Assembly (NCBI RefSeq): GCF_030268045.1
Contig: NZ_BSDC01000003.1
Coordinates: forward strand, 434,001 to 498,000
From: Geothrix edaphica
Lineage (GTDB): Bacteria; Acidobacteriota; Holophagae; Holophagales; Holophagaceae
Direction: 5' to 3'
DNA length: 64,000 nt
Position numbers and translations under genes: made by a program. Of the stretch, positions 1-64,000 are shown piece after piece. The notes beneath the pieces were generated by a model. It did not search any database, was not told the DNA's origin, and saw nothing but the letters and a program-made list of their open reading frames with translations. Positions within the stretch are counted from its first letter, which is position 1; the number at the start of each line of letters is the position of its first letter.

Positions 1-1353
1 AAGGTTGTGCGCATTGCCAACGGGCAGGGTTTCTGGGGCGATAGCATCGACGCCCCCGTCCGGCTGGTGGGGGCTGGCGGCATCGACTACCTGACGCTGG
101 ACTACCTGGCGGAAGTGACCCTCTCCATCATGCAGAAGCAGCGGCGGAAGGATCCGCAGCTGGGCTATGCCACCGACTTTGTGGATCTCATGAAGCGCGT
201 GCTGCCGCAGCTGAAGGCCAAGAATATCCGGGTGGTGGCGAACGCCGGGGGCGTGAACCCCGAGGCCTGCCGTGCCGCGGTGCTGGAAGTCGCCAAGAAG
301 CTGGGTGTCACGGGCCTCAAGATCGCCACGGTCACGGGCGACGACGTGCTGGCGCGGCTGCCCGAGTTCCAGGCCCAGGGGCTGAAGCTGGCCAACATGG
401 ATACGGGCGAGGGCCTCTTTGACGCGCCCCGGGAGATCCTCAGCGCCAACGTCTACCTCCAGACCCAGGCCATGGTGGAGGCGCTCGATACTGGCGCCGA
501 CATCGTGCTGACGGGCCGCTGCACGGACCCGGGCCTCACCCTGGCGCCCCTCATCCACGAGTTCAAGTGGGCTGCGGACGACTGGAACCGGCTCGCTGCA
601 GGGACGGTGGCGGGTCATATCCTGGAGTGCGGCGCCCAGAGCACCGGCGGCAACTTCACCCGCTGGTGGGAAGTGCCCGAGCTCTGGAACGTGGGCTACC
701 CCATCGCCGAAGTCGCCGAGGACGGCACCTTCGTCATCACCAAGCACGCGGGCACCGGCGGCATGGTCACCGTGGACACCGTCAGCGAGCAGCTGGTCTA
801 CGAGATGGGCGATCCCCACAACTACATCACACCGGATGTGGTCGCCGACTTCACCAGCATCCGCCTCGAACAGGCCGGACCGGACCGGGTCCGCGTCTTC
901 GGCATCACCGGCAAGCCCCGCACCCCCTTCCTCAAGGTGAGCGGCGCCTACCTCCGGGGCTACAAGGCCACGGGCCAGCTGACCCTCTGCGGTCCCCGGG
1001 CCCTGGAGAAGGCCCGTCTCTGCGCGGACATCGTCTGGAAGCGCCTGAAGGCGGCGGGCTTCGAATACGAGCACACGGACGCCGAGTTCCTGGGCGCCAG
1101 CACGGTCCACGCGGGCATCGCGCCCGCCCCCGACGATCCCGCCGAGATCGTCCTGCGCTTGAGTGTCAAGGATCCGGATCGGAAAAAAGTGGAGCGCTTC
1201 GGGCGGGAGATGGCCCCCCTGGTCACCGCCGGCCCCGCCGGTGTCACCGGCTTCGCGGGGGGACGGCCCAAAGCCCAGGAGATCGTGGCCTACTGGCCGG
1301 CCCTCCTGCCCCGGGAGCTGGTCAGCTGGCAGGTGAGCGTCGAATCGGTCTGA
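1..1353 (+). CDS. DUF1446 / AtuA-family protein (5' end outside window)
   Basis: The reading frame is open from the first base and reads KVVRIANGQGFWGDS. This matches the usual N-terminus of the acyclic terpene utilisation AtuA / DUF1446 family, so only a few codons are probably missing at the left edge. A GTG at 7 could be used as start but has no visible ribosome binding site. The roughly 450 residues include the family's glycine-rich segments TGLKIATVTGDD, VLTGRCTDPGL and ECGAQSTGGNFTRWWE. The protein ends after the DUF1446 core; the extra C-terminal domain of the long AtuA form (about 590 aa) is absent. AtuA proteins act in acyclic terpene or acyl-CoA catabolism, but the reaction is poorly defined. 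The precise substrate here is unknown and no carboxylase partner is visible downstream. Confidence 0.85.
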   Translation, partial: KVVRIANGQGFWGDSIDAPVRLVGAGGIDYLTLDYLAEVTLSIMQKQRRKDPQLGYATDFVDLMKRVLPQLKAKNIRVVANAGGVNPEACRAAVLEVAKKLGVTGLKIATVTGDDVLARLPEFQAQGLKLANMDTGEGLFDAPREILSANVYLQTQAMVEALDTGADIVLTGRCTDPGLTLAPLIHEFKWAADDWNRLAAGTVAGHILECGAQSTGGNFTRWWEVPELWNVGYPIAEVAEDGTFVITKHAGTGGMVTVDTVSEQLVYEMGDPHNYITPDVVADFTSIRLEQAGPDRVRVFGITGKPRTPFLKVSGAYLRGYKATGQLTLCGPRALEKARLCADIVWKRLKAAGFEYEHTDAEFLGASTVHAGIAPAPDDPAEIVLRLSVKDPDRKKVERFGREMAPLVTAGPAGVTGFAGGRPKAQEIVAYWPALLPRELVSWQVSVESV

Positions 1354-1369
1354 CCGCGCCTCAACCCGG

Positions 1370-1387
1370 GGACCCGTCTCCGGGTCC
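1370..1387 (+). terminator. Short GC hairpin after the DUF1446 gene
   Basis: GGACCCG, a TCTC loop and CGGGTCC form a perfect 7-bp stem 17 bases after the stop codon. No clear T-run follows, so this is a weak or Rho-assisted terminator at best. Confidence 0.35.
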
Positions 1388-1456
1388 AACCTCCTGCCTT
1401 CTTGCGGCTCCCGGTCCAACAGCACATCCTTGTTTCCACAGGTTCACGGAGCAGCC

Positions 1457-2656
1457 ATGCGCCCACGCACCTCTCTCCTCCTCGGATCTCTCGGCCTCCT
1501 GGCCCTGCTGGGCTGCTCGGGATCGGACTACCACGACGGCCCCATCTCCGGCTATCTGGTGAACGCCATCGCCGTGGCGGACATCGACGGCAACGGCCAG
1601 CCCGACATCCTGGGCCTGGTCTCCACGGACTTCGGTGGCGTGGCCACCCAGGGCTATGTCTCCACGCGCCTCCAGGGGCCTGCGGGCGCCTTCGCCATGC
1701 CCACCCGCTTCGGCGTGGGCACCGAACCCGCCAACCTGGTGGTGGCGGACGTGAACGGAGATGGCCGGCCTGACCTTGTGGTGGCCAATGCCCAGGACCA
1801 GACCGTGAGCGTGCGGCTGGCCGATCCGGCCCGGCCGGGCTTCTTCCAGCCCGCCATCGTGCTCGCCACCCCTGGCCGCACCCCGCTGGACGTGGCCGTG
1901 GGTGACGTGAACGGCGACGGGAAGGCGGACATCGTGGTGGCCGCCAGCGGCGCCAACAACGTCATGGTCTTCCTCCAGGGAGCCACCGCGGGAACCTTCC
2001 CGGCCCCCTTCACGTTCCCCGTAGGCGGCGATCCCCAGGCCGTGACGGTGGCGGATCTGGACGGGGACGGCACGCTGGACATCGCCGTGGCCACGACCGC
2101 GAACACCGTCTCCGTCCTGCGCCAGATCCAGTTCTCCCCGACCCTCGTCGCCCAGAGCGCCGTGGACTACCCCACCGGCGTCCAGCCCGTGGCCATCAAG
2201 GCTGCGGATCTCAACGGGGACGGCAAGCTGGACCTGCTCACCGCCAACTACGGCGCCACCCTCAGCCCCGGCACCCAGGGCCTGAGCGTGCTGATCCAGG
2301 GCGCCACCGCGGGCACTTTCCTGCCGCCGGTCCACTACACCACCGGCTATCGCTCTGCCGCCCTGGCCGTGGGGGATCTGAACGGGGATGGCAAGGTAGA
2401 TGTGGTCGTGGCGAATTCGGGCCTGCCCGGCGACCCGGGCAGCGTGACCGTGTTCCTCCAGGATCCCGCCACGGCCGGCGCCCTGCTGACGCCCACGACC
2501 TACCGGGGCGTCTGGGGGCCCATGGGCGTGGCCATCGGCGACATGGACGGGGACGGCCGCCCGGACCTGGTGCTGGCGGACGGCGACATCGTGGTGCGCT
2601 TCAATCAAGCCAGCAGCCCCGGGACCTTCGGCCCCCCCCAGTTCTTCTACAACTGA
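1457..2656 (+). CDS. Lipoprotein with FG-GAP/VCBS-type propeller repeats
   Basis: This is a 399-aa exported protein. The ATG at 1457 is chosen because a GGAG lies just upstream and a lipoprotein signal begins there: MRPR, a leucine-rich core, then lipobox LALLGC with Cys20. After the lipid anchor come seven repeats built on a calcium-binding-like core such as ADVNGDGRPDLVVAN, GDVNGDGKADIVVAA and GDLNGDGKVDVVVAN. Seven FG-GAP repeats are expected to fold as a seven-bladed beta-propeller with Asp-rich metal loops. Such proteins usually mediate surface binding or adhesion; the ligand cannot be read from the sequence. It is a single gene, convergent with hsp20, with a strong terminator between them. 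Confidence 0.88.
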   Translation: MRPRTSLLLGSLGLLALLGCSGSDYHDGPISGYLVNAIAVADIDGNGQPDILGLVSTDFGGVATQGYVSTRLQGPAGAFAMPTRFGVGTEPANLVVADVNGDGRPDLVVANAQDQTVSVRLADPARPGFFQPAIVLATPGRTPLDVAVGDVNGDGKADIVVAASGANNVMVFLQGATAGTFPAPFTFPVGGDPQAVTVADLDGDGTLDIAVATTANTVSVLRQIQFSPTLVAQSAVDYPTGVQPVAIKAADLNGDGKLDLLTANYGATLSPGTQGLSVLIQGATAGTFLPPVHYTTGYRSAALAVGDLNGDGKVDVVVANSGLPGDPGSVTVFLQDPATAGALLTPTTYRGVWGPMGVAIGDMDGDGRPDLVLADGDIVVRFNQASSPGTFGPPQFFYN

Positions 2657-2691
2657 CACGAAAAGGCCCCGGAAACCGGGGCCTTTTCGTG
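2657..2691. terminator. Bidirectional terminator between the FG-GAP lipoprotein and hsp20
   Basis: A perfect 16-bp inverted repeat (CACGAAAAGGCCCCGG, AAA loop, and its complement) starts directly after the lipoprotein stop. The AAAA/TTTT arms give U-rich RNA 3' of the GC stem core on either strand, so it can serve both convergent genes. Confidence 0.85.
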
Positions 2692-2704
2692 TCTGGCGAC
2701 GACC

Positions 2705-3166
2705 TTATCCGAGGCTGACGTTGATCTTGCGAGGCCGCACCTCGGGGCGCTTGGGCACCATGAGGGTGAGCACGCCGTTGCGGAGCTCGGCCACCACCTT
2801 CTCGCCCTCCACATCCTCCGGGAGCGTGAAGGTGCGGCTGAACTGGCCATGGCTGCGCTCCGCGAGGTGGACGCGCTCGCCGTCCTTCAGGGCCTCCTCC
2901 TCGCGCTTGCCGGCGACGGTGAGGCGGGTGCCTTCCAGGCTGATCTCCAGGTCAGCCTCGAGGATGCCGGGCAGGTCGGCCTTGAACTGGTAGGCATCCG
3001 GGGTTTCCTTCACGTCGAAGCTGGGCATGAAGGCGGCCGCCGGGGTGGCCAGATCGTAGTCCCGGAGCGGATCCCAGCGCATGAAGTCGCGCATGAGGCG
3101 GAAGGGCTCCAGGCTGGCGGCCGTGGCCGGCAGGGTCTGGGGGTTGCGGGTGCGAAGGATGGTCAT
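2705..3166 (-). CDS. hsp20: Small heat shock protein, Hsp20/alpha-crystallin family
   Basis: This 153-aa ATP-independent holdase chaperone binds unfolding proteins. The start is the ATG at 3166, with AAGGAGG seven bases upstream; an in-frame ATG further upstream would lie before this ribosome binding site. The N-terminal arm runs to about residue 45. The alpha-crystallin domain follows, with FDVKETPDAYQFKADLPGI, the conserved ELRNGVLTLMVPK strand and a short KINVSLG tail. The C-terminal IXI oligomerisation motif is represented only by KINV. It is divergent from an HtrA protease across 194 bases that hold a recognisable promoter on each strand, which suggests a shared envelope or heat stress role. 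Confidence 0.93.
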   Translation of the reverse strand: MTILRTRNPQTLPATAASLEPFRLMRDFMRWDPLRDYDLATPAAAFMPSFDVKETPDAYQFKADLPGILEADLEISLEGTRLTVAGKREEEALKDGERVHLAERSHGQFSRTFTLPEDVEGEKVVAELRNGVLTLMVPKRPEVRPRKINVSLG

Positions 3167-3241
3167 GAGTTCCTCCTTGTGAATGGGGTCCCGTGCAATC
3201 ACGCGCCTGTGATACAGGCCATGATGACGTTTCCGAATAAA

Positions 3242-3269
3242 ATCTTAGTGTATATGAGTCATGTGTCAA
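3242..3269 (-). promoter_or_regulatory. Predicted sigma-70-like promoter of hsp20
   Basis: Read on the minus strand, TTGACA, a 16-base spacer and TAAGAT stand about 75 bases upstream of the hsp20 ATG. The -35 box is a perfect consensus and the -10 box matches 4 of 6. No CIRCE or HAIR palindrome is seen nearby. Confidence 0.55.
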
Positions 3270-3311
3270 GCCGGGGTTCAACAAAAATCATAAACACTCG
3301 ATTGCAAGGGG

Positions 3312-3339
3312 TTGACCTGACCTTGGAAGCAGATAGATT
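3312..3339 (+). promoter_or_regulatory. Predicted promoter of the htrA-like gene
   Basis: TTGACC, a 16-base spacer and TAGATT lie 21 bases upstream of the start codon, which leaves a short leader that includes the TGGAGG ribosome binding site. The surrounding AT-rich stretch stands out from the GC-rich context. Confidence 0.5.
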
Positions 3340-3360
3340 GAGTTCCGCCCTGGAGGTCCC

Positions 3361-4455
3361 ATGCGACGGAGCGTCCTCATCCTCGGCCTGTTATCCGCGG
3401 GCCTGCTGGCCGGGTGGTGCGGCCATGCCCTCACTCCCAGCCTGGCGAAACCTCGTTCCGTGGAGACCCGGGGACCCCTCTACGAATGGGAGCGGATCCA
3501 GGCTCAGCGATTCAAGGAGACGGCACCCAGCGTGGTCTACATCACCACCACCGAGGAGCGCGCCCGGGACTTCTTCGGGCTGGATGTGGTGGAGGTCCCG
3601 GCGGGTTCCGGCACCGGCTTCATCTGGGACGCCCAGGGCCACGTGGTGACGAACTTCCATGTGATCCAGGGCGCCACCCACGCCTTCATCACCCTGGCGG
3701 ATGGCAGCCGCCATGAGGCCGCCTATGTGGGTGGGGCCCCGGACAAGGACCTGGCCGTGCTCGTGCTGACGAGGACCCCGCCCAAGCTGCGGCCCATCCC
3801 CCTTGGCACCAGCGCCGACCTGCAGGTGGGCCAGGCCGTGCTGGCCATCGGCAACCCCTTCGGTCTGGACCAGACGCTGACCACCGGCGTGGTGTCCGCC
3901 CTGGGCCGGGAGATCCAGAGCGTCACCCGGCGGCGCATCAGCGGCGTCATCCAGACCGACGCCGCCATCAACCCCGGCAACAGCGGCGGGCCATTGCTGG
4001 ACAGCGCCGGACGGCTCGTGGGCGTGAACACGGCCATCCAGAGCCCCAGCGGGGCCAGTGCGGGCATCGGGTTCGCCGTGCCCGTGGACACCGTGAACCG
4101 CGTGGTGCCCCAGCTCATCGCCCGGGGAAAGCTGGAGCGGGCGGACCTGGGCTTCGAGCCCGTGGCGCCGCGGCTGGTGGAGCGGGCCTTCGGCCCCCAG
4201 AAGGGCGTGATGGTGGGGAAGGTCTACCGCGGCGGTCCCGCCGCCCGGGCGGGCCTCCAGGGCGTGGGTTCCGAGGGCCGCCGGGTGTTCCCAGGCGACC
4301 TCATCCAGGCCGTGAATGGCCGCGCCATCGAGGACTGGGACTCCCTGCTGGACGCCATCGAGGCCCTGCCCCTGGGTGGCAGCGCCCAGCTGGATATCCA
4401 GCGCCAAGGCCGGACGATGCGGGTGCCCATTCGGCTGGAGGCGATGCGGGAATAG
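3361..4455 (+). CDS. HtrA/DegP-type periplasmic serine protease with one PDZ domain
   Basis: This 364-aa protein has an N-terminal signal or anchor (residues 1-25, MRRSVLILGLLSAGLLAGW) and a trypsin-like domain. The catalytic triad is His100 (VTNFHVIQ), Asp130 (DKDLAVLVL) and Ser208 (NPGNSGGPLL). One C-terminal PDZ domain covers about residues 270-360 (GGPAARAGLQ, GDLIQAVNGRAIEDWD). The single PDZ and probable uncleaved helix resemble DegS-like members more than the two-PDZ DegP. It degrades or senses misfolded envelope proteins. It is divergent from hsp20, consistent with a joint stress response. The start follows TGGAGG by a short spacer. Confidence 0.93.
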   Translation: MRRSVLILGLLSAGLLAGWCGHALTPSLAKPRSVETRGPLYEWERIQAQRFKETAPSVVYITTTEERARDFFGLDVVEVPAGSGTGFIWDAQGHVVTNFHVIQGATHAFITLADGSRHEAAYVGGAPDKDLAVLVLTRTPPKLRPIPLGTSADLQVGQAVLAIGNPFGLDQTLTTGVVSALGREIQSVTRRRISGVIQTDAAINPGNSGGPLLDSAGRLVGVNTAIQSPSGASAGIGFAVPVDTVNRVVPQLIARGKLERADLGFEPVAPRLVERAFGPQKGVMVGKVYRGGPAARAGLQGVGSEGRRVFPGDLIQAVNGRAIEDWDSLLDAIEALPLGGSAQLDIQRQGRTMRVPIRLEAMRE

Positions 4456-4461
4456 GTGTCC

Positions 4462-4896
4462 TCAGCGGCCGTTCTCGAGCGCCTCGGCGATCCGCTTGGT
4501 GTGCATCACCGAGCTGCGGATGAGGGCCAAGGGCTCCTGGGGATCCCGATCATCCACACAATCCGTACGGATCGTCCAATCGAGTTCAAAGGTCAGTTCC
4601 ACCTCGCCCTCCGGCGAGACCTGGAGCCGGTTCACCACCGTCCCTTCGTAGACCGGGTGATCCAGCAAGGTGAAGGTGACGGTCCCCCTGCGGGAATCCG
4701 CGGTGATGCGCTCCCGGAAAGCCACGCCCCCGGGCAGCACCAGCCGCCGCACCACCCCTGAGGTGCCCCGCTCCAGGATCTCGGCATCCAGCGCGTCCTC
4801 GATGTAGCGCTGGGGATGCACCATCTTGTCCAGCAACACGGCCCACACCGTTTCAGGTGAGGCGTCGACGCGGCTGTGGACCGTGTGCCTGGGCAT
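4462..4896 (-). CDS. SRPBCC (START-like) family protein, AtaL/DUF1857-like
   Basis: This 144-aa single-domain protein begins HTVHSRVDASPETVWAVLLDK, the first strand and helix of SRPBCC ligand-binding folds. It ends with the long C-terminal helix LALIRSSVMHTKRIAEALENG. Such proteins bind hydrophobic ligands or catalyse cyclisations; AtaL is the nearest family I recognise. No catalytic residues can be assigned. It is on the same strand as, and 54 bases downstream of, the MqnA/MqnD gene, so the two may be co-transcribed. A link to quinone metabolism would be inference only. Confidence 0.75.
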   Translation of the reverse strand: MPRHTVHSRVDASPETVWAVLLDKMVHPQRYIEDALDAEILERGTSGVVRRLVLPGGVAFRERITADSRRGTVTFTLLDHPVYEGTVVNRLQVSPEGEVELTFELDWTIRTDCVDDRDPQEPLALIRSSVMHTKRIAEALENGR

Positions 4897-4950
4897 GGGA
4901 TCCCCGGAAGGGACCCCAGGCTACGCCCACCGGTCTCAGAGTGCCAGGGT

Positions 4951-5760
4951 CTATCCCTGGATCCACACAGGCTCGAGCCCCAGCAGCTTCTCCACGGCCT
5001 CGCGGCCACGGGGCCCGGGATCCACGGTGAAGTCGTTCACCCAGGCGTTCACGTAGCGCCCGATCATCTCGCGGTCCATGCCGCGGCCGAAGGACTGGCT
5101 GTAGTCCACGCTCTCCCAGTGCCGGGCGCGGGCCATCTCCACGCTCTTGCGCATGAGGACGGCGAAGCGCAGCTTCACCTCCCTGGGCAGGTCCCGGCGG
5201 ATGGCGTTGCCACCCATGGGCAGGGGCAGATCGTAGGCGTGCTTCCACCAGGCGCCCAGGTCCACCACCAGGCGCAGGCCCGCGTCGTGGTACATGAGCT
5301 GGCTTTCGTGGATGAGCAGGCCCGCCTGGAAGCGGCCCTCGGCCACGGCGGGCAGGATCTGGTCGAAGGGCAGCAGCTCGACCTTGGGCTCGAAGCCCAG
5401 GGACTTGCACCAGATCCGCATGGCCAGGTAGGCGCTGGTGCGCCGGCCAGGAATGGCGATGGTGAGCCCCTTCAGCCCTGCCGGTTCCAGGGGCTTGCCG
5501 CTCACAACCAAGGGGCCGGTGCCCTCCTGGATGCTGGAGCCGGCGGTGAGCAGGTCGTAGCGGCCCAGCAGCTCCGGGTAGGCGCCGAAGCTGATGGCGG
5601 TGACGTCGTAGCGGCTTTCGGTGGCCTCGGCGTTCAAGGTCTCGATGTCCTTGCGGACGAAGGTGATCTCGAACTCCTCCGGGTCCAGCCACCCGAGGGC
5701 CAGGGGGGCCATCATGTAGGCGTCATCGGAATCGGGGCTGTGGGCGATGGTGAACTTCAT
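4951..5760 (-). CDS. MqnA/MqnD-family menaquinone biosynthesis enzyme
   Basis: This 269-aa protein has the periplasmic-binding-protein-like fold used by futalosine-pathway enzymes. MqnA is chorismate dehydratase and MqnD forms 1,4-dihydroxy-6-naphthoate. The N-terminus FTIAHSPDSDDAYMMAPL corresponds to the SPCPNDTF-type start of MqnD. The segments DVTAISFGAYPELLGRYDLL and the late RGMDREMIGRYVNAWVNDFT also fit the family. There is no signal peptide, so it is cytoplasmic rather than a transport binding protein. MqnD is more likely than MqnA, but no other mqn genes are in the window to decide. Confidence 0.8.
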   Translation of the reverse strand: MKFTIAHSPDSDDAYMMAPLALGWLDPEEFEITFVRKDIETLNAEATESRYDVTAISFGAYPELLGRYDLLTAGSSIQEGTGPLVVSGKPLEPAGLKGLTIAIPGRRTSAYLAMRIWCKSLGFEPKVELLPFDQILPAVAEGRFQAGLLIHESQLMYHDAGLRLVVDLGAWWKHAYDLPLPMGGNAIRRDLPREVKLRFAVLMRKSVEMARARHWESVDYSQSFGRGMDREMIGRYVNAWVNDFTVDPGPRGREAVEKLLGLEPVWIQG

Positions 5761-5945
5761 GGCGGACCTCCCCTCCAGTTCAGCACAGATCCGGCGGCGA
5801 AGGAGGCCTCTATCGCCTCCCGGAGAACGGGGGCCGGCTCGGTCCCGGATCCGGCATCATGGTCGAGGCCTGGAAGGCCGGACCGGCGCAAACCAACCGG
5901 CCGGCACCTGTCCATCCCACCAACCGTCCGAGTGGAGGATTCCCC

Positions 5946-6917
5946 GTGAAGGCGCCTGAGATCCCCCAGGATGAAGACCGCCGACTGCAGACCCTCCGGG
6001 CCCTGGATGTCCTGGACACCCCCGCCGAGGAGCGCTTCGACCGGCTGACCCGCATGGCGAAGCGGATCTTCCGGGTTCCCATCGCCCTGGTGAGCCTCAT
6101 CGATGAGAACCGCCAGTGGTTCAAGTCCTGCGACGGCCTCGGCGCCGCCGAAACACCCCGCGACATCTCGTTCTGCGGCCACGCGATCCTCGGGGACGAC
6201 ATCTTCGTCATTCCCGACGCTGCCGGGGACAGCCGCTTTGCCGACAATCCCCTGGTGCTGGGAGCTCCCCACATCCGCTTCTACGCGGGCTGCCCCCTCC
6301 GCGCCTTCAATGGCCAGAAGCTGGGGACGCTCTGCATCATCGATCAACAGCCGAGGAGCTTCGACCCGGATGACGCGCAGACGCTGAGGGACCTCGCGGC
6401 GATGGTGGAGGCCGAGCTGGCGGCCTTCCAGCTGGCGACCCTGGACGAGCTCACCAGGATCCTGAACCGGCGGGGGTTCATGCTGCTCGCCCAGCACAGC
6501 CTCAACACCTGCGCCCGCCAGGGCGAGCCGGCGGCCCTGGCCTTCATCGATCTGGACAAGTTCAAACCGATCAACGATGCCTTCGGGCACGCGGAGGGCG
6601 ACTTCGCCCTGACCGTCTGCGCGGACCTGCTGAAGCGGTCCTTCAGGAATTCAGACCTCTTCGCGCGGCTGGGAGGCGATGAGTTCGTCGTGCTGCTCAC
6701 CCACACCTCCCGGGAGTCCGCCGAGGGCGTGATGGCGAAGTTCGCACAGGCCGTCGAAGCCCACAACCGCGAGGTGGACCGCGGCTACGACATCGCCTTC
6801 TCCTGCGGCATCGTGAGCTTCGACCCGGCCAGGCACACCTCCATCGAGGCGCTGCTGGCGGAAGGGGACGCGCTCATGTACGAGGTCAAGCTCGCCAAAA
6901 GCACCGGCGGCTCCTGA
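5946..6917 (+). CDS. GAF-GGDEF diguanylate cyclase
   Basis: This 323-aa soluble protein starts at the GTG at 5946, which has GGAGG eight bases upstream; the frame is open further 5' but without domain content. A GAF domain spans about residues 25-160 (RVPIALVSLIDENRQWFKS, DISFCGHAIL, FYAGCPLRAFNGQKLGTLC). A GGDEF domain spans about residues 165-320, with DELTRILNRRGF and an intact GGDEF signature at 243-247. RNSD five residues upstream fits the RxxD inhibitory site. It should make c-di-GMP from two GTP, with product inhibition, in response to a small ligand or redox signal at GAF. No EAL domain is present. Confidence 0.93.
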   Translation: MKAPEIPQDEDRRLQTLRALDVLDTPAEERFDRLTRMAKRIFRVPIALVSLIDENRQWFKSCDGLGAAETPRDISFCGHAILGDDIFVIPDAAGDSRFADNPLVLGAPHIRFYAGCPLRAFNGQKLGTLCIIDQQPRSFDPDDAQTLRDLAAMVEAELAAFQLATLDELTRILNRRGFMLLAQHSLNTCARQGEPAALAFIDLDKFKPINDAFGHAEGDFALTVCADLLKRSFRNSDLFARLGGDEFVVLLTHTSRESAEGVMAKFAQAVEAHNREVDRGYDIAFSCGIVSFDPARHTSIEALLAEGDALMYEVKLAKSTGGS

Positions 6918-6950
6918 GCCGACGGTCCCGGAACACCCCGGAGACGGGCT

Positions 6951-7472
6951 TCAGCCGATCTTCTCCGGATCCCTGGGCGCCAGCTTGTCCTTGATTCGCT
7001 CCACGGCCTTGGCGGCGAGGGCGTAGCGGGGGTTCTCGTCCAGGGACTTCCGGAAGTGCTCGAGCGCCTTGTCCAGCTGGCCCTTGGCCTCGTACACGCG
7101 GCCCAGGTTGAAATGGGGATAGCAGTAGCTTTCGTAGCGCTGGGCCTTGAGGGCCATGCGCAGCCAGGGGATGGCCTCGTCGGGCTCGCCCTGCTCCACG
7201 TAGTAGGCGCCGATGTCGTTGTAGGGATTCCCGAACTCGGGATCCAGGTCGATGGCCCGGTGGCAGTCCTCGATGGCCGAGGCGTAGTCCTTCTCGAAGG
7301 AGCGGGCCCAGCCACGGAAGGTGTAGGCCTCGGCCGTGGGGCAGATCTCGATGGACTTGGTGTAGAGGCCGATGGCCTTGGCCACCTCGCCCTTCATGTG
7401 GAGCTGGTAGGCCTTCCCCACCCACTCCATGGCCTCCTGCCGCTTGTCCTGGCGTTCCTGCTCGTCACTCAT
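6951..7472 (-). CDS. TPR-repeat protein
   Basis: This 173-aa protein consists almost entirely of tetratricopeptide repeats, seen as AYQLHMKGEVAKAIGLYTKS, AYTFRGWARSFEKDYASAIE, PYNDIGAYYVEQGEPDEAI and PHFNLGRVYEAKGQLDKALE. Four to five helical hairpins make a small protein-binding scaffold. There is no signal peptide or enzyme motif. It converges with the diguanylate cyclase gene and is divergent from a larger TPR protein. The function is unknown; a partner protein is expected. Confidence 0.85.
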   Translation of the reverse strand: MSDEQERQDKRQEAMEWVGKAYQLHMKGEVAKAIGLYTKSIEICPTAEAYTFRGWARSFEKDYASAIEDCHRAIDLDPEFGNPYNDIGAYYVEQGEPDEAIPWLRMALKAQRYESYCYPHFNLGRVYEAKGQLDKALEHFRKSLDENPRYALAAKAVERIKDKLAPRDPEKIG

Positions 7473-7535
7473 GGGCCGCCCTCGCGGGCCTCAGGATAAA
7501 ACCTTCAGCCCCCCAGGGCCAGCTATCCTGGAATC

Positions 7536-9389
7536 ATGGCCAACGATCTGCCTGGTTCCTACTGTCAGAACTGCCTTTCCTGGAACCCCGGGGACCGGGA
7601 GACGTGCGTGAAATGCGGCACGCGTCTCCTCATCCTGGCCGGGGACCAGACCTGGGAGGACGAGCCGGACGAGCCGGAAGGCGGCGAGGACCTGGAAGAG
7701 CACCTCCTGGAGCGCATCACCGGGCTGGAGGAGACCCTGCGCCGGGTGGAGACCTACCTGGAGACCGTCTCCGACCAGCTGGGCAAGCTGGAGCGCAGCG
7801 AGGTGATGCTCCGCAACGGCCTCATGGCCCTGGTGCAGGAGATGGAGCAGAAGCGCCAGCTGGACGCCCATGCCTTCTCCGAGCGCTGGGAGCAGCTGGT
7901 GGAGGAGAACCTGCACCTCATCAGCGCCCGCGAGCTGTTCACCCGCTATCGCGCCCGCATCCTGCCCATCGCCCGGCCCAAGTCCATGTCCCAGCTCAAG
8001 CGCGCCCTGCTGGAGACCACCGCCCTGCTGGAGGCCGCCGACCTGCCGGGCGCCGCCCAGCGCCTGGGCCAGGCCCTGCCCCTGGACCCCAAGAACTACG
8101 AGCTGATCTTCACCGCCGCCTCCCTGCATGAGGCCGCCCAGAACTTCGAGGAGGCCGAGGGCCTGGTCCGCAAGGCCGTGAGCCTGAGTCCCCGCCACTT
8201 CGAGGCCTGGATGCTGCTCGCCAAGCTGCTCCAGGAGCTGCCCGACCAGGCGGATCAGGCCATCGAGGCCCTGCACCAGGCTTCGGACCTGCGCCCCGAG
8301 GATCCCGAGCCCCGCATGCTGCTGGCAGAGCTGCTGCTGGACGAGGAGGATCTCCAGGGCGCGCTGGAGGCGGCCCAGGAGGCCGTGGCCCGTCGCAAGG
8401 ATGGCGAGACCCTGGTGCTGCTGGGCCAGGTCCACCTGGCCCGGGGTGAGAGTGCCCTCGCGGTACCCATCCTCAAGGAGGCCAGCGCCTACCTGCCCGG
8501 CGACCTCCACGTGCGGGAGTCCCTGGCCGAGGCCTACCTCCAGCAGGGCGACCGGTCCAAGGCCTTCGCCATCCTCCAGGAACTACTCATGCAGAATCCC
8601 GGCGACCCCCACCTCCTGCTCATGGTGGACGCCGAGGACCACCAGCAGCTGCGGGAGGCCCGGGACGGCAAGACCGGCACCCAGACCCTGCTGGACGAGG
8701 TCGAGACCCTGCTGGACGAGGAGCAGCTGGAGCCCGCCACCCTCCTCCTCAAGCGGGTCCGGCGCAAGGGCAAGAGCCAGCGCTCCGAGTGGCTGGACCT
8801 GCGGCTGGCCTTCCTCCGGAACCCGGAGAAGACCCTGAAGGCGGCCCTGGACTTCGCCTGCTCGGACCGGCACCCGCGCCTCTGCTTCCTGGCCCTGCGC
8901 CTGGCCCTGGAACACCTCATGGCCCAGAAGCGCGAGGCGGAGATCGCCCGGATCCTGGATGCCTTCCTCACCCGCCATCCGAAGAGCACCGGCGCCTGGG
9001 AGGCCGCGCTCATGCGCCAGGCCTACCGCCTCATGAACGGCCAGATCACGGACCAGGACCTGGTCGAGGTCCGCCGCCTCCACGCCCATCCCCTGCCGGG
9101 CATGGAACCCCGCGCCCGCACCCTGCTGGGCCAGTACCTCCTGGCCCTCAAGCGGCACCAGGAGGTGCTGGACCTGCTGGACCCCCTGCTGGAAAAGGAG
9201 CCCACCCTCATCAACCACTTCCAGCTGGGCGCCGCCCTGGCGGGCCTGGGCGAGCGGGAGGAGGCCCGGGCCCTGCTCAAGGCCGGGCTGGACGCCGAGC
9301 CCGGCGATCTCAACGATTCCCAGGCCAAGGGCGTGAAAAACCAGATCCGGGGACTTCTGAAGGAGCTGGACGGGGCTACGGAGGCCTGA
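7536..9389 (+). CDS. Large TPR protein with N-terminal zinc ribbon
   Basis: This 617-aa cytoplasmic protein opens with a zinc ribbon: Cys10, Cys13, Cys24 and Cys27 in YCQNCLSWNPGDRETCVKC. A Glu-rich coiled coil follows at about residues 45-130 (EHLLERITGLEETLRRVETY). The rest is a long array of TPR-like helical hairpins from about 150 to the end, including AASLHEAAQNFEEAEGLVRKA and AEAYLQQGDRSKAFAILQEL. No enzyme motif is seen. It looks like an assembly or scaffolding protein. It lies 80 bases upstream of the SUF operon on the same strand, but sufB has its own promoter, so a functional link is not established. Confidence 0.85.
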   Translation: MANDLPGSYCQNCLSWNPGDRETCVKCGTRLLILAGDQTWEDEPDEPEGGEDLEEHLLERITGLEETLRRVETYLETVSDQLGKLERSEVMLRNGLMALVQEMEQKRQLDAHAFSERWEQLVEENLHLISARELFTRYRARILPIARPKSMSQLKRALLETTALLEAADLPGAAQRLGQALPLDPKNYELIFTAASLHEAAQNFEEAEGLVRKAVSLSPRHFEAWMLLAKLLQELPDQADQAIEALHQASDLRPEDPEPRMLLAELLLDEEDLQGALEAAQEAVARRKDGETLVLLGQVHLARGESALAVPILKEASAYLPGDLHVRESLAEAYLQQGDRSKAFAILQELLMQNPGDPHLLLMVDAEDHQQLREARDGKTGTQTLLDEVETLLDEEQLEPATLLLKRVRRKGKSQRSEWLDLRLAFLRNPEKTLKAALDFACSDRHPRLCFLALRLALEHLMAQKREAEIARILDAFLTRHPKSTGAWEAALMRQAYRLMNGQITDQDLVEVRRLHAHPLPGMEPRARTLLGQYLLALKRHQEVLDLLDPLLEKEPTLINHFQLGAALAGLGEREEARALLKAGLDAEPGDLNDSQAKGVKNQIRGLLKELDGATEA

Positions 9390-9421
9390 ACCAGGCGTGA
9401 TCGACTGCACTGCGTATTAAG

Positions 9422-9449
9422 TTGACAATTTTAGTCGAGATTCCAGAAT
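9422..9449 (+). promoter_or_regulatory. SUF operon promoter with IscR/Rrf2-like operator
   Basis: TTGACA (9422-9427), a 16-base spacer and CAGAAT form a plausible promoter. Overlapping the -35 box is an imperfect palindrome at 9422-9438, TTGACAATTTTAGTCGA, with half-sites YGAC and GTCR separated by seven A/T-rich bases. This resembles the type-1 sites of IscR, an Rrf2-family Fe-S sensor that represses Fe-S assembly operons. No Rrf2-family gene is present in the window. Confidence 0.6.
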
Positions 9450-9469
9450 AGAACCCACGGGAGGCGGGC

Positions 9470-10909
9470 ATGAGCACCACCTTGAATGCGGTCACCAGCC
9501 AGGAATACAAGTACGGCTTCGTGACCGACATCGAGGCGGACAGCGTCGCGCCCGGACTCAACGAGGACGTCATCCGGTTCATCTCGGCCAAGAAGGGGGA
9601 ACCCGAGTGGCTGCTGGCGTTCCGCCTCAAGGCCTACCGCCACTGGCTGACCATGGTCGAGCCCGAGTGGGCCAAGGTGGAGTACCCGAAACCCGACTTC
9701 CAGAAGATCGTCTACTACAGCGCCCCCAAGCCCAGGAAGCCCCAGTACGCCTCCATGGATGAGGTGGATCCCGAGCTGCGGCGCACCTTCGAGAAGCTGG
9801 GCGTGCCCATCCACGAGCAGGAGGCCCTGGCGGGCGTGGCCGTGGACGTGGTCTTCGACTCCGTGAGCGTGACGACGACCTACCGGGAGAAGCTGGCCGC
9901 CGTCGGCATCATCTTCTGCAGCTTCAGCGAGGCCGTGAAGTCCCACCCGGACCTGGTGAAGCAGTACCTGGGCAGCGTGGTGCCCTCCTCCGACAACTTC
10001 TACGCGGCCCTCAACAGCGCGGTGTTCACGGACGGCAGCTTCGTGTTCATCCCCAGGGGCGTGGCCTGCCCCATGGACCTGAGCACCTACTTCCGCATCA
10101 ACAACAAGGAGTCGGGCCAGTTCGAGCGCACCCTCATCGTGGCCGAGGAAGGCGCCAGCGTGAGCTACCTGGAGGGCTGCACCGCACCCCAGTTCGACAC
10201 CAACCAGCTGCACGCGGCCGTGGTGGAGCTGGTGGCCCTGGACCGGGCCTCCATCAAGTACAGCACGGTGCAGAACTGGTACGCCGGCGACAAGGACGGC
10301 GTGGGCGGCATCTTCAACTTCGTGACCAAGCGCGGCCTCTGCAAGGGCAAGGGCTCGCACATCAGCTGGACCCAGGTGGAGACCGGCAGCGCCATCACCT
10401 GGAAGTACCCCAGCTGCATCCTGCTGGGCGACGACAGCATCGGCGAGTTCTACAGCGTGGCCCTCACCAACCACAAGCAGCAGGCCGACACCGGCACGAA
10501 GATGATCCACATCGGCCGCAACACGAAGAGCACCATCATCAGCAAGGGCATCAGCGCCGGCGACAGCTCCAACAGCTACCGCGGCCTGGTGAAGGTGCAG
10601 CCCAAGGCCGAGGGCGCCCGCAACTTCAGCCAGTGCGATTCCATGCTCATCGGGCAGTCCTGCAGCGCCAGCACCTTCCCCTACATCGAGGTGCAGAACC
10701 GCAGCGCGCGGGTGGAGCACGAGGCCACCACCAGCAAGATCGGCGAAGAGCAGCTGCTCTACTTCCAGCAGCGCGGCATCCCCGCCGAGGAAGCCATCAG
10801 CATGATCATCAACGGCTTCTGCAAGGACGTCTTCCGCGAGCTCCCCATGGAGTTCGCCGTCGAAGCCACCAAGCTGCTGTCGCTCAAGCTCGAAGGAAGT
10901 GTCGGATGA
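9470..10909 (+). CDS. sufB: Fe-S cluster assembly scaffold subunit SufB
   Basis: This 479-aa SufB is the core scaffold of the SufBC2D complex, on which Fe-S clusters are assembled. The sequence has the family's N-terminal segment ([20 protein letters not shown]) and the right-handed beta-helix core. Signature stretches include [39 protein letters not shown], and the late [20 protein letters not shown] with [11 protein letters not shown]. The ATG follows GGGAGGCGGGC. It is the first gene of a six-gene operon; its stop overlaps an alternative sufC start. The length is normal for SufB. Confidence 0.97.
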
Positions 10910-10923
10910 CCCCCGGAGTGCCC

Positions 10924-11684
<761 letters not shown>

Positions 11685-11688
<4 letters not shown>

Positions 11689-12965
11689 CCACGGCCACAG
11701 TCGGCTCTAGCCTGCTGCCAGACCTGCTCAGCGGTCCCAGACCCGCCGAGTGGGCTTCGCTGCGCGAAGCGGCGGAACGGCGGCTGGCGGGCCGCGACCT
11801 ACCCACGTCCTCCGACGAGGACTGGAAGTACACGGATCTGAAGGCCCTGGCCGCCACCGGCTTCGGCCCCGCGCCCCGGGCCACCGTGGACATCGCCGGG
11901 CACCTGCTCCCCGAGATGGTGGGCACGCGTCAGGTCTTCGTGAACGGCCACCATGCCTCCCACGCCAGCTGCGCCTCGGCCGTCCCCGCCGGGGTGCGCT
12001 ACTTCCCCATGTCCCACGCCAGCGAAGCCTGCCATGCGCTGGGCAGCATCGGGAACGGCGCTGCGAAGTGCGTCTTCGAGGACCTGAACACCGCCCGCTT
12101 CGAGGATGGCGCCGTCATCCTGGTGCCCAAGAACCTGAAGGTGGCCCTGCCCCTGCACCTGCTCTTCATCACCAAGGCCGAGACACCCATCGCCGTCTTC
12201 CCCCGGATCCTTGTGATGCTGGAGCGCGGCGCGGAACTGGAGCTGGTCGAGGAGCACCACGGCGAGGGCACCTACCTGAGCTGCCCAGTGGTTGAAGTCC
12301 ATGTGGCGGAAGGGGCCGTCCTGCGCCACGAGCGCGTGCAGCGCGAGAGCAGCGAGGCCTTCCACCTCGGAACCCTCAAGGCCGAGGTCGGCAAGGGCGC
12401 CCAGTACCATTCCCGCACCCTCAGCTTCGGAGCCCGCCTCTCCCGCCAGCAGCCCTGGGTGCGCCTGGCCGAGGGCGCGGAGGCCAGCCTCGATGGCCTG
12501 GCCCTGCTGGATGGCGCCCAGGTGGCCGACACCCACAGTTTCCTGCACCACGCCGAGCCGGGCGCCTCCAGCCACCAGCTGCACAAGTGCATCGTGGACG
12601 GGAAGGCCCGGGCCGTCTTCAACGGCCAGATCCTCGTGGCCAAGGGCGCCCAGGGCACGGACGCCCGGCAGCAGAGCCGCAACCTGCTGCTCTCGGAAGC
12701 CGCCCGGGTGGACACCAAGCCCCAGCTGGAGATCTACGCCGACGACGTGAAGTGCAGCCACGGCGCCGCCGTGGGCCAGCTGGATCCCGAGGAGCTGTTC
12801 TACCTCCAGAGCCGCGGCATGAACGCCGACGATGCGCGCAACCTCCTCACCTACGGCTTCGCGGCGGACGTGCTCACCCACATCCCCGTGGCCAGCCTGC
12901 GCCGCGCCCTGCGGCAGGTCGTCATGGCCCGCACCCAGGCCACCTCGCTGGGGGACCTCACATGA
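11685..12965 (+). CDS. sufD: Fe-S cluster assembly protein SufD
   Basis: This 426-aa paralogue of SufB completes the SufBC2D scaffold. Family features are SSDEDWKYTDLKALA near the N-terminus, the beta-helix middle and the C-terminal SHGAAVGQLDPEELFYLQSRGM, in which the conserved His of SufD is visible. The start ATG overlaps the sufC stop by four bases (ATGA), and its own stop overlaps sufS in the same way, indicating translational coupling. Confidence 0.95.
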
Positions 12966-14197
12966 GCACCGCCCTCCAGCCCCTTGACGTGGCGGCCATC
13001 CGCAAGGACTTCCCCCTGCTCTCCCGCGTGCTGAACGGCAAGCCGGTGGTCTACCTCGACAGCGCCGTGAGCGGCCAGATGCCCGTCCAGGCCATCGAGC
13101 GCATGACGAAGTACCAGCGGGATGAGCACACCAACGTCCACCGGGGCGTGAGCACCCTCAGCCAGGAGGCCACCGATTTCTACGAGGCCGCCCGCGAGAA
13201 GGTGCGCCGGTTCATCGGCGCCGCCTCCATCAAGGAGATCGTGTGGACCCGGGGCACCACCGAGTCCATCAACCTCGTCGCCCAGACCTTCGGCCGGATG
13301 ATGGTGAAGGAAGGCGACGAGATCCTCCTGTCCGCCATGGAGCACCATGCCAACATCGTGCCCTGGCAGATGCTGGCCCAGGAGAAGGGCGCCACCCTCA
13401 AGGTCATCCCCATGACCGATGCGGGTGAGCTGATCCTGGATTCCCTCGATGAGCTCATCACCGAACGAACCAGGCTCCTCGGCGTGGTGCATGTCAGCAA
13501 CGTCCTCGGCACCGTGAACCCCGTGAAGGAGATCATCGCCAGGGCCCATGCCAAGGGCGTGCCCGTGCTGGTGGATGGCGCCCAGGCCGTGCCCCACCTC
13601 CAGGTGGACGTGCAGGACCTGGATGCCGACTTCTACGCCTTCAGCGGCCACAAGCTGTCCGGTCCCACGGGCATCGGTGTGCTCTACGGCAAGCTGGCGC
13701 ACCTGGAGGCCATGCCCCCCTGGCACGGCGGCGGCAACATGATCCGCTCCGTCAGCTGGGAGAAGACCACCTACATCGCCGCGCCAGGCAAGTTCGAGGC
13801 GGGCACCCCGCCCATCGCCGCCGCCATCGGCCTCGGCACCGCCCTCGACTACGTGACGGCCCTGGGCCTGGACCGCATCGCCGCCCACGAGCACGAGCTG
13901 CTGGCCTACGCCACGGAGCGCCTGGAGGCCATTCCCGGCCTGCGCATCCTGGGGAACGCCAAGGAGAAGGCGAGCGTCCTGTCCTTCGTGGTCGAGGGCA
14001 TCCACGCCCACGACATGGGCAGCCTGCTGGATGGCGAAGGTGTCGTGGTCCGCGCCGGCCACCACTGCGCCCAGCCCGTCATGACCCGCTTCTGCGTACC
14101 CGCCACCACCCGCGCCTCCTTCGCCTACTTCAACACCCGCGAGGAAGTGGACATCCTGGTATCGGCCGTCGTGAAGGCCATCGAGCTGTTCAAATGA
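12962..14197 (+). CDS. sufS: Cysteine desulfurase SufS
   Basis: This 411-aa PLP enzyme removes sulfur from L-cysteine and supplies it to the scaffold. PLP Lys231 lies in AFSGHKLSGPTGIG. The catalytic persulfide Cys369 lies in RAGHHCAQP, the class II desulfurase motif. HHANIVPWQ and the C-terminal ASFAYFNTREEVD are typical. The start overlaps the sufD stop (ATGA). The partner is the downstream SufU rather than SufE, which is not found in this operon. Confidence 0.97.
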   Translation: MSTALQPLDVAAIRKDFPLLSRVLNGKPVVYLDSAVSGQMPVQAIERMTKYQRDEHTNVHRGVSTLSQEATDFYEAAREKVRRFIGAASIKEIVWTRGTTESINLVAQTFGRMMVKEGDEILLSAMEHHANIVPWQMLAQEKGATLKVIPMTDAGELILDSLDELITERTRLLGVVHVSNVLGTVNPVKEIIARAHAKGVPVLVDGAQAVPHLQVDVQDLDADFYAFSGHKLSGPTGIGVLYGKLAHLEAMPPWHGGGNMIRSVSWEKTTYIAAPGKFEAGTPPIAAAIGLGTALDYVTALGLDRIAAHEHELLAYATERLEAIPGLRILGNAKEKASVLSFVVEGIHAHDMGSLLDGEGVVVRAGHHCAQPVMTRFCVPATTRASFAYFNTREEVDILVSAVVKAIELFK

Positions 14198-14643
14198 CCG
14201 ACCCCCGCGAGCTCTACCAGCAGGTGATCCTGGAGCACAACAAGAAGCCCCGGAACTTCGGGAAGCTTGAGGCCTGTACCCATCACGCCGAGGGCTTCAA
14301 CCCCCTGTGCGGCGACCAGCTCGACCTGACCCTGGTCATCGAGAACGGCGTGGTGCAGGACATCAAGTTCCAGGGCAGTGGTTGCGCCATCGACACGGCG
14401 AGCGCGAGCCTCATGACCGGGGCCGTGAAGGGGAAATCCGTCGCCGAGGCCGAAGCCATGGCCGAGCAGTTCCGCGGCATGGTGCGCGGCGACCTGGACC
14501 CCGCCACCCAGGCGCCCCTGCTGGGCAAGCTCACCCTCTTCAGCGGCGTCAGGGACCTGCCCAGCCGCGTGAAGTGCGCCGTCCTCCCCTGGGCCACCCT
14601 CCACGCCGCGCTGAAAGGCGAGGAAGAAGCGAGTACGGAATAG
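14194..14643 (+). CDS. sufU: Zn-dependent sulfurtransferase / scaffold SufU
   Basis: This 149-aa IscU-fold protein has Cys39 and Asp41 in NPLCGD, Cys64 in GSGCAIDTAS and Cys128 in RVKCAVLPW. These are the four zinc or sulfur ligands of SufU. The insertion between the second and third Cys, compared with IscU, identifies SufU, which accepts sulfur from SufS by Zn-ligand swapping. The start overlaps the sufS stop (ATGA). The short C-terminal KGEEEASTE tail carries no motif. Confidence 0.95.
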   Translation: MTDPRELYQQVILEHNKKPRNFGKLEACTHHAEGFNPLCGDQLDLTLVIENGVVQDIKFQGSGCAIDTASASLMTGAVKGKSVAEAEAMAEQFRGMVRGDLDPATQAPLLGKLTLFSGVRDLPSRVKCAVLPWATLHAALKGEEEASTE

Positions 14644-14645
14644 CC

Positions 14646-15206
14646 ATGCCGAAGATCGCCGAGATCGAATACACCCCCAACCCCAACGCCGTGAAGTTCG
14701 TGCTGAAGGAAGCCGTGGCCCTGGGCTTCCCCAAGTCCTTCCCCAACGCGGAGACCGCCGAGCACGACGAGCTGGCCAAAGGCCTCTTCGCCGTGGGGAA
14801 CGTCACCTCGGTCTTCATGCAGGACAAGTTCCTCACCGTCACCAAGACCGACGACAAGGGCTGGCCCGAGATGCTGCCCTTGCTGGCCGCGCCCATCCGC
14901 GCTGCGGCGGGTGCCGGTGGCGGGCAGGCCCCCGCGGCCGGAGGACCCCGGGTCTTCAGCAAGGTGGACGACGAGAACGACCCCATGCTCAAGGACATCC
15001 GCATGGTGCTGGAGAGCGCCATCCTGCCCGCCCTGGCGGCGGACGGCGGCGGCCTCGAGCTGATCGGTCGCCACGAGAAGCAGGTCATGATCCGGTATAT
15101 GGGCGCCTGTGGCAGCTGCCCCGCCAGCCTCACCGGCACCCTGGTGGCCATCGAGGGCATGCTCCAGAAGGAAGTGGACCCCGAGATCGTGGTCATCTCG
15201 GTCTAA
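14646..15206 (+). CDS. nfu: Nfu-type Fe-S carrier protein (Nfu N-domain plus NifU C-domain)
   Basis: This 186-aa protein has two domains. The N-terminal Nfu domain (EYTPNPNAVKFVLKEAV) is followed by an Ala/Gly-rich linker around residues 85-100. The C-terminal NifU domain carries the cluster-binding CxxC in GACGSCPASLTGTL. It carries 4Fe-4S clusters from the SUF scaffold to target proteins. It lies two bases after sufU and is the last gene of the operon. Its TAA stop is immediately followed by the inverted repeat of the 15.2-15.5 kb element, so that element may replace or contribute the 3' end of the transcript. Confidence 0.93.
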   Translation: MPKIAEIEYTPNPNAVKFVLKEAVALGFPKSFPNAETAEHDELAKGLFAVGNVTSVFMQDKFLTVTKTDDKGWPEMLPLLAAPIRAAAGAGGGQAPAAGGPRVFSKVDDENDPMLKDIRMVLESAILPALAADGGGLELIGRHEKQVMIRYMGACGSCPASLTGTLVAIEGMLQKEVDPEIVVISV

Positions 15207-15475
15207 GAGTGCGTTTTAGAATTCCCGCGAGCCGCGACGGTGGTCAGCCGCGTGATCCAGCAAGGAAGCGTGCGCAGGGCGATGCGGGACATCGTCCAAG
15301 CGCGGTGACACAGCTGGGCGCGCGGCTGGCCGCCGTCCCTCCGGGCTGGGCCGGCGGGCGTCGCCTGGCGTCGTCCCGGGCCCTAAGCATGGAACCACCA
15401 TGCCTGCGGGCCCTCTCCTAGCCATGCTCGCCCGGCGCTCCCAGCGCGGTCCGTGCGAATTCTAAAACACACTCT
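15206..15475. mobile_element. Non-coding element with terminal inverted repeats (MITE-like or structured RNA)
   Basis: The left end GAGTGCGTTTTAGAATTC (15207-15224) and the right end (15457-15474) are inverted copies with one mismatch; one more pair (A/T) extends them. A further 16 bases inward match at about 10 positions, so the repeat is about 34 bp and imperfect. The interior is GC-rich and holds a hairpin around 15376-15414 (GGGCCC, GCATGG, AACCA, CCATGC, GGGCCC). Both strands have only a 70-residue frame without recognisable protein features. Flanking bases TAA and TGA are both of TNA form but not identical, so no clear target duplication is shown. The size and ends suggest a MITE derived from an IS, or alternatively an RNA closed by a long stem. 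Confidence 0.55.
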
Positions 15476-15606
15476 GAAGGCTGCCCGGCCCTTTTTCCTG
15501 GCCTCTCAAGGCATTCCCCGATAACCTGTCCGTTCTGCCGGACTTCGTGTGCCGGGATTCCAGCGCACCACCAGAGCGTGGGCGCAACCAAAAGAGGTGG
15601 ACTTAC

Positions 15607-17364
15607 ATGTCCAAGTTAGAAGCAATCATCAAGGGCCTGGGCTCCAAGCAGATGGGCCGCATCACCGTGCTCGACTCGGGGTATATCGAGGACGGCACCG
15701 AGGAAGGCCAGGAGTTCATGGCCGCGCTGCAGGGCGAGACCCGCGGCCTGCGTGAGGAAGAGGTCGTGCGTGGCGTCGTCGTGGAGATCCGCGGCAAGGA
15801 CGTCATCATCGACATCGGCTACAAGGGTTCGGGCACCGTCAATCTCGACGAGTTCAACAACCCTGACGGCACCCAGGGCGTCCAGGTGGGCGACGTGGTC
15901 GAAGTGCTGCTCGAGATGCTCGAGGACGCCAACGGCAACGTGCGCCTCAGCCGCGAACGCGCCGAGAAGATGAAGATCTGGGACGAGGTCGAGAAGGCCT
16001 TCCGCTCCAACATGACCGTGCACGGCACGGTGCTCGAGAAGGTCAAGGGCGGCCTGGCCGTGGACATCGGCATCCGCGCCTTCCTGCCCGGCAGCCAGGT
16101 GGACATGAAGCCCGTCCGCAACCTGGATCCCTACCTCGGCAAGTCCTTCGACATGAAGGTCATCAAGGTCAACCGCCGCCGGGGCAACATCGTGCTGTCC
16201 CGCAAGCTGTTCCTCGAGACCATCAACGCGAGCCTGAAGGAAGAGACCCTCGCGGGCCTCGAGGAAGGCAAGCTGGTCGAGGGCACCATCAAGAACATCA
16301 CCGAGTACGGCGCCTTCGTCGACCTCGGCGGTGTGGACGGCCTGCTGCACATCACCGACATGTCCTGGGGCCGGCTCAACCACCCCAGCGAGATGTTCCA
16401 GGTGGGCGACAAGGTCGAAGTGGCCGTGCTCAAGTACGACAAGGACACCGAGCGCGTCAGCCTCGGCTACAAGCAGAAGTTCCCGGATCCCTGGCTCTCC
16501 GTCGAGGAGCGCTACCCCATCCAGGCCACCGTCAAGGGCAAGGTCGTCTCGATCACCGACTACGGCGCATTCGTGGAGCTGGAGCCCGGCATCGAGGGCC
16601 TGGTCCACGTCTCCGAGATGAGCTGGACCAAGAAGGTCAAGTCCGCCAAGGGCATGGTCAACCTGGGCGACCAGGTCGAGGCCCTGATCCTGCAGGTGGA
16701 CAGCGAGAACCGCCGCATCAGCCTCGGCATGAAGCAGATCACCCCCAACCCCTGGATGGCCATCGCCGAGAAGTACCAGCCCGGCATGATCGTCACGGGC
16801 ACCGTGCGCAACATCACGGAGTTCGGCGCCTTCGTCGAGCTGGAAGAGGGCATCGACGGCCTCATCCACGTGTCCGACTTCAGCTGGACCAAGAAGATCA
16901 AGCACCCCGGCGAGATCGTGAAGAAGGGCGACGAAGTCACCGCCAAGGTCCTCAACCTGGACCCCCTGGCCCAGCGCATGAGCCTCGGCGTGAAGCAGAT
17001 GGAGCCCAATGTCTGGGAGATCTTCTTCGAGAACCACAATGTGGGCGCCGTGCTCACCGGCAAGATCGCCCGCCTGACCGACTTCGGCGCCTTCGTCGAC
17101 CTCGGCGACGGCATCGAGGGCCTGGTGCACGTCTCCGAGCTGAGCCGCAAGCGGGTGGAGGACATCCAGAAGGAGTTCGCCGCCGGCCAGGAGCTCACCA
17201 TGAAGATCGTGAAGCTCGATCCCACCGAGCGCCGCATCGGCCTCTCCGTCAAGCAGCTGGAGCAGGACATGGAGCGCGGCGACATGGAAGCCGCCAAGGC
17301 CCGTCAGCCCGAGTTCAAGAAGGCGACCCTGGCTGACGCCTTCAACAAGGCGGAACGGGAGTAG
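15607..17364 (+). CDS. rpsA: 30S ribosomal protein S1
   Basis: This 585-aa S1 has six S1 RNA-binding domains: VVRGVVVEIRGKDVIIDIG, VHGTVLEKVKGGLAVDIG, GTIKNITEYGAFVDLG, GKVVSITDYGAFVELE, GTVRNITEFGAFVELE and GKIARLTDFGAFVDLG. The first two are more divergent and bind the ribosome; the last four bind mRNA. The ATG at 15607 follows AGAGGTGG. About 130 bases of leader after the inverted-repeat element contain a weak -10-like GATAAC and a small GTCCG/CGGAC stem; S1 autoregulation through the leader is known in E. coli but not shown here. It is the only gene of its transcript, closed by a good terminator. Confidence 0.97.
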   Translation: MSKLEAIIKGLGSKQMGRITVLDSGYIEDGTEEGQEFMAALQGETRGLREEEVVRGVVVEIRGKDVIIDIGYKGSGTVNLDEFNNPDGTQGVQVGDVVEVLLEMLEDANGNVRLSRERAEKMKIWDEVEKAFRSNMTVHGTVLEKVKGGLAVDIGIRAFLPGSQVDMKPVRNLDPYLGKSFDMKVIKVNRRRGNIVLSRKLFLETINASLKEETLAGLEEGKLVEGTIKNITEYGAFVDLGGVDGLLHITDMSWGRLNHPSEMFQVGDKVEVAVLKYDKDTERVSLGYKQKFPDPWLSVEERYPIQATVKGKVVSITDYGAFVELEPGIEGLVHVSEMSWTKKVKSAKGMVNLGDQVEALILQVDSENRRISLGMKQITPNPWMAIAEKYQPGMIVTGTVRNITEFGAFVELEEGIDGLIHVSDFSWTKKIKHPGEIVKKGDEVTAKVLNLDPLAQRMSLGVKQMEPNVWEIFFENHNVGAVLTGKIARLTDFGAFVDLGDGIEGLVHVSELSRKRVEDIQKEFAAGQELTMKIVKLDPTERRIGLSVKQLEQDMERGDMEAAKARQPEFKKATLADAFNKAERE

Positions 17365-17382
17365 TTCCTTCCCCGACCTGCA

Positions 17383-17410
17383 GACGAGGCCCCCGCAAGG
17401 GGGCTTCGTC
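17383..17410 (+). terminator. Terminator of rpsA
   Basis: GACGAGGCCCCC, a GCAA tetraloop and GGGGGCTTCGTC form a 12-bp stem with one G-U pair, 18 bases after the rpsA stop. GCAA is a stable GNRA loop. Only a short T-poor tail follows. Confidence 0.75.
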
Positions 17411-17457
17411 GTTCTGGGATGCAATACTCGGAAGACGACACCACCTTCCGGAACCCC

Positions 17458-18582
17458 ATGCGCTTCCTCCACACCTCCGACTGGCACCTCGGCAAGACCC
17501 TCTGCAACGCCAACCTCCTGGAGGACCAGGCCCACGCCCTCGACCAGGTGGCGGCCATGGCCAGGGAGACCCGTGCCGAGGCCCTGGTGGTGGCCGGGGA
17601 TGTCTACGACCGCGCCGTGCCCCCGAAGGAGGCCGTGGCCCTGCTGGATGATGCCCTCGACCGCCTCGTGCGGGGCCTGGGCGTGCCCGTGCTCCTCATC
17701 GCCGGCAACCACGACAGCCCCGAGCGCCTGGGCTTCGCCTCCGGCTTCCTCGGCGCCCAGGGCCTCCATGTGGCGGGCACCCTGGAGGCGGCGGCGCCCG
17801 TCCTCATCGGCTCCGCCGCCTTCCACCTCCTGCCCTACGCGGATCCCGTCATGGCCCGCCACGCGCTCCAGGACGAGGGCATCCGCACCCACCAGGACGC
17901 CCTGGCGGCCCAGCTGGCCCGGGCCCGCGCCGCCCACCCGGAGGGCCGCCGCTTCATCGCCGTGGCCCACGCCTTCGTGGCCGGAGGCGAAGGTTCGGAC
18001 TCGGAGCTGGGCCTGGCTGTGGGCGGCACCGGCGAGGTGGACGCGGCCCTCTTCCGGGACTGCGACTACGCGGCCCTGGGCCACCTCCACCGGCCGCAGG
18101 TGGCCGGGTTTCCCCAGGTGCGCTACGCCGGGAGCCTGCTCAAGTACAGCGCCTCCGAGGCCACCCACACCAAGGCCCTGACCCTGGTGGAGCTGCCGGA
18201 GCGCGGCCCCGCCCACACCGAGTCGCTGCCCCTCACGCCCCGCCGCGACCTGCGGCGCCTGCGCGGGCACTTCGATGACCTCATGCGCGGACCCCAGGGG
18301 AACCCCGACGACTACCTGTTCCTGGATCTGCTGGACGAGGGCCCGGTGCTGGACGCCATGGCCCGCCTGCGCCAGATCTACCCCAACATCCTCGGCATCC
18401 AGCCCGCTCCGCCGGCCGCACCGGCCCAGGACATCGTGAGAACCGCAGATCGAGACCTGGATCCCGCGCTCCTCTTCGAGACCTTCTTCCAGGACACCGC
18501 GGGCCGTGGGATGGATGACGAAGAGCGCGCCCTCTTCCACGCCGTGGCCGGACGGCTGCTGTCCGGGGAGGCCGCCGAATGA
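17458..18582 (+). CDS. sbcD: Exonuclease subunit SbcD (Mre11-type nuclease)
   Basis: This 374-aa nuclease subunit of SbcCD cuts hairpins and DNA ends during repair. The start is set at the ATG at 17458 because MRFLHTSDWHLGK is the canonical N-terminus; the frame extends upstream without content. Metallophosphoesterase motifs are in order: DWHLGK, VAGDVYDRAVPP, AGNHDSPERL, AVAHAFV and GHLHRPQ, supplying the two-metal site. The C-terminal capping region runs from about residue 270. It overlaps sbcC by four bases (ATGA). Confidence 0.95.
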   Translation: MRFLHTSDWHLGKTLCNANLLEDQAHALDQVAAMARETRAEALVVAGDVYDRAVPPKEAVALLDDALDRLVRGLGVPVLLIAGNHDSPERLGFASGFLGAQGLHVAGTLEAAAPVLIGSAAFHLLPYADPVMARHALQDEGIRTHQDALAAQLARARAAHPEGRRFIAVAHAFVAGGEGSDSELGLAVGGTGEVDAALFRDCDYAALGHLHRPQVAGFPQVRYAGSLLKYSASEATHTKALTLVELPERGPAHTESLPLTPRRDLRRLRGHFDDLMRGPQGNPDDYLFLDLLDEGPVLDAMARLRQIYPNILGIQPAPPAAPAQDIVRTADRDLDPALLFETFFQDTAGRGMDDEERALFHAVAGRLLSGEAAE

Positions 18583-21371
18583 AGCCCCTGCGCCTCAGCC
18601 TGGACGCCTTCGGTCCCTACGCGGGACTGCAGGAGCTGGACTTCGCGGACCTGGGCGACCAGTCCTTCTTCCTCATCCACGGCCCCACGGGCGCGGGCAA
18701 GACCAGCCTCCTCGACGGCATCAGCTACGCCCTCTACGGCCAGACCAGCGGCGGCCAGCGCGAGACCCGCGACCTGCGCAGCCACTTCGCCGCCGCGGAC
18801 ACCCCCACCCGCGTGACCTTCGACTTCGCCCTGGGCGGGAAGACGTACCGGGTGGAGCGCACGCCGGAACAGCAGGTGCCGAAGCAGCGGGGCGGCGGCA
18901 CGAAGAAGCAGCTCTATGCTGCCCACCTGTGGGAGCTGGTGGACGGCGCCGAGGTGCCCCTGGCCACGGAAAAGCCCACGGTCGTGGATGCCAAGGTCGC
19001 GGACCTGCTGGGCTTCAAGGCCAGCCAGTTCCGGCAGGTGGTCCTGCTGCCCCAGGGCCGCTTCCAGGAGTTCATGCTGGCAGGCTCCGCCGAGCGCCAG
19101 GCCATCCTCCAGACCCTCTTCCAGACCGGCCGCTACGCCGCCATCGCCGAGGCCCTGGCGGAGGAGGAGAAGACCCTGCGCGGCTCGCTCCTCACAGCCC
19201 AGGCCGAGGCCCGGCAGCTCCTTGAGCAGGCTGGCGTGGCAACCACCCAGGAACTGCCTGACCGCCTAGCGGCTGCGGCCCAACGCGTGAAGGACCGAAG
19301 CCAAGAACAGACGGAAGCCCGGGTCGCCTCCGACCAGGCCGAGGCGGTCCTGCGCGAGGGGAAGCATCTGGAGGCGGCCCTCGCCCGGGTCCACACGCTG
19401 GAACAGGAGGCCATCCGCCTGGCGGAGGCCGCGGATTCACGGGCCCTGGCCCTCACCAAGGCCGAAGGTACTCTGGCCGAGGCCGAAGGCGAGGAGCCCC
19501 GCCGCGAGGACCTGCGCCGCGCCATCGACCGCCTGAAGGAACTTGAACCCAGGCTGGTGGCCCTGGAACAGGCCAGGCAGGAAACTGCGGAGGCCGCCCG
19601 GCAGGGCCAGCACCTCAAGAAACTGGCCGAGGAGCAGACCCAGCGCCGCGATGCCGCCGGACAGGAGGCCACGCGCCAGAAGGCCCTCCTGCAGCAGCTG
19701 CAGACCGAGGCCTCCCAGTTGAAAGGCCGCGACGGCCTGCTCCGCCTGGCCCGCCAGAAGCGGGCGCAACGCGAGCAGTTCGACCAGGCGAAGCAGCTGG
19801 CCGAGCACGCCTCGGCCGTCCATGACTCGGCCCAGGCCCGGTTGAAGGCCGCCGAACAGTCGGTCCAGGCGGCCCGCGCCCAGCTCCGGAACCTCCAGGA
19901 ACGGCAACTCGCCGCCCAGGCAGCCCACCTGGCCCAGAACCTGAACCCCGGCGAGCCGTGTCCCGTCTGCGGCAGCGAGACCCATCCCCGGCCCGCGGCG
20001 CCTTCCTCGGACCATCCGGACGACCAGGCCCTCCGGCGGGCCCAGACCCAGCAGGACGAGGCCGAGGCGGCCCTGGGCCAGGCCCAGAAGACGGCCGCCG
20101 CGCGCTTCTCGGATCTGGAGACGGCCCGTGCCCGCCGCGAGGATCTCGCCCACCACTTGGGCGAGGACGCACACGCCGATCCCGCCACCCTGGCGGCCGA
20201 GGAGGCGCGATCCCTGGAAGCACTGGAACGCAGCCGCCAGGCCGAGACCAGCCTGACCAGGGCCGAGCGGATCCAGGCCGAGGCGGAAGAGGCCCAGAAG
20301 CTGGCGGAGGCCCAGCTCGCCGCCACCGCCCAGCGCCAATCGGAGGTGGCGTTCCAGGCAGCCGGGGCCCAGGCCAGGGTGAAGGTCCACGAGGAGGCCC
20401 TGTCGGAGGACCTACGCATTCCCGGAGCGCTCGCGGCCCGGCGGCGGAAGGCGGAGGAAGCGCTGGCCCAATCTGAATCCAGTCGGAAGGCGGCCCGCGC
20501 AGCCCGGGACGCGGCCCAGACGGTGGCCATCGAGGCGGAGGCTGCCCTCAAGTCGCACGGGAACCGCCTGGAAACTGCCCGGGTGGAGGTCCGGAAAACC
20601 GAAGCCGAGTTCACGGCGGCCCTGGCGGCGGCCGGTGACGAATCTCAACCCGAAGGAATGGCCGTGCCGGACCTGCCTTCCCTTCAGATCGCCCGGGACC
20701 GCGCCCAGGCCCGCTTCTCCCAGGCCGGCGAGGCCCTGGGCCAGGCGCAATCCGAGCAGGCCTCGCTCCAGCGCCTCGCCACGACCTTGGCCGCGCTGGA
20801 GGCCCGACAGGGCGCGGAGGAACGCCGCCACCGCGCCGCCGCCAGTCTGGCCCGCGTGGCCCGGGGCGAGGATGGCGCCCGGGTCTCCTTCGAGCGCTAC
20901 GTCCAGGGCGCTCTCCTGGACGAGGTGCTGGTCTCAGCCTCGGAGCGTCTGCGCCGCATGAGCAAGCAGCGGTACGCCCTGCAGCGGGCCACAGGTGGCG
21001 GCGATCTGCGGCGGGCCGGGGGCCTCGAATTGGAGATCACGGACAGCCACACGGGACGCGCCCGGGCCGTGAGTTCCCTGTCCGGCGGCGAAGGCTTCCA
21101 GGCCAGCCTGGCCCTGGCGCTCGGCCTCTCCGATGTGGTGCAGCGCCACGCCGGCGGCATCCGCCTCGACACCGTTTTCATCGACGAAGGCTTCGGCAGC
21201 CTCGACTCCGAGGCCCTGGACCTGGCCCTCCGCACCCTGGAGGAACTGAACCAGGGCGGCCGCCTGGTGGGCCTCATCAGCCACCTGGACGATGTGAAGG
21301 CCCGCATCTCGGCCCGGCTGGAAGTGACGCCAGGCCCCGGCGGGAGCCACGCCCGGTTCCGGATCGACTGA
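18579..21371 (+). CDS. sbcC: Exonuclease subunit SbcC (Rad50-type ATPase)
   Basis: This 930-aa SMC-like ATPase pairs with SbcD. Walker A is GPTGAGKTSLLDGI near residues 34-42. Long Ala/Glu/Gln-rich coiled-coil arms flank a zinc hook, CPVC at Cys461 and Cys464. The C-terminal lobe has the signature LSGGEGFQASLALALGLSD and Walker B LDTVFIDEGFGSLD. It dimerises through the hook and holds DNA ends for SbcD. It is slightly shorter than E. coli SbcC (1048 aa), with the difference in the coiled coils. It is translationally coupled to sbcD. Confidence 0.95.
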   Translation: MKPLRLSLDAFGPYAGLQELDFADLGDQSFFLIHGPTGAGKTSLLDGISYALYGQTSGGQRETRDLRSHFAAADTPTRVTFDFALGGKTYRVERTPEQQVPKQRGGGTKKQLYAAHLWELVDGAEVPLATEKPTVVDAKVADLLGFKASQFRQVVLLPQGRFQEFMLAGSAERQAILQTLFQTGRYAAIAEALAEEEKTLRGSLLTAQAEARQLLEQAGVATTQELPDRLAAAAQRVKDRSQEQTEARVASDQAEAVLREGKHLEAALARVHTLEQEAIRLAEAADSRALALTKAEGTLAEAEGEEPRREDLRRAIDRLKELEPRLVALEQARQETAEAARQGQHLKKLAEEQTQRRDAAGQEATRQKALLQQLQTEASQLKGRDGLLRLARQKRAQREQFDQAKQLAEHASAVHDSAQARLKAAEQSVQAARAQLRNLQERQLAAQAAHLAQNLNPGEPCPVCGSETHPRPAAPSSDHPDDQALRRAQTQQDEAEAALGQAQKTAAARFSDLETARARREDLAHHLGEDAHADPATLAAEEARSLEALERSRQAETSLTRAERIQAEAEEAQKLAEAQLAATAQRQSEVAFQAAGAQARVKVHEEALSEDLRIPGALAARRRKAEEALAQSESSRKAARAARDAAQTVAIEAEAALKSHGNRLETARVEVRKTEAEFTAALAAAGDESQPEGMAVPDLPSLQIARDRAQARFSQAGEALGQAQSEQASLQRLATTLAALEARQGAEERRHRAAASLARVARGEDGARVSFERYVQGALLDEVLVSASERLRRMSKQRYALQRATGGGDLRRAGGLELEITDSHTGRARAVSSLSGGEGFQASLALALGLSDVVQRHAGGIRLDTVFIDEGFGSLDSEALDLALRTLEELNQGGRLVGLISHLDDVKARISARLEVTPGPGGSHARFRID

Positions 21372-21421
21372 GTATTTACATCGCATGGCGTGGTATGCTC
21401 CCGGAAATCCCCGGAGTGCCC

Positions 21422-23788
<2,367 letters not shown>

Positions 23789-25453
23789 TCACTCCACCGC
23801 CACGCCGCTGTCCGGCCAGCGCTTGGTGTCGGCGGCACCTTCGGCTTGGCCCGCGCGCACCAGGATCACCTGGGCGCAGCCCTGCTTCGGGACGCCCTTG
23901 AGGGCATGGCCCAGGTTCTTCAGGGCCTCCTGAGTAGCTGCGGGGATGCTGGCCTCCACCTGGATGCGGTCCGGCAGCCACTGGTGGTGGAAGCGGGGGG
24001 CATCCACGGCGGCCCGGACGCCCATGCCGAAGTCCACCACGTTGAGCACGGTGTTCAGCACGGTGGCGGGAATGGTACGCCCGCCGGGGCTGCCGCTCAC
24101 CATGAACACCGCCCCGTCCTTCACAAGGATCACAGGGCACATGCTCGACAGCGGCCGCTTGCCCGGCTGGGCCAGGTTCGGCGCCGTGCCGATGCGGCCC
24201 GTGGCATCCGTGAGCCCAGGTCCGGCGTTGAAGTCGCCCAGCTCGTTGTTCAGCAGGAAGCCGGCGCCAGGCACGATGCGGCGTAGGCCGTAGCTCTCCT
24301 CCAGCGTGTAGGTGAGGCTCACGGCGTTCCCGTCGCGGTCGAGGACGGACAGGTGGGTGGTGTGCGGGCGATCCGGCTCCCAGGAGAACCGGGCCGGATC
24401 CGAGGCCGAGGCCCGGTCGGGCCGGATGGTGGCGCGCAGCTCTGCCGCGTAGGTCTTGGAGAGCAGCCGCGCCATCGGAATATCCGGATTGAAGCCGGGA
24501 TCGCCGATGAACTGGGCGCGGTCCGCAAAGGCGCGGCGCAGGGCCTCCGCCGTCAGGTGGACCGCCGCCGGCGAACCGGGGCCCGTCGCCTTCAGGTCAT
24601 AGCCTTCGAGGATGTTCAGGGCCTCGATCAGCACCTGGCCGCCGGAGCTGGGCGGCGGCGCGGCCAGCAGCTCGTAGCCCCGGTAGGTCCCGCGCAGGGG
24701 CTCGCGCCGCACGGGCCTGTAGGCGCGCAGGTCCGCCGCCGTGATCAGGCCGCCATTCGCCTTCATGTCACGCACCACGAGCCGCGCGGTTTCGCCCCGG
24801 TAGAAGTCGGTCCAGTCCTTCGAGAGCCGGACGAGGGTGCGGACCAGGTCCCGCTGCACCAGGCGATCCCCGGCGCGGAGGGGCGCGCCCTTCCGGCTGA
24901 ACTGGGCCAGAGTCGGCGCGTGGCGGGCGAAGGCGGGCAGCTGCTCCGCGAGGCTGGCCGCCTGGTTCTCCGTCAGCACGAAGCCCTCGCGTGCGAGGCG
25001 GATGGCGGGTGAGACCAGCCGCGCCCAGGGCAGGCGCCCTTCACGCTTCCAGGCCTCGCGCAACCCCGCGACGGTGCCCGGCACGCCCACGCTGGCCAGG
25101 CTGTCGTGATGCTTCGCCTCGTCGTAGGTCCCGTCCGCTTTCAGCCACAGGCGGGGGTGGGCCACGGCCGGGGCCGTCTCGCGGAAATCGATGAAGGAGG
25201 CCTGACCCGAGGTAGGGCGGGAGAGGAGGAAGCCGCCGCCGCCCAGGTTGCCTGCCGCCGGATGCACCACCGCCAGGGCGAAGGCCGTGGCCACGGCGGC
25301 ATCGACCGCGCTGCCGCCCTCGCGCAGCACCTGCGCGCCAGCCTCCGAGGCCAGCCGCTCCTGGCTGACCACCAGGCCGCGGCGCAGGGGCTGGGGCGTT
25401 TGGGCCAGAAGCGCCAGGGCGCTGAACAGGAAGAGAAGGGACCGCAGGCGCAT
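23789..25453 (-). CDS. ggt: Gamma-glutamyltransferase
   Basis: This 554-aa Ntn-hydrolase precursor has a signal peptide (RLRSLLFLFSALALLAQ). It hydrolyses or transfers the gamma-glutamyl group of glutathione in the periplasm. Autocleavage is expected before Thr365 in PDRPHTTHLSVLD, giving large and small subunits. The family motif GGSAVDAAVATAFALAVVHP and the substrate-site stretch PLSSMCPVI, followed by SGSPGG, are present. All elements needed for activity are visible. The start lies 46 bases from the divergent HlyIII gene, so their promoters must be close or overlapping. Confidence 0.95.
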   Translation of the reverse strand: MRLRSLLFLFSALALLAQTPQPLRRGLVVSQERLASEAGAQVLREGGSAVDAAVATAFALAVVHPAAGNLGGGGFLLSRPTSGQASFIDFRETAPAVAHPRLWLKADGTYDEAKHHDSLASVGVPGTVAGLREAWKREGRLPWARLVSPAIRLAREGFVLTENQAASLAEQLPAFARHAPTLAQFSRKGAPLRAGDRLVQRDLVRTLVRLSKDWTDFYRGETARLVVRDMKANGGLITAADLRAYRPVRREPLRGTYRGYELLAAPPPSSGGQVLIEALNILEGYDLKATGPGSPAAVHLTAEALRRAFADRAQFIGDPGFNPDIPMARLLSKTYAAELRATIRPDRASASDPARFSWEPDRPHTTHLSVLDRDGNAVSLTYTLEESYGLRRIVPGAGFLLNNELGDFNAGPGLTDATGRIGTAPNLAQPGKRPLSSMCPVILVKDGAVFMVSGSPGGRTIPATVLNTVLNVVDFGMGVRAAVDAPRFHHQWLPDRIQVEASIPAATQEALKNLGHALKGVPKQGCAQVILVRAGQAEGAADTKRWPDSGVAVE

Positions 25454-25499
25454 GGAAGCTCCGGGAAACGACCTCCCTTGAGTCTGTCATCCTTGAGCC

Positions 25500-26261
25500 A
25501 TGTCCCCCAGCGCCGTCATTCCCGACTCAGCCGCCCAATCCCGCCGCGAGGAACTGGCCAACAGCCTCACGCATGGCCTGGGCGTGGCCCTGGCCATCGC
25601 GGGACTGGTGGTGATGGTGGTCTTCGCGGCGCTCCGCGGCACCGCCCGGGACGTGGTGGGCGCCTCCATCTTCGGCTCCAGCCTCATCCTGCTCTACCTC
25701 ATGTCCACGCTCTACCATGCCTTCCGCGGCCCCCGGGTGAAGCTGGTCTTCAAGGTCTTCGACCACTCGGCCATCTTCGTGCTCATCGCGGGGACCTACA
25801 CGCCCTTCTGCCTCTCGGCCCTGGGTCGGGTGAGCCCGGCCTGGGGCTGGACCGTCTTCGGGCTGGTGTGGGGCCTCGCCGTAGCGGGGATCACCTTCAA
25901 GGCCATCTTCTACGCCCGGATCGCCAAGTCGGCCCTGCGCCCGCCGCCGGTGGACCACCTGCACACGCCGCTGGTGACGCCCGTGGATCCCACTTTCGTG
26001 AAGCGCATGGGCTGGATCTCCACGGGCATCTACCTGCTCATGGGCTGGATCATCCTCATCGCCGCCGCGCCCCTGGGCCGCTCGCTGTCCACCCCCGGCC
26101 TCTACTGGCTCTTCGGCGGCGGGGTGTTCTACAGCCTGGGCGCCGCCATCTACAGCCTGAAGAAGCTGCCCTACCATCACGCCCTCTGGCACCTCTTCGT
26201 GGTGGGAGGCAGCACCTGCCACGTCTTCGCCGTGCTCTTCCACGTGATCCCGAAGGGCTGA
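25500..26261 (+). CDS. HlyIII/YqfA-type (PAQR) membrane protein
   Basis: This 253-aa protein has seven predicted membrane helices. Family motifs are ELANSLTHGLGVALAI near the first helix, STLYHAF after the second, FDHSAIFVLIAGTYTPFCL, and a late HALWHLFVVGGSTCHVFAV, with the conserved His, Asp and Ser thought to bind zinc. The Ala-rich N-terminal 15 residues are cytoplasmic. The family is named after Bacillus cereus hemolysin III, but bacterial members are more likely membrane hydrolases or lipid-homeostasis proteins; no toxin role is implied. Confidence 0.9.
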   Translation: MSPSAVIPDSAAQSRREELANSLTHGLGVALAIAGLVVMVVFAALRGTARDVVGASIFGSSLILLYLMSTLYHAFRGPRVKLVFKVFDHSAIFVLIAGTYTPFCLSALGRVSPAWGWTVFGLVWGLAVAGITFKAIFYARIAKSALRPPPVDHLHTPLVTPVDPTFVKRMGWISTGIYLLMGWIILIAAAPLGRSLSTPGLYWLFGGGVFYSLGAAIYSLKKLPYHHALWHLFVVGGSTCHVFAVLFHVIPKG

Positions 26262-26262
26262 T

Positions 26263-27027
26263 TCAACTTCTCGCGGCCACCACAACCAGGTCCGCCGAGG
26301 TGGGATTCCAGGGCTCGCCGGTCATGGCGCCGAGCGTCTCCCGCACCGCGAAGCCCGCGGCGGTGAGCAGGGTTTCGATCTCGGCGCGGCGCCAGCCGCG
26401 GAGCTGCACCTCCTCGGCGGAGACCAGCTCCAGGGGCGGCTCGGCGCCCGGGCGCCAGCGCAGGTGGGCAGGCGTGAAGGTCACGCGCCCGTCGGCGTGG
26501 GGCGTCATCAGCCGCAGGAAGACCGTCTCGGCCCCCTCCTCGCCGGGCCGCACCATCACCGGGAAGGTGCGCTCGCCGCGGTCCAGGATGCGGTCGTAGT
26601 TCAGGACCTGGAGCAGGAAGACGCCGCCGGGAAGCAGGCGGCTCGCCAGCCCCTCGAAGCAGCGGCGCAGGTCGTCCTCCTCCGTCAGGTGGGGCAGCGT
26701 GTTGCCCACGCAGAGGGCTCCGCCGAAGCCCGGCTCCACCAGGTCGGCCAGGGCCGTGAGGCTGCCCAGCACGTAGCGGCCCTCGGGGTCGGCCTCGCGG
26801 GCGGCTTCCACCTGCGAGGGGGAGGCGTCCACACCGGTGGCCTCGAAGCCGAGGGCGGCCAGGAAGCGGGCGTGCTCGCCGCTGCCACAGCCCAGATCCA
26901 GCACGCGGCGCGAGGGCCCTCCCTCCAGCACCCGCCGGAGGAGCGGTTCCTCGCGCTTCAGGCGCTCCGGCCAGGCGATGAGGCTCCGGTACGAGAGGCG
27001 TCCGTAGCGGTCGCGGCCGGGTTCCAT
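26263..27027 (-). CDS. Class I SAM-dependent methyltransferase
   Basis: This 254-aa Rossmann-fold methyltransferase has motif I VLDLGCGSGEHARFLA, the acidic end of strand 2 GVDASPSQVEAA, and post-motif VGNTLPHLTEEDDL. The C-terminal half (VTFTPAHLRWRPGAEPP, LRGWRRAEIETLLTAAGF) is typical of small-molecule methyltransferases. The substrate is unknown. It is the third gene of a likely minus-strand group after trmO and a membrane protein, four bases downstream of the latter. Confidence 0.85.
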   Translation of the reverse strand: MEPGRDRYGRLSYRSLIAWPERLKREEPLLRRVLEGGPSRRVLDLGCGSGEHARFLAALGFEATGVDASPSQVEAAREADPEGRYVLGSLTALADLVEPGFGGALCVGNTLPHLTEEDDLRRCFEGLASRLLPGGVFLLQVLNYDRILDRGERTFPVMVRPGEEGAETVFLRLMTPHADGRVTFTPAHLRWRPGAEPPLELVSAEEVQLRGWRRAEIETLLTAAGFAVRETLGAMTGEPWNPTSADLVVVAARS

Positions 27028-27031
27028 GGGC

Positions 27032-27604
27032 TCAGAACTTCGGCCAGAGCCAGCCGAAGGCGCCAGCGCTCACCAGGCCGTAGATGAGGCCATCGAGGAG
27101 ATCCTTGAAGACGCTGCCCCAGGGCTTGCCCATCCAGATGCCCGCCTGCACGCTGCCGCCGGCGTAGGTGAGGAAGGACACGGTGCCCACGATGCGGAAC
27201 ACCTGGAGGTAGTGCGCGCCAGCGCCCAGGGTGTGTCCGGCCACATAGGCGGCCATGAAAGCCACCGCCAGGGAGTAGAGGAACCACATGCCCAGGGATT
27301 TACCCATGTTGGGAACCCCGTTGGGGCTCAGCACCAGGAAGCCCACGGGGCCGTCCTTGTACTTCTGCTGGACCTCGGGCTTGCCCATTTCCTTCATGTC
27401 GCCGCAGTGGGGGAGCACGTACTGGCCGGGAGCAGGCGAGCCCTTGCGAATGGCGGCGCGGACCTCTTCCTCGTTGGACAGGGCCCGGTAGTCCGAGTTG
27501 TGCCACTTCAGCACCATGTGGATGAGGCTGCTGGCCACGAAGACCAGCACGGCGGACAACACGATGGGCAGCCAGAGATGGGCCAGCGAAACAGTCGACA
27601 CCAT
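27032..27604 (-). CDS. Conserved hypothetical membrane protein
   Basis: This 190-aa protein has one N-terminal helix (HLWLPIVLSAVLVFVASSLI) followed by a soluble loop of about 75 residues (KWHNSDYRALSNEEEVRAAI, GQYVLPHC). Two to three C-terminal helices follow (MWFLYSLAVAFMAAYVAGHT, then Gly-rich segments and a last helix ending WLWPKF). I do not recognise the family. HxxxDY and YVLPHC in the loop could be metal or cofactor contacts, but this is only a guess. The neighbours are trmO and a methyltransferase. Confidence 0.75.
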   Translation of the reverse strand: MVSTVSLAHLWLPIVLSAVLVFVASSLIHMVLKWHNSDYRALSNEEEVRAAIRKGSPAPGQYVLPHCGDMKEMGKPEVQQKYKDGPVGFLVLSPNGVPNMGKSLGMWFLYSLAVAFMAAYVAGHTLGAGAHYLQVFRIVGTVSFLTYAGGSVQAGIWMGKPWGSVFKDLLDGLIYGLVSAGAFGWLWPKF

Positions 27605-27664
27605 GGGGAGACTCCTGGGTTGGGGTTGGGGGCGTCCGTAGGGTGGACTGGCCCCGCCAGCCCG

Positions 27665-28189
27665 TCAAGCGCGGCGGGGCTTCTTCGGACCCGGCGCCGA
27701 GTGGGTGCCCGTGGCCGCATCCACGGCGTCGATCCATCCGGCGCGGGCCTGCGGGAAGGCATCGGCGTAGGGCACGTAGGGCTTCAGGTCCAGCACCGGC
27801 GTGCCGTCCAGCAGGTCCACGCCCCGCAGGCGGAGGGTGCGGCCCTCCACGGCCACCAGCTCCACGCAGGAGAGGCCGATGGCGTTGGGCCGGTGGGGCG
27901 AGCGCGTGGCCAGCACGCCTCGCTTGGCCCGGGGCCCCCGGGGCGGCTGCACCAGCGGCGCCCAGCCCTCGCTCAGGTGGAAGGCGAAGATGAGCCAGAC
28001 GCGCTCGAAGCCCGCCAGGTCCCGCAGCACCGTCTCCGGCAGCGTGGGCTCCAGCTCCAGCGTGGCCTCGACGGGGGTGCCCGTCTCCGTGCCCGCCACC
28101 ACCGTGGGCTGATGCGGCGCGTCGATGCGCTTCGCGTAGGGCGAGCGCACGACGCCGATGGGGCGATAGGTGAAGGCGGGGACGTCCAT
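27665..28189 (-). CDS. trmO: tRNA (N6-threonylcarbamoyladenosine(37)-N6)-methyltransferase TrmO
   Basis: This 174-aa protein of the TrmO/VirR-like family adds a methyl group to t6A37 of tRNA-Thr using SAM. The fold begins YRPIGVVRSPYAKRIDAPHQ. The diagnostic SAM-binding motif is RSPHRPNAIGLS, and LLDGTPVLDLKPYVPYAD closes the beta-barrel. The start ATG at 28189 is 39 bases from the divergent rsmH. The C-terminus ends in a Lys/Arg tail. Confidence 0.92.
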   Translation of the reverse strand: MDVPAFTYRPIGVVRSPYAKRIDAPHQPTVVAGTETGTPVEATLELEPTLPETVLRDLAGFERVWLIFAFHLSEGWAPLVQPPRGPRAKRGVLATRSPHRPNAIGLSCVELVAVEGRTLRLRGVDLLDGTPVLDLKPYVPYADAFPQARAGWIDAVDAATGTHSAPGPKKPRRA

Positions 28190-28228
28190 GCTGGAAGGGT
28201 AGCGCTCCGGGTGGCGTCTGCGGCGATC

Positions 28229-29263
28229 ATGGAACCCATGGACGATGCGAACACCCCCCGCCAGCGCCGCCCCCGCTACAAGGGCACCCACCCGCGGCGC
28301 TTCGAGGAGAAGTACAAGGAGCTGGCGCCGGAGCGCTATGCGGAGGAGCAGGCCAAGGTGGCGGCCCGGGGCCACACGCCCGCCGGCACCCACCGCTCGA
28401 TCATGGTGGACGAGATCCTCGAGGTGCTGGCGCCCCAGCCCGGAGAGGCGGCCCTGGACGCCACCCTGGGCTACGGCGGACATGCGCGCGAGCTCCTGAT
28501 CCGGCTGCTGCCGGGCGGCCGTCTCGTGGGGCTGGACGTGGACCCGCTGGAGCTGCCGCGCACCGAGGCGCGGCTGCGGGCCCTGGGCTTCGACGAGGCC
28601 GCGCTGGCCGTGCGCCGCACCAACTTCGCAGGCCTCGCCAAGGTCGCGGCGGAGCTGGGCCCCTTCGACCTGGTGCTGGCGGATCTCGGCGTGTCCTCCA
28701 TGCAGATCGACAACCCGGCCCGGGGCTTCACCTGGAAGGCGGAGGGCCCCCTGGACCTGCGCCTCAACCCCCAGAAGGGCCGCCCCGCCGCGGACCTGCT
28801 CGCCGCGCTCGATGCGGCCGCCCTGGCGGAGCTGCTGGTGGAGAACGCCGACGAGCCCCATGCCGACGCCATTGCCCTCGCGGCGGCGGGCCAAGCCCTC
28901 CGCACCACGCGGGAGCTGGCGGACCGCGTGCGTGGGGCCCTGCCAGGCCTGGAGGATGACGAGCTCAAGAAGGCCCTCCAGCGCACCTTCCAGGCCCTGC
29001 GCATCGCCGTGAACGACGAGTTCGGCGTGCTGGACCGCTTCCTGGCCCAGCTGCCGGGCGCCTTGAGACCCGGCGGCCGCGCGGCCATCCTCACGTTCCA
29101 CTCCGGCGAGGACCGGCGCGTGAAGAAGGCCTTCCAGCAGGGCCTCCGCGACGGCACGTACTCAGCCGTCGCCCCCGAGCCCCGCCGCGCCTCGCCCGAG
29201 GAGCGCCGCGCCAACCCACGCTCCACCAGCGCCAAGCTGCGCTGGGCCGTGCGGGCTCTCTAA
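28229..29263 (+). CDS. rsmH: 16S rRNA (cytosine(1402)-N4)-methyltransferase RsmH, N-terminally extended
   Basis: This 344-aa enzyme methylates C1402 of 16S rRNA. The core begins at about residue 53 with HRSIMVDEILEVLAPQPGEA. Motif I is DATLGYGGHARELL, and VLADLGVSSMQIDNPARGF and LTFHSGEDRRVKKAF are family hallmarks. About 50 basic and acidic residues precede the core (PRQRRPRYKGTHPRRFEEKY). ATGs at 28229 and 28238 are both possible and neither has a strong ribosome binding site. It is not in a division/cell-wall cluster here; it sits next to trmO, another RNA methyltransferase. Confidence 0.92.
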   Translation: MEPMDDANTPRQRRPRYKGTHPRRFEEKYKELAPERYAEEQAKVAARGHTPAGTHRSIMVDEILEVLAPQPGEAALDATLGYGGHARELLIRLLPGGRLVGLDVDPLELPRTEARLRALGFDEAALAVRRTNFAGLAKVAAELGPFDLVLADLGVSSMQIDNPARGFTWKAEGPLDLRLNPQKGRPAADLLAALDAAALAELLVENADEPHADAIALAAAGQALRTTRELADRVRGALPGLEDDELKKALQRTFQALRIAVNDEFGVLDRFLAQLPGALRPGGRAAILTFHSGEDRRVKKAFQQGLRDGTYSAVAPEPRRASPEERRANPRSTSAKLRWAVRAL

Positions 29264-29267
29264 CATG

Positions 29268-29345
29268 AAGGGGGACCGCCCCGCTCACTGAAGCTCGCTC
29301 TGCGTCCCCCCTTTGACCCCCACGCGATGTCCGGGCAGAGCCCGG
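29268..29345. terminator. Two hairpins in the rsmH / M28 convergent gap
   Basis: AAGGGGGAC at 29268-29276 pairs with GTCCCCCCTT at 29304-29313 (one bulge, 27-base loop), just after the rsmH stop. CCGGGC, AGA, GCCCGG at 29331-29345 forms a compact perfect hairpin 18 bases beyond the M28 gene's stop. Neither has a good T-run. Confidence 0.4.
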
Positions 29346-29363
29346 CCTCCGCCTCTGAATCCC

Positions 29364-30893
29364 TCAGCGCTCCGAACCCGCCAGGCGCCCCAACTCCAGC
29401 GCGAAGCGCACCTGCTGCATCAGGCCCGCCAGGTTCCAGTCGGCATGGTAGCGATCCGACGGCCGGTGGTAGTGGTTCATGAAGTCCGCCGCCTTGGCCT
29501 GGGCCGCGGCCTTGTCGCCCAGGTAGTCCCAGCCGCCGTCCAGCGAGAAGCCCGGCGACAGGGCGGGCACGCCGGCCTGCATGAAGGGGAAGTGGTCCGA
29601 GCGGAAGCAGAGGCCCGCGGGATCGGGCTTCGCCGGCGTGATCACCAGGCCCGAGGCGGCCGCCGCCCGGCTGCAGAGCGCGCGCGTGGCGGGATCGTCC
29701 GAGCCGAGGAGGCCGATGTCGCGGGTGGGCCCGACCACGTTGAGGCTCTCGAGGTTGATGACGAGCCGGGTCTGCGCCAGTGGCCGCAGGGGCGAGGCCA
29801 CGTAGGCCGAGGAGCCCAGCAGCCCCTGCTCCTCCCCGCAGGGGAAGAGGAACAGCACGCTGCGCGGGAGTGGCCGGGCCGCCAGCGCCTCCGCCAGGGC
29901 CAGGACCGCCGCGCAGCCGGAGGCGTTGTCCACGGCGCCATGGTAGATCGCGCCATCCGGCCCCGTGCCGAAGTGATCCCAGTGGGCCGAGTAGATCACG
30001 CACTCGGCCCGGAGGGCCGGGTCGGTACCCGGCAGGAGCCCGGCCACGTTCCACTGCTCCAGCGACCGCACGGCGGAGCGCAGCGTGCCCCTGGCCCGGA
30101 TGGGCAGGGACACGGGACGGAAGGCCCGGTTGTCGGCCCCGGCGGCCAGGGCCCGGAAATCCTGCCCTGCCGCGGCGAAGAGCCGGAGCGCGAAGGCCTC
30201 GGTGATCCAGCCCTGCATGGCGCCGGCCTGCCCCGAGCCCGCCCGCTGGAAGCGCTCCCCGCTCCAGCTGTTCCGGACCACGGTCCAGCCGTAGCCGGCG
30301 GAGGCGTCCGTATGCACCAGCAGGGCGCCGGCGGCCCCGCGGCGGCGGGCCTCCTCGAACTTGTAGGTCCACCGGCCCTGGTAGTTCTCGGGCTGGCAGC
30401 AGAGAGGCATGGGGGCCTCCCCCTTCCGGTCGCCCACGAGCATCACGAGCACCTTCCCCCGCACGTCCAGGCCCTTGTAGTCGTCCCGCCCTCCGGCCGC
30501 GATGCCGTGGCCCACGAAGACCAGGGGGGCATCCACGGCCAGGACGGGCTCGGCACTGGCGGCGCCCATCACGAGATCCGTGCCCAGCGCCGGCACCGAC
30601 ACCTGGCGGGGCCCCTCGAAGGCCAGGGTGCTGACGGCCGGATCCAGGCGGATGCCCGCCAGCCGAACCGCCTGGCGGTAGCTCGATCCATTCGCCGGCT
30701 GGAGGCCCAGCACCTGCAGCTGGGTCTCCAGGTAGCGCACGGCCAGTTCCCCGCCCCGCTGGCCGGTGCCCCGGCCCTCCAGCACATCGTCGGCCAAAAA
30801 GGCCAGGTGGGCCCGGAGGGCTCCTTCATCCACCGCGGACCGCTGGGCCAGCAGGGCGGAACAGGCGAGGGCAAGACAGAGGATGGTTCGCAC
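29364..30893 (-). CDS. Exported M28-family zinc aminopeptidase
   Basis: This 509-aa protein starts at the GTG at 30893, with GGAGG six bases upstream and a signal peptide beginning there (RTILCLALACSALLAQ). A PA-like insert lies at about residues 120-230 (PLVFVGHGIAAGGRDDYKG, GAAGALLVHT). The M28 catalytic core holds HWDHF, VDNASGCA, FPCGEEQGLLGS and NHYHRPSD, which together supply the two-zinc ligands and the general-base Glu. It removes N-terminal residues from peptides outside the cytoplasm. It is divergent from the tricorn-type protease. Confidence 0.92.
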   Translation of the reverse strand: MRTILCLALACSALLAQRSAVDEGALRAHLAFLADDVLEGRGTGQRGGELAVRYLETQLQVLGLQPANGSSYRQAVRLAGIRLDPAVSTLAFEGPRQVSVPALGTDLVMGAASAEPVLAVDAPLVFVGHGIAAGGRDDYKGLDVRGKVLVMLVGDRKGEAPMPLCCQPENYQGRWTYKFEEARRRGAAGALLVHTDASAGYGWTVVRNSWSGERFQRAGSGQAGAMQGWITEAFALRLFAAAGQDFRALAAGADNRAFRPVSLPIRARGTLRSAVRSLEQWNVAGLLPGTDPALRAECVIYSAHWDHFGTGPDGAIYHGAVDNASGCAAVLALAEALAARPLPRSVLFLFPCGEEQGLLGSSAYVASPLRPLAQTRLVINLESLNVVGPTRDIGLLGSDDPATRALCSRAAAASGLVITPAKPDPAGLCFRSDHFPFMQAGVPALSPGFSLDGGWDYLGDKAAAQAKAADFMNHYHRPSDRYHADWNLAGLMQQVRFALELGRLAGSER

Positions 30894-31030
30894 GGCGGCC
30901 TCCGGAACCCACCATACTTCAGCGGAAGCGGGAGCGATCAGGTTGTCCAAAGCAAGTGAACATCGGCCCTCAACCTTCCCGGCGGCTCGTGCGTAAGATG
31001 CCTGGACCCCTCAGGAACCCGGAGAGCCGT

Positions 31031-34000
31031 ATGCGCCTGTTGCCCTTCTTCGCCACTGCCCTCGTCGTGGCAGCCTCCGTCAACGCGGCGGCCCAGATCG
31101 ACGCCCGCCTGATCCGCTACCCCGATGTGTCGGCCACGCAGATCGTCTTCACCTACGCGAACGACCTCTGGCTCGTCCCCAAGGCCGGCGGCGTGGCCCA
31201 GCGGCTGTCCACACCCAAGGGCGAGGAGTCCTTCGCCCGCTTCTCGCCGGACGGCCGGGAGGTGGCCTTCAGCGGCAACTACGACGGGAACCTGGACGTC
31301 TACACCCTGCCCGTGACCGGCGGCGTCCCCACCCGGATCACCCACCACCCCATGCCCGACCGCATGGTGGACTGGGCGCCGGACGGCAAGGCCATCCTCT
31401 TCGCCTCGGGCATGGAATCCGGCAAGGACCGCTTCAACAAGCTCTTCACAGTGGCCAAGGGCGGCGGCCTGCCCCAGGCGCTGCCCCTGCCCTACGCCGA
31501 GTTCGGCGCCCTGTCGCCGGATGGGAAGGTCCTGGCCTACCAGCCCGTCGCCACGGACTTCCGCACCTGGAAGCGCTACCGCGGCGGCATGGCCTCGGAG
31601 ATCTGGTTCTACGACCTGGCGAAGAAGACCGCCAGCCGCCTGCCCAGCGAGGGTGGCTCCAACGACTCCCAGCCCATGTGGCACGGCGGGAAGCTCTACT
31701 TCCTCTCGGACCGGGACAGCGCCAAGCGGGCGAATGTCTGGTCCTACGACCTGGCCACAAAGGCCTTCAAGCAGATCACCTTCTTCAAGGACTACGACGC
31801 CCACTTCCCGGCCATCGGTCCCTCCGACATCGTGCTCGAAGCCGGCGGGCGGCTCCACCGCATCGAGCTGCCCTCCGAGAAGCTCGTGGAGGTGAAGGTC
31901 GAGGTCGTGACCGACCGCGCCACGCTGCGGCCCCGGGAGGAGAACGCCAGCAAGCTCATCAAGCACCCCACGCTCTCGCCCCAGGGCAAGCGCGTGCTCT
32001 TCGAGGCTCGCGGCGAGGTCTTCTCCGTGCCCGCGGAGAAGGGCTACGTCGTCAATCTCACGCGCACCTCCGGCGCCGCGGAGCGCCACCCCGCCCTCTC
32101 GCCGGACGGCAGGCAGTTGGCCTACTTCAGCGACCGCACGGGTGAGTACGAGCTGTACGTGCGGCCCGCGGACGGCTCCGGCCAGGAGCGCCAGGTCACG
32201 CACCTGGGCCCCGGCTTCCGCTACCGCATCACCTGGTCCCCGGATGGCAAGCAGGTGGTCTTCGCCGACCAGGCCATGCGCATCAACCTCTGCGACCTGA
32301 CCACCGGCAAGGTCCAGGCCGTCGACAAGGGGCTCTTCCTGTCCGAGGGCCCGCTTGAGGACTTCCGCGCCAGCTGGTCGCCGGACAGCCGCTGGTTCGC
32401 CTTCCCGCTCGACACCCCCAACCGCAACAGCGTGATCGTCCTCTACGACACGAAGACGGGCCAGCGGCACCAAGTGACCTCGCCCTTCTACAACGCCGGC
32501 GATCCCGCCTTCGATCCCGAGGGCAAGTACCTCTTCCTCAGCACGGGGCAGCAGTTCGCTCCCACCTACAGCGACCTGGACGGCACCTGGATCTACGCCG
32601 CGACCACCCGGCTGGCGGCGATCCCGCTCCGCAGGGACGTGACCTCGCCCACGGCCCCCCGCAACGATGCGGACGCGGCGAAGGACGACAAGAAGGAGGA
32701 GAAGAAGGAAGGCGGCAACGGCGCCGACAAGAAGGAGGAGGCCAAGAAGGAGGCCCCCAAGGCCGTGGAGATCGATCTTGAGGGCCTGGAGGCCCGGATG
32801 GTGCTGCTGCCCCCCGCCGCGGGCTACTACGCGGATCTGGCCGCCACCAAGGGCAAGCTGGTCTACCGCCGCGCCGCCCACATCAATCCCATGGCCGAGA
32901 GCGTCACGGCCACGCTGTACACCTACGACCTGGAGGAGCGTGAGGAGAAGGCCGTGCTGGCGGATCTGGATGGCGCCATGCTCAGCGGTGACGGCAAGAA
33001 GGTGCTGGTCAACCGGAAGCAGGAGTACGCCCTCATCGACCTCAAGCCCGAGCAGAAGTTCGAGAAGAAGCTCCCCACCACCGAGCTGATGATGACGGTG
33101 GACCCCCAGGCCGAGTGGCAGCAGATCTTCAACGATGCCTGGCGTCTGGAGCGCGACATGTTCTACGACCCCGGCATGCACGGGGTGGACTGGAAGGCCA
33201 TGAAGGCCCGCTATGGCCAGCTCCTCAAGGACTGCGTGACCCGCGAGGACGTGAACTTCGTCATCGGCGAGCTCATCGCCGAGCTGAACGCCTCCCACGC
33301 CTACCGGGGCGGCGGCGACCAGGAGCTGCCGGCCCGCCTCGGCGTGGGCCTGCTGGGCGCGGACTTCACCCTGGAGCACGGCGCCTACCGCTTCAAGACC
33401 ATCCTGCGCGGCGCGCCCTGGGATGCCCAGACCCGCGGCCCCCTGGCCCAGCCCGGCCTCCAGGTGAAGGAGGGCGACTACCTCCTGGCCGTGAACCGCA
33501 CCCCGCTCGATCCCCGCACGGATCCCTGGGCGGCCTTCCAGGGGCTGGCGGGCAAGACCGTGCTGCTCACCGTCAATGACAAGCCCTCCCTGGACGGCGC
33601 CCGGGACCTCCTGGTGGAGACCGTGGCCAACGACTACCCGCTGCGCTACTGGGCCTGGATCGAGGCCAACCGGAAATACGTGGAGAAGGCCTCCGGCGGC
33701 CGCATCGGCTACGTCTACGTGCCCGACACGGGCATCGGCGGCCAGAACGACCTGGTGCGCCAGTTCCGCGGCCAGTGGGACAAGGCCGGCCTGATCATCG
33801 ACGAGCGCTTCAACAGCGGCGGCCAGATCCCGGACCGGTTCATCGAGATGCTGGGCCGCAGGACCCTGAACTACTGGGGCGTGCGCGACGGCAAGGACTG
33901 GCAGTGGCCCCAGATCGCCCCCAACGGCGCCATGGCCATGCTCATCAACGGCTGGAGCGGCTCCGGCGGCGACCTCTTCCCCCACTACTTCCGCCAGGCC

Positions 34001-34303
34001 GGCCTCGGTCCCCTCATCGGCCGCCGCACCTGGGGCGGACTCATCGGCATCAGCGGGGCTCCCGCCCTCATCGATGGCGGCAACGTGACCGTGCCCACCT
34101 TCGGGATCTACTCGAAGGAAGGCAAGTGGATCGTCGAGGGCCACGGCGTGGAGCCCGACATCGAAGTGATGGACGATCCCGCGCTCCTGGCCCAGGGCCG
34201 GGATCCCCAGCTGGACCGTGCCATCCAGGAAGTGGAAGCGGCAATCAAGAAGAACCCGCCCATGGCCACGCCCAAGCCCAGCTATCCCAACCGCGCCAAC
34301 TAG
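31031..34303 (+). CDS. Tricorn-type S41 peptidase, exported
   Basis: This 1090-aa protein has signal peptide RLLPFFATALVVAASVNAAA; the ATG at 31031 follows GGAGAG. Beta-propeller repeats cover about residues 25-540 (FARFSPDGREVAFSGNYDGN, LAYFSDRTGEYELYV, RITWSPDGKQVVFAD). A Lys/Glu-rich linker occupies about 545-580. The core, PDZ and S41 catalytic domains follow, with His756 in ASHAYRGGGD and probable nucleophile Ser978 in GWSGSGGDLFP, where the residue after Ser is Gly rather than the Asp of archaeal tricorn. It cuts oligopeptides processively; the signal puts it in the periplasm. It is divergent from the M28 peptidase, a likely metabolic partner. Confidence 0.93.
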   Translation: MRLLPFFATALVVAASVNAAAQIDARLIRYPDVSATQIVFTYANDLWLVPKAGGVAQRLSTPKGEESFARFSPDGREVAFSGNYDGNLDVYTLPVTGGVPTRITHHPMPDRMVDWAPDGKAILFASGMESGKDRFNKLFTVAKGGGLPQALPLPYAEFGALSPDGKVLAYQPVATDFRTWKRYRGGMASEIWFYDLAKKTASRLPSEGGSNDSQPMWHGGKLYFLSDRDSAKRANVWSYDLATKAFKQITFFKDYDAHFPAIGPSDIVLEAGGRLHRIELPSEKLVEVKVEVVTDRATLRPREENASKLIKHPTLSPQGKRVLFEARGEVFSVPAEKGYVVNLTRTSGAAERHPALSPDGRQLAYFSDRTGEYELYVRPADGSGQERQVTHLGPGFRYRITWSPDGKQVVFADQAMRINLCDLTTGKVQAVDKGLFLSEGPLEDFRASWSPDSRWFAFPLDTPNRNSVIVLYDTKTGQRHQVTSPFYNAGDPAFDPEGKYLFLSTGQQFAPTYSDLDGTWIYAATTRLAAIPLRRDVTSPTAPRNDADAAKDDKKEEKKEGGNGADKKEEAKKEAPKAVEIDLEGLEARMVLLPPAAGYYADLAATKGKLVYRRAAHINPMAESVTATLYTYDLEEREEKAVLADLDGAMLSGDGKKVLVNRKQEYALIDLKPEQKFEKKLPTTELMMTVDPQAEWQQIFNDAWRLERDMFYDPGMHGVDWKAMKARYGQLLKDCVTREDVNFVIGELIAELNASHAYRGGGDQELPARLGVGLLGADFTLEHGAYRFKTILRGAPWDAQTRGPLAQPGLQVKEGDYLLAVNRTPLDPRTDPWAAFQGLAGKTVLLTVNDKPSLDGARDLLVETVANDYPLRYWAWIEANRKYVEKASGGRIGYVYVPDTGIGGQNDLVRQFRGQWDKAGLIIDERFNSGGQIPDRFIEMLGRRTLNYWGVRDGKDWQWPQIAPNGAMAMLINGWSGSGGDLFPHYFRQAGLGPLIGRRTWGGLIGISGAPALIDGGNVTVPTFGIYSKEGKWIVEGHGVEPDIEVMDDPALLAQGRDPQLDRAIQEVEAAIKKNPPMATPKPSYPNRAN

Positions 34304-34313
34304 CTCCTTCTCA

Positions 34314-34343
34314 GGCTGCGCCCCGCGACCGCGGGGCGCAGCC
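34314..34343. terminator. Bidirectional hairpin between the tricorn and DLH genes
   Basis: GGCTGCGCCCCGC, a GACC loop and the exact complement form a perfect 13-bp stem, 10 bases after the tricorn stop and 12 bases from the stop of the convergent hydrolase gene. Confidence 0.7.
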
Positions 34344-34355
34344 CTGTACGGACGG

Positions 34356-35114
34356 CTAGAAGATCTCCTTGAAGAGGTCCTTCATGTGCTGCCAGCTGCG
34401 GCGATGGGCGGCCTCGTTGTAGGCGGCGCCCTTCGAGTTGTCGCTGCCGGCCTCCTTCTGCGTGAAGGCGTGGACGGCGCCCGCATAGGCCACGAACACG
34501 TAGTCGGCCTTGGAGGCGCGCATCTCCTCCTGGAAGGCGGCCACATCCTTGGCGGGCACGAAGGGATCGTCCGCACCGTGGCAGACCAGCACCTTGGCGG
34601 TGACGGGACCGGGCTGGAAGCCCGCGGGCACATCCAGACCACCGTGGAAGGACACCACGCCCTTCACGGGCAGGCCGGCCCGCGCAGCCTCCAGGGCCCC
34701 GGTGCCACCGAAGCAGAAGCCGATGACAGCCAGGCGCGAGGCATCCACGCCCTTCTGGGCCTTCAGCGCGTCGAGGGCCGCGGCGATGCGACGCCGGTAG
34801 AGCGCCCGGTCGCCCTTGTAGGCGCCGGCCAGCTTGCCGGCCTCGGCGGTGCTCGCGGGGCGCACGCCTTCGCCGTAGATGTCTGCCGCCAGGGCCACGT
34901 AGCCCAGCTTGGCCAGCTCATCCGAGACCTTGCGCTCGTGGTCCGTGAGCCCCATCCACTGGTGGATGACCACCACGCCGGGCGCCTTGCCCTTCGCGGC
35001 GGCGGCCTTCGACAGGTAGCCCGCCAGCTTCGTGGCGCCGTCCGAGTAGGTGAGCGGCTGGCCCGCGAACACGGGCAGGGCGGCGAGGGAGAGGGCGAGG
35101 GCGGCAGCGCGCAT
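34356..35114 (-). CDS. Exported dienelactone hydrolase-family protein
   Basis: This 252-aa alpha/beta hydrolase has a signal peptide (RAAALALSLAALPVFAG). The catalytic Cys134 in IGFCFGGTG replaces Ser, as in dienelactone hydrolases. The Asp lies in GADDPFVPAKD (about 182-183) and the His is His215 in GAVHAFTQKEAG. VVIHQWMGLTDHERKVSDEL fits the family's N-terminal part. The true substrate of secreted members is generally unknown. The frame continues far upstream of 35114 without domain content; the signal peptide sets the start. Confidence 0.9.
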   Translation of the reverse strand: MRAAALALSLAALPVFAGQPLTYSDGATKLAGYLSKAAAAKGKAPGVVVIHQWMGLTDHERKVSDELAKLGYVALAADIYGEGVRPASTAEAGKLAGAYKGDRALYRRRIAAALDALKAQKGVDASRLAVIGFCFGGTGALEAARAGLPVKGVVSFHGGLDVPAGFQPGPVTAKVLVCHGADDPFVPAKDVAAFQEEMRASKADYVFVAYAGAVHAFTQKEAGSDNSKGAAYNEAAHRRSWQHMKDLFKEIF

Positions 35115-35246
35115 GGGACCTCCGGGATGGGAGACCGATCCTATAGCTGTTTGAACTGGAATTCCAGGCCGGAGGGTTTCCGGCCGAAGAGAGAGGGGTG
35201 GTCCATTCGCGGCCCCTCCGCGGAACCGGCCTCTCAGGACCCAAGC

Positions 35247-37183
35247 ATGGCAACCTCCCTCCTTTCCGACGTCGAATGTGAAACCCAACGGCGGCTGACC
35301 GATCAGCTCTTCAGGAACGCCCCTTTCACCTGGGCCGCCCATCTGGTCAACGCCGCCCTGCTGGCCGGGGTGAACGCCACCCAGGGCGCCCCGCCGTGGC
35401 TGGCCGCGGGCTGGTGGGCGCTGATCGCTGCAGCGGGCACCGCCCGCTACGCGCTGGCCCGGCACCACGCCATCTCCCCGAACGCCGAGACGCCCCTGGC
35501 CTGGCAGCGGCGCTATGTGCGGGCCACGGCCTTCCTGTCCGCCAGCTGGGGCGCGGGCGCCCTCCTGTTCGTGTTCACCGGCGGCGAAGGGGCGCGGTTG
35601 TTCACGGGCCTGGTGGTAGCCGGGATGGTCGCCGGCGTGATGCCGCTCCTGGTCTCCGTCCCGGCGGCCCTCCGGACCTTCGTGGCGCTGGCCGGCCTGC
35701 CCATGGCGGCCGCGGTCCTGATCAAGGCCCACACCCCCGTCCAGTGGGCCTTCGGGTTCACGAGCCTCGTCTTCATGGGCTACATCCTCTCGGGAGCCAA
35801 GCACCTGCACAGGATGCTCGAGGTCTCGATCCGGCTGGGTCTGGAGCAGGGCCGCCTCGCCGAGAGCCTCGAGCAGGCCCACGCGGCCGCGGCCCGGGCC
35901 CTCGCGGATCGGAAGGACCTGGAAGAGGCCATGCGCCGGGAGCGTGATTTCGCGGAAGGGCTGATCGACACGGCCCAGGCCATCGTCATCGTCCTCGACC
36001 TGGAGGGGCGGATCCTCCGCCTCAACCACTTCATGGAGGAGCTCTCGGGCTACGCCCGATCGGAACTCCAGAACGCCGACTGGTTCGCCATCTTCCCGCC
36101 GGAGTCGGAGCAGGACGAGGCCCGGGCGCGCTTCCTGGAGGCGGTCGCCGGAGGGCGGAGCACCGCGAACACCAGCGAGATCATCGCCCGGGATGGGCAC
36201 AGGATCCTGGTGGAGTGGCACGACAAGCCCCTCAGGGATGCCGACGGCGCCATCATCGGTCTGCTGGCCCTCGGCCAGGATGTCACCGAGCGGGAGAGGC
36301 TGGCGGAGTCCCAGCGCCTCCTGTCCGCCGCGGTCGAGCAGAGCGTCGCCTCCATCGTCATCACCGACACCCACGCCGACATCCAGTTCGTCAACGCGGG
36401 CTTCACCCGGTCCACGGGCTACACGCTGGCGGAATCGATCGGCCAGAATCCCCGCATCCTCAAGTCCGGCCACACCCCCCGGAAGACCTTCGAGGACATG
36501 TGGGCCGCCCTCGACCGGGGGCTTCCCTGGGAAGGGGAGCTGGTCAACCGGAAGAAGAACGGCGAGGAGTATTGGGAGCTGGCCCGCATCTCCCCCGTCG
36601 TGGATGCCAGCGGCCGGACGACGCACTACCTCGCCGTCAAGGAGGACATCACCCAGCGCAAGGCCATGGAGGCGGAGCTGCAGCGCCTGGCCACCACGGA
36701 TCCCCTCACGGGCGTGGCCAACCGCCGCCGCTTCCTCCAGGAGATGGACCTGGAGCTGGCCCGCCACAAGCGCTTCCATAAGCCCGCAGCCTTCCTGCTG
36801 CTGGATCTCGACCACTTCAAGCAGGTGAACGACACCCACGGCCACGCCACCGGGGACCTCGCGCTCAAGCACCTCGCGGAGCTGGCCCGCCTGCGGCTGC
36901 GCCGGCTGGACCTCTTCGGCCGCCTGGGCGGGGAGGAGTTCGGCATCCTGCTCCCGGGCACAGGCCAGGCGGGCGCCATGGCCTTGGCCGAGCACTTCCG
37001 GAGCCAGGTGGCGCACACGCCGGTCCAGTCCAGCGCGGGTCCCATCACCCTGACGGTGAGCATCGGCCTGACCACCTTCGACGCAGGCGATGCCGCTCCC
37101 GATGCCATCCTGGCCCGGGCCGACGCCGCCCTCTACAGCGCCAAGGAGGGCGGTCGGAACCGGGTGGTGGAAAATCCGGCGGG

Positions 37184-37205
<22 letters not shown>
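35247..37205 (+). CDS. Membrane diguanylate cyclase with two PAS domains
   Basis: This 652-aa protein has about six membrane helices at residues 25-190 (MASE-like: [38 protein letters not shown]). A coiled coil at about 195-230 leads to PAS 1 at 232-345 ([20 protein letters not shown]) and PAS 2 at 355-475 ([20 protein letters not shown]). The GGDEF domain has GGEEF at 561-565 and an RRLD inhibitory site five residues before it. It should make c-di-GMP under control of PAS and membrane inputs. Its last 22 bases overlap the 3' end of dut on the other strand. Confidence 0.92.
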
Positions 37206-37639
<434 letters not shown>

Positions 37640-37792
37640 GGTCCCAGGTTCCCAGGCGGGGACGGGGCGGCGCAAAGGGAAATCCCAGGTCCGCTGCCGG
37701 GCGGGACCCTGCGCTTCCTTGGCCGGGGCCCGGGCCCCGCGTAGACTCGACCTCTGGCCCGGGCATCCCGGGCCGTCCTGTTCAGGAGGGTC

Positions 37793-38923
37793 ATGGCCCG
37801 CGCCGGCCAACGATGGTCCGTACCGCGCCTCCTGGTGCTCGCTCCAGCCGCCTTCCTGGCCTGCCAGCGCGAGGATCCGCAGATCCGCGTCCTGACCGAG
37901 CAGGCGGCCCAGGCCGACGAGGCGGGCCGGCAACTCCGGCAGGCCTGGAGCGCCCAGTTCCGGCGGCTGGCCCTGGTCGGGGTCCGGAACCTCCGCCTGG
38001 ATGCCAGTCCCATGCTGCTGACGGCGGAGCAGAAGCACGCCCTGGAGGCGCGGCTCCGCACCGAGCGGGACAGCTCCCGACGGGGCCTCCTCCAGGAGAT
38101 CCTGGACAAGGAGGCGGAGCTCCAGGCGCTGAGCGACCGGCTCATGGGCCTCAAGACGGCGCTCCCCCCGCCGGAGATCGCCCGGGCCAACGACAGCCAC
38201 TACGGGCTGGCCCTGCGCTTCCTCAAGGGCCGGGGCCTCCCGGAGGAGGCGGCCCGGCAGGCGCTCAGCCATGTGCCCCTGTCCGAGCGCCTGGCTCCGG
38301 GCTTCGAGGTCTACCACTTCTACGTCCACGGCGAGTACGGCACCTGGGTCTCCCAGGGCGGGGCGGCGATCGCGCCCCGGGACCTGGACCGCCAGGAGCC
38401 GGACCCCCTCCCGCGCCAGCGCGACGCCGCGGTGGCCGCCAGCCGGCGACTCCAGAGACAGCTCGGCGTCCTGGAGAACCAGAAGCGGGAGATCGAGCGG
38501 GAGATCTCCAGCATCCAGGCGGAGCGGCTGGGCTTTCTCGAAGGCCAGGCCCGGCTCCAGTGGGAGAACGCCGACCAGCTGGCCCGGCTGAATTCCCTGC
38601 ACTACCGGGTGGGCGGACGGGCCGCGCTGGAGGCGGAGGGGATCATCGAAGTCCCCCTGTTCGGTCTCGACCACTCGGGCCCGAAGTGGCGGGATGCGGA
38701 CTTCACCCAGCACCTGGACCTCCGCACCGGCGCCTCCCTCGTCATCCGGGCCCAGGACCTGGGCCTGAAGCGCATCGGCAAGGTGATCGTCGTTCCGGGC
38801 TCCCTCCTTGCCGGCGAGCACTACCGCCTGACCCTCGGGGCCGACGGTCAGACCGCCACGGTGGACCTCCTCGCCCCCTCCCGCTTCAAGAACGAGAAGG
38901 TGGTGTTCGCCGTCGAGGAGTGA
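37793..38923 (+). CDS. Coiled-coil lipoprotein of unknown function
   Basis: This 376-aa protein has a lipoprotein signal ([14 protein letters not shown], Cys24). Helical and coiled-coil segments lie at about 30-130 ([36 protein letters not shown]) and 205-265 ([20 protein letters not shown]). A C-terminal beta-rich part ([36 protein letters not shown]) could be a small barrel or Ig-like domain. I do not recognise a family. It has GTCATGG at the start and a modest GGAGG just upstream. Confidence 0.75.
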
Positions 38924-39061
38924 CCCCCCGCTGGCTGGGCCGGGATGGAGCGGATACCCTGGAGGCTCGCGCTCCCTGCCGGCGGACATGCACCCGATGC
39001 GGGTCCGGCCAGGCGCCTTCCGAGCGGGCCCCAACCCGCTCCCGACCTCAGGGATCCCCCC

Positions 39062-39604
39062 ATGTCCTCCGTCTTCGGCCACGCCCTGGCCGGCCTCACG
39101 ATCAGCGCAGCCTTCCACCAGGGCCGACCGCCCCGCCGGGTCCTGGCTTTCGGAACGGCCTGCGCCGTGGCCCCGGACCTGGACTGGTTCACCACCTTCC
39201 TCGGGCTCGATGGCACCAGCCTGGCCCACCGGGGCATGAGCCACTCCCTCCTCGCCCTGCTGCTCCTGGCCGCCACGGCCATGCTGATGGGGTTCCGGTC
39301 CCAGCTCCGCAGCCCCCGCCTCTGGGCCTGCCTGCTGTCCGCCGCCCTGTCCCACAGCCTGCTGGACGCCTGCACGTTCGGGGGGACCGGCGTGGCCTTC
39401 CTGCTGCCCTTCTCCGAGGCGCGGTTTGTCTGCGTCTGGCAGCCCATCTTCGTGTCGCCCATCCCCCTCTCGGGAAAGCTCCTCGACTGGCTGCTGTTCT
39501 CCCTGGGCACCGAAGTCGTGTGGATCGGCGGCCCGGCCCTGCTGGTGCTCGGCGTGCCCCGGGCCTTCCAGTGGCTGCGGAGGCGCTCCGAGGAGACGCC
39601 CTGA
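39062..39604 (+). CDS. YdjM/DUF457-type membrane metal-dependent hydrolase
   Basis: This 180-aa inner membrane protein starts at the ATG at 39062. Metal-binding motifs are FGHALAG near the N-terminus, [15 protein letters not shown] and [13 protein letters not shown], separated by about four membrane helices. Enzymatic activity is inferred from the conserved His/Asp pattern only; the E. coli member YdjM is a DNA-damage-inducible membrane protein. It converges with rlmN, ten bases apart. Confidence 0.82.
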
Positions 39605-39613
39605 TCCAGCCGC

Positions 39614-40690
39614 TCAGCGGCCCTTCACCAGCTGCCCGCAGGCGCCCTGCACATCGCGGCCGCGGCTGCGGCGGACGGTGACGAAGCAGCCGCGGGCCTT
39701 CAGCCACTCGGCGAACTGCTGCACGCGATCCTCGCCGGGCTCGCGGAAGGCGCTGGCGGCATGCTCGTTCATGGGGATGAGGTTCAGGTTGTGGCCGCTG
39801 CGCAGGTCGCCCAGCCAGTCCGCCAGACGTTGCGCGTCGGCTTCGGTGTCGTTTTCGCCGGCGATGAGCACGTACTCGAAACAGAACTTCTCGCCGCGCT
39901 TGGGGCCCCAGTCGTCCAGGGCCCGCCGCAGCCGCGCCAGGTTCCAGACGCGGTTCACGGGCATGGTGCGGCTTCTCGACTCGTCGGTGGTGGCGTTGAG
40001 GCTGAGGGCCAGCAGGGGCCGGGGCTCCAGCTTCGCCAGCTTCTCGATGCCGCTCACCAGGCCCGAGGTGCTCACGGTGATGCGGTTCTTCCCCAGGCCC
40101 AGGCCCGCCGGGTGGCACATGAGGCGGATGGCGCGGTGCAGGTGGTCGAGGTTGTGCAGGGGCTCGCCCATGCCCATGAACACGAGCGTGAGCTCATGGC
40201 CGCGGTCGGGCCCGAGGGCTGACATGAGCGCCAGCACCTGACCCAGGATCTCGCCGGGCTGGAGGTTGCGCAGGATGCCCATGCTGCCGGTGGCGCAGAA
40301 GGTGCAGCCCATGGCGCAGCCCACCTGGCTGGAGATGCAGTAAGTCACGCGGGGATTCCGCACCTTGCGCGGCATGTGGACGGCCTCGATGCGCTTGCCG
40401 TCCGCCAGCTCCAGGGCCAGCTTGGTGGAGCCGTCCGACGAGGGCTGCCGTTCCGCGAGGCGCGGCAGGCGCAGGTCCGCCACGCCCTCCAGCCAGCGGC
40501 GGATGCCCGAGCCCAGGTCCGGCGCGCCGTCCCTCCAGGTCCAGGGCCGGTGCAGGCGCTTGAAGGTCTCCAGCGCGCTGCCCGGGCACCCGAGCGCAGC
40601 CAGATCCTCAGGGAACAGCGACCAGGCCGAAGGAAGCCCCTCCCGCTCGGGGGCGGGGCGGTCCCAGGGCATGGGCGCGGTGTTCGTCAT
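39614..40690 (-). CDS. rlmN: Dual-specificity 23S rRNA / tRNA adenine-C2 methyltransferase RlmN
   Basis: This 358-aa radical-SAM enzyme methylates A2503 of 23S rRNA and A37 of some tRNAs. The Fe-S triad is in CAMGCTFCATGS. GMGEPLHNLDHL and ITVSTSGLVSGI fit the core. The second methyl-carrying Cys is in GACGQL near the C-terminus. The N-terminal helical domain (residues 1-70) is shorter and more divergent than in E. coli. It lies 29 bases after the DMT transporter gene on the same strand and may be the last gene of that operon. Confidence 0.94.
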   Translation of the reverse strand: MTNTAPMPWDRPAPEREGLPSAWSLFPEDLAALGCPGSALETFKRLHRPWTWRDGAPDLGSGIRRWLEGVADLRLPRLAERQPSSDGSTKLALELADGKRIEAVHMPRKVRNPRVTYCISSQVGCAMGCTFCATGSMGILRNLQPGEILGQVLALMSALGPDRGHELTLVFMGMGEPLHNLDHLHRAIRLMCHPAGLGLGKNRITVSTSGLVSGIEKLAKLEPRPLLALSLNATTDESRSRTMPVNRVWNLARLRRALDDWGPKRGEKFCFEYVLIAGENDTEADAQRLADWLGDLRSGHNLNLIPMNEHAASAFREPGEDRVQQFAEWLKARGCFVTVRRSRGRDVQGACGQLVKGR

Positions 40691-40719
40691 GCCTCCAGTC
40701 TATCGGTTCGGATGATCTC

Positions 40720-41607
40720 TCAGGCCCGGGCCAAGCGGGGGCGGCGGGTCCCAGGCAGTACGAGGAGGTTGCCCGCCAGGCAGAGGGCCGCGCCCAGGGC
40801 CAGGCCCCAGTGCCACCGGAGGCCCTCCATGGCCGTGGAGAGGGCCAGGGCCACCACGGGGATGGCGACCATGGCGTAGCCCGCCCGACCCGCCCCGATG
40901 CGGCCCACAAGCGTGAGGTAGGCGCCGAAGGCCAGGATCGACCCGAACACGGACAGGAAGGCCAGGGAGCCCAGGTAGTGGAGCGAGGCATCGAAGGTGA
41001 AGGACCGGCCCGCCAGCGCGCAGTAGAGGGCCACGAAGGCCGCGCCGTAGGCCATGCTCACCGCGTTGCCCTGCATGACCGGGATGCCGTGCCGCTGGTT
41101 GCGCTGGGAGACCAGGTTGCTGAGGCTGGCGGCCACGGTGCCGCCCAGCGCCAGGCCAAGCCCCGCCTGGAGGGACCCGGCGCCGTAACCCGTACCCGGC
41201 AGGCACACCAAGCCCACCCCGGCGATGCCGAGCGCGACCCCCGCGAGGGCCTTCCGCGCCACCGGCGTCCCGAAGAAGAGCCGCGCGCCGAGGAGGTTGA
41301 GGATGGCCAGCAGGGAGAAGATCACCGCCATGAGGCCCGAGGGGATCCGCTGCTCCGCGAGGTACACGCAGACGTAGTTGATCCCGAACATCAGGGCGCC
41401 CTGGAGGGCCAGCCAGCCGTGCTCCCGCCGCGTGAAGCGGAGCTTCAGCCCCCGCAGGAGGCACCAGGCCGCCAGCAGGAGGGCGGCGAGGGCGAAGCGG
41501 TAGACCACGGAGACTTCAGGGGCCACCCGCCCGTACTGGAAGGTGATGGCGATCCAGGTGGAGCCCCAGATCAGCACGGACACGAGGTAGAGGGACAGGT
41601 CGTTCAT
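40720..41607 (-). CDS. EamA/DMT-family drug/metabolite transporter
   Basis: This 295-aa protein has ten membrane helices in two EamA repeats, beginning LVSVLIWGSTWIAITFQYG and IVAPEVSVVYRFALAALLLA-like segments. The second repeat ends near VVALALSTAMEGLRWHWG. Such carriers export amino acids, nucleosides or drugs; the substrate is not predictable. Its ATG overlaps the stop of the DoxX gene by four bases, so it belongs to the four-gene operon facing the MocR regulator. Confidence 0.88.
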   Translation of the reverse strand: MNDLSLYLVSVLIWGSTWIAITFQYGRVAPEVSVVYRFALAALLLAAWCLLRGLKLRFTRREHGWLALQGALMFGINYVCVYLAEQRIPSGLMAVIFSLLAILNLLGARLFFGTPVARKALAGVALGIAGVGLVCLPGTGYGAGSLQAGLGLALGGTVAASLSNLVSQRNQRHGIPVMQGNAVSMAYGAAFVALYCALAGRSFTFDASLHYLGSLAFLSVFGSILAFGAYLTLVGRIGAGRAGYAMVAIPVVALALSTAMEGLRWHWGLALGAALCLAGNLLVLPGTRRPRLARA

Positions 41608-42044
41608 GCAGCCTCGGATTCAGGGCGGCGCGCCAGGAGCAGCGCCGCTGCGGACGCGGAGAAGACAGAGTAGTCGAGGGGTTCCTTGGGACCGAAGGAC
41701 ACCGCCATGGCGAGACCGAAGACCGCCAGGAGGGCCGCGCTGGCCAGGGCCACGCCCCGGGCGGCCCGGTCCCGCAGCGGCAGGAGCAGCGCCAGGCCCA
41801 GGCTGGCTTCCGCGACGGTGGCCGCCCAGGCCAGGAAGGGGATGGTGCGGGCCGGCATGAAGCTGTTCACCTGGGCCGTGTACTTCATGAAGTTGGCGAA
41901 GGTGCCGTAGCCCCGGCCCGGCCCCCACCACCCGAACCGGGAGGCGATGCCCGAGAGGAAGGCCAGGCCCAGGGCCCACCGCGCGTAGTGGCGCGCGTAG
42001 CGGGGGGCCCAACGGTCGAAGGCGCGGGAGGCGGGGCTGGTCAT
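41604..42044 (-). CDS. DoxX-like small membrane protein
   Basis: This 146-aa protein has four membrane helices (ALGLAFLSGIASRFGWWG, IPFLAWAATVAEASLGLALL, GVALASAALLAVFGLAMAVS, FSASAAALLLARR). It shows the DoxX-family pattern of Gly-rich helix 1 and the Ala/Glu segment AATVAEASLG in helix 2. DoxX proteins are often linked to thiol or oxidative stress, which suits the AhpD-like gene upstream. The start overlaps the stop of the acetyltransferase gene by one base (TGATG). Confidence 0.8.
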   Translation of the reverse strand: MTSPASRAFDRWAPRYARHYARWALGLAFLSGIASRFGWWGPGRGYGTFANFMKYTAQVNSFMPARTIPFLAWAATVAEASLGLALLLPLRDRAARGVALASAALLAVFGLAMAVSFGPKEPLDYSVFSASAAALLLARRPESEAA

Positions 42045-42505
42045 CAGGCCCTCGCCGCCAGGTCCGCGTGCTCGGCCTGGTAGGTCTCGTAGGAGGTGGG
42101 AGTCCAGCCCGCGCGGTTCATCTTCCAGGCGTTCTCGATCTTCTCCCAGCCCACGTGGGCGTAGTAGTCCCGGGCCAGCGGCGCGGCCTGGAGCACCCAC
42201 TGGATGCCCTCGCCCAGGCCCACCGCCAGGTCCAGCAGCTGGCGTCCCACGCCTGCCTTCTGGAAGGCCGGATGCACGGCGAGGTCGCAGACATAGCCAT
42301 CCCAGACGAAGTCCGTCCAGCCGCGGAGCAGGCCCACGAGTCGGTTCCCGTCGTAGGCGGTGATCACCACGTTGGAGTCCTGGAACATGCGGCGGATGCG
42401 CTCGGGGTCGTGGATGGGCCGGCGCAGGGGCGCGGCGGCGTAGAGGGCGCGGATGGCGTCCACCGGCGGGATCCGGTCCAGGCGGTAGGTCAGGGCGGCG
42501 CTCAT
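42044..42505 (-). CDS. GNAT-family N-acetyltransferase
   Basis: This 153-aa single GNAT domain has the acetyl-CoA loop VHPAFQKAGVGRQLLDLAV (Q/RxxGxG/A pattern). The beta-strand YVCDLAV lies before it and YYAHVGWEKIENAWKMNRAG near the end. The acceptor substrate is unknown. The stop and start overlaps on both sides place it within the AhpD-GNAT-DoxX-DMT operon. Confidence 0.88.
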   Translation of the reverse strand: MSAALTYRLDRIPPVDAIRALYAAAPLRRPIHDPERIRRMFQDSNVVITAYDGNRLVGLLRGWTDFVWDGYVCDLAVHPAFQKAGVGRQLLDLAVGLGEGIQWVLQAAPLARDYYAHVGWEKIENAWKMNRAGWTPTSYETYQAEHADLAARA

Positions 42506-42951
42506 GCGGGCACCCCCGGAAGATCAGGCTGCAGGCCCACGCCCAGGCGGTTCCAGGCGTTGATGAGGGCGATGGCGTAGGTCAGGTCCACCACCTCCTG
42601 CTCGCTGAAGTGCTCCCGGGTGGCCGCGTAGAGCGCGTCGTCGACCCCGTGCCGGCCCAGCTCCGTCAGCGCCTCGGTCCAGGCCAGGGCGGCCCGCTCC
42701 CGGGGCGAGAACCCGGGTGCCTCGCGCCAGGCGGCCAGGAGGTTCAGGCGGCGCTGGGACTCGCCCCCCTCGAGGGCCGCGGTGGCGTGCATGTCCATGC
42801 AGTAGGCGCAGCCGTTCAGCTGGGAGGCCCGCACTTCGAGGAGGTGCAGCAGGCCGTGGTCCAGCCCCGAGGCGCTGACATGCCGGACGACCTGCAGCAG
42901 GCCCTGGAAGCCCTTGGGGGCGAGTTCGGGATGGGGTTTCGAGGTGCGCAT
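42502..42951 (-). CDS. AhpD/carboxymuconolactone decarboxylase-family protein
   Basis: This 149-aa helical protein carries the AhpD redox motif CAYCMDMH (CxxC followed by His), typical of alkylhydroperoxidase-like members. Flanking segments LLHLLEVRASQLNG and FSEQEVVDLTYAIALINAWNR fit the family. The ATG at 42951 is chosen for the conserved spacing to the motif and a GGAG upstream; the frame runs 51 bases further. It is the first gene of a four- or five-gene operon divergent from a MocR regulator. Role: thiol-dependent peroxide or radical detoxification (inferred). Confidence 0.9.
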   Translation of the reverse strand: MRTSKPHPELAPKGFQGLLQVVRHVSASGLDHGLLHLLEVRASQLNGCAYCMDMHATAALEGGESQRRLNLLAAWREAPGFSPRERAALAWTEALTELGRHGVDDALYAATREHFSEQEVVDLTYAIALINAWNRLGVGLQPDLPGVPA

Positions 42952-43000
42952 GGGGACTCCGAGGCCGGGTGGCCATCTCCAGGATCGGGCGGCATGGCAC

Positions 43001-43030
43001 ATTGAAAAGATCCATTTTTGTCATTACAAC
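43001..43030. promoter_or_regulatory. Superimposed divergent promoters, MocR gene and AhpD operon
   Basis: Plus strand: TTGAAA (43002-43007), 17 bases, TACAAC (43025-43030), placing the transcript start at or next to the MocR ATG. Minus strand: TTGTAA (43029-43024), 17 bases, TTCAAT (43006-43001). The -35 box of each promoter overlaps the -10 box of the other, so only one polymerase can bind at a time. Confidence 0.55.
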
Positions 43031-43036
43031 TAGACC

Positions 43037-44476
43037 ATGCGCCCCTGGACCTTCCCCGTCGCCCTCCAGACCGGCCCCTCGCGGGAGCCGGTCTTCCAGC
43101 AGATCGCCCAGGCCATCCGGGCGGACATCCGGCGCGGCCGGCTGCGTCCGGGAGACCCCCTGCCCGGCTCCCGCACCCTCGCCGACACGCTGGGCGTCCA
43201 CCGCAACACCGTGCTGGCCGCCTACCGGGAGCTGGAGGCCGAGGGCTGGACCGTGGCCGAGCAGCGCACCACCCGGATCGCCCGGGACCTGCCCCAGGCC
43301 CCGGCCGGCCCGCGGGCCGACGCGACGGGCCGGCCGGGCTACGACCTGCCGGCGCCGCGCCCGCGGAGGAGCCTCCGGGAGCCGGGCCTCCTGGCCTTCG
43401 GCGGCGGCGTGCCGGACCTGCGCCTCGTGCCCACGGACCTGCTGGCCCGGGCCTACCGCCGCGCCCTCGGCGCCCGGGAGCTGCTCGGCTACGGGGATGC
43501 GCGGGGGGAGCCGCGGCTGCGCGCCGCGCTGGCCCGGCTCCTGTCCGAGATGCGCGGCCTGGCCGTGGACGAGGGTCGCCTGATGATCACGGGCGGCAGC
43601 CAGGGCGCCCTCGACCTGGTGGCCCGGACGCTGATCCGGCCCGGCGACCGGGTGGCGGTGGAGGACCCCGGCTACCCCGCTACATGGGCCACCCTGCAGG
43701 CCGCGGGGGCGGAGCTGGTGCCCGTGCCCGTGGACGAGGCGGGCCTCCGGGTGGAGGCCCTGGCGGCGAGGCTGGCCGACGGCCCGATCCGCGCGGTCTA
43801 CCTGACCCCCCACCACCAGTTCCCCACCACCGTGACCATGGGCGCCGCCCGCCGCATGCGCCTGCTCGACTTGGCCGCGCGCCACCGGATCGCCCTCCTG
43901 GAGGATGACTACGACAACGAGTTCCACTTCGAGGGCCGCCCCGTGCTGCCGCTGGCCTGCGAGGACCCGGACGGCGTGGTGATCTACCTGGGGACCCTGT
44001 CGAAGATCCTCGCCCCGGGGCTCCGCCTGGGCTTCGTGGCGGGCCCCCGCGCCCTGGTGGAGCTCCTGGCCGCCCGCCGGGAGGCCGCCGACGGCCAGGG
44101 GGACCAGGTGCTCCAGCGGGCGGCGGCGGAGCTCCTGGAGGACGGCCTGCTCCAGCGGCATGCGCGGAAGATGCGGCGGATCTACCAGGCCCGGCGCGAG
44201 GCCCTGGCCGGAGCGCTGCACCGGCACCTGGGCGGGGCCGTGACCTTCGACCTTCCGGCCGGGGGCATGTGCCTCTGGCTGCGCGTGGACCCGGCGATCG
44301 ATGCGGAAGCCTGGACGGTGCGGGCGCGACGGGCAGGCGTGAGCCTCATCACGGGCCGCGCCTTCGACTTCCAGGGCCGGCCCCTGCCCAACCTGCGCCT
44401 CGGGTTCTCGGCGCTGGACGAAGGGGAGCTGGAAGAGGCCGTGAGGCGGCTGGCCCGGGCCCTGCCCAGCTCCTAG
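43037..44476 (+). CDS. MocR/PdxR-type regulator (GntR HTH fused to aminotransferase fold)
   Basis: This 479-aa protein has a GntR winged-helix DNA-binding domain at residues 10-80 (FQQIAQAIRADIRRGRLRPG, SRTLADTLGVHRNTVLAAY) and a fold-type-I aminotransferase domain from about 110. The PLP-binding Lys is in LGTLSKILAPGLRLGF. Such proteins sense PLP or an amino-acid-derived effector and usually control the divergent gene, here the AhpD-GNAT-DoxX-DMT operon. There is no ribosome binding site, and the predicted transcript starts at or beside the ATG, so it is probably leaderless. Its TAG stop shares a CTAG with the stop of the convergent M16 gene. Confidence 0.92.
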   Translation: MRPWTFPVALQTGPSREPVFQQIAQAIRADIRRGRLRPGDPLPGSRTLADTLGVHRNTVLAAYRELEAEGWTVAEQRTTRIARDLPQAPAGPRADATGRPGYDLPAPRPRRSLREPGLLAFGGGVPDLRLVPTDLLARAYRRALGARELLGYGDARGEPRLRAALARLLSEMRGLAVDEGRLMITGGSQGALDLVARTLIRPGDRVAVEDPGYPATWATLQAAGAELVPVPVDEAGLRVEALAARLADGPIRAVYLTPHHQFPTTVTMGAARRMRLLDLAARHRIALLEDDYDNEFHFEGRPVLPLACEDPDGVVIYLGTLSKILAPGLRLGFVAGPRALVELLAARREAADGQGDQVLQRAAAELLEDGLLQRHARKMRRIYQARREALAGALHRHLGGAVTFDLPAGGMCLWLRVDPAIDAEAWTVRARRAGVSLITGRAFDFQGRPLPNLRLGFSALDEGELEEAVRRLARALPSS

Positions 44477-45744
44477 GCCACCAGGTCCTGGGGTCGGATG
44501 TCGCAGCCGCGCCGCGTGCCCAGGGCACTGAGGCCGACCTGGGCCGGGTCGAGCAGATCCTGCGCCACGCTCAGCAGGTCCTCCGGCGTCACCCCCTCGA
44601 TCTCGGCCATCTGCTGGTCGAGGCTGCGCAGCTCGCCCTGATGGATCGCCTGGTGGGCCAGGTTGAACATGCGGCTGCTGCTGCTCTCCTGGCTGAACAC
44701 GAGGCTGGTGCGGGCCTGGAGCTTGGCGCGCTCCAGCTCGTCGGCCGCCACGCCCGTCTGGCGGATCCGCGCGCACTCGACCATGGTGCGCTGCACCAGT
44801 TCGCGCAGCTGCGCGGGCGCGCAGCTGGCGCTGATCTGGAGGGCGCCGGTATCGGCATAGGGGCTGAGGTAGCTGCCCACCTGGTAGCAGAGGCCGCGGC
44901 GCTCGCGCAGCTCCATGAAGAGCCGGGAAGCCATGCCCCCGCCCAGCACGTAGCTGAGCAGGTGCGCCGCGGCCCGGTCCGGCGAGCGGTGATCCGGCGC
45001 CGGGAAGCCCATTACGAGGTTGGCCTGCTGGAGGTCCTTCCGGGGCACGTTCAACAGGAAGGGCTGGGTGCGGGCCGGCTTGGGGGGAGCGTGGTCCGTC
45101 CCCTTGGGCAGGCGCTCCAGGATGGGCTTCAGCAGGTCCTGGAAGGAATCCGGTTCGATGGCCCCCGCGGCCACCACCACGAGGTTCGGCGCGCGGTAGG
45201 TGTGGTCGAAGAAGGCGCGCGCCTCGGCGGGCCCGTAGCCCGACACCTGGTCGCGGCGGCCCAGGATGGGATGGGCCAGGGGCGTGCCCTCCCAGAAGCC
45301 GCCGTAGAAGAGCTCGCTCACCCAGTCGTCCGCCTGGTCCTCGCTCTGGGCGATCTCCTCCAGGATGACGCTGCGCTCCCGGGCCAGTTCCTCAGCCTCG
45401 AAACGCGGCGAGGTGACCAGCTCCCCCAGCAGGTGGATCAGTTCGGGCAGCTGGTCCGCCAGCACCTTGCCGTAGAAGCACGCCACTTCCTTGCCCGTGA
45501 AGGCGTCCAGGTGGCCGCCCAGGCGGTCTGTGGCCGCGGCCACTTCATCCGGAGTGGGGTAGGCCTCGGTGCCCTTGAAGACCGTGTGCTCCAGGAAGTG
45601 GGCCAGGCCCTCCTCCGCCGGCCCCTCGTGGCGCGAACCCCGGCGCACCCAGAACCCCACCGAGCAACTCCGCACATGGGAGATGGGTTCGATCAGGATC
45701 TCGGTGCCTTCGGGGGTGAGGGTGTGATGCAGAGCATGCGGCAT
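44473..45744 (-). CDS. M16-family zinc peptidase
   Basis: This 423-aa protein is a mitochondrial-processing-peptidase-like M16B enzyme. The inverted zinc motif HFLEH is at residues 49-53; the distal Glu lies in RSVILEEIAQSEDQ near residues 122-135. The second, inactive half contains GGGMASRLFMELRERRGLCY, the Gly/Arg-rich substrate segment. There is no signal peptide, so it is likely cytoplasmic. It degrades peptides in a closed chamber formed by the two halves or a dimer. The convergent MocR gene ends on the same CTAG. Confidence 0.93.
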   Translation of the reverse strand: MPHALHHTLTPEGTEILIEPISHVRSCSVGFWVRRGSRHEGPAEEGLAHFLEHTVFKGTEAYPTPDEVAAATDRLGGHLDAFTGKEVACFYGKVLADQLPELIHLLGELVTSPRFEAEELARERSVILEEIAQSEDQADDWVSELFYGGFWEGTPLAHPILGRRDQVSGYGPAEARAFFDHTYRAPNLVVVAAGAIEPDSFQDLLKPILERLPKGTDHAPPKPARTQPFLLNVPRKDLQQANLVMGFPAPDHRSPDRAAAHLLSYVLGGGMASRLFMELRERRGLCYQVGSYLSPYADTGALQISASCAPAQLRELVQRTMVECARIRQTGVAADELERAKLQARTSLVFSQESSSSRMFNLAHQAIHQGELRSLDQQMAEIEGVTPEDLLSVAQDLLDPAQVGLSALGTRRGCDIRPQDLVA

Positions 45745-46199
45745 CCTTGCAGTTTACAGGCCGGAACCGTGGACCGCCGAAGGTAGGAGTTGCGCACCCC
45801 TGGGAGAGGAAGCTGAACGGACAGTTCAACCTGGAAAAGTTCATCACGAACCCCTGACGCTGCTGCATCCAGCTCTTTCAAGGCATCTGAAAAAACAGTC
45901 ATTTTGCATTGATTCAATCTTGCTTTGACCAGTGAAGGTCCTACATTGCTCAACAGGCCATTCGAGCCGTTCACATCATCAATGGAGGTCCACCTCTTCA
46001 GGCAAGGGGCGTGAACGTCGGCACAGTCCTGAACCATCCCGACGAGCGGCCTGCTCGCTGGGTTCCCGAGCGTTCTGGAACCGCCACCTGGGGGCTGGAC
46101 TGGAACCGAGTCTCCCGCGCCGACCTTCGCCGCCTCGCCCGGAGAGGCCCGGGCCGTCCATCCGAACGGTGGATCCACCGTCATGATCCGGGAGCGCCC
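45745..46199. other. Long non-coding gap upstream of the YVTN-repeat gene
   Basis: No gene is recognised in these 455 bases. The first 140 bases would hold the promoter of the minus-strand M16 gene. An AT-rich stretch at 45890-45950 contains a weak plus-strand promoter, TTGCTT (45920-45925), 16 bases, TACATT (45942-45947). That would leave a leader of about 245 bases before the next gene. The plus-strand frame is open from 46011 but shows no protein-like segment before the ATG at 46200. No riboswitch or tRNA pattern was seen. Confidence 0.5.
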
Positions 46200-49166
46200 A
46201 TGAACTTCAGCCCGTTTGTTTCAACCGAGCAGCCCACCGCGCACAGCCAGTCAACCCGCGGCACGGATCTCCGCCCTGAACCTGGTTATCCGAGCCTCAA
46301 GGCCCGCGTCCTGCGGCTCCTGGGCTGCACGGCCTGGCTGCTGTGGACCGCCCTCCCCGCCCGGGCGCAGGCCGTGGTAGGCACCATGCCCGCAGGCAAC
46401 GGCGCCGGCGCCGTGGCGGTGAACCCTGCGACAAACAAGATCTACGTGGTGAACAGCGCCAGCGACACCCTGACCGTCCTCGACGGCGCGAGAGGCGCCG
46501 GGGTCACGGTGGCCGTGGGCCACCAGCCCATGGCCCTTGCCATCAACCCGGTGACGAACCGGATCTATGTGGCGAATGCCCTCGATGGCACCGTGACCGT
46601 CATCGATGGTGCCACGAACGCCACCACCACGGTGCCCGTGGGCGTGTCCCCTGCGGCCGTCGCCGTGAATCCCGTGACCAACAAGATCTATGTGACCAAT
46701 TACGGCCCCGAGCCCCCCTATCGATCTCCAGATCCCCGGCCTGCCTACACCGTGACGGTCATCGACGGGGCCTCGAACGCCACCGCGACGGTGATCGTGG
46801 AGAACCGGCCCAGGGCCGTGGCCCTGAACCCGGTCACGAACAAGATCTACGTGGCCAACTTCGGGGACCTCGATCCAAGTGGGGGCCGCATTCCCGGACA
46901 CACCGTCAGCGTGATCGACGGGATCTCGAACACCGCAAGCACCGTCGAAGTGGGCCTCCATCCCACGGGGATCGCCGTGAACCCGGTGACCAACAAGATC
47001 TACGTCTCGAATTACGATGATCAGACCGAAACGGTGATCGACGGGGCCACCCAGGCCACGGTCACCCTGGCATTGGACCAGCGCCCCCAGCGGGTGGCCG
47101 TCAACCCCGTGACGAACAAGGTCTACATCGCGGGCGTCACCGCCATGATGGTGATCGACGGCACGACCCTGGCCCTTGCCGCGATTCCCGTGGATTCAAA
47201 CCCCTCGGACATCGCTGTGAACCCCTTGACGGACAAGGTCTACGTCACCCACGGGACCAGCGACACGCTGACGGTGATCGATGGGTCCACCCAAACGGTG
47301 GCGACCTTGACCGTGGGCGGCGGCGCCGGCATCGCGACGAACCCCATCACGAATCGGATCTATGTGACCCATGGCGGCTCGAGTGGCGGCTCAGGCGGCA
47401 CCGTGTCGGTCATCGACGGCGCCGTGAACCTCAAGCAGGTCCTGGACATGGGCTCCTGGGTCAGTGCTCCGGTCCTCAATGCCGTGGCGAACAGGCTGTA
47501 CGTGAGCGAACCCGGCCGGGTGAAGGTCATCGATCTCCGCGCCAACACCACCTCGACCGTGAGCCTAGGGGGCTTCCCCGGCAACCCCGGAGCGCCCCTG
47601 GTGAACCCCGTCACGAACAAGATCTATGTGGCCCATGGCGCCATGAATGGGGAATCAGGCGGCACCGTGGCGGTGATCGACGGCGCCACCCATGCCACGG
47701 TCACCGTGCCCGTGAGCGGCCACCCGGGCGCCCTGGTCCTGAACCCTGTGACGAACAAGATTTACATTCCCAACGTAGGCTCCGACGACAACACCATCAC
47801 GGTGCTGGACGGAGCCACCCTTGCCACCTCGTCGATCCTGGTGAGCCCCGGTCCACTGGCGGTCAATCCTGCGACGAACCGGATCTACGTGGGCAACTCT
47901 CCCCCTCCAGCCCTGACCATCCTCGACGGCGAGAGCCTGGCCGCCACCACCCTGCCCTTGACGGGGAGTTCCCCCTACGAGTCGACCCCACCCTTTGCCA
48001 TCGCCGTGAGTCCTGCTCTCAACAAGGTCTTTGTGACGGATGGAAGGGGTCGGACCCTGTTCGTGCTCGATGGCGCGACGAATGCCCTGACGCCGATCGT
48101 GGCGGATGGCAACGTGGAGAGCCTCGCCGTGAACCCTGGAACGGACCGGGTCTATGCCACGGACTTCTTCGGAAGCGACCTCCTGGTCTTCGACGCAGCG
48201 ACCCACGCTCAAGTAGCACGGGTCCCCGTGGGCCTGTACCCCCAGACGATCGCCGTCAACTCCGTGACCAACCGCATCTACACCTTCGTGGAGCGCCAAT
48301 CTAATAACCCGATGGTGGTTCTCGACGGCATGACGAACGGTACGCAGACGATTGACGTCGGCTGGTATCCCTACGCCTTGACCCTGAATCCCTTGACCAA
48401 CCAGGTCTACATGGTGGATTACTTCGGGCCCCTGTGGTCCCTCGACGTGGATGGCGCCCGGCCCACCCCCGTGGCCATCGCCGCTTCAGGCGTGGTGGAC
48501 CGCTGGACCGTAGCCAACGACAACCTCTACGCGACCACGAACCCAAGCCCCTCCTTCAAGGCCACTGTGACCAGCGCCTTCTCGACCTCGGCGGCCTACG
48601 GGAGCGCGAACGGCCTCAGCGACCCGGCGCCCACCGCCCTCTACCATTGGGTGGATGACGGCGGCACAGGCTGGGAGCAGGCCACACGCACCAGCGCGGC
48701 GGGCGCCAACCCTGCCGAGTTCAGCCTCACCTTGCCACCGACCGGCCTCGGCGTTCACACCCTGTACCTGGTCGCGGCATACGGCGACGAAGGTGGAGCC
48801 GTCAGCGGCCATTCGCCCAGCCTCAGCCACCTGCAGGCCCTGCCCTTTTTCATCACCCAGCCCACGCCGCCGGGCACGCGCGTCTCCTTGGATCCAGACA
48901 GGAACGGACCCTACACCGTGGGCCAAGAGGTCACCTTCACCGCGGTCGGCCATGGGGCCTCCGGCTACCAGTACCGCTTCTACCTCCACCACGGCCACGA
49001 CCGGACCCTGGTCCAGGACTACAGCGCCGTGGCCACCTGGTCCATCCCCGCGAATCTCGAGCCCGGCGACTACCGGCTGGAAGTCTGGGTCCGCACCCCC
49101 AACAGCACCCAGGACAAGGACGCCACCGCCAACCGCGCCTTCCTCCTCCGGACCGGAAAGAGCTAG
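46200..49166 (+). CDS. Exported YVTN/YncE-like beta-propeller repeat protein
   Basis: This 988-aa protein has an N-terminal signal with a long polar region before the hydrophobic core (LLGCTAWLLWTALPARAQA, about residues 40-58). Sixteen repeats of about 35-60 residues follow, each with a core like AVNPVTNKIYVTN and a turn like TVIDGATNATVTVPVG. They would form two propellers or one long array. The C-terminal 150 residues have Ig-like character (RVSLDPDRNGPYTVGQEVTF, GDYRLEVWVRTP). No catalytic motif is seen. The ATG follows CGGGAG. Related YVTN proteins are surface or periplasmic binding proteins; the ligand here is unknown. Confidence 0.88.
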   Translation: MNFSPFVSTEQPTAHSQSTRGTDLRPEPGYPSLKARVLRLLGCTAWLLWTALPARAQAVVGTMPAGNGAGAVAVNPATNKIYVVNSASDTLTVLDGARGAGVTVAVGHQPMALAINPVTNRIYVANALDGTVTVIDGATNATTTVPVGVSPAAVAVNPVTNKIYVTNYGPEPPYRSPDPRPAYTVTVIDGASNATATVIVENRPRAVALNPVTNKIYVANFGDLDPSGGRIPGHTVSVIDGISNTASTVEVGLHPTGIAVNPVTNKIYVSNYDDQTETVIDGATQATVTLALDQRPQRVAVNPVTNKVYIAGVTAMMVIDGTTLALAAIPVDSNPSDIAVNPLTDKVYVTHGTSDTLTVIDGSTQTVATLTVGGGAGIATNPITNRIYVTHGGSSGGSGGTVSVIDGAVNLKQVLDMGSWVSAPVLNAVANRLYVSEPGRVKVIDLRANTTSTVSLGGFPGNPGAPLVNPVTNKIYVAHGAMNGESGGTVAVIDGATHATVTVPVSGHPGALVLNPVTNKIYIPNVGSDDNTITVLDGATLATSSILVSPGPLAVNPATNRIYVGNSPPPALTILDGESLAATTLPLTGSSPYESTPPFAIAVSPALNKVFVTDGRGRTLFVLDGATNALTPIVADGNVESLAVNPGTDRVYATDFFGSDLLVFDAATHAQVARVPVGLYPQTIAVNSVTNRIYTFVERQSNNPMVVLDGMTNGTQTIDVGWYPYALTLNPLTNQVYMVDYFGPLWSLDVDGARPTPVAIAASGVVDRWTVANDNLYATTNPSPSFKATVTSAFSTSAAYGSANGLSDPAPTALYHWVDDGGTGWEQATRTSAAGANPAEFSLTLPPTGLGVHTLYLVAAYGDEGGAVSGHSPSLSHLQALPFFITQPTPPGTRVSLDPDRNGPYTVGQEVTFTAVGHGASGYQYRFYLHHGHDRTLVQDYSAVATWSIPANLEPGDYRLEVWVRTPNSTQDKDATANRAFLLRTGKS
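46409..48419 (+). repeat. Tandem coding repeats (YVTN-type, sixteen units)
   Basis: Within the previous gene, DNA close to AACCCGGTGACGAACAAG followed by ATCTAYGTG recurs at intervals of roughly 100-170 bases. Units 3-5 and 10-11 are the most alike; units 9, 13, 15 and 16 are most diverged. Such near-identical DNA could change copy number by recombination. Confidence 0.75.
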
Positions 49167-49212
49167 GGCCCCACCCGACCTCTCCTTTTGCCGTTAGAAG
49201 CCGATCGAGTCC

Positions 49213-49998
49213 CTAGCCCTCCGCTTCGCTTCCCGCCAGTCCGATGGGCGTGCGCTGGAGCTTCCAGCCGGCGAGGGCCCAGCAGAGGGCGCCGAAGGCC
49301 AGGAGGGCGAGGAGGGCCAGGGCCGGGTGGGTCGTCACCTGCTCCTGGGCCAGCAGCTGGTTGGCCTGCACCTGGGCCGCGCGGCTGCCGGCGAGGCTCT
49401 CGATGTGGTGGGTGAAGGTGAGGCGCTGGAGGAAGGGCGGGAAGATCCGCACCAGCGGCTCCCACAGGAAGAAGTACAGGGCGCCCCAGAGCGTGCCCCG
49501 CTTGAAGACCAGGCCCACCAGGGTCATGAGGGCCAGCTCGCCCCACCAGGCGCTCACCAGCGCGAGGATGCGGCCCGGCAGCAGGGCGGGATCGCCCCCC
49601 ACCAGCTGAAGGCCGAGGGCTCCGAGGATGAGCCAGGCGGCCCCCCAGGCGAACCAGGGCAGGCCCTTCCCCAGGGGCAGGGCCCAGGCGGGCGCGGGGC
49701 GCACCAGCAGCAGGGGCAGCGTGCGCTGCTCCAGGTCCTCGCGGATGCCCGCCGGGGCCGCCACCAGGGCCATGATGGGCAGCATCATCTTCACCAGCCC
49801 CTCGTGGAAGATGCGGAGGGCTTCGCCGGGGTTCGCGTCGAGCCCCCGCATCCGGCTGATGGTGAAGATGAGGAGGCTGAGGCCCACGGGCGCCATGACC
49901 AGGGCCGCCAGCACCCAGCCCCGGCCCTGGAGAACGCGGGGCATGTATCCCCGCGCCGTGGCGCGGATCGTCGTCAGAGGAGAAGGGGCGGCGGTCAT
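49213..49998 (-). CDS. ABC-2-type transporter permease
   Basis: This 261-aa membrane protein has about six helices (VLAALVMAPVGLSLLIFT, MMLPIMALVAAPAGIREDLE, ALALLALLAFGALCWALAGW). IREDLEQRTLPLLLVRPAPAW is the cytoplasmic segment typical of ABC-2 permeases that follow an ATPase. It is the fourth gene of a minus-strand ABC operon and overlaps its ATPase gene by four bases. The substrate is unknown. Confidence 0.82.
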   Translation of the reverse strand: MTAAPSPLTTIRATARGYMPRVLQGRGWVLAALVMAPVGLSLLIFTISRMRGLDANPGEALRIFHEGLVKMMLPIMALVAAPAGIREDLEQRTLPLLLVRPAPAWALPLGKGLPWFAWGAAWLILGALGLQLVGGDPALLPGRILALVSAWWGELALMTLVGLVFKRGTLWGALYFFLWEPLVRIFPPFLQRLTFTHHIESLAGSRAAQVQANQLLAQEQVTTHPALALLALLAFGALCWALAGWKLQRTPIGLAGSEAEG

Positions 49999-50915
49999 GC
50001 GTGGTCCCTCGTCAGATACTGGAAGACCGCGTCGAGGTTGAGATCCAGGGGATCGAGGGCGCGGAGCGGGATGCCGCCCTCGGCCGCGGCCTTCTGGAGG
50101 CGGGGCAGGATGTCCCGGGGCGAGCGCACCGAGATCACCACGGCGTCCTCCTCCATGCGCAGGGCCGCCAGTTCCGGCTGCTCCACGGCCCAGCGGGCCA
50201 GGACCTGCGCCTCGCCCGTAAGGCGCAGCTCCACGGGATGGCGGTCCAGCAGCTGGCGGATCTCGGTGACGGTGCCTTCCGCCAGCAGGCGGCCCCGGAA
50301 CAGGAGCAGGATGCGGTCCGTGAGCTGGGCGATCTCGCCGAGGATGTGGCTCGACACCAGGATGCGTGTGCCCTTGGCGGCCAGGTCGCGCAGCAGGGCC
50401 ATGAGCGTGAGGCGGGCCTCGGGGTCCAGGCCGTTGAAGGGCTCATCCAGAATGAGCAGCTCCGGCTCGTGCAGCAGCGCCTGGGCGAGGCGGATGCGCT
50501 GCCGCATGCCCTTGGACATGCGCGCGAAGGTGAGGTGGGCGCGGTCGCTCATGCCCACGGTGGCGAGGGCCCGGATCACGGCGGCCTTCAGATCGTCCCC
50601 CGACAGCCCCGAGAGCTCACCCATCATCCGGAGCCAGCGGTCGGCCCGCAGACCCGTGGGCAGGCGGTCGCCTTCGGACACGAGGCCCAGGCGCGCGAGC
50701 ACGGCGGGGTTCCGGAACGGGGCTTCGCCGAAGACCTCCACCTCGCCGCCCGAAGGCGGCAGCAGGCCTGAGAGCAGCTGCAGCAGCGAGGACTTGCCGG
50801 CGCCGTTGGGGCCCAGCAGGCCCGTGATGCCGCCGCCGTCCGGCAGCTCGAAGGTGGTGGGGCTGAGGCCCAGGATGGGGCCGTAGCGGAGGGAGGCGCG
50901 GTCGAGAGAGATCAT
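49995..50915 (-). CDS. ABC transporter ATP-binding protein (second cassette)
   Basis: This 306-aa ATPase has Walker A GLLGPNGAGKSSLLQLL, the signature MSKGMRQRIRLAQALL (a KG variant of LSGGQ common in ABC-2 exporters) and Walker B LLILDEPFNGLDPEAR. About 90 C-terminal residues follow the H-loop (LVSSHILGEIAQL). The family's general role is export or lantibiotic and drug resistance. The stop of the gene overlaps the downstream permease and its start overlaps the upstream permease stop by one base. Confidence 0.9.
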   Translation of the reverse strand: MISLDRASLRYGPILGLSPTTFELPDGGGITGLLGPNGAGKSSLLQLLSGLLPPSGGEVEVFGEAPFRNPAVLARLGLVSEGDRLPTGLRADRWLRMMGELSGLSGDDLKAAVIRALATVGMSDRAHLTFARMSKGMRQRIRLAQALLHEPELLILDEPFNGLDPEARLTLMALLRDLAAKGTRILVSSHILGEIAQLTDRILLLFRGRLLAEGTVTEIRQLLDRHPVELRLTGEAQVLARWAVEQPELAALRMEEDAVVISVRSPRDILPRLQKAAAEGGIPLRALDPLDLNLDAVFQYLTRDHA

Positions 50916-51775
50916 CAGATGACCGCCTCCGAAGGCATGGTCCGCTTGGCGGCCACGAAGGTCCACAAGCCCAGGTGGAAGGCCGTGCCGAGGAGCGCGG
51001 GGCCCCAGCCCATCAGGGGGTGGTCCACGCCGACGAAGAGCTGGGGCCATGTCTCCGCGAGCAGGATGGGGTTGATGGCCTGCACCGTGGGGATACCCGT
51101 GAGGCCGTGGATCATGGAGGCGAGCGTGGCGGCGCCCAGCACCAGACCCAGCACCCAGCCGATGCCGGCCCGGGGTGTGGCGGCCATGCTGGAGGCGCCC
51201 ACGGCCAGGGAGCCCATCAGGGTCGAGCTGATGGCCATGGCGGGCAGCAGGCGCAGGGGCGCGGTCACCCACACGGGGCCGCTGGCGCCGGCGAGGATCA
51301 GGGACATCAGCCAGGGCAGCAGGGCGAAGGGGAGCAGGATCGCGAAGGGCAGGGCCGAAGCGAAGCCCAGCTTGGCGAGCAGGTAGTCCCTCGGTCCCAC
51401 GGGGTGGGCGTACATGAGGGGCCGCACGCGGTAGAGGGTGTCCCGGGCCACCAGGCCGCCGCCCACCAGGGCCACCAGGAACCAGAGCAGGTAGCTGGCG
51501 GGGTTCAGCAGATCCGCCTGGAAGTCCGCGCCCTGGGTGAGGATGGTCTTCGCGAAATCCTGCATGGGCTTGAAGGTCTGGTTGGTCTGCAGGAGGTGAT
51601 CCACGTAGATGCGGGCCACCTTCCAGAGCAGCACCAGGAGGAAGGCGAAGCCGAAGAAGCGGCCGATCTTCTGGCGCCAGAGCCGGGCGAGATCGAAGCG
51701 CATCAGCACCAGGGCCGGGGGATGGCCGTGGCTGAGGTCCGGCGCGGGCGGCAGGGTGGGGGCGTAGATGGGCAT
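50915..51775 (-). CDS. ABC-2-type transporter permease, first cassette
   Basis: This 286-aa membrane protein has a cytoplasmic N-terminus of about 40 residues, then helices including IGRFFGFAFLLVLLWKVARI, SYLLWFLVALVGGGLVARDT, LLPFALLPWLMSLILAGASG and GWVLGLVLGAATLASMI. RDTLYRVRPLMYAHPVGPRD is the coupling segment facing the ATPase. It lies three bases downstream of its ATPase gene and overlaps the next ATPase gene by one base, so all four genes are one transcript. Confidence 0.82.
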   Translation of the reverse strand: MPIYAPTLPPAPDLSHGHPPALVLMRFDLARLWRQKIGRFFGFAFLLVLLWKVARIYVDHLLQTNQTFKPMQDFAKTILTQGADFQADLLNPASYLLWFLVALVGGGLVARDTLYRVRPLMYAHPVGPRDYLLAKLGFASALPFAILLPFALLPWLMSLILAGASGPVWVTAPLRLLPAMAISSTLMGSLAVGASSMAATPRAGIGWVLGLVLGAATLASMIHGLTGIPTVQAINPILLAETWPQLFVGVDHPLMGWGPALLGTAFHLGLWTFVAAKRTMPSEAVI

Positions 51776-51778
51776 GGG

Positions 51779-52702
51779 CTAGGCCCCCATCTGAGGATGC
51801 AGCGCCCGGAGGAGCACTTCATCGAGGCGGTCGTGGCGCGGCGTGAGCTGGATCAGGGTGGCGCCCCTGCCCTCGGCCCAGCGGAAGGCGGCTGTGGGAT
51901 CGGCTTCGGCCAGCTCCAGATCGTAGAGCCCGTTGCGGGCCTCCAGCACGGCCCCCAGCTCGGTCAGGGCGGCCTCCTGGCCCGCGTCCAGCGGATCGAG
52001 GAAGCGCAGCTCCACGCGCCGGGCCAGGGCCTTGCGCAGTCCGGCCATGGAGCCCGCGGCCTTGATCTGGCCCTGGTCGAGGATCACCAGCTGGTCCGCC
52101 ACGCGCTCCACGTCGCCCAGCAGGTGCGAGGCCAGGATGACGCCCGTGCCCAGTTCCGCGTGGACCCGCAGCACCAGGTCCAGCATGCGGCGCCGGCCGT
52201 CGGGATCCAGGCCGTTGGTGGGTTCGTCCAGGAAGATCAGCTCCGGGCTGTGCACCAGAGCCTGGGCCAGCTTCACCCGCTGGCGCATGCCCGTGGAATA
52301 GCCGCTGACGGGCCGGTAGCGGGCCTCGTCGAGCCCCACGAAGTAGAGCACCTCATGGGCGCGGTCCCGGGCCGCCTCCGGCGCCAGGCCGCTCAGCTCG
52401 CCCCAGAAGGCCACCTGCTCGTAGGCGGAGGCGTCCTCGATGAGGGCGTCGTACTCCGGCATGTAGCCGATGCGGGCCCGCAGCCGCGCGGCCGCGGGGG
52501 CCCCCAGGGGCACGCCCAGCACCGTGCCGCCGCCGCCGGACGGCTGCAACAGGCCGAGCAGGGCCTTCAGCAGGGTGGACTTGCCCGCGCCATTGGGGCC
52601 CAGCAACCCCACGATGCCGCGGTCGAGGGTGAGGGTCAGACCCTTCAGGGCGGGCGCCGCCGTGGCGGCGTAGCGCACTTCCAGGTTCTCGAAGGCGATC
52701 AA
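51779..52702 (-). CDS. ABC transporter ATP-binding protein, first cassette (TTG start)
   Basis: This 307-aa ATPase has Walker A GLLGPNGAGKSTLLKALLG, the signature YSTGMRQRVKLAQALV and Walker B LIFLDEPTNGLDPDGR. The start is TTG at 52702, the only start with a good ribosome binding site (GGAGG six bases upstream) and matching the family N-terminus (IAFENLEVRY). It is the first gene of the four-gene operon; a TTG start may lower its output. Two ATPases and two permeases suggest a heterodimeric or paired exporter. Confidence 0.9.
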   Translation of the reverse strand: MIAFENLEVRYAATAAPALKGLTLTLDRGIVGLLGPNGAGKSTLLKALLGLLQPSGGGGTVLGVPLGAPAAARLRARIGYMPEYDALIEDASAYEQVAFWGELSGLAPEAARDRAHEVLYFVGLDEARYRPVSGYSTGMRQRVKLAQALVHSPELIFLDEPTNGLDPDGRRRMLDLVLRVHAELGTGVILASHLLGDVERVADQLVILDQGQIKAAGSMAGLRKALARRVELRFLDPLDAGQEAALTELGAVLEARNGLYDLELAEADPTAAFRWAEGRGATLIQLTPRHDRLDEVLLRALHPQMGA

Positions 52703-52763
52703 CGGAGCCTCCAGGTGGCGGTCACGGCATTCTCCAGGATGTTGACTGCTACGAACGGCGCGG

Positions 52764-52802
52764 GGAATGGATTAGGGGCCCGCGACCATCGCGGAATGGA
52801 TT
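52764..52802. promoter_or_regulatory. Operator-like repeats between the ABC operon and the membrane protein gene
   Basis: A direct repeat GGAATGGATT occurs at 52764-52773 and 52793-52802 (29-base period, about three helical turns). Between the copies is a 13-base palindrome, CGCGA CCA TCGCG (52781-52793). The position between divergent genes suggests a regulator-binding region. No regulator is adjacent. Confidence 0.35.
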
Positions 52803-52862
52803 GTTCGGGGAAAGCGACTTAGGCTGGTGGCAACCATCCTCCCATCCCCCGGGGACTTCCGC

Positions 52863-54077
52863 ATGCAACTCCTGGACTGGCCCTTCCTCGATGCGCTCCA
52901 GGCCGGGGCGTTGGCGGCCCTGTTCATCAGCTTCGGCACGGACGCCCTGTCCCGGCGGGACCGCATGATGGGCTGGATGGCCTTCACCTGCCTGCTGGTG
53001 GGCCTCCGGCATGGCGTCCTGGCCATCGGCACCCTGTCCTCCTGGAACCCGGACCTGGTGGACCGGGCCCAGAGCCTGCTGGTGGCCCTGGGCTTCATCA
53101 GCCTCTGCACCGCCCTCGCCGAGCTGTTCCCCCGCCACATCCCCCGGCGCTTCCCGGCGTGGATCGCCCTGGGCATGATCCCCAACTACATCCGCAACCT
53201 CCTCCTGCCGCATCCAGGCCAGGCGGAGATCTGGACCCACCACCTCTACAACCTCACCTACCTCGTGGGGTGCGGTTTCATCATCTACTGGTCCCTTCGG
53301 GCGCGGCAGGACGGCGATCCCATGGGGCGCCGGCTCTTCCTCGGCTTCCTCGGCCTCACCATCCCCGTGGTGGTCGAGATCGCCGCCCAGAGCTTCTTCG
53401 ACATGAAGGTCCGCCTCTCCGGCTTCAGCCTCGTGGTCCTGGCCATGGCCATTGGCACGTCGTGGCAGTGGCTCGTGGTCCGGACCATGGAGTCCCGCAT
53501 CCACCGGGCCGAGACCGAGGTGGAGATCTGGCGCAGCCTGGTGCCGGGCAACGCCTTCCGCACGGACCGGCCCTCGGCCCTGATGGAAGGCCTGTTCGGA
53601 AGCGGCTGGGCGGACCGGGTGCGCGAGAATCCCGAGGCGCCCCTGATGGCCCTGGATGGCGCCTCCTACCGCCTGCGCACCCGGCTCCTGCACCACCACG
53701 AGCGGCTGGGCTGGTACGAGCGGGAGGAGGACTCCCAGCCTGGCGCCCGGGGGTTCCTGGCCGGCTGGACCGTGGCGCTGGGCATGGATGATCCCGCGGC
53801 CAGCGTCCGCATCCAGGAATGGCTCCGCAGCTGGGGCGCCGACGTGCACCTCTGGGGCACGGTGCCACCCCGGGAGGGGCCCTATCCCAGCGTCCTCATC
53901 TGGGCCCGGGAGCCCAGCATCCTGGCCGTCTGGCGCGAGGACGACCTCCTCCGCCGCCGGCCCCGCTGGGTACAGCTGGGCGGGCCCATCACCGCCGGGC
54001 CCCATGCCCGCATGGACCTGGACCTGGACGCTGCCAGCCTGAGGAACGTGCTCCGGGAGCTGCTCTCCCGGCACTGA
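52863..54077 (+). CDS. Membrane protein of unknown function with sensor-like N-terminus
   Basis: In this 404-aa protein the first 210 residues hold about six or seven helices (ALQAGALAALFISFGTDAL, QSLLVALGFISLCTALAELF, LVGCGFIIYWSLRARQDGDP, LTIPVVVEIAAQSFFDMKV, SLVVLAMAIGTSWQWLVVRT). This resembles the membrane input domains of histidine kinases and cyclases. A short coiled coil leads into about 170 soluble residues (SGWADRVRENPEAPLMALDG, LLHHHERLGWYEREEDSQPG) with no kinase, GGDEF, PAS or HTH signature. The ATG at 52863 is chosen for GGGGA upstream. The family is not recognised. Confidence 0.72.
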   Translation: MQLLDWPFLDALQAGALAALFISFGTDALSRRDRMMGWMAFTCLLVGLRHGVLAIGTLSSWNPDLVDRAQSLLVALGFISLCTALAELFPRHIPRRFPAWIALGMIPNYIRNLLLPHPGQAEIWTHHLYNLTYLVGCGFIIYWSLRARQDGDPMGRRLFLGFLGLTIPVVVEIAAQSFFDMKVRLSGFSLVVLAMAIGTSWQWLVVRTMESRIHRAETEVEIWRSLVPGNAFRTDRPSALMEGLFGSGWADRVRENPEAPLMALDGASYRLRTRLLHHHERLGWYEREEDSQPGARGFLAGWTVALGMDDPAASVRIQEWLRSWGADVHLWGTVPPREGPYPSVLIWAREPSILAVWREDDLLRRRPRWVQLGGPITAGPHARMDLDLDAASLRNVLRELLSRH

Positions 54078-54103
54078 TCTCCGCGGGGACCGGGTATTGA
54101 TCC

Positions 54104-54119
54104 CCGGGCACTTGCCCGG
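54104..54119 (+). terminator. Hairpin between the membrane protein gene and dnaE
   Basis: CCGGGC, an ACTT loop and GCCCGG form a 6-bp stem, extended by one C/G pair, 27 bases after the stop codon and 30 bases before dnaE. There is no T-run, so this may be a partial terminator or a leader structure of dnaE. Confidence 0.35.
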
Positions 54120-54148
54120 CCGCGCGCGATCCGTCGGAGAATGGGGGC

Positions 54149-57100
54149 ATGAGCTTCGCCCATCTCCATCTGCACACCGAGCACTCGCTCCTCGACGGCC
54201 TGACCCGCATCCCGGATCTCATCAAGAAGTGCCGGGCCTCCGGCATGCCGGCCGTGGCCGTGACAGACCACGGGAACATGTTCGGCATGATGAAGCTCTT
54301 CGACGCCTGCGAGAAGACGAAGGACGCCGAAGGCAACTGGGCCGTGAAGCCCATCCTGGGCTGCGAGGTCTACGTGGCCCCCAAGACCCGCTTCGACCGC
54401 AAGCTCGAGGCGAAGAACGCCACGGGCGAGGAGGGCCTGGAGGACTGCGTGGATCCCAGCGGATCGCGCGACGCCGGCTACCACCTGGTGCTGCTGGCCA
54501 AGAACCCCGTGGGCTTCGCCAACCTCTCGAAGCTCGTGTCCGCGGGCTTCACCGAGGGCTTCTACTACAAGCCCCGCATCGACAAGGACATCCTCCGGGA
54601 GCACAGCGAGGGCCTCATCGCCCTGTCGGCCTGCCTGGGCGGCGAGGTGCAGGCCCGCATCCTCCAGAACCGCCTGGACCAGGCCGAGCGGGTGGCGCGC
54701 GACTTCCGGGACATCTTCGGCGAGGACTTCTACCTGGAGATCCAGGACCAGGGCTTCGACAAGGAGAAGGAGATCATCCCCTTCCAGCAGGAGCTGGCCG
54801 CGCGGCTGGGCATCCCCCTGGTGGGCACCAACGACGCCCACTACCTCAACCACGAGGACGCGGACCTGCACGACACGCTGCTGTGCATCGGCACGAAGAC
54901 CACCAAGGCCAAGGAGAAGCGCATGCGCTTCTCCACGGACCAGTTCTTCGTGAAGACGCCCGAGGAGATGCGGGCCGTGTTCCCCGATCATCCGGAATAC
55001 CTGGAGCGCACCCTGGAGATCGCCGCCAAGGTGGACCTGTTCCCCATCACGCGGAAGCCCGTCACGCCCCGCTTTCCCGTGCCCGAAGGCTACGATCTGG
55101 AATCGTACTTCATGCACGTGGCGAAGGAGACCTTTGAGCAGCGCGTGGCGGAGTGCCGCCCGCTGTGGCAGGCGGGGGCGCTGAAACACCCGGAGGCCAG
55201 GTATCGCGAGCGTCTGGCCTTCGAGCTGGACATGATCCTCAAGATGGGGTTCCCCGGCTACTTCCTGCTGGTCTGGGACTTCATCCGCAAGGCCCGGGAG
55301 ATGGGCGTGCCCGTGGGCCCGGGCCGCGGTTCCGCGGCCGGCAGCATCGTGGCGTGGTCGATGATGATCACGGACATCGACCCCATGCAGTACGACCTGC
55401 TGTTCGAGCGCTTCCTCAACCCGGAGCGCGTGTCCATGCCCGACGTGGACATCGACTTCTGCCGCGACGGGCGCCAGAAGGTCATCGACTACGTCACCGA
55501 GAAGTACGGCCAGGACAAGGTCAGCAGCATCGTCACCATCAACCAGCTCAAGACCAAGGCCGTCATCAAGGACGTGGCGCGGGTCTTCGAGAAGGACTTC
55601 GCCTTCGCCAACAACCTCACCAAGCTGGTGCCCCAGGAGCCCGGCAAGCCCATCACCGTGGGCGAGGCGCTGGAGAAGAGCGACAAGCTGCGGGAGCTCT
55701 ACGAGTCCGATCCCGAGGTGAAGAACATCCTCGACATCTCCGCGCGGCTGGAGGGCCTGGCCCGGAACACCGGCGTCCACGCGGCGGGCGTCATCATCGC
55801 GCCCGATGAGCTGACCCAGTTCGCGCCGCTGTCCATGGACAAGGACAAGAAGGTGATGGTGCAGTACACCATGGTCGAGGCCGAGCGCGCGGGCCTCCTG
55901 AAGATGGACTTCCTCGGCCTGGAGACCCTCACCCAGATCGCCAAGACCCAGGAGGTCATCGCCCGGCGCCACGGCGCGCCCAAGGACATGACCACCATCC
56001 GCACCTTCGACGACAAGAAGACCTTCGAGCTCTTCGCGGCGGGCGACACGGACGGCGTCTTCCAGTTCGAGTCGGGCGGGATGAAGCAGCTGCTCCGCCA
56101 GCTGGGGCCCGACCGCTTCGACGACCTCATCGCGCTCAACGCCCTCTTCCGCCCGGGCCCCCTGGGCGCGGGCATGGGCACCACCTACGTGGAGCGGCGC
56201 CACGGCCGCGAGCCCGTGACCTACATGTTCCCGGACCTGGAGCCCATCCTCTCCCCCACCTATGGCGTGATCCTCTACCAGGAGCAGGTCATGCAGATCG
56301 CCAGCCTCGTCGCCGGGTACTCCCTGGGCGAGGCGGACATGCTGCGCCGGGCCATGGGCAAGAAGGACAAGGAGAAGATGGCCAAGGAGAAGACCAAGTT
56401 CATCGAACAAGGCGCTTCCCGCGGCTACGACCGGGCCAAGGTCGCGGAGATGTTCGACCTCATCGAGTACTTCGCGGGCTATGGCTTCAACAAGAGCCAC
56501 AGCGCCGCCTACGCCATGGTGGCCTACGAGACCGCCTACCTGAAGGCGAACTACAAGGTGGAGTTCATGGCGGGCCTGCTGTCCACCAAGTCCGGCCGTA
56601 CGGACGACGTGGCCAAGTACGTGCAGAACTGCCGGGAAGGCGGCATCGAGGTGCTGGGGCCGGACATCAACGAGTCGGCGCTCGATTTCACGGCCACCTC
56701 GGACCGGCAGATCCGCTTCGGCTTCGCCGCGGTCAAGGGGCTGGGCGAGGCGGCGCTGCAGGCCATCCTCGAGGCCCGGCAGGCCGAGGGCCGCTTCAAG
56801 GACCTGTTCCACGCCCTGAAGAGCACCGATCTCCAGAAGGCCAACCGCAAGGTCTGGGAGTCGCTCATCAAGGCCGGGGCCTTCGACAGCCTGGAACCCA
56901 ACCGGGCCGCCCTGCTCCAGGGCCTGCCGGACGCCGTGGCCGCGGCCTCCCGGGGCGGCGAGGACTCGGGCATGACCAGCCTCTTCGACGACGCGGAGCT
57001 GGCCAGCCTCAGCGAAGACTGGCGCGTGCCCGAGAACGTCGAGCCCTGGGACCGCAAGACCCGCCTGGCCGCCGAGCGCGAGGTGCTGGGCCTCTTCGTC

Positions 57101-57781
57101 AGCGGCCACCCCCTCGAGGAGTTCGCCGACGCCATCCAGGTGCACACCCACGGCACCCTGGCCAAGATCCTGGAGGACGTGGCTTCGGGCAGGCTGCGCG
57201 ACCGCAACGAGGTCACCCTCGGCGCCATGGTCTCCACCGTGGCCTTCAAGACCAACCAGAAGGGCGAGCCGTGGGCCATCCTCCAGGTGGAGGACCTGGC
57301 CGGCAAGATGGAAGTCCTCCTCATGGCCAGCAAGTGGGATCCCGTCACCAAGCGGAAGGACGCCCTCCGTCCCTTCGACCGCTACCGGCACCTGGCCGTG
57401 CCCGAGGCCATGCTGCGTATCACGGGCGAGCTGCGGGTGGAGACCCTCCAGGCCAACGGGAACGGCAACGGCGAGGGCGAGGAGGAGGAGGAACAGACCG
57501 TGGTGAAGGTCTTCGCCACGCTGCTGGAGCCCCTGGAGTCCTTCCAGGGCCAGGGCTTCTCGGGCGCCCTGGTGCGCCTGCCCGTGGGCGAGTGCCCGCC
57601 CCGCCTGGAGACCCTCCTCAAGGAACACCCGGGCGACCTGCCCGTGACCTTCGAGTACCGCTCGAAGGAGGGCCTGGTGGCCCGGGTGCGGGCCGGCCGG
57701 GACCTGCGCCTCAGACACGACCCTGACCTGGCGGAGAAGCTCGCCAAGGACACGGGCTGCACCCTGACCTGGACCTACTGA
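54149..57781 (+). CDS. dnaE: DNA polymerase III subunit alpha
   Basis: This 1210-aa replicative polymerase has an N-terminal PHP domain (AHLHLHTEHSLLDG, AVTDHGNMFGMMKL). The palm carries catalytic Asp432 and Asp434 in MPDVDIDFCRDGR. Other conserved stretches are GPGRGSAAGSIVAW, TGVHAAGVIIAPDEL and GYGFNKSHSAAYAMVAY, with a C-terminal OB domain (RNEVTLGAMVSTVAFKTNQK). A Glu-rich insert near residue 1110 (NGEGEEEEEQ) is a linker. It extends DNA during chromosome replication. The size is normal for DnaE1. The two degenerate NtrC-like genes follow on the same strand. Confidence 0.97.
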   Translation: MSFAHLHLHTEHSLLDGLTRIPDLIKKCRASGMPAVAVTDHGNMFGMMKLFDACEKTKDAEGNWAVKPILGCEVYVAPKTRFDRKLEAKNATGEEGLEDCVDPSGSRDAGYHLVLLAKNPVGFANLSKLVSAGFTEGFYYKPRIDKDILREHSEGLIALSACLGGEVQARILQNRLDQAERVARDFRDIFGEDFYLEIQDQGFDKEKEIIPFQQELAARLGIPLVGTNDAHYLNHEDADLHDTLLCIGTKTTKAKEKRMRFSTDQFFVKTPEEMRAVFPDHPEYLERTLEIAAKVDLFPITRKPVTPRFPVPEGYDLESYFMHVAKETFEQRVAECRPLWQAGALKHPEARYRERLAFELDMILKMGFPGYFLLVWDFIRKAREMGVPVGPGRGSAAGSIVAWSMMITDIDPMQYDLLFERFLNPERVSMPDVDIDFCRDGRQKVIDYVTEKYGQDKVSSIVTINQLKTKAVIKDVARVFEKDFAFANNLTKLVPQEPGKPITVGEALEKSDKLRELYESDPEVKNILDISARLEGLARNTGVHAAGVIIAPDELTQFAPLSMDKDKKVMVQYTMVEAERAGLLKMDFLGLETLTQIAKTQEVIARRHGAPKDMTTIRTFDDKKTFELFAAGDTDGVFQFESGGMKQLLRQLGPDRFDDLIALNALFRPGPLGAGMGTTYVERRHGREPVTYMFPDLEPILSPTYGVILYQEQVMQIASLVAGYSLGEADMLRRAMGKKDKEKMAKEKTKFIEQGASRGYDRAKVAEMFDLIEYFAGYGFNKSHSAAYAMVAYETAYLKANYKVEFMAGLLSTKSGRTDDVAKYVQNCREGGIEVLGPDINESALDFTATSDRQIRFGFAAVKGLGEAALQAILEARQAEGRFKDLFHALKSTDLQKANRKVWESLIKAGAFDSLEPNRAALLQGLPDAVAAASRGGEDSGMTSLFDDAELASLSEDWRVPENVEPWDRKTRLAAEREVLGLFVSGHPLEEFADAIQVHTHGTLAKILEDVASGRLRDRNEVTLGAMVSTVAFKTNQKGEPWAILQVEDLAGKMEVLLMASKWDPVTKRKDALRPFDRYRHLAVPEAMLRITGELRVETLQANGNGNGEGEEEEEQTVVKVFATLLEPLESFQGQGFSGALVRLPVGECPPRLETLLKEHPGDLPVTFEYRSKEGLVARVRAGRDLRLRHDPDLAEKLAKDTGCTLTWTY

Positions 57782-57795
57782 GACCCGGTGCCACC

Positions 57796-58515
57796 GTGAT
57801 CCCCCTTCCCCTCCTCCCCGGCTTCGGCCGCTGGGGCGCCCACCTGGAGGCCCTGCTGGCCCGGCCCGAAGGCCTGTGGATCCAGGGTCCCGCGGGATCG
57901 GGGGTCTCCACGCTGGCGGCGGAAATCGCCCGGCGCCGGGGGTGCGACGGCGCCGAATTCGATGATCCGGGGGCAGGGGCTGCCTGGCTCGCCGCCCACC
58001 CCGGGGGCGTGGTGGCCGCCCGGGGCCCCATGCCCGGCACCCTGGCCTGCCTGGAGCTGCGCCTGCCCGCCCTGGAGGAGGATCCCGACAGCATCCCCGG
58101 CCTCCTGGCGGCCCTGGCCGCGGAGGAGGGGGTTCCGGCCCCCTGGCCCCCGGCCCTGGAGGCCCTGCCCTGCCCCGGCAACCTGCGGGAGCTGCGCAAC
58201 CGGCTGCTGCGCTGGAAGCTGCTGGGCCAGCTGCCAGAGCCCGAGGTCGCGGGCCCGCCCCGGTTCGAGGCCGAGGACCTGGCCACCAACCTGCACGAGC
58301 TGGAGCGCTTCCTCCTCCACCGGACCCTGCGCCGCGCCTATGGCAACCGGGTGGAGGCCGCCACCCGCCTGGGCGTGAGCCGCCGCCAGCTCTACCTGCT
58401 CATCCGCCGCCACGGCGACCCGGTCCGGGGCGAATCTGCCTCCGGGGACCTGCCCCAGCGGCTGAGGAAGCGGAGACCGGCACAAAACTCCAGTCCGGCG
58501 TCTGGAACCCGATAA
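57796..58515 (+). CDS. Degenerate NtrC-like protein, mini AAA+ with Fis-type HTH
   Basis: This 239-aa protein begins at a GTG only 14 bases after dnaE. It keeps the skeleton of a sigma-54 activator. The P-loop-like GPAGSGVSTLAAEI lacks the Walker A Lys (Val instead). LPALEEDPDSIPGLLAALAA corresponds to the LPPLRERPEDI region. PCPGNLRELRNRLL fits the sensor II motif. A C-terminal Fis HTH follows (RVEAATRLGVSRRQLYLLIR). GAFTGA and Walker B segments are missing altogether. It probably binds DNA but cannot hydrolyse ATP or act on sigma-54. The last 35 residues are basic and disordered. Confidence 0.75.
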   Translation: MIPLPLLPGFGRWGAHLEALLARPEGLWIQGPAGSGVSTLAAEIARRRGCDGAEFDDPGAGAAWLAAHPGGVVAARGPMPGTLACLELRLPALEEDPDSIPGLLAALAAEEGVPAPWPPALEALPCPGNLRELRNRLLRWKLLGQLPEPEVAGPPRFEAEDLATNLHELERFLLHRTLRRAYGNRVEAATRLGVSRRQLYLLIRRHGDPVRGESASGDLPQRLRKRRPAQNSSPASGTR

Positions 58516-58545
58516 CGGGAGAGCGGTCAGTCGGCCGCCTCACGG

Positions 58546-60072
58546 ATGTCCAAGACTATGGCGACTCGCCTTCGGGTACTGATGGTGAACGATGATCCCG
58601 GCGCGCGGGATGGCATGGCCCTGAACCTGAAACGTTCCGGGGCCTCCGTGGACCAGGCCCCGACCGGCGAGGAGGCCCTGCGCCTGGTGCGGCCCGGCGG
58701 CTACGACGCCGTGGTGGCCAGCCTCCGCCTGCCCGGCATGGGCGGCCTCCAGCTCACGGCCCGCCTCCGGGCCGTGGACCCCGCCCTGCCCGTCCTGCTC
58801 ATCGCGCCCGCCGGCGCCCCCGAGGCCCTGCTGCAGGCTCCGCCTCCGGGCGCCTTCGATGTCCTGGCGAGCCCCTTCAGCCCCGAGGAACTCAGTGCCG
58901 CGCTGCAGGAGGCCCTGAAGGCCGAGGGCCACCTCCGGACCGCGGAACCCGCCGAAGCGCCCCTGACCCTCACGCAGGACCCGGCCCTGAGCGAGACCTT
59001 GGCCCTGGCCCGGCGCGCCGCGGACAGCCGCGCCACCATCCTCATCCAAGCCGAGAGCGGCACCGGCAAGGAGTCGCTGGCCCGGCTCATCCACGGATCC
59101 AGCTCGCGCCGCAGCGGCCCCTGCGTGATCGTGAACTGCGCATCACTGCCGGAGAACCTGCTGGAGATCGAGCTCTTCGGCCAGGCGAGGGGCCCCCAGA
59201 ACGGTCCGGCTCCGAAGCCCGGCGGCTTCGAGCAGGCCGCCAACGGCACCCTGGTGCTCGACGCCGTGGACACGCTGCCCCAGGGCCTCCAGGGCCGGCT
59301 GCTGCGGACCCTCCAGGAACGTGCGGTGGAGCGGGTGGGCGGCGACCACGCCATCCCCGTGGACGTCCGCCTCATCTCCCTCACCAGCCGCGATCTCCTG
59401 GCGGAAGTGAAGGCAGGCCGGTTCGCCGAGGATCTCTACTACCGCCTGAACGTGATCCCCCTGAACCTGCCGCCCCTGCGCGACCGGCCGGGCGATCTGG
59501 AGCTGCTGGCCTCGTACTTCGCCGAGCGCTGCGCCCGGGAGAACGACCGCACCGTGCCTGAGCTGAAGCCCAGCTTCTTCGCCGCCCTGGCCCGCCACCC
59601 CTGGGCCGGCAACCTGCGCGAGCTGGAGAATGTCATCCAGCGCTGCGTGGTGCTGAGCCAGGATCACCGCCTCAGCCAGCAGGACCTCCGCTGGCTGCTG
59701 CCCGCCGAGGCCTTCGAGAGCCTGCCCGGGGACCCCCCCGGAGCCGGCGCTCCCGGATCCGCGGCCACCGCCTTCCCGGACGCGGCACGCCGCGCCGCCG
59801 GGGCGCCGCCTGCCGAGGCCGCGATGGCAGATCCCCGCGAGCCCCTGACCGGCCTGCCCCTGGGCACCCCCGTGGTCCTGCCCCTGGGCCTGAGCCTGCC
59901 CGAGCTGGAGCGCTTCTGGCTGCTCTCCACCCTCAGCGCGCTCAAGGGCAACCGCACCCACTGCGCCGCCCAGCTGGACATCGCCCTCCGCACCGTGCGC
60001 AACAAGATCAACGAGTACAAGGCCGACGGGTTCGCCATCCCTGCCAGTCAGCGGGGCCGCGACGAAGACTGA
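58546..60072 (+). CDS. Atypical NtrC-family regulator lacking phospho-Asp and GAFTGA
   Basis: This 508-aa protein has three domains in the NtrC order. The receiver-like domain (residues 8-125) has VLMVNDDPGARDG, but the phospho-acceptor position reads VVASLRLPGMGG, so Asp is replaced by Ser. The AAA+ domain (about 150-395) keeps Walker A ESGTGKESLARL and arginine-finger segment FAEDLYYRLNVIPL. It has GPQNGP in place of GAFTGA, LVLDAVD in place of the Walker B DE, and TSR in place of the sensor I TNR. The C-terminal Fis HTH reads NRTHCAAQLDIALRTVRNKI. It probably regulates without phosphorylation and without sigma-54 remodelling, perhaps with sigma-70 as TyrR does. ATG at 58546 or 58558. Confidence 0.85.
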   Translation: MSKTMATRLRVLMVNDDPGARDGMALNLKRSGASVDQAPTGEEALRLVRPGGYDAVVASLRLPGMGGLQLTARLRAVDPALPVLLIAPAGAPEALLQAPPPGAFDVLASPFSPEELSAALQEALKAEGHLRTAEPAEAPLTLTQDPALSETLALARRAADSRATILIQAESGTGKESLARLIHGSSSRRSGPCVIVNCASLPENLLEIELFGQARGPQNGPAPKPGGFEQAANGTLVLDAVDTLPQGLQGRLLRTLQERAVERVGGDHAIPVDVRLISLTSRDLLAEVKAGRFAEDLYYRLNVIPLNLPPLRDRPGDLELLASYFAERCARENDRTVPELKPSFFAALARHPWAGNLRELENVIQRCVVLSQDHRLSQQDLRWLLPAEAFESLPGDPPGAGAPGSAATAFPDAARRAAGAPPAEAAMADPREPLTGLPLGTPVVLPLGLSLPELERFWLLSTLSALKGNRTHCAAQLDIALRTVRNKINEYKADGFAIPASQRGRDED

Positions 60073-60081
60073 AGGCCGGGC

Positions 60082-62079
60082 CTACTTCAGATCCTCGCCA
60101 TATCGGCTGGCTTTGAGGATCCCTTCGAAGTCGCTCGAGGTCAGGAGGTCGCGGACGGCCTGCTTCTTGTCCTTCGCCCGGTCGTAGTAGGCCTGGGCGA
60201 TGCGGAACCCCATGAAGTAGCCGAGATCGGCGGGGCGTCCGTCGCGCCGGCTGCTGCCGTAGAGCCATCTCGAGGCGTCCTCGCCTCCCATCTCCGCCCG
60301 GAACTGCCTCCACAGCTCAGCCTCGTGGGCGTAGCCGTAGTCGTAGGTGGCCTGGTTGAAGTTCCCCTCGGCGATGAGCGAAGCGAGGAAGTCGGCGGAA
60401 CCCTCGTGGAAGGCCTTCGCGAGAAGGGTCCGCGCCTCGTGCCTCTGCTGGAAGTGGATCAGCTCGTGGGCGATGATGCTGGGCAGGTCTGTGTGGGCGT
60501 GGATGACCCCCCGATGCCAGTCGTCCATCTCGTCCAGAGGCACGCCCGGCCCACCCCCGAACAGGTCGACACCGATCAGCAGGCCGTTGGAGGACGAGGT
60601 CCCACCCGAGTCCAGGGCGCCCACGACGAAGGTGACGTCGGGAAACATCGCGTCGGCGTAGAGCGCCTTGAAGGCCCGGAAGGAGCGCCGCGCGGCGGCC
60701 TCCACCCCGGCGGCCTTCAGGGTGTTCTCGCGGATGGCGGCGAAGTAGCGCGGGTGCCGCCGGATGACTTCGAGGAGGTTGGCGGCGCTTCGGATGCGGT
60801 TCGGGATGAAGTCCTGCAGCCCGGCGCTGCCCTGGTCGAGGTACTCCCGCCTCAGGAGGCCCACGGGATCCGGGGCGGCCGGGAGCTTGGCGTAGGCCTT
60901 CCAGAAGAGATCCACATCGGTGGCGATGAACCTCGCGCCGTCGGGGTCCGAGTGGACGGCCCGGAAGCGCCGCGCGTTGGCCTCCGCCGCGGCCAGCACC
61001 CCAGGCCAGCGCGGATCGGCGTGGAGGGGGGCCAGATCGGCGTCCTCCCGGAGGGCGGCCTCCTGATGGAAACCCTGGTCCAGGGCCTTCCGGAGCAGGC
61101 CGAAGGCGGCATCCCCGTGCCCCGCCAGGGCGTGGGCGCAGGCTCCCTGGTAGGGGTGCTGGGCGCCCTTCAGCCCCGCCGCGAGGGCCCGGTCGTAGAG
61201 GTCGGCGGCGCGGGCGGGCTCCTTGGCGAGGAGGGCCCGGTAGCCCTGCTGCGCGAGCTCCGCCGCGGAGGGGGACAGCAGGGCCTGGGCTTGGCCCCGC
61301 AGGGCGGCGTAGGCCTCCGCGAGGGCCGCCAGGGTCCCGGCCTGGGCATGGAGGTCCTCCGTTCCCCGGAAGGCGCCCGACGCGTGGGGCTCCAGGGCCC
61401 GGACGGCCCGCTCCCAGGCGGGCCAGGCCGGCAGGGTCCGGATGCGTCCGCCGGCCATGGCCCCGAAAGCATGGAGGAGGTAGGCCTCGCTGCGGGGCTC
61501 CCGCGGACGGCCCGGCTGGACGGCCTCCACGAAGACCGGGGCGATCATGTCGGCCACCGCCGCGGGCCGGGGTCCGAAGCCCAGCCGGGCCGCGACCCAG
61601 GCCTCGCCGCCCACCACGCCCAGCGAGGAATCCGCCGGGAACCAGGCCGCGCTGGCGGGATCTCGGACCTCCAGCCAGCGGTGGTCGTTGTGCCGGTACC
61701 CGAAGACGCTGAAGCGGGGCCCGCGCTCGGCCACCTTGGCCCGGGCCGAGACCTGGCGCCGGTCCGAGGGTACCTGCAGGTTGATCTCCTGCACCCAGCG
61801 GGCCTCGAAGCCCCCGGCCCTCAGGAGATCCTGGAGCACCTTCGCGTGGTCCGCGCAGTTGCCGCTGCCCCGGGCCAGGATCTCGTCCACGCTGCGGTTA
61901 CGGTAGTCGGTAGCCACCCAGGGCAGGCGCCGGTGGAGGTGGTCCACCAGGGCCCGCACCCGGGCCTCCGCCGTCCCCGGCCTCGCCAGCACGGCCAGGG
62001 CCTCGGCCCGGGACAGGCCAGGCGCCGCCTGGGCGGCCAGCAGCGCGGGCAGGAGCAGCAGGAAACCAGGGTGCTTCAC
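60082..62079 (-). CDS. Exported transglutaminase-like/HExxH metallopeptidase fusion
   Basis: This 665-aa protein has a signal peptide (MKHPGFLLLLPALLAAQ). The N-terminal transglutaminase-like domain (about 25-150) has catalytic Cys75 in GSGNCADHAK, His133 in NDHRWLEV and Asp140. A helical TPR-like middle lies at about 225-360. The C-terminal gluzincin domain has HELIH at 538-542, FHEGSADF with Glu559 as third ligand, and resembles DUF2268. The start is GTG overlapping the stop of the upstream gene (GTGA). Transglutaminase-fold enzymes cut or join peptide or isopeptide bonds. A thiol-type and a zinc peptidase in one chain is unusual; the substrate is unknown. Confidence 0.82.
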   Translation of the reverse strand: MKHPGFLLLLPALLAAQAAPGLSRAEALAVLARPGTAEARVRALVDHLHRRLPWVATDYRNRSVDEILARGSGNCADHAKVLQDLLRAGGFEARWVQEINLQVPSDRRQVSARAKVAERGPRFSVFGYRHNDHRWLEVRDPASAAWFPADSSLGVVGGEAWVAARLGFGPRPAAVADMIAPVFVEAVQPGRPREPRSEAYLLHAFGAMAGGRIRTLPAWPAWERAVRALEPHASGAFRGTEDLHAQAGTLAALAEAYAALRGQAQALLSPSAAELAQQGYRALLAKEPARAADLYDRALAAGLKGAQHPYQGACAHALAGHGDAAFGLLRKALDQGFHQEAALREDADLAPLHADPRWPGVLAAAEANARRFRAVHSDPDGARFIATDVDLFWKAYAKLPAAPDPVGLLRREYLDQGSAGLQDFIPNRIRSAANLLEVIRRHPRYFAAIRENTLKAAGVEAAARRSFRAFKALYADAMFPDVTFVVGALDSGGTSSSNGLLIGVDLFGGGPGVPLDEMDDWHRGVIHAHTDLPSIIAHELIHFQQRHEARTLLAKAFHEGSADFLASLIAEGNFNQATYDYGYAHEAELWRQFRAEMGGEDASRWLYGSSRRDGRPADLGYFMGFRIAQAYYDRAKDKKQAVRDLLTSSDFEGILKASRYGEDLK

Positions 62080-63251
62080 GGCCGGACCCAGAAGGCGGCG
62101 GGATCATGCACGATGAGGCCCCCGGCCGCATCACGGGCGGGCCGGGCCGGGAAGCCGAGGCCGTCCAGGGTCACGTAGCGGCGCCCCGGCCGGGACTCGT
62201 AGCCGAAGGCGCTCTCCACCGGGCAGGTGATCCGCACCAGGTTCTTGGCCATGTAGGCCTTGTACGTGGCCGGGTTCTCGGGGCGCCCGTTCCAGTTGGC
62301 GCCCTTGGCCAGCTCCAGGGGTCCGCCGGAGATGAGGCGCTCGCGCACCTCGGCAACGGAGAGCGGGTGGCCCTGGCCGTCCGTGAACCAGGCCTCCATG
62401 GTGGGGTCCATATAGAGCCACTTGCCCAGGTCGTTGGACCACACGGTGGTGATCACGTGGCAGTCCGGGTCCTTCTCGTCCAGGGGCTGGCAGGTGACCT
62501 GGCGGGACTTGAAGCCCAGGGAGAGGTAGGCCTCGTTCAGGATGGTGGCCATCATGCGGCAGTTGATCCCCCGCTTCTCCGCGCGGCAGACCTCCAGCAG
62601 GTGCAGGGCGTTCATGGGCTCGGGGTTCTTCGAGCTGCCGTCGTGGCGCACCTGGGCGTGGACCCAGCGCATGAGGTTCACGATCCGCTCGAACTCCGGG
62701 CCGTTGCCGGCCACCTCGTCCAGGCGGCAGGTCTTCCGCAGGGCCGCCAAGTCCGGCGCGTCCTGGGGCTGGTACGCGAAGGCCGGAGCCGAGCCATCGG
62801 TAGGCCCGTAGTCCTTGAAGCGCCTGAGAATGCCGACGAAGTCCCCCCGCTGGCGCACGATCCCCTCCAGCCAGAGGAAGCCGGGGTCCTTCCGCACGGG
62901 ATCCAGGTCCGTATCCGCGCTGAAGGTTGTCCAGTCCTTGAGCCCTTCCCCCACGGCCACGCCCAGGTAGGCCAGGGCCTCGCCGGGACGGCCCAGGAGC
63001 GACGCCGCGCAGGCCATGTTGTAGTGCACGCCAGCCCGGGTCTCGGCGGCAAGCTGGCCGAACGTCGCGGACTGGCCCCGGGCGGTCAGGATCGCCAGGG
63101 CCTCTTCGAACTTGCGCCCCTTCCAGAGCTCCTGGATGCGGGCGTTCTCGGCCTGGAGCTCCTGCGGAGGCGGGGGCGCCTGGGCTCGCAGGCGCGGAGT
63201 GAGGTGGAGGGCGAAGGCGAGGCACAGCGAAGCCAGCTGGAGTCGGCGCAT
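62076..63251 (-). CDS. Exported transglutaminase-like protein
   Basis: This 391-aa protein has a signal peptide (LQLASLCLAFALHLTPRLRA) and an N-terminal helical TPR-like section (about 30-130: QELWKGRKFEEALAILTARG, CAASLLGRPGEALAYLGVAV). The transglutaminase-like core has Cys231 in RGINCRMMA, His265 in CHVITTVW and Asp282 in YMDPTMEAW, so the triad is complete. A C-terminal beta-rich part ends DPAAFWVRP. It is a likely peptidase or amidase of the cell envelope. It is coupled to the downstream fusion gene by a four-base overlap. The ATG at 63251 follows GAGGAA. Confidence 0.85.
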   Translation of the reverse strand: MRRLQLASLCLAFALHLTPRLRAQAPPPPQELQAENARIQELWKGRKFEEALAILTARGQSATFGQLAAETRAGVHYNMACAASLLGRPGEALAYLGVAVGEGLKDWTTFSADTDLDPVRKDPGFLWLEGIVRQRGDFVGILRRFKDYGPTDGSAPAFAYQPQDAPDLAALRKTCRLDEVAGNGPEFERIVNLMRWVHAQVRHDGSSKNPEPMNALHLLEVCRAEKRGINCRMMATILNEAYLSLGFKSRQVTCQPLDEKDPDCHVITTVWSNDLGKWLYMDPTMEAWFTDGQGHPLSVAEVRERLISGGPLELAKGANWNGRPENPATYKAYMAKNLVRITCPVESAFGYESRPGRRYVTLDGLGFPARPARDAAGGLIVHDPAAFWVRP

Positions 63252-63357
63252 GGGTTCCTCCCGGTCATGGGATCGATGAGCGGAATACGGAGGGGAGCGG
63301 CCATGGATTAGGAGGGGACCTTGCATCGCATGCCGAGTGCTGGTGGCCGCGCCACGC

Positions 63358-64000
63358 TCAATGCTTCTGTTCGGCCACCCAGGCCTTGATGCGCCGGTCG
63401 AGCACATCCAGGGGCAAGGCCCCGGCGCCGAGCAGTTCGTCATGGAATTTTCGGATGTCGAATTTCGCACCCAATTGGCGCTTGGCCTCGTCACGCAGCT
63501 CGAGGATCTTGAGCTGGCCCACCTTGTAGCCCAAGGCCTGGCCCGCCCATGAGATGTACCGATCCGTCTCGCTTTGGACGACGACTTCCTCGATGCCCGA
63601 ATGGGCGTGGAAGAACGACACGGCTTGCTCGCGTGTCCACTTCTTGTGATGGAGGCCGGTGTCCACCACCAGGCGGATGGCCCGGAGCATCTCATCCTGC
63701 AGGTGGCCGTAATAGCTGTAGGGATCCTGGTAGAAACCCGCCTCCTCTCCCAGCAGCTCGGCATACAGGGCCCAGCCCTCGAGGTAGGCCGTGTAGTCGC
63801 CCTGCTGGCGGAAGGGGGGGAGCTCGGAGAGTTCCTGGGCGATGGCGAACTGCATGTGGTGTCCCGGAACGCCCTCGTGAAGCGCCGAGGTCTCGATGCT
63901 GATGGTGCGGCGGCTGGCGAAATCACCCGTGTTGACCATGATGTGGCCGGGGCGGGAACCATCGGGCGTGCCCTGGTCGTAGGCCGCCGCTGGCGCTTCC
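63358..64000 (-). CDS. DUF885-family protein (5' end outside window)
   Basis: Only the C-terminal 214 residues are in the window; the frame stays open to the right edge (reads YDQGTPDGSRPGHIMVNT). DUF885 markers are the putative metal motif ALHEGVPGHHMQ and YLEGWALYAELLGEEAGF. ILELRDEAKRQLGAKFDIRK and the final HDELLGAGALPLDVLDRRI also fit. These proteins are predicted metallopeptidases, often secreted and with a peptide-degrading role. It shares strand with the transglutaminase-like genes, 106 bases upstream of them. Confidence 0.88.
   Translation of the reverse strand, partial: EAPAAAYDQGTPDGSRPGHIMVNTGDFASRRTISIETSALHEGVPGHHMQFAIAQELSELPPFRQQGDYTAYLEGWALYAELLGEEAGFYQDPYSYYGHLQDEMLRAIRLVVDTGLHHKKWTREQAVSFFHAHSGIEEVVVQSETDRYISWAGQALGYKVGQLKILELRDEAKRQLGAKFDIRKFHDELLGAGALPLDVLDRRIKAWVAEQKH

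Follow-up and report, generated by a model that had tools for sequence, protein, structure and literature searches.

A suf operon with a palindrome over its promoter

The window analysed here is a stretch of 64,000 nucleotides (positions 434001-498000 of contig C3 in genome G000), taken from a 3.16-Mb genome in six contigs whose closest named records are Geothrix. Members of this genus are iron reducers. The window carries a suf operon that runs from sufB to an nfu-like gene (Table 1). An initial annotation described the organism as one using SufU and Nfu; SufU does pass its NCBIfam cut-off, but the product of the last gene falls under every NCBIfam cut-off and owes its name to weak NifU/NfuA matches.

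In a comparison involving loci L025 to L087, Geothrix SufB (9470-10909 in the window) shares 77-81% identity with SufB proteins of proteobacteria, mostly Betaproteobacteria, which come directly after those of the Holophagaceae in the match list. Acquisition of the suf operon by horizontal transfer is possible.

Table 1 Features of the suf region in the window, and places matched by the refined motif across the genome
Feature	Position in window	Strand	Remarks
sufB	9470-10909	+	First gene of the operon; SufB above NCBIfam cut-off
sufC	10924-11688	+	SufC above NCBIfam cut-off; start picked from two in-frame ATGs
sufD	11685-12965	+	SufD above NCBIfam cut-off
sufS	12962-14197	+	SufS above NCBIfam cut-off
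sufU	14194-14643	+	SufU above NCBIfam cut-off
nfu-like	14646-15206 (protein 14646-15203)	+	Ends suf gene run; weak NifU/NfuA matches
Putative operator core TTGAC-N7-GTCGA	9422-9438	+	Palindrome, centre 9430
Putative extended operator TAAGTTGACAATTTTAGTCGAGATT	9418-9442	+	20 of 25 positions match the E. coli type-1 consensus
-35 hexamer TTGACA	9422-9427	+	Within left half-site; first six bases of the palindrome
-10 hexamer CAGAAT	9444-9449	+	Spacer 16
Refined-motif place 1			ispH
Refined-motif place 2			nrnA-like DHH phosphoesterase (72.7 bits, cut-off 350)
Refined-motif place 3			Regulator gene L002
Refined-motif place 4			nfu2; Dph6-like gene on opposite side
Refined-motif place 5			suf
Refined-motif place 6			Bacilliredoxin; flavin (FMN) reductase on opposite side

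Upstream of sufB, exactly where the initial annotation had placed a palindrome over the -35 box, lies TTGACAATTTTAGTCGA with TTGACA inside it. The combination TTGACA-16-CAGAAT matches a sigma-70 promoter at 10 of 12 positions, and it is the one such promoter found in positions 9300-9500, against a mean of 0.1 in shuffled sequences. The palindrome had also been assigned the YGAC-N7-GTCR form of IscR type-1 sites. This core is indeed present within the suf promoter, and the extended site agrees with the E. coli consensus ATASYYGACTRwwwYAGTCRRSTAT at 20 of 25 positions and differs in its outer flanks, but 15 bases in the literal form leave too much freedom to be evidence on their own. In the window, YGACNNNNNNNGTCR occurs once, whereas 4.36 occurrences (s.d. 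2.20) are expected from composition. Because about 4.4 are expected per 64 kb, the literal form is uninformative by itself, and its count, which lies below the chance mean, was dropped as evidence. What makes the palindrome significant is that it is conserved and that it belongs to a set of sites across the genome.

The site is conserved across Holophagaceae

The motif recurs at the suf promoters of relatives, with YGAC-N7-GTCR lying at most 110 bp from sufB in 14 of 17 named Holophagaceae loci. In the remaining three (L019, L022 and L023) the left half is kept and the right one reads GTAAG or GTATG. We built a footprint of 18 rows, the window plus the 17 named loci, anchored on GTTGAC, whose columns are conserved by construction. 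In this footprint the right half, an A-rich left flank and the -10 element (NANAAT in 15 rows, NANACT in three) are conserved, and the spacer columns +8 to +20 carry 0.9 to 2 bits. The site spans promoter elements, as an operator overlapping a promoter should, and conservation extends past them; from sequence, it looks like a real repressor site.

Two points would suit a conserved promoter with no operator at all, its GTCGA half having arisen by chance: the left half of the palindrome is itself a perfect -35 box, and chance alone would give the literal motif 4.4 times in the window. We regard this explanation as very improbable: the spacer columns are conserved even though a sigma factor usually does not read the spacer, and the same palindrome stands before ispH and an nrnA-like gene, at neither of which it forms a -35 box in this register.

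Among genomes of other genera, 22 of 27 were assessable; of the other five, four gave no match to SufB, and G076 has a split sufB whose start was not read. Those with the regulator described below carry GAC-N7-GTC at suf in 13 of 18 cases, 11 as TTGAC and two, both in group g2, as TGGAC; TTGAC-N7-GTA is found in the other five, namely G056 (g6), three genomes of g7 and one of g10. This sample overlaps with the named loci: L020 to L023 have promoters matching those of G052, G057, G060 and G072. The missing strict GTC right half in the five TTGAC-N7-GTA genomes and in L019 counts against assigning the regulator to suf.

A likely IscR-related regulator encoded elsewhere

The initial annotation stated that no regulator gene is present locally and proposed a search for Rrf2-family genes elsewhere in the genome. 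There are seven, all on contigs C1 and C2, and none in the window on contig C3. Our candidate regulator is L002 (G000:C1:1435561-1436070), named HoloIscR here. It has the top IscR score among the five Rrf2 genes scored (L003 and L004 were left out), with 118.2 bits against the NCBIfam IscR equivalog, below the cut-off of 207.55; its Rrf2 domain (PF02082) scores 107 bits against a cut-off of 30. The best solved relatives are the IscR proteins of E. coli and T. potens (E values of 6.6e-28 to 1.7e-26), and CymR follows at 7.8e-16. A tree of 37 rows, which carries a long-branch warning, places L002 in one clade with six betaproteobacterial IscR proteins, two acidobacterial ones and a protein of G158 (support 98/99), and the six other Rrf2 proteins of the genome fall outside this clade.

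An orthologue of L002 is present in 69 of 77 Holophagaceae genomes and in 46 of the 48 good ones; the eight genomes without it are G003, all four of group g11 and three incomplete Geothrix genomes. When 297 genomes were drawn from across the phylum, 50 gave a match to L002 at E <=1e-18, of which 19, at 31-46% identity, lie outside the family. Within the 3.4 kb read around L002 there are no isc or suf genes beside it, and by eye we take the gene that follows to be TtcA-like.

Among the other Rrf2 genes, L003 and L007 (G000:C2:210287-211318) are related and stand tail to tail, beside a gene that, judged by eye, presumably encodes several CXXCH haem motifs. L004 (G000:C1:797703-798077) encodes a CymR-like protein without the loop cysteines, and lies divergent from a gene that by eye we take to be cysK-like. 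We considered L004 as the suf regulator but rejected it in favour of L002, whose own promoter carries the motif and which is the sole Rrf2 gene kept in the reduced genomes G001 and G002 (both below).

A related site precedes the regulator gene

All 30 Geothrix copies of the regulator gene that were read, that of the window's own genome included, are preceded by AACTTGAC or TACTTGAC-N7-NTCARGAATA. The right triplet is CTC in 25 copies and ATC in five, with the strict GTC right half missing from all 30. TTGAC-N7-NTC lies over the -35 element in each of these and in 19 of 20 copies from other genera, whose right triplets are GTC in five (all g6) and ATC in 14, with GTA in G064. In copies from g6 and g9, TATATT or CATATT follows 17 bp after TTGAC(N), and the site therefore sits on the -35 element, as it does at suf. 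Both g2 genomes gave no GAC-N7-GTC in the 300 bp before the regulator gene. The operator motif also stands in the promoters of two acidobacterial iscR genes whose products have all three loop cysteines. We propose that HoloIscR would repress its own gene through this related site, which occupies the same promoter position.

Gene and site occur together, also in reduced genomes

The two g2 genomes, G001 and G002, measure 1.2 Mb and contain exactly one Rrf2 gene each, the L002 orthologue. Their suf promoters read ATTRTGGAC-N7-GTCCACAAT, with the palindrome TGGAC-N7-GTCCA. A pattern derived from these suf sites, and so bound to find them, had suf as its only zero-mismatch match per genome, together with three places at three mismatches each; the reversed control found no matches in either genome. 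In the g2 regulators Q44 is replaced by K and R59 by P or S, and these replacements fit the changed operator (TTGAC to TGGAC).

In group g11, which has no L002 orthologue, none of the three genomes assessed has the suf site. No Rrf2 gene was found in three of the four g11 genomes (completeness 69, 92 and 64), and the fourth, G073, has a single Rrf2 gene that groups with L001, and no suf site. G003 has TGGAC-N7-GTCCA at suf, yet no Rrf2 gene was found in this 84% complete genome.

These distributions bear on whether one of the six other Rrf2 proteins, four of which keep a C-X6-C-X5-C loop, might bind the suf site in place of HoloIscR. RisR of Myxococcus does bind the same form, GAC-N7-GTC (excerpt of PMC9973013). 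Nevertheless, we consider such a protein an improbable occupant, since the motif stands in the promoter of L002 itself, G001 and G002 retain the palindrome without any other Rrf2 gene, and the lone Rrf2 gene of G073 is accompanied by no suf site.

The motif marks a small set of promoters

A joint pattern built from the suf and regulator sites, which matches both without mismatch by construction, found places before ispH and before a second nfu gene when one mismatch was allowed across the whole genome. A refined pattern, AWSYTGACN7GTCARGAWT with at most two mismatches, was shaped after the own-genome matches of the joint pattern had been seen. In the 3.16-Mb genome it returned eight rows corresponding to six distinct places (Table 1), all directly upstream of or between genes. 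The initial annotation had looked to a motif shared by several Fe-S promoters, and suf, ispH and the second nfu are among these places. Across 16 genomes the refined motif gave 102 forward and 90 reverse rows, 192 in all, and its reversed control gave 15 and 22, 37 in all. Such numbers count true palindromic places twice.

Near-identical sites recur in six Geothrix genomes (G000, G010, G017, G018, G033 and G035). Those at suf, the regulator gene, ispH, the nrnA-like gene and nfu2 are found in six, that at the bacilliredoxin/flavin reductase pair in five, and one at thioredoxin-domain yyaL/ffh in four; five of the six own-genome places recur in all five other Geothrix genomes compared. Flanking genes were read at five of six nrnA-like sites, two of six ispH sites and all four yyaL sites, on the Dph6-like side of nfu2 in two of six and on the flavin reductase side in five of five; nfu2 itself and bacilliredoxin itself were read in the own genome. 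Outside the genus, genes were read at the ispH, nrnA-like and flavin reductase sites of G052 and on the Dph6-like side in G053. The remaining recurrent sites were assigned by site sequence, that of the regulator also by position, and the site-by-site reading covers the matches listed, which take in only a small part of G065 and none from G070, G072 or G073. The recurring targets include two that are not Fe-S genes, the nrnA-like gene and ffh, and G073, which has no orthologue, still gave 13 motif rows versus four control rows.

Enrichment in other Acidobacteriota is weak, with 45 motif rows to 20 control rows in G085, 39 to 25 in G292 and 14 to 6 in G158. The exact matches that stand out are those before iscR, two in G085 and one in G292; the other exact matches read (three in G085, one in G292) have no recognisable Fe-S gene downstream.

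Two further sites were observed in passing. L230 (G051:C1:2784512-2784535) is a palindrome, ATGTTGACTAAAATAGTCGACATT, near which no open reading frame of at least 70 codons starts; perhaps the same regulator controls a short gene or an RNA there. L237 (G053:C6:109144-109167) is a near-match before an hsp20-like gene. Because of the latter we inspected the promoter of the hsp20-like gene in the window (2705-3202, minus strand), which contains no GAC-N7-GTC.

Cysteines and recognition residues of HoloIscR

The three cysteines that serve as cluster ligands in IscR (C92, C98 and C104 in E. coli) are present at none of their columns in any of the 52 Holophagaceae copies aligned, whereas the six betaproteobacterial and two acidobacterial IscR rows have all three. 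Every one of the 52 copies has a C-terminal tail with four cysteines, CX7CX2CXC, and an extra cysteine at alignment column 70. Among the 19 phylum-wide matches outside the family, none of the ten fetched has this tail. Of the IscR recognition residues, E43 is present in 52/52 copies and both Q44 and the wing residue R59 in 50/52, and S40 is replaced by P in all copies. Because the loop cysteines are absent, the type-1 behaviour of the E. coli protein, in which only the cluster-loaded form binds, cannot be assumed for the Holophagaceae regulator. The control of SUF by an IscR-type protein that the initial annotation put forward is supported by the sequences in its main point, but the likely regulator is one without the IscR cluster ligands. 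Neither of the two outcomes that the initial annotation would have taken as refuting it came up: the motif is not missing from suf promoters of relatives, and the genome does not lack Rrf2-family genes.

The sister of the Holophagaceae regulator, L261 (G158:C6), has A in place of E43. It has a cysteine at one of the three loop columns, another nearby and two in the tail, a pattern that might represent an intermediate. In E. coli, the change of E43 to A enables apo-IscR to bind type-1 sites (excerpt of PMC5411485).

A model for suf control

We think it probable that the suf palindrome is the operator of HoloIscR, an IscR-related repressor that is encoded elsewhere, represses itself and governs the regulon listed above. 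The case for assigning HoloIscR to suf is strong at the level of sequence, and repression is the likely mechanism judging from the position of the site. We infer that HoloIscR binds and represses suf, probably working as IscR does, with suf repressed when the protein is loaded. A HoloIscR dimer at 9418-9442 would cover the -35 element and most of the spacer and thereby shut out RNA polymerase; when Fe-S clusters become scarce, HoloIscR would let go and suf would be made. In Geothrix its regulon would also comprise ispH, the second nfu, bacilliredoxin/FMN reductase and the nrnA-like gene. As the signal, an Fe-S cluster bound to CX7CX2CXC in the tail would be most likely.

A more specific reading, which we advance tentatively and at a little under even chances, is that HoloIscR is an IscR orthologue whose sensing site has moved, and that g2 presents a natural specificity switch. 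It holds jointly that the loop ligands were replaced by the tail site with DNA recognition and the suf regulon kept, and that in g2 the changes of Q44 to K and of R59 to P or S went along with the change from TTGAC to TGGAC.

The same operator and regulator could also serve a thiol or metal switch, with the tail cysteines binding zinc or forming a redox disulfide and suf responding to thiol or oxidative stress. The loss of the IscR loop ligands in 52/52 copies fits this explanation, as does a regulon that includes a bacilliredoxin, a flavin reductase and, in four of six Geothrix genomes, a thioredoxin-domain protein. We nonetheless hold it to be rather unlikely. Fe-S clusters are what the products of suf and nfu assemble, and IspH belongs to the Fe-S enzymes. 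The IscR of R. sphaeroides, which lacks the three loop cysteines, still binds a cluster through one C-terminal cysteine (excerpt of PMC4618611).

For Fe-S cluster assembly in Geothrix there is now a regulator, an operator and a regulon that can be put to the test. Should the tail cysteines prove to hold the cluster, HoloIscR would show that a sensor in wide use can shift its sensing site within the protein and still keep its target genes. In the reduced g2 genomes, a regulator and its operator may have changed in step.

Comparison with known systems

The arrangement resembles the IscR/type-1 system of E. coli in having a GAC-N7-GTC palindrome in the promoter, a site before the regulator's own gene, a regulator of the Rrf2 family and the recognition residues E43, Q44 and R59. 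It differs in the missing loop cysteines, the replacement of S40 by P, the outer flanks of the site and the lack of isc or suf genes beside the regulator gene in the 3.4 kb read. According to excerpts of PMC12594620 and PMC5411485, it is IscR loaded with its cluster that binds type-1 sites, and the two site types are told apart through E43. The E. coli suf operon has a type-2 site (excerpts of PMC12594620 and PMC9973013), unlike the type-1-like site of Geothrix. A paper that names IscR 120 times reports that the nfuA gene of P. aeruginosa is under the control of a global [2Fe-2S] transcription factor (PMC6084964). A search of mostly open-access literature returned no paper naming both Geothrix and IscR.

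Rhodobacter sphaeroides IscR likewise has no loop cysteines and has a C-terminal one, C142, which is needed for cluster binding, and it represses in the cluster-bound form (excerpt of PMC4618611). In contrast to this single cysteine and to a place in an isc-suf operon, the Holophagaceae regulator has four invariant tail cysteines and a separate locus; the two proteins were compared by these features.

With the betaproteobacterial IscR proteins encoded beside suf, the likeness lies in the SufB identity given above and in the iscR-suf promoter site of N. europaea (ATAGTTGACTAATATTGTCGGGTATTAT). They differ from the Holophagaceae regulator in gene position, 11 of the 13 loci scanned having the regulator gene upstream of sufB, and in the loop cysteines, which are present in the six rows aligned. 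Finally, RisR of Myxococcus xanthus is an Rrf2 repressor of suf and isc whose GAC-N7-GTC site overlaps promoter elements, although RisR keeps the three cysteines, is without the base-reading residues of the E. coli protein and falls in a distant Rrf2 group in that study's own tree (excerpt of PMC9973013). Its site, Tt/gGAC-N7-GTCCt/a in the same excerpt, resembles the TGGAC-N7-GTCCA palindrome of the g2 genomes.

Follow-up and report, generated by a model that had tools for sequence, protein, structure and literature searches.

The spacer between nfu and rpsA in Geothrix edaphica carries a non-coding element with inverted ends that begins exactly where nfu stops, and this raises the question of whether the element is mobile DNA or a structured RNA, and how it came to lie precisely at the end of an operon. 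A preliminary description of the 64,000-nucleotide stretch of DNA analyzed here (the window) had reported a 270-bp element of this kind, and the element is real. It does start at the first base after the nfu TAA, but the bounds then given, 15206-15475, take in one base of each flanking triplet: 15206 is the final A of the nfu TAA and 15475 is the T of a downstream TGA, and the element proper therefore occupies 15207-15474 (268 bp), with TAA on its left flank and TGA on its right. The features of the element are collected in Table 1.

Table 1. Features of the element and its flanks, in window coordinates; R1 is a covariance model of one hairpin arm.
Feature	Position	Strand	Evidence
Left TNA copy; TAA is the present nfu stop codon	15204..15206	+	Empty site GTC-TGA-AGG in relative G036; TNA flanks in 83 copies
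Left terminal inverted repeat, IS5 (GAG-end) type	15207..15224	+	GAGTGCGTTTTAGAATTC; 15/18 identical to the ends of the full IS5_3 element L351
Terminal stem P1, 5' strand	15207..15236	+	Compensatory changes support 24/25 pairs
Hairpin arm P2, the most conserved part	15236..15337	+	R1 match 15234-15345, 103 bits, E 1.2e-19, with the window copy itself in the R1 training set
Central mini-hairpin CCTCCGG, 7 nt, center of the inverted dimer	15338..15344	.	
Hairpin arm P3, inverted homologue of P2	15345..15445	-	R1 match on the minus strand 15337-15447, E 2.9e-7
Terminal stem P1, 3' strand	15445..15474	+	
Right terminal inverted repeat	15457..15474	-	Reverse complement GAGTGTGTTTTAGAATTC
Right TNA copy; TGA is the ancestral nfu stop codon	15475..15477	+	Empty site in G036

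The inverted repeat of 18 bp with one mismatch was found as described (15207-15224 and 15457-15474), and an imperfect extension was also seen, although it reaches 31 nt at 84% complementarity rather than the proposed 34 bp or so. The 18-mer end occurs twice in the window, at the two ends of the element, compared with 0.00 occurrences expected from shuffles. The predicted fold of 15205-15477 gave z scores of -9.1 on the plus strand and -6.5 on the minus strand against 200 shuffles. As had been stated, there is no convincing reading frame inside, the two small internal ORFs (70 and 69 amino acids) having no Pfam match, and the element ends about 130 bases before rpsA, whose ATG is at 15607. In being short, free of a transposase gene and bounded by terminal inverted repeats, the element has the makeup of a MITE.

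A BLAST search of the genome itself (six contigs, 3.16 Mb) returned dispersed relatives of the element, and the 17 copies extracted fold alike; most are ~270 bp long, and two have extra inserts. The R1 model found 19 copies in this genome and between 1 and 49 in each of 41 genomes out of the 47 of the genus, so the further copies that the preliminary description had suggested looking for do exist, both at home and in relatives. Beyond Geothrix, the R1 arm was also detected in a sister genus and further Acidobacteriota families, with the same length and plan but other ends. Plasmid and phage records held no match to the element, and a search for an autonomous copy, with a gene enclosed by its arms, found none, the odd copies having a longer or a missing P3.

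That these copies have moved is seen at sites where relatives lack them. In the close relative G036, the spacer between nfu and rpsA is shorter by exactly 271 bp (GTCTGAAGG compared with GTCTAA-element-TGAAGG), reading GTC-TGA-AGGCTG where the window reads GTC-TAA-(268 bp)-TGA-AGGCTG, and the joined flanks of nearly all other copies in the genome have an uninterrupted match in G007, G036, G006, G017 or G002. Because the sites are empty in relatives, the empty site is ancestral and the element was inserted. The earlier suggestion of a MITE is borne out by the numerous copies at unrelated positions, by the relatives with empty sites and, as set out below, by short target duplications and IS-type ends.

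Several observations on individual copies accompany these results. Genome G018, which has no DDE_Tnp_1 match, underwent a recent burst: at least nine of its copies (L316-L324) are near-identical and have the ends GGAGCTGGAACGGAATAATCG. The copy L186 of G007 occupies the same insertion site as L011 of the present genome and L200 of G053, with the element in the opposite orientation in G007. Four copies (L172, L203, L229 and L231) form a subfamily with a P3 arm ~140 nt longer, L191 has lost P3, and L196, L198, L200 and L209 have unexplained extra length. In L004 and L014 of the present genome (regions C2:447744 and C1:1463810), a small palindrome of the GTATCACCTTTGGTGATAC / GTATCGCCTCCGGCGATAC type is nested in an arm of the element, which suggests a second-level insertion.

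The spacer itself has features apart from the element. A weak hairpin followed by T5 lies just downstream of the element and is also present in the empty site, and a promoter and terminator scan of the window found nothing on the relevant strand. The leader before rpsA, 15534-15607 (GTTCTGCCGGACTTCGTGTGCCGGGATTCCAGCGCACCACCAGAGCG...), is almost identical in the genus genomes with a readable spacer, is far better conserved than the rest of the spacer and may be a ribosomal-protein leader. At four nfu loci (L049, L052, L063 and L075, in G007, G037, G032 and G001, respectively), a partial second copy of the nfu 3' end lies directly behind the stop codon.

Turning to the point of insertion, the flanking 3-mers were identical in 22 of 83 copies, compared with 9.1 expected when the right flanks were shuffled, an excess that is independent of the anchoring frame. 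TNA stood on both sides in 39 of the 83 copies, with the middle base equal in 22 of those 39; as copies were anchored at the A-G boundary on the left and the C-T boundary on the right, the frame chosen dictates in part the outer A and T of these triplets. Elements of the IS1031 subgroup within the IS5 family are described as targeting TNA with a 3-bp direct repeat (PMC12016507), and across the family described here the same 3-bp TNA duplication was found, the window copy being an imperfect example (TAA/TGA). The left and right TNA copies frequently differ and are identical in only four of the nine near-identical copies in G018. The targets of GGG-ended copies look more like TA or CTAG. Insertion without duplication, in an IS110- or HUH-like manner, had been suggested by the first empty sites and was dropped because TNA occurs on both sides above chance in the 83 copies.

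The same preference accounts for the position of the element. With genes called by a simple composition rule, 41 of 69 neighboring gene 3' ends are no more than 5 bases away from an element, compared with 12 of 91 gene 5' ends. Thus, the observation that the insertion coincides exactly with an operon end was right, but it describes a general property of the family rather than of this locus: the elements sit in stop codons because TAA and TGA are themselves TNA. In the window, the TGA stop codon of nfu was the target, and nfu is undamaged because its reading frame still terminates at the left TNA copy, which now reads TAA, with the TGA left on the far side. The TNA preference therefore explains how exact placement at stop codons can occur in GC-rich genomes without the breakage of genes.

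All of the copies are laid out on one plan, a terminal stem P1 (~30 bp) followed by an arm P2 (~100 nt), a 7-nt palindromic hairpin and an arm P3, with some variation in arm length and an occasional missing arm. When reverse-complemented, P3 is recognized by R1, the model of P2 (E values down to 1e-9 in sister copies), and the element is thus an inverted dimer. In an alignment of 70 copies from one genus, 97.0% of cells were paired, and 63 of 83 pairs had changes on both sides. None of 500 shuffles, which leave the relatedness of the copies in place, reached as high a value, and sliding the partners by 1 to 3 columns, a control that also keeps relatedness, lowered pairing to 36-47%. Two G.U pairs in P2 (alignment columns 74-93 and 75-92) are nearly invariant, a hint of sequence recognition at these positions, and these pairs and the unpaired bases of internal loops are conserved across copies that have different ends.

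The ends, on the other hand, resemble those of known insertion sequences. The ends of the window copy (GAGTGCGTTTTAGAATTC and GAGTGTGTTTTAGAATTC) agree at 15 and 16 of 18 positions, respectively, with the complete IS ends GAGTGTGTCTTAAAATTC in Eubacterium plexicaudatum, which a scan with the window end as a permissive pattern returned among the matches listed; the IS concerned (L351, 1239 bp) has two overlapping ORFs that match NCBIfam IS5_3 (NF033580). Sister copies in this and related genomes share 17/18 end positions with IS5_3 elements from elsewhere in Geothrix (GGGTCTGTTTTCAAAGT), others have ends 15/18 identical to IS5_3 elements of the genus (GAGTGCCTAACAA), and at the genus locus L239 an IS with an IS5 transposase has GAG... 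ends like those of the family. The window element thus has the GAG... ends of IS5 elements of the IS1031 subgroup, and the ends of another copy, L010, are 17/18 identical to those of an IS1182-family element. Unrelated small elements of 160-282 bp (L339, L348, L379, L389, L394, L411 and L415) also share the ends GAGYGTGTCTTAAAATTC, their hosts being Methanosarcina, E. plexicaudatum and other genomes.

A mobilizing IS outside the window had been proposed, and this has been right so far; the genome itself (G000) also lacks a matching transposase of the families searched by profile, namely, DDE_Tnp_1 (PF01609), IS5_3 (NF033580) and IS1182 (NF033551), and so the mobilizer is one that we infer. The Y1 domain of RAYT (PF01797) had no match in this genome and was found in 2 of 21 genus genomes tested, and RVT_1 had no match in this genome or in most of the copy-rich relatives. 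A resident RAYT/Y1, reverse transcriptase or DDE_Tnp_1 was accordingly set aside as the mobilizer. Most of these families were also absent from several copy-rich relatives, and one relative with 49 copies had no DDE_Tnp_1, IS5_3 or IS1182 match. An autonomous partner in the same genome is usual for an active MITE but is dispensable for a stranded one, and the window copy is probably stranded, immobile at present in its own genome. The variety of ends within one genome is too great for a single transposase to account for all of them.

We compared the ends with the bodies that they enclose. Mismatches in the 18-bp ends numbered 0.82 within an element and 7.70 between elements. Bodies were at least 90% identical in 403 pairs of copies, and in 65 of these pairs each of the two ends differed at no fewer than 6 of 16 positions. 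Ends were compared pairwise at the best offset, a procedure that replaced single-linkage clustering, which had merged nearly all end types. The clearest case is that of L216, from the present genome, and L199, from Geothrix fuzhouensis, in which bodies that are 98.1% identical carry, on both sides, GAACGCCAAGCCAAGCCC and GAGGTCGTAACAATACCC, respectively. Conversely, the two copies with IS1182-type ends GGAGCCYGTCCAAGTA (L010 and L326) have bodies only 62% identical to each other, and the body of L326 is 83% identical to that of an IS5-ended copy. As a pattern in the aligned sequences, then, both ends have been exchanged in concert. Candidate routes are recombination followed by template switching in the hairpin and conversion of the body between resident MITEs.

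Taken together, these results make it very probable that the window element is a MITE moved in trans by an IS5-family (IS1031-type) transposase and inserted at TNA. Such a transposase would recognize the ~18-bp ends (GAG...CTC), excise or copy the element and place it into a TNA triplet, duplicating these 3 bp. The body would persist because pairing of its two halves keeps the ends and arms complementary, and this complementarity might be kept by template-switch correction in the hairpin, by a role in holding the ends together for the transposase, or by both. We give about even weight to a broader proposal, that the folded body acts as a selfish module spread among the Acidobacteriota and has repeatedly taken up two matching ends from transposon families unrelated to one another (at least IS5 and IS1182). 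Many transposases would then move one non-autonomous parasite, its palindromic build allowing the two ends to change jointly.

The preliminary description had offered a different reading, a structured RNA, and a structured RNA gene or a cis-acting element of an mRNA 3' end would be in keeping with the very strong predicted fold, the covariation and the two nearly invariant G.U pairs in P2. A strand that acts as RNA would be expected to tolerate G-U pairs but not A-C mismatches, yet G-U occurred in 36 pairs and A-C likewise in 36 (108 and 82 cells, respectively, outside the two exceptional pairs), so that, apart from those two, covariation is strand neutral. The copies lie in sense orientation to flanking genes in 23 cases and in antisense orientation in 22, and they are found at both the 5' and the 3' ends of genes. 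The parity of G-U and A-C and the random orientation imply that pairing is maintained at the level of DNA. Moreover, an Rfam search with the window copy and 17 loci with sister copies gave nothing over the element (a SAM riboswitch at L008 1282-1385 and a fluoride riboswitch at L268 1326-1386 lie near two copies), P3 is the reverse complement of P2, so that no single transcript has two equal arms, and the genome has no RVT_1 reverse transcriptase such as a retron-like noncoding RNA would call for. We consider an RNA function highly improbable; a role at transcript 3' ends was dropped for want of an orientation bias, and the orientation counts lend no support to the terminator role once proposed for the element.

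Alternatively, the element might be a palindrome that moves in a folded, single-stranded form through a structure-specific enzyme, which recognizes the paired terminal stem and not its sequence, as REPINs are moved by RAYT and attC sites by the integron integrase. This would fit a terminal stem whose sequence varies while its pairing stays, arms that fold and covary, and copy-rich genomes without a matching IS5-type transposase, but it is an unlikely account of a family in which the TNA duplication implies a staggered double-strand cut, the ends are 15-17/18 identical to real IS5 and IS1182 ends, and Y1 domains are as scarce as described above. A less distant possibility, although one that we still hold to be improbable, is an ordinary IS5-derived MITE with a functionless palindromic middle, kept complementary solely by a mutational process, template switching in hairpin replication. 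This is a sub-case of the IS5-type MITE reading and differs from it in what the body is for. Strand-neutral covariation and the variable, sometimes missing arms agree with it, whereas mutation alone does not explain why unpaired loop bases and the P2 G.U pairs are conserved across different ends, or why the R1 arm recurs in other families of the phylum.

With IS1031-subgroup elements and the MITEs derived from them, the Geothrix element shares GAG...CTC ends (15-17/18 identical to IS5_3 ends), a TNA target with a 3-bp duplication, the lack of an ORF and numerous intergenic copies. Unlike theirs, its body does not, as far as we can see, derive from an IS5 element by internal deletion; it is a conserved inverted dimer of hairpins and is common to copies with non-IS5 ends. 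L010 and L326 are similar to IS1182-derived MITEs in their ends, but their bodies belong to the same superfamily as those of IS5-ended copies and are not closest to each other. Like the REPINs and BIMEs associated with RAYT, the element consists of two inverted palindromic hairpins in many intergenic copies, but its arms are far larger, its terminal inverted repeats are long, it is associated with a TNA duplication, and no RAYT was detected in its genome. The QMITEs of Coxiella and other structured bacterial MITEs (PMC5896051, PMC10969869) likewise have terminal inverted repeats around a core, the transcript of which would fold into a very stable stem-loop. In the open literature searched, outside which most subscription journals lie, we found no report of a single core conserved throughout a phylum whose ends are exchangeable among IS families. 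A MITE family is normally defined by its ends and tied to a single parent IS; here the conserved part is the middle, and it is the ends, left and right together, that differ between bodies of 98% identity. If this is confirmed, a non-autonomous element can outlive its transposase host and switch to another, which would explain the abundance of copies in genomes without a detectable parent IS. The window element is thus an IS5-type MITE within a superfamily that, in contrast to MITE families defined by their ends, has a conserved folded body and exchanged ends.
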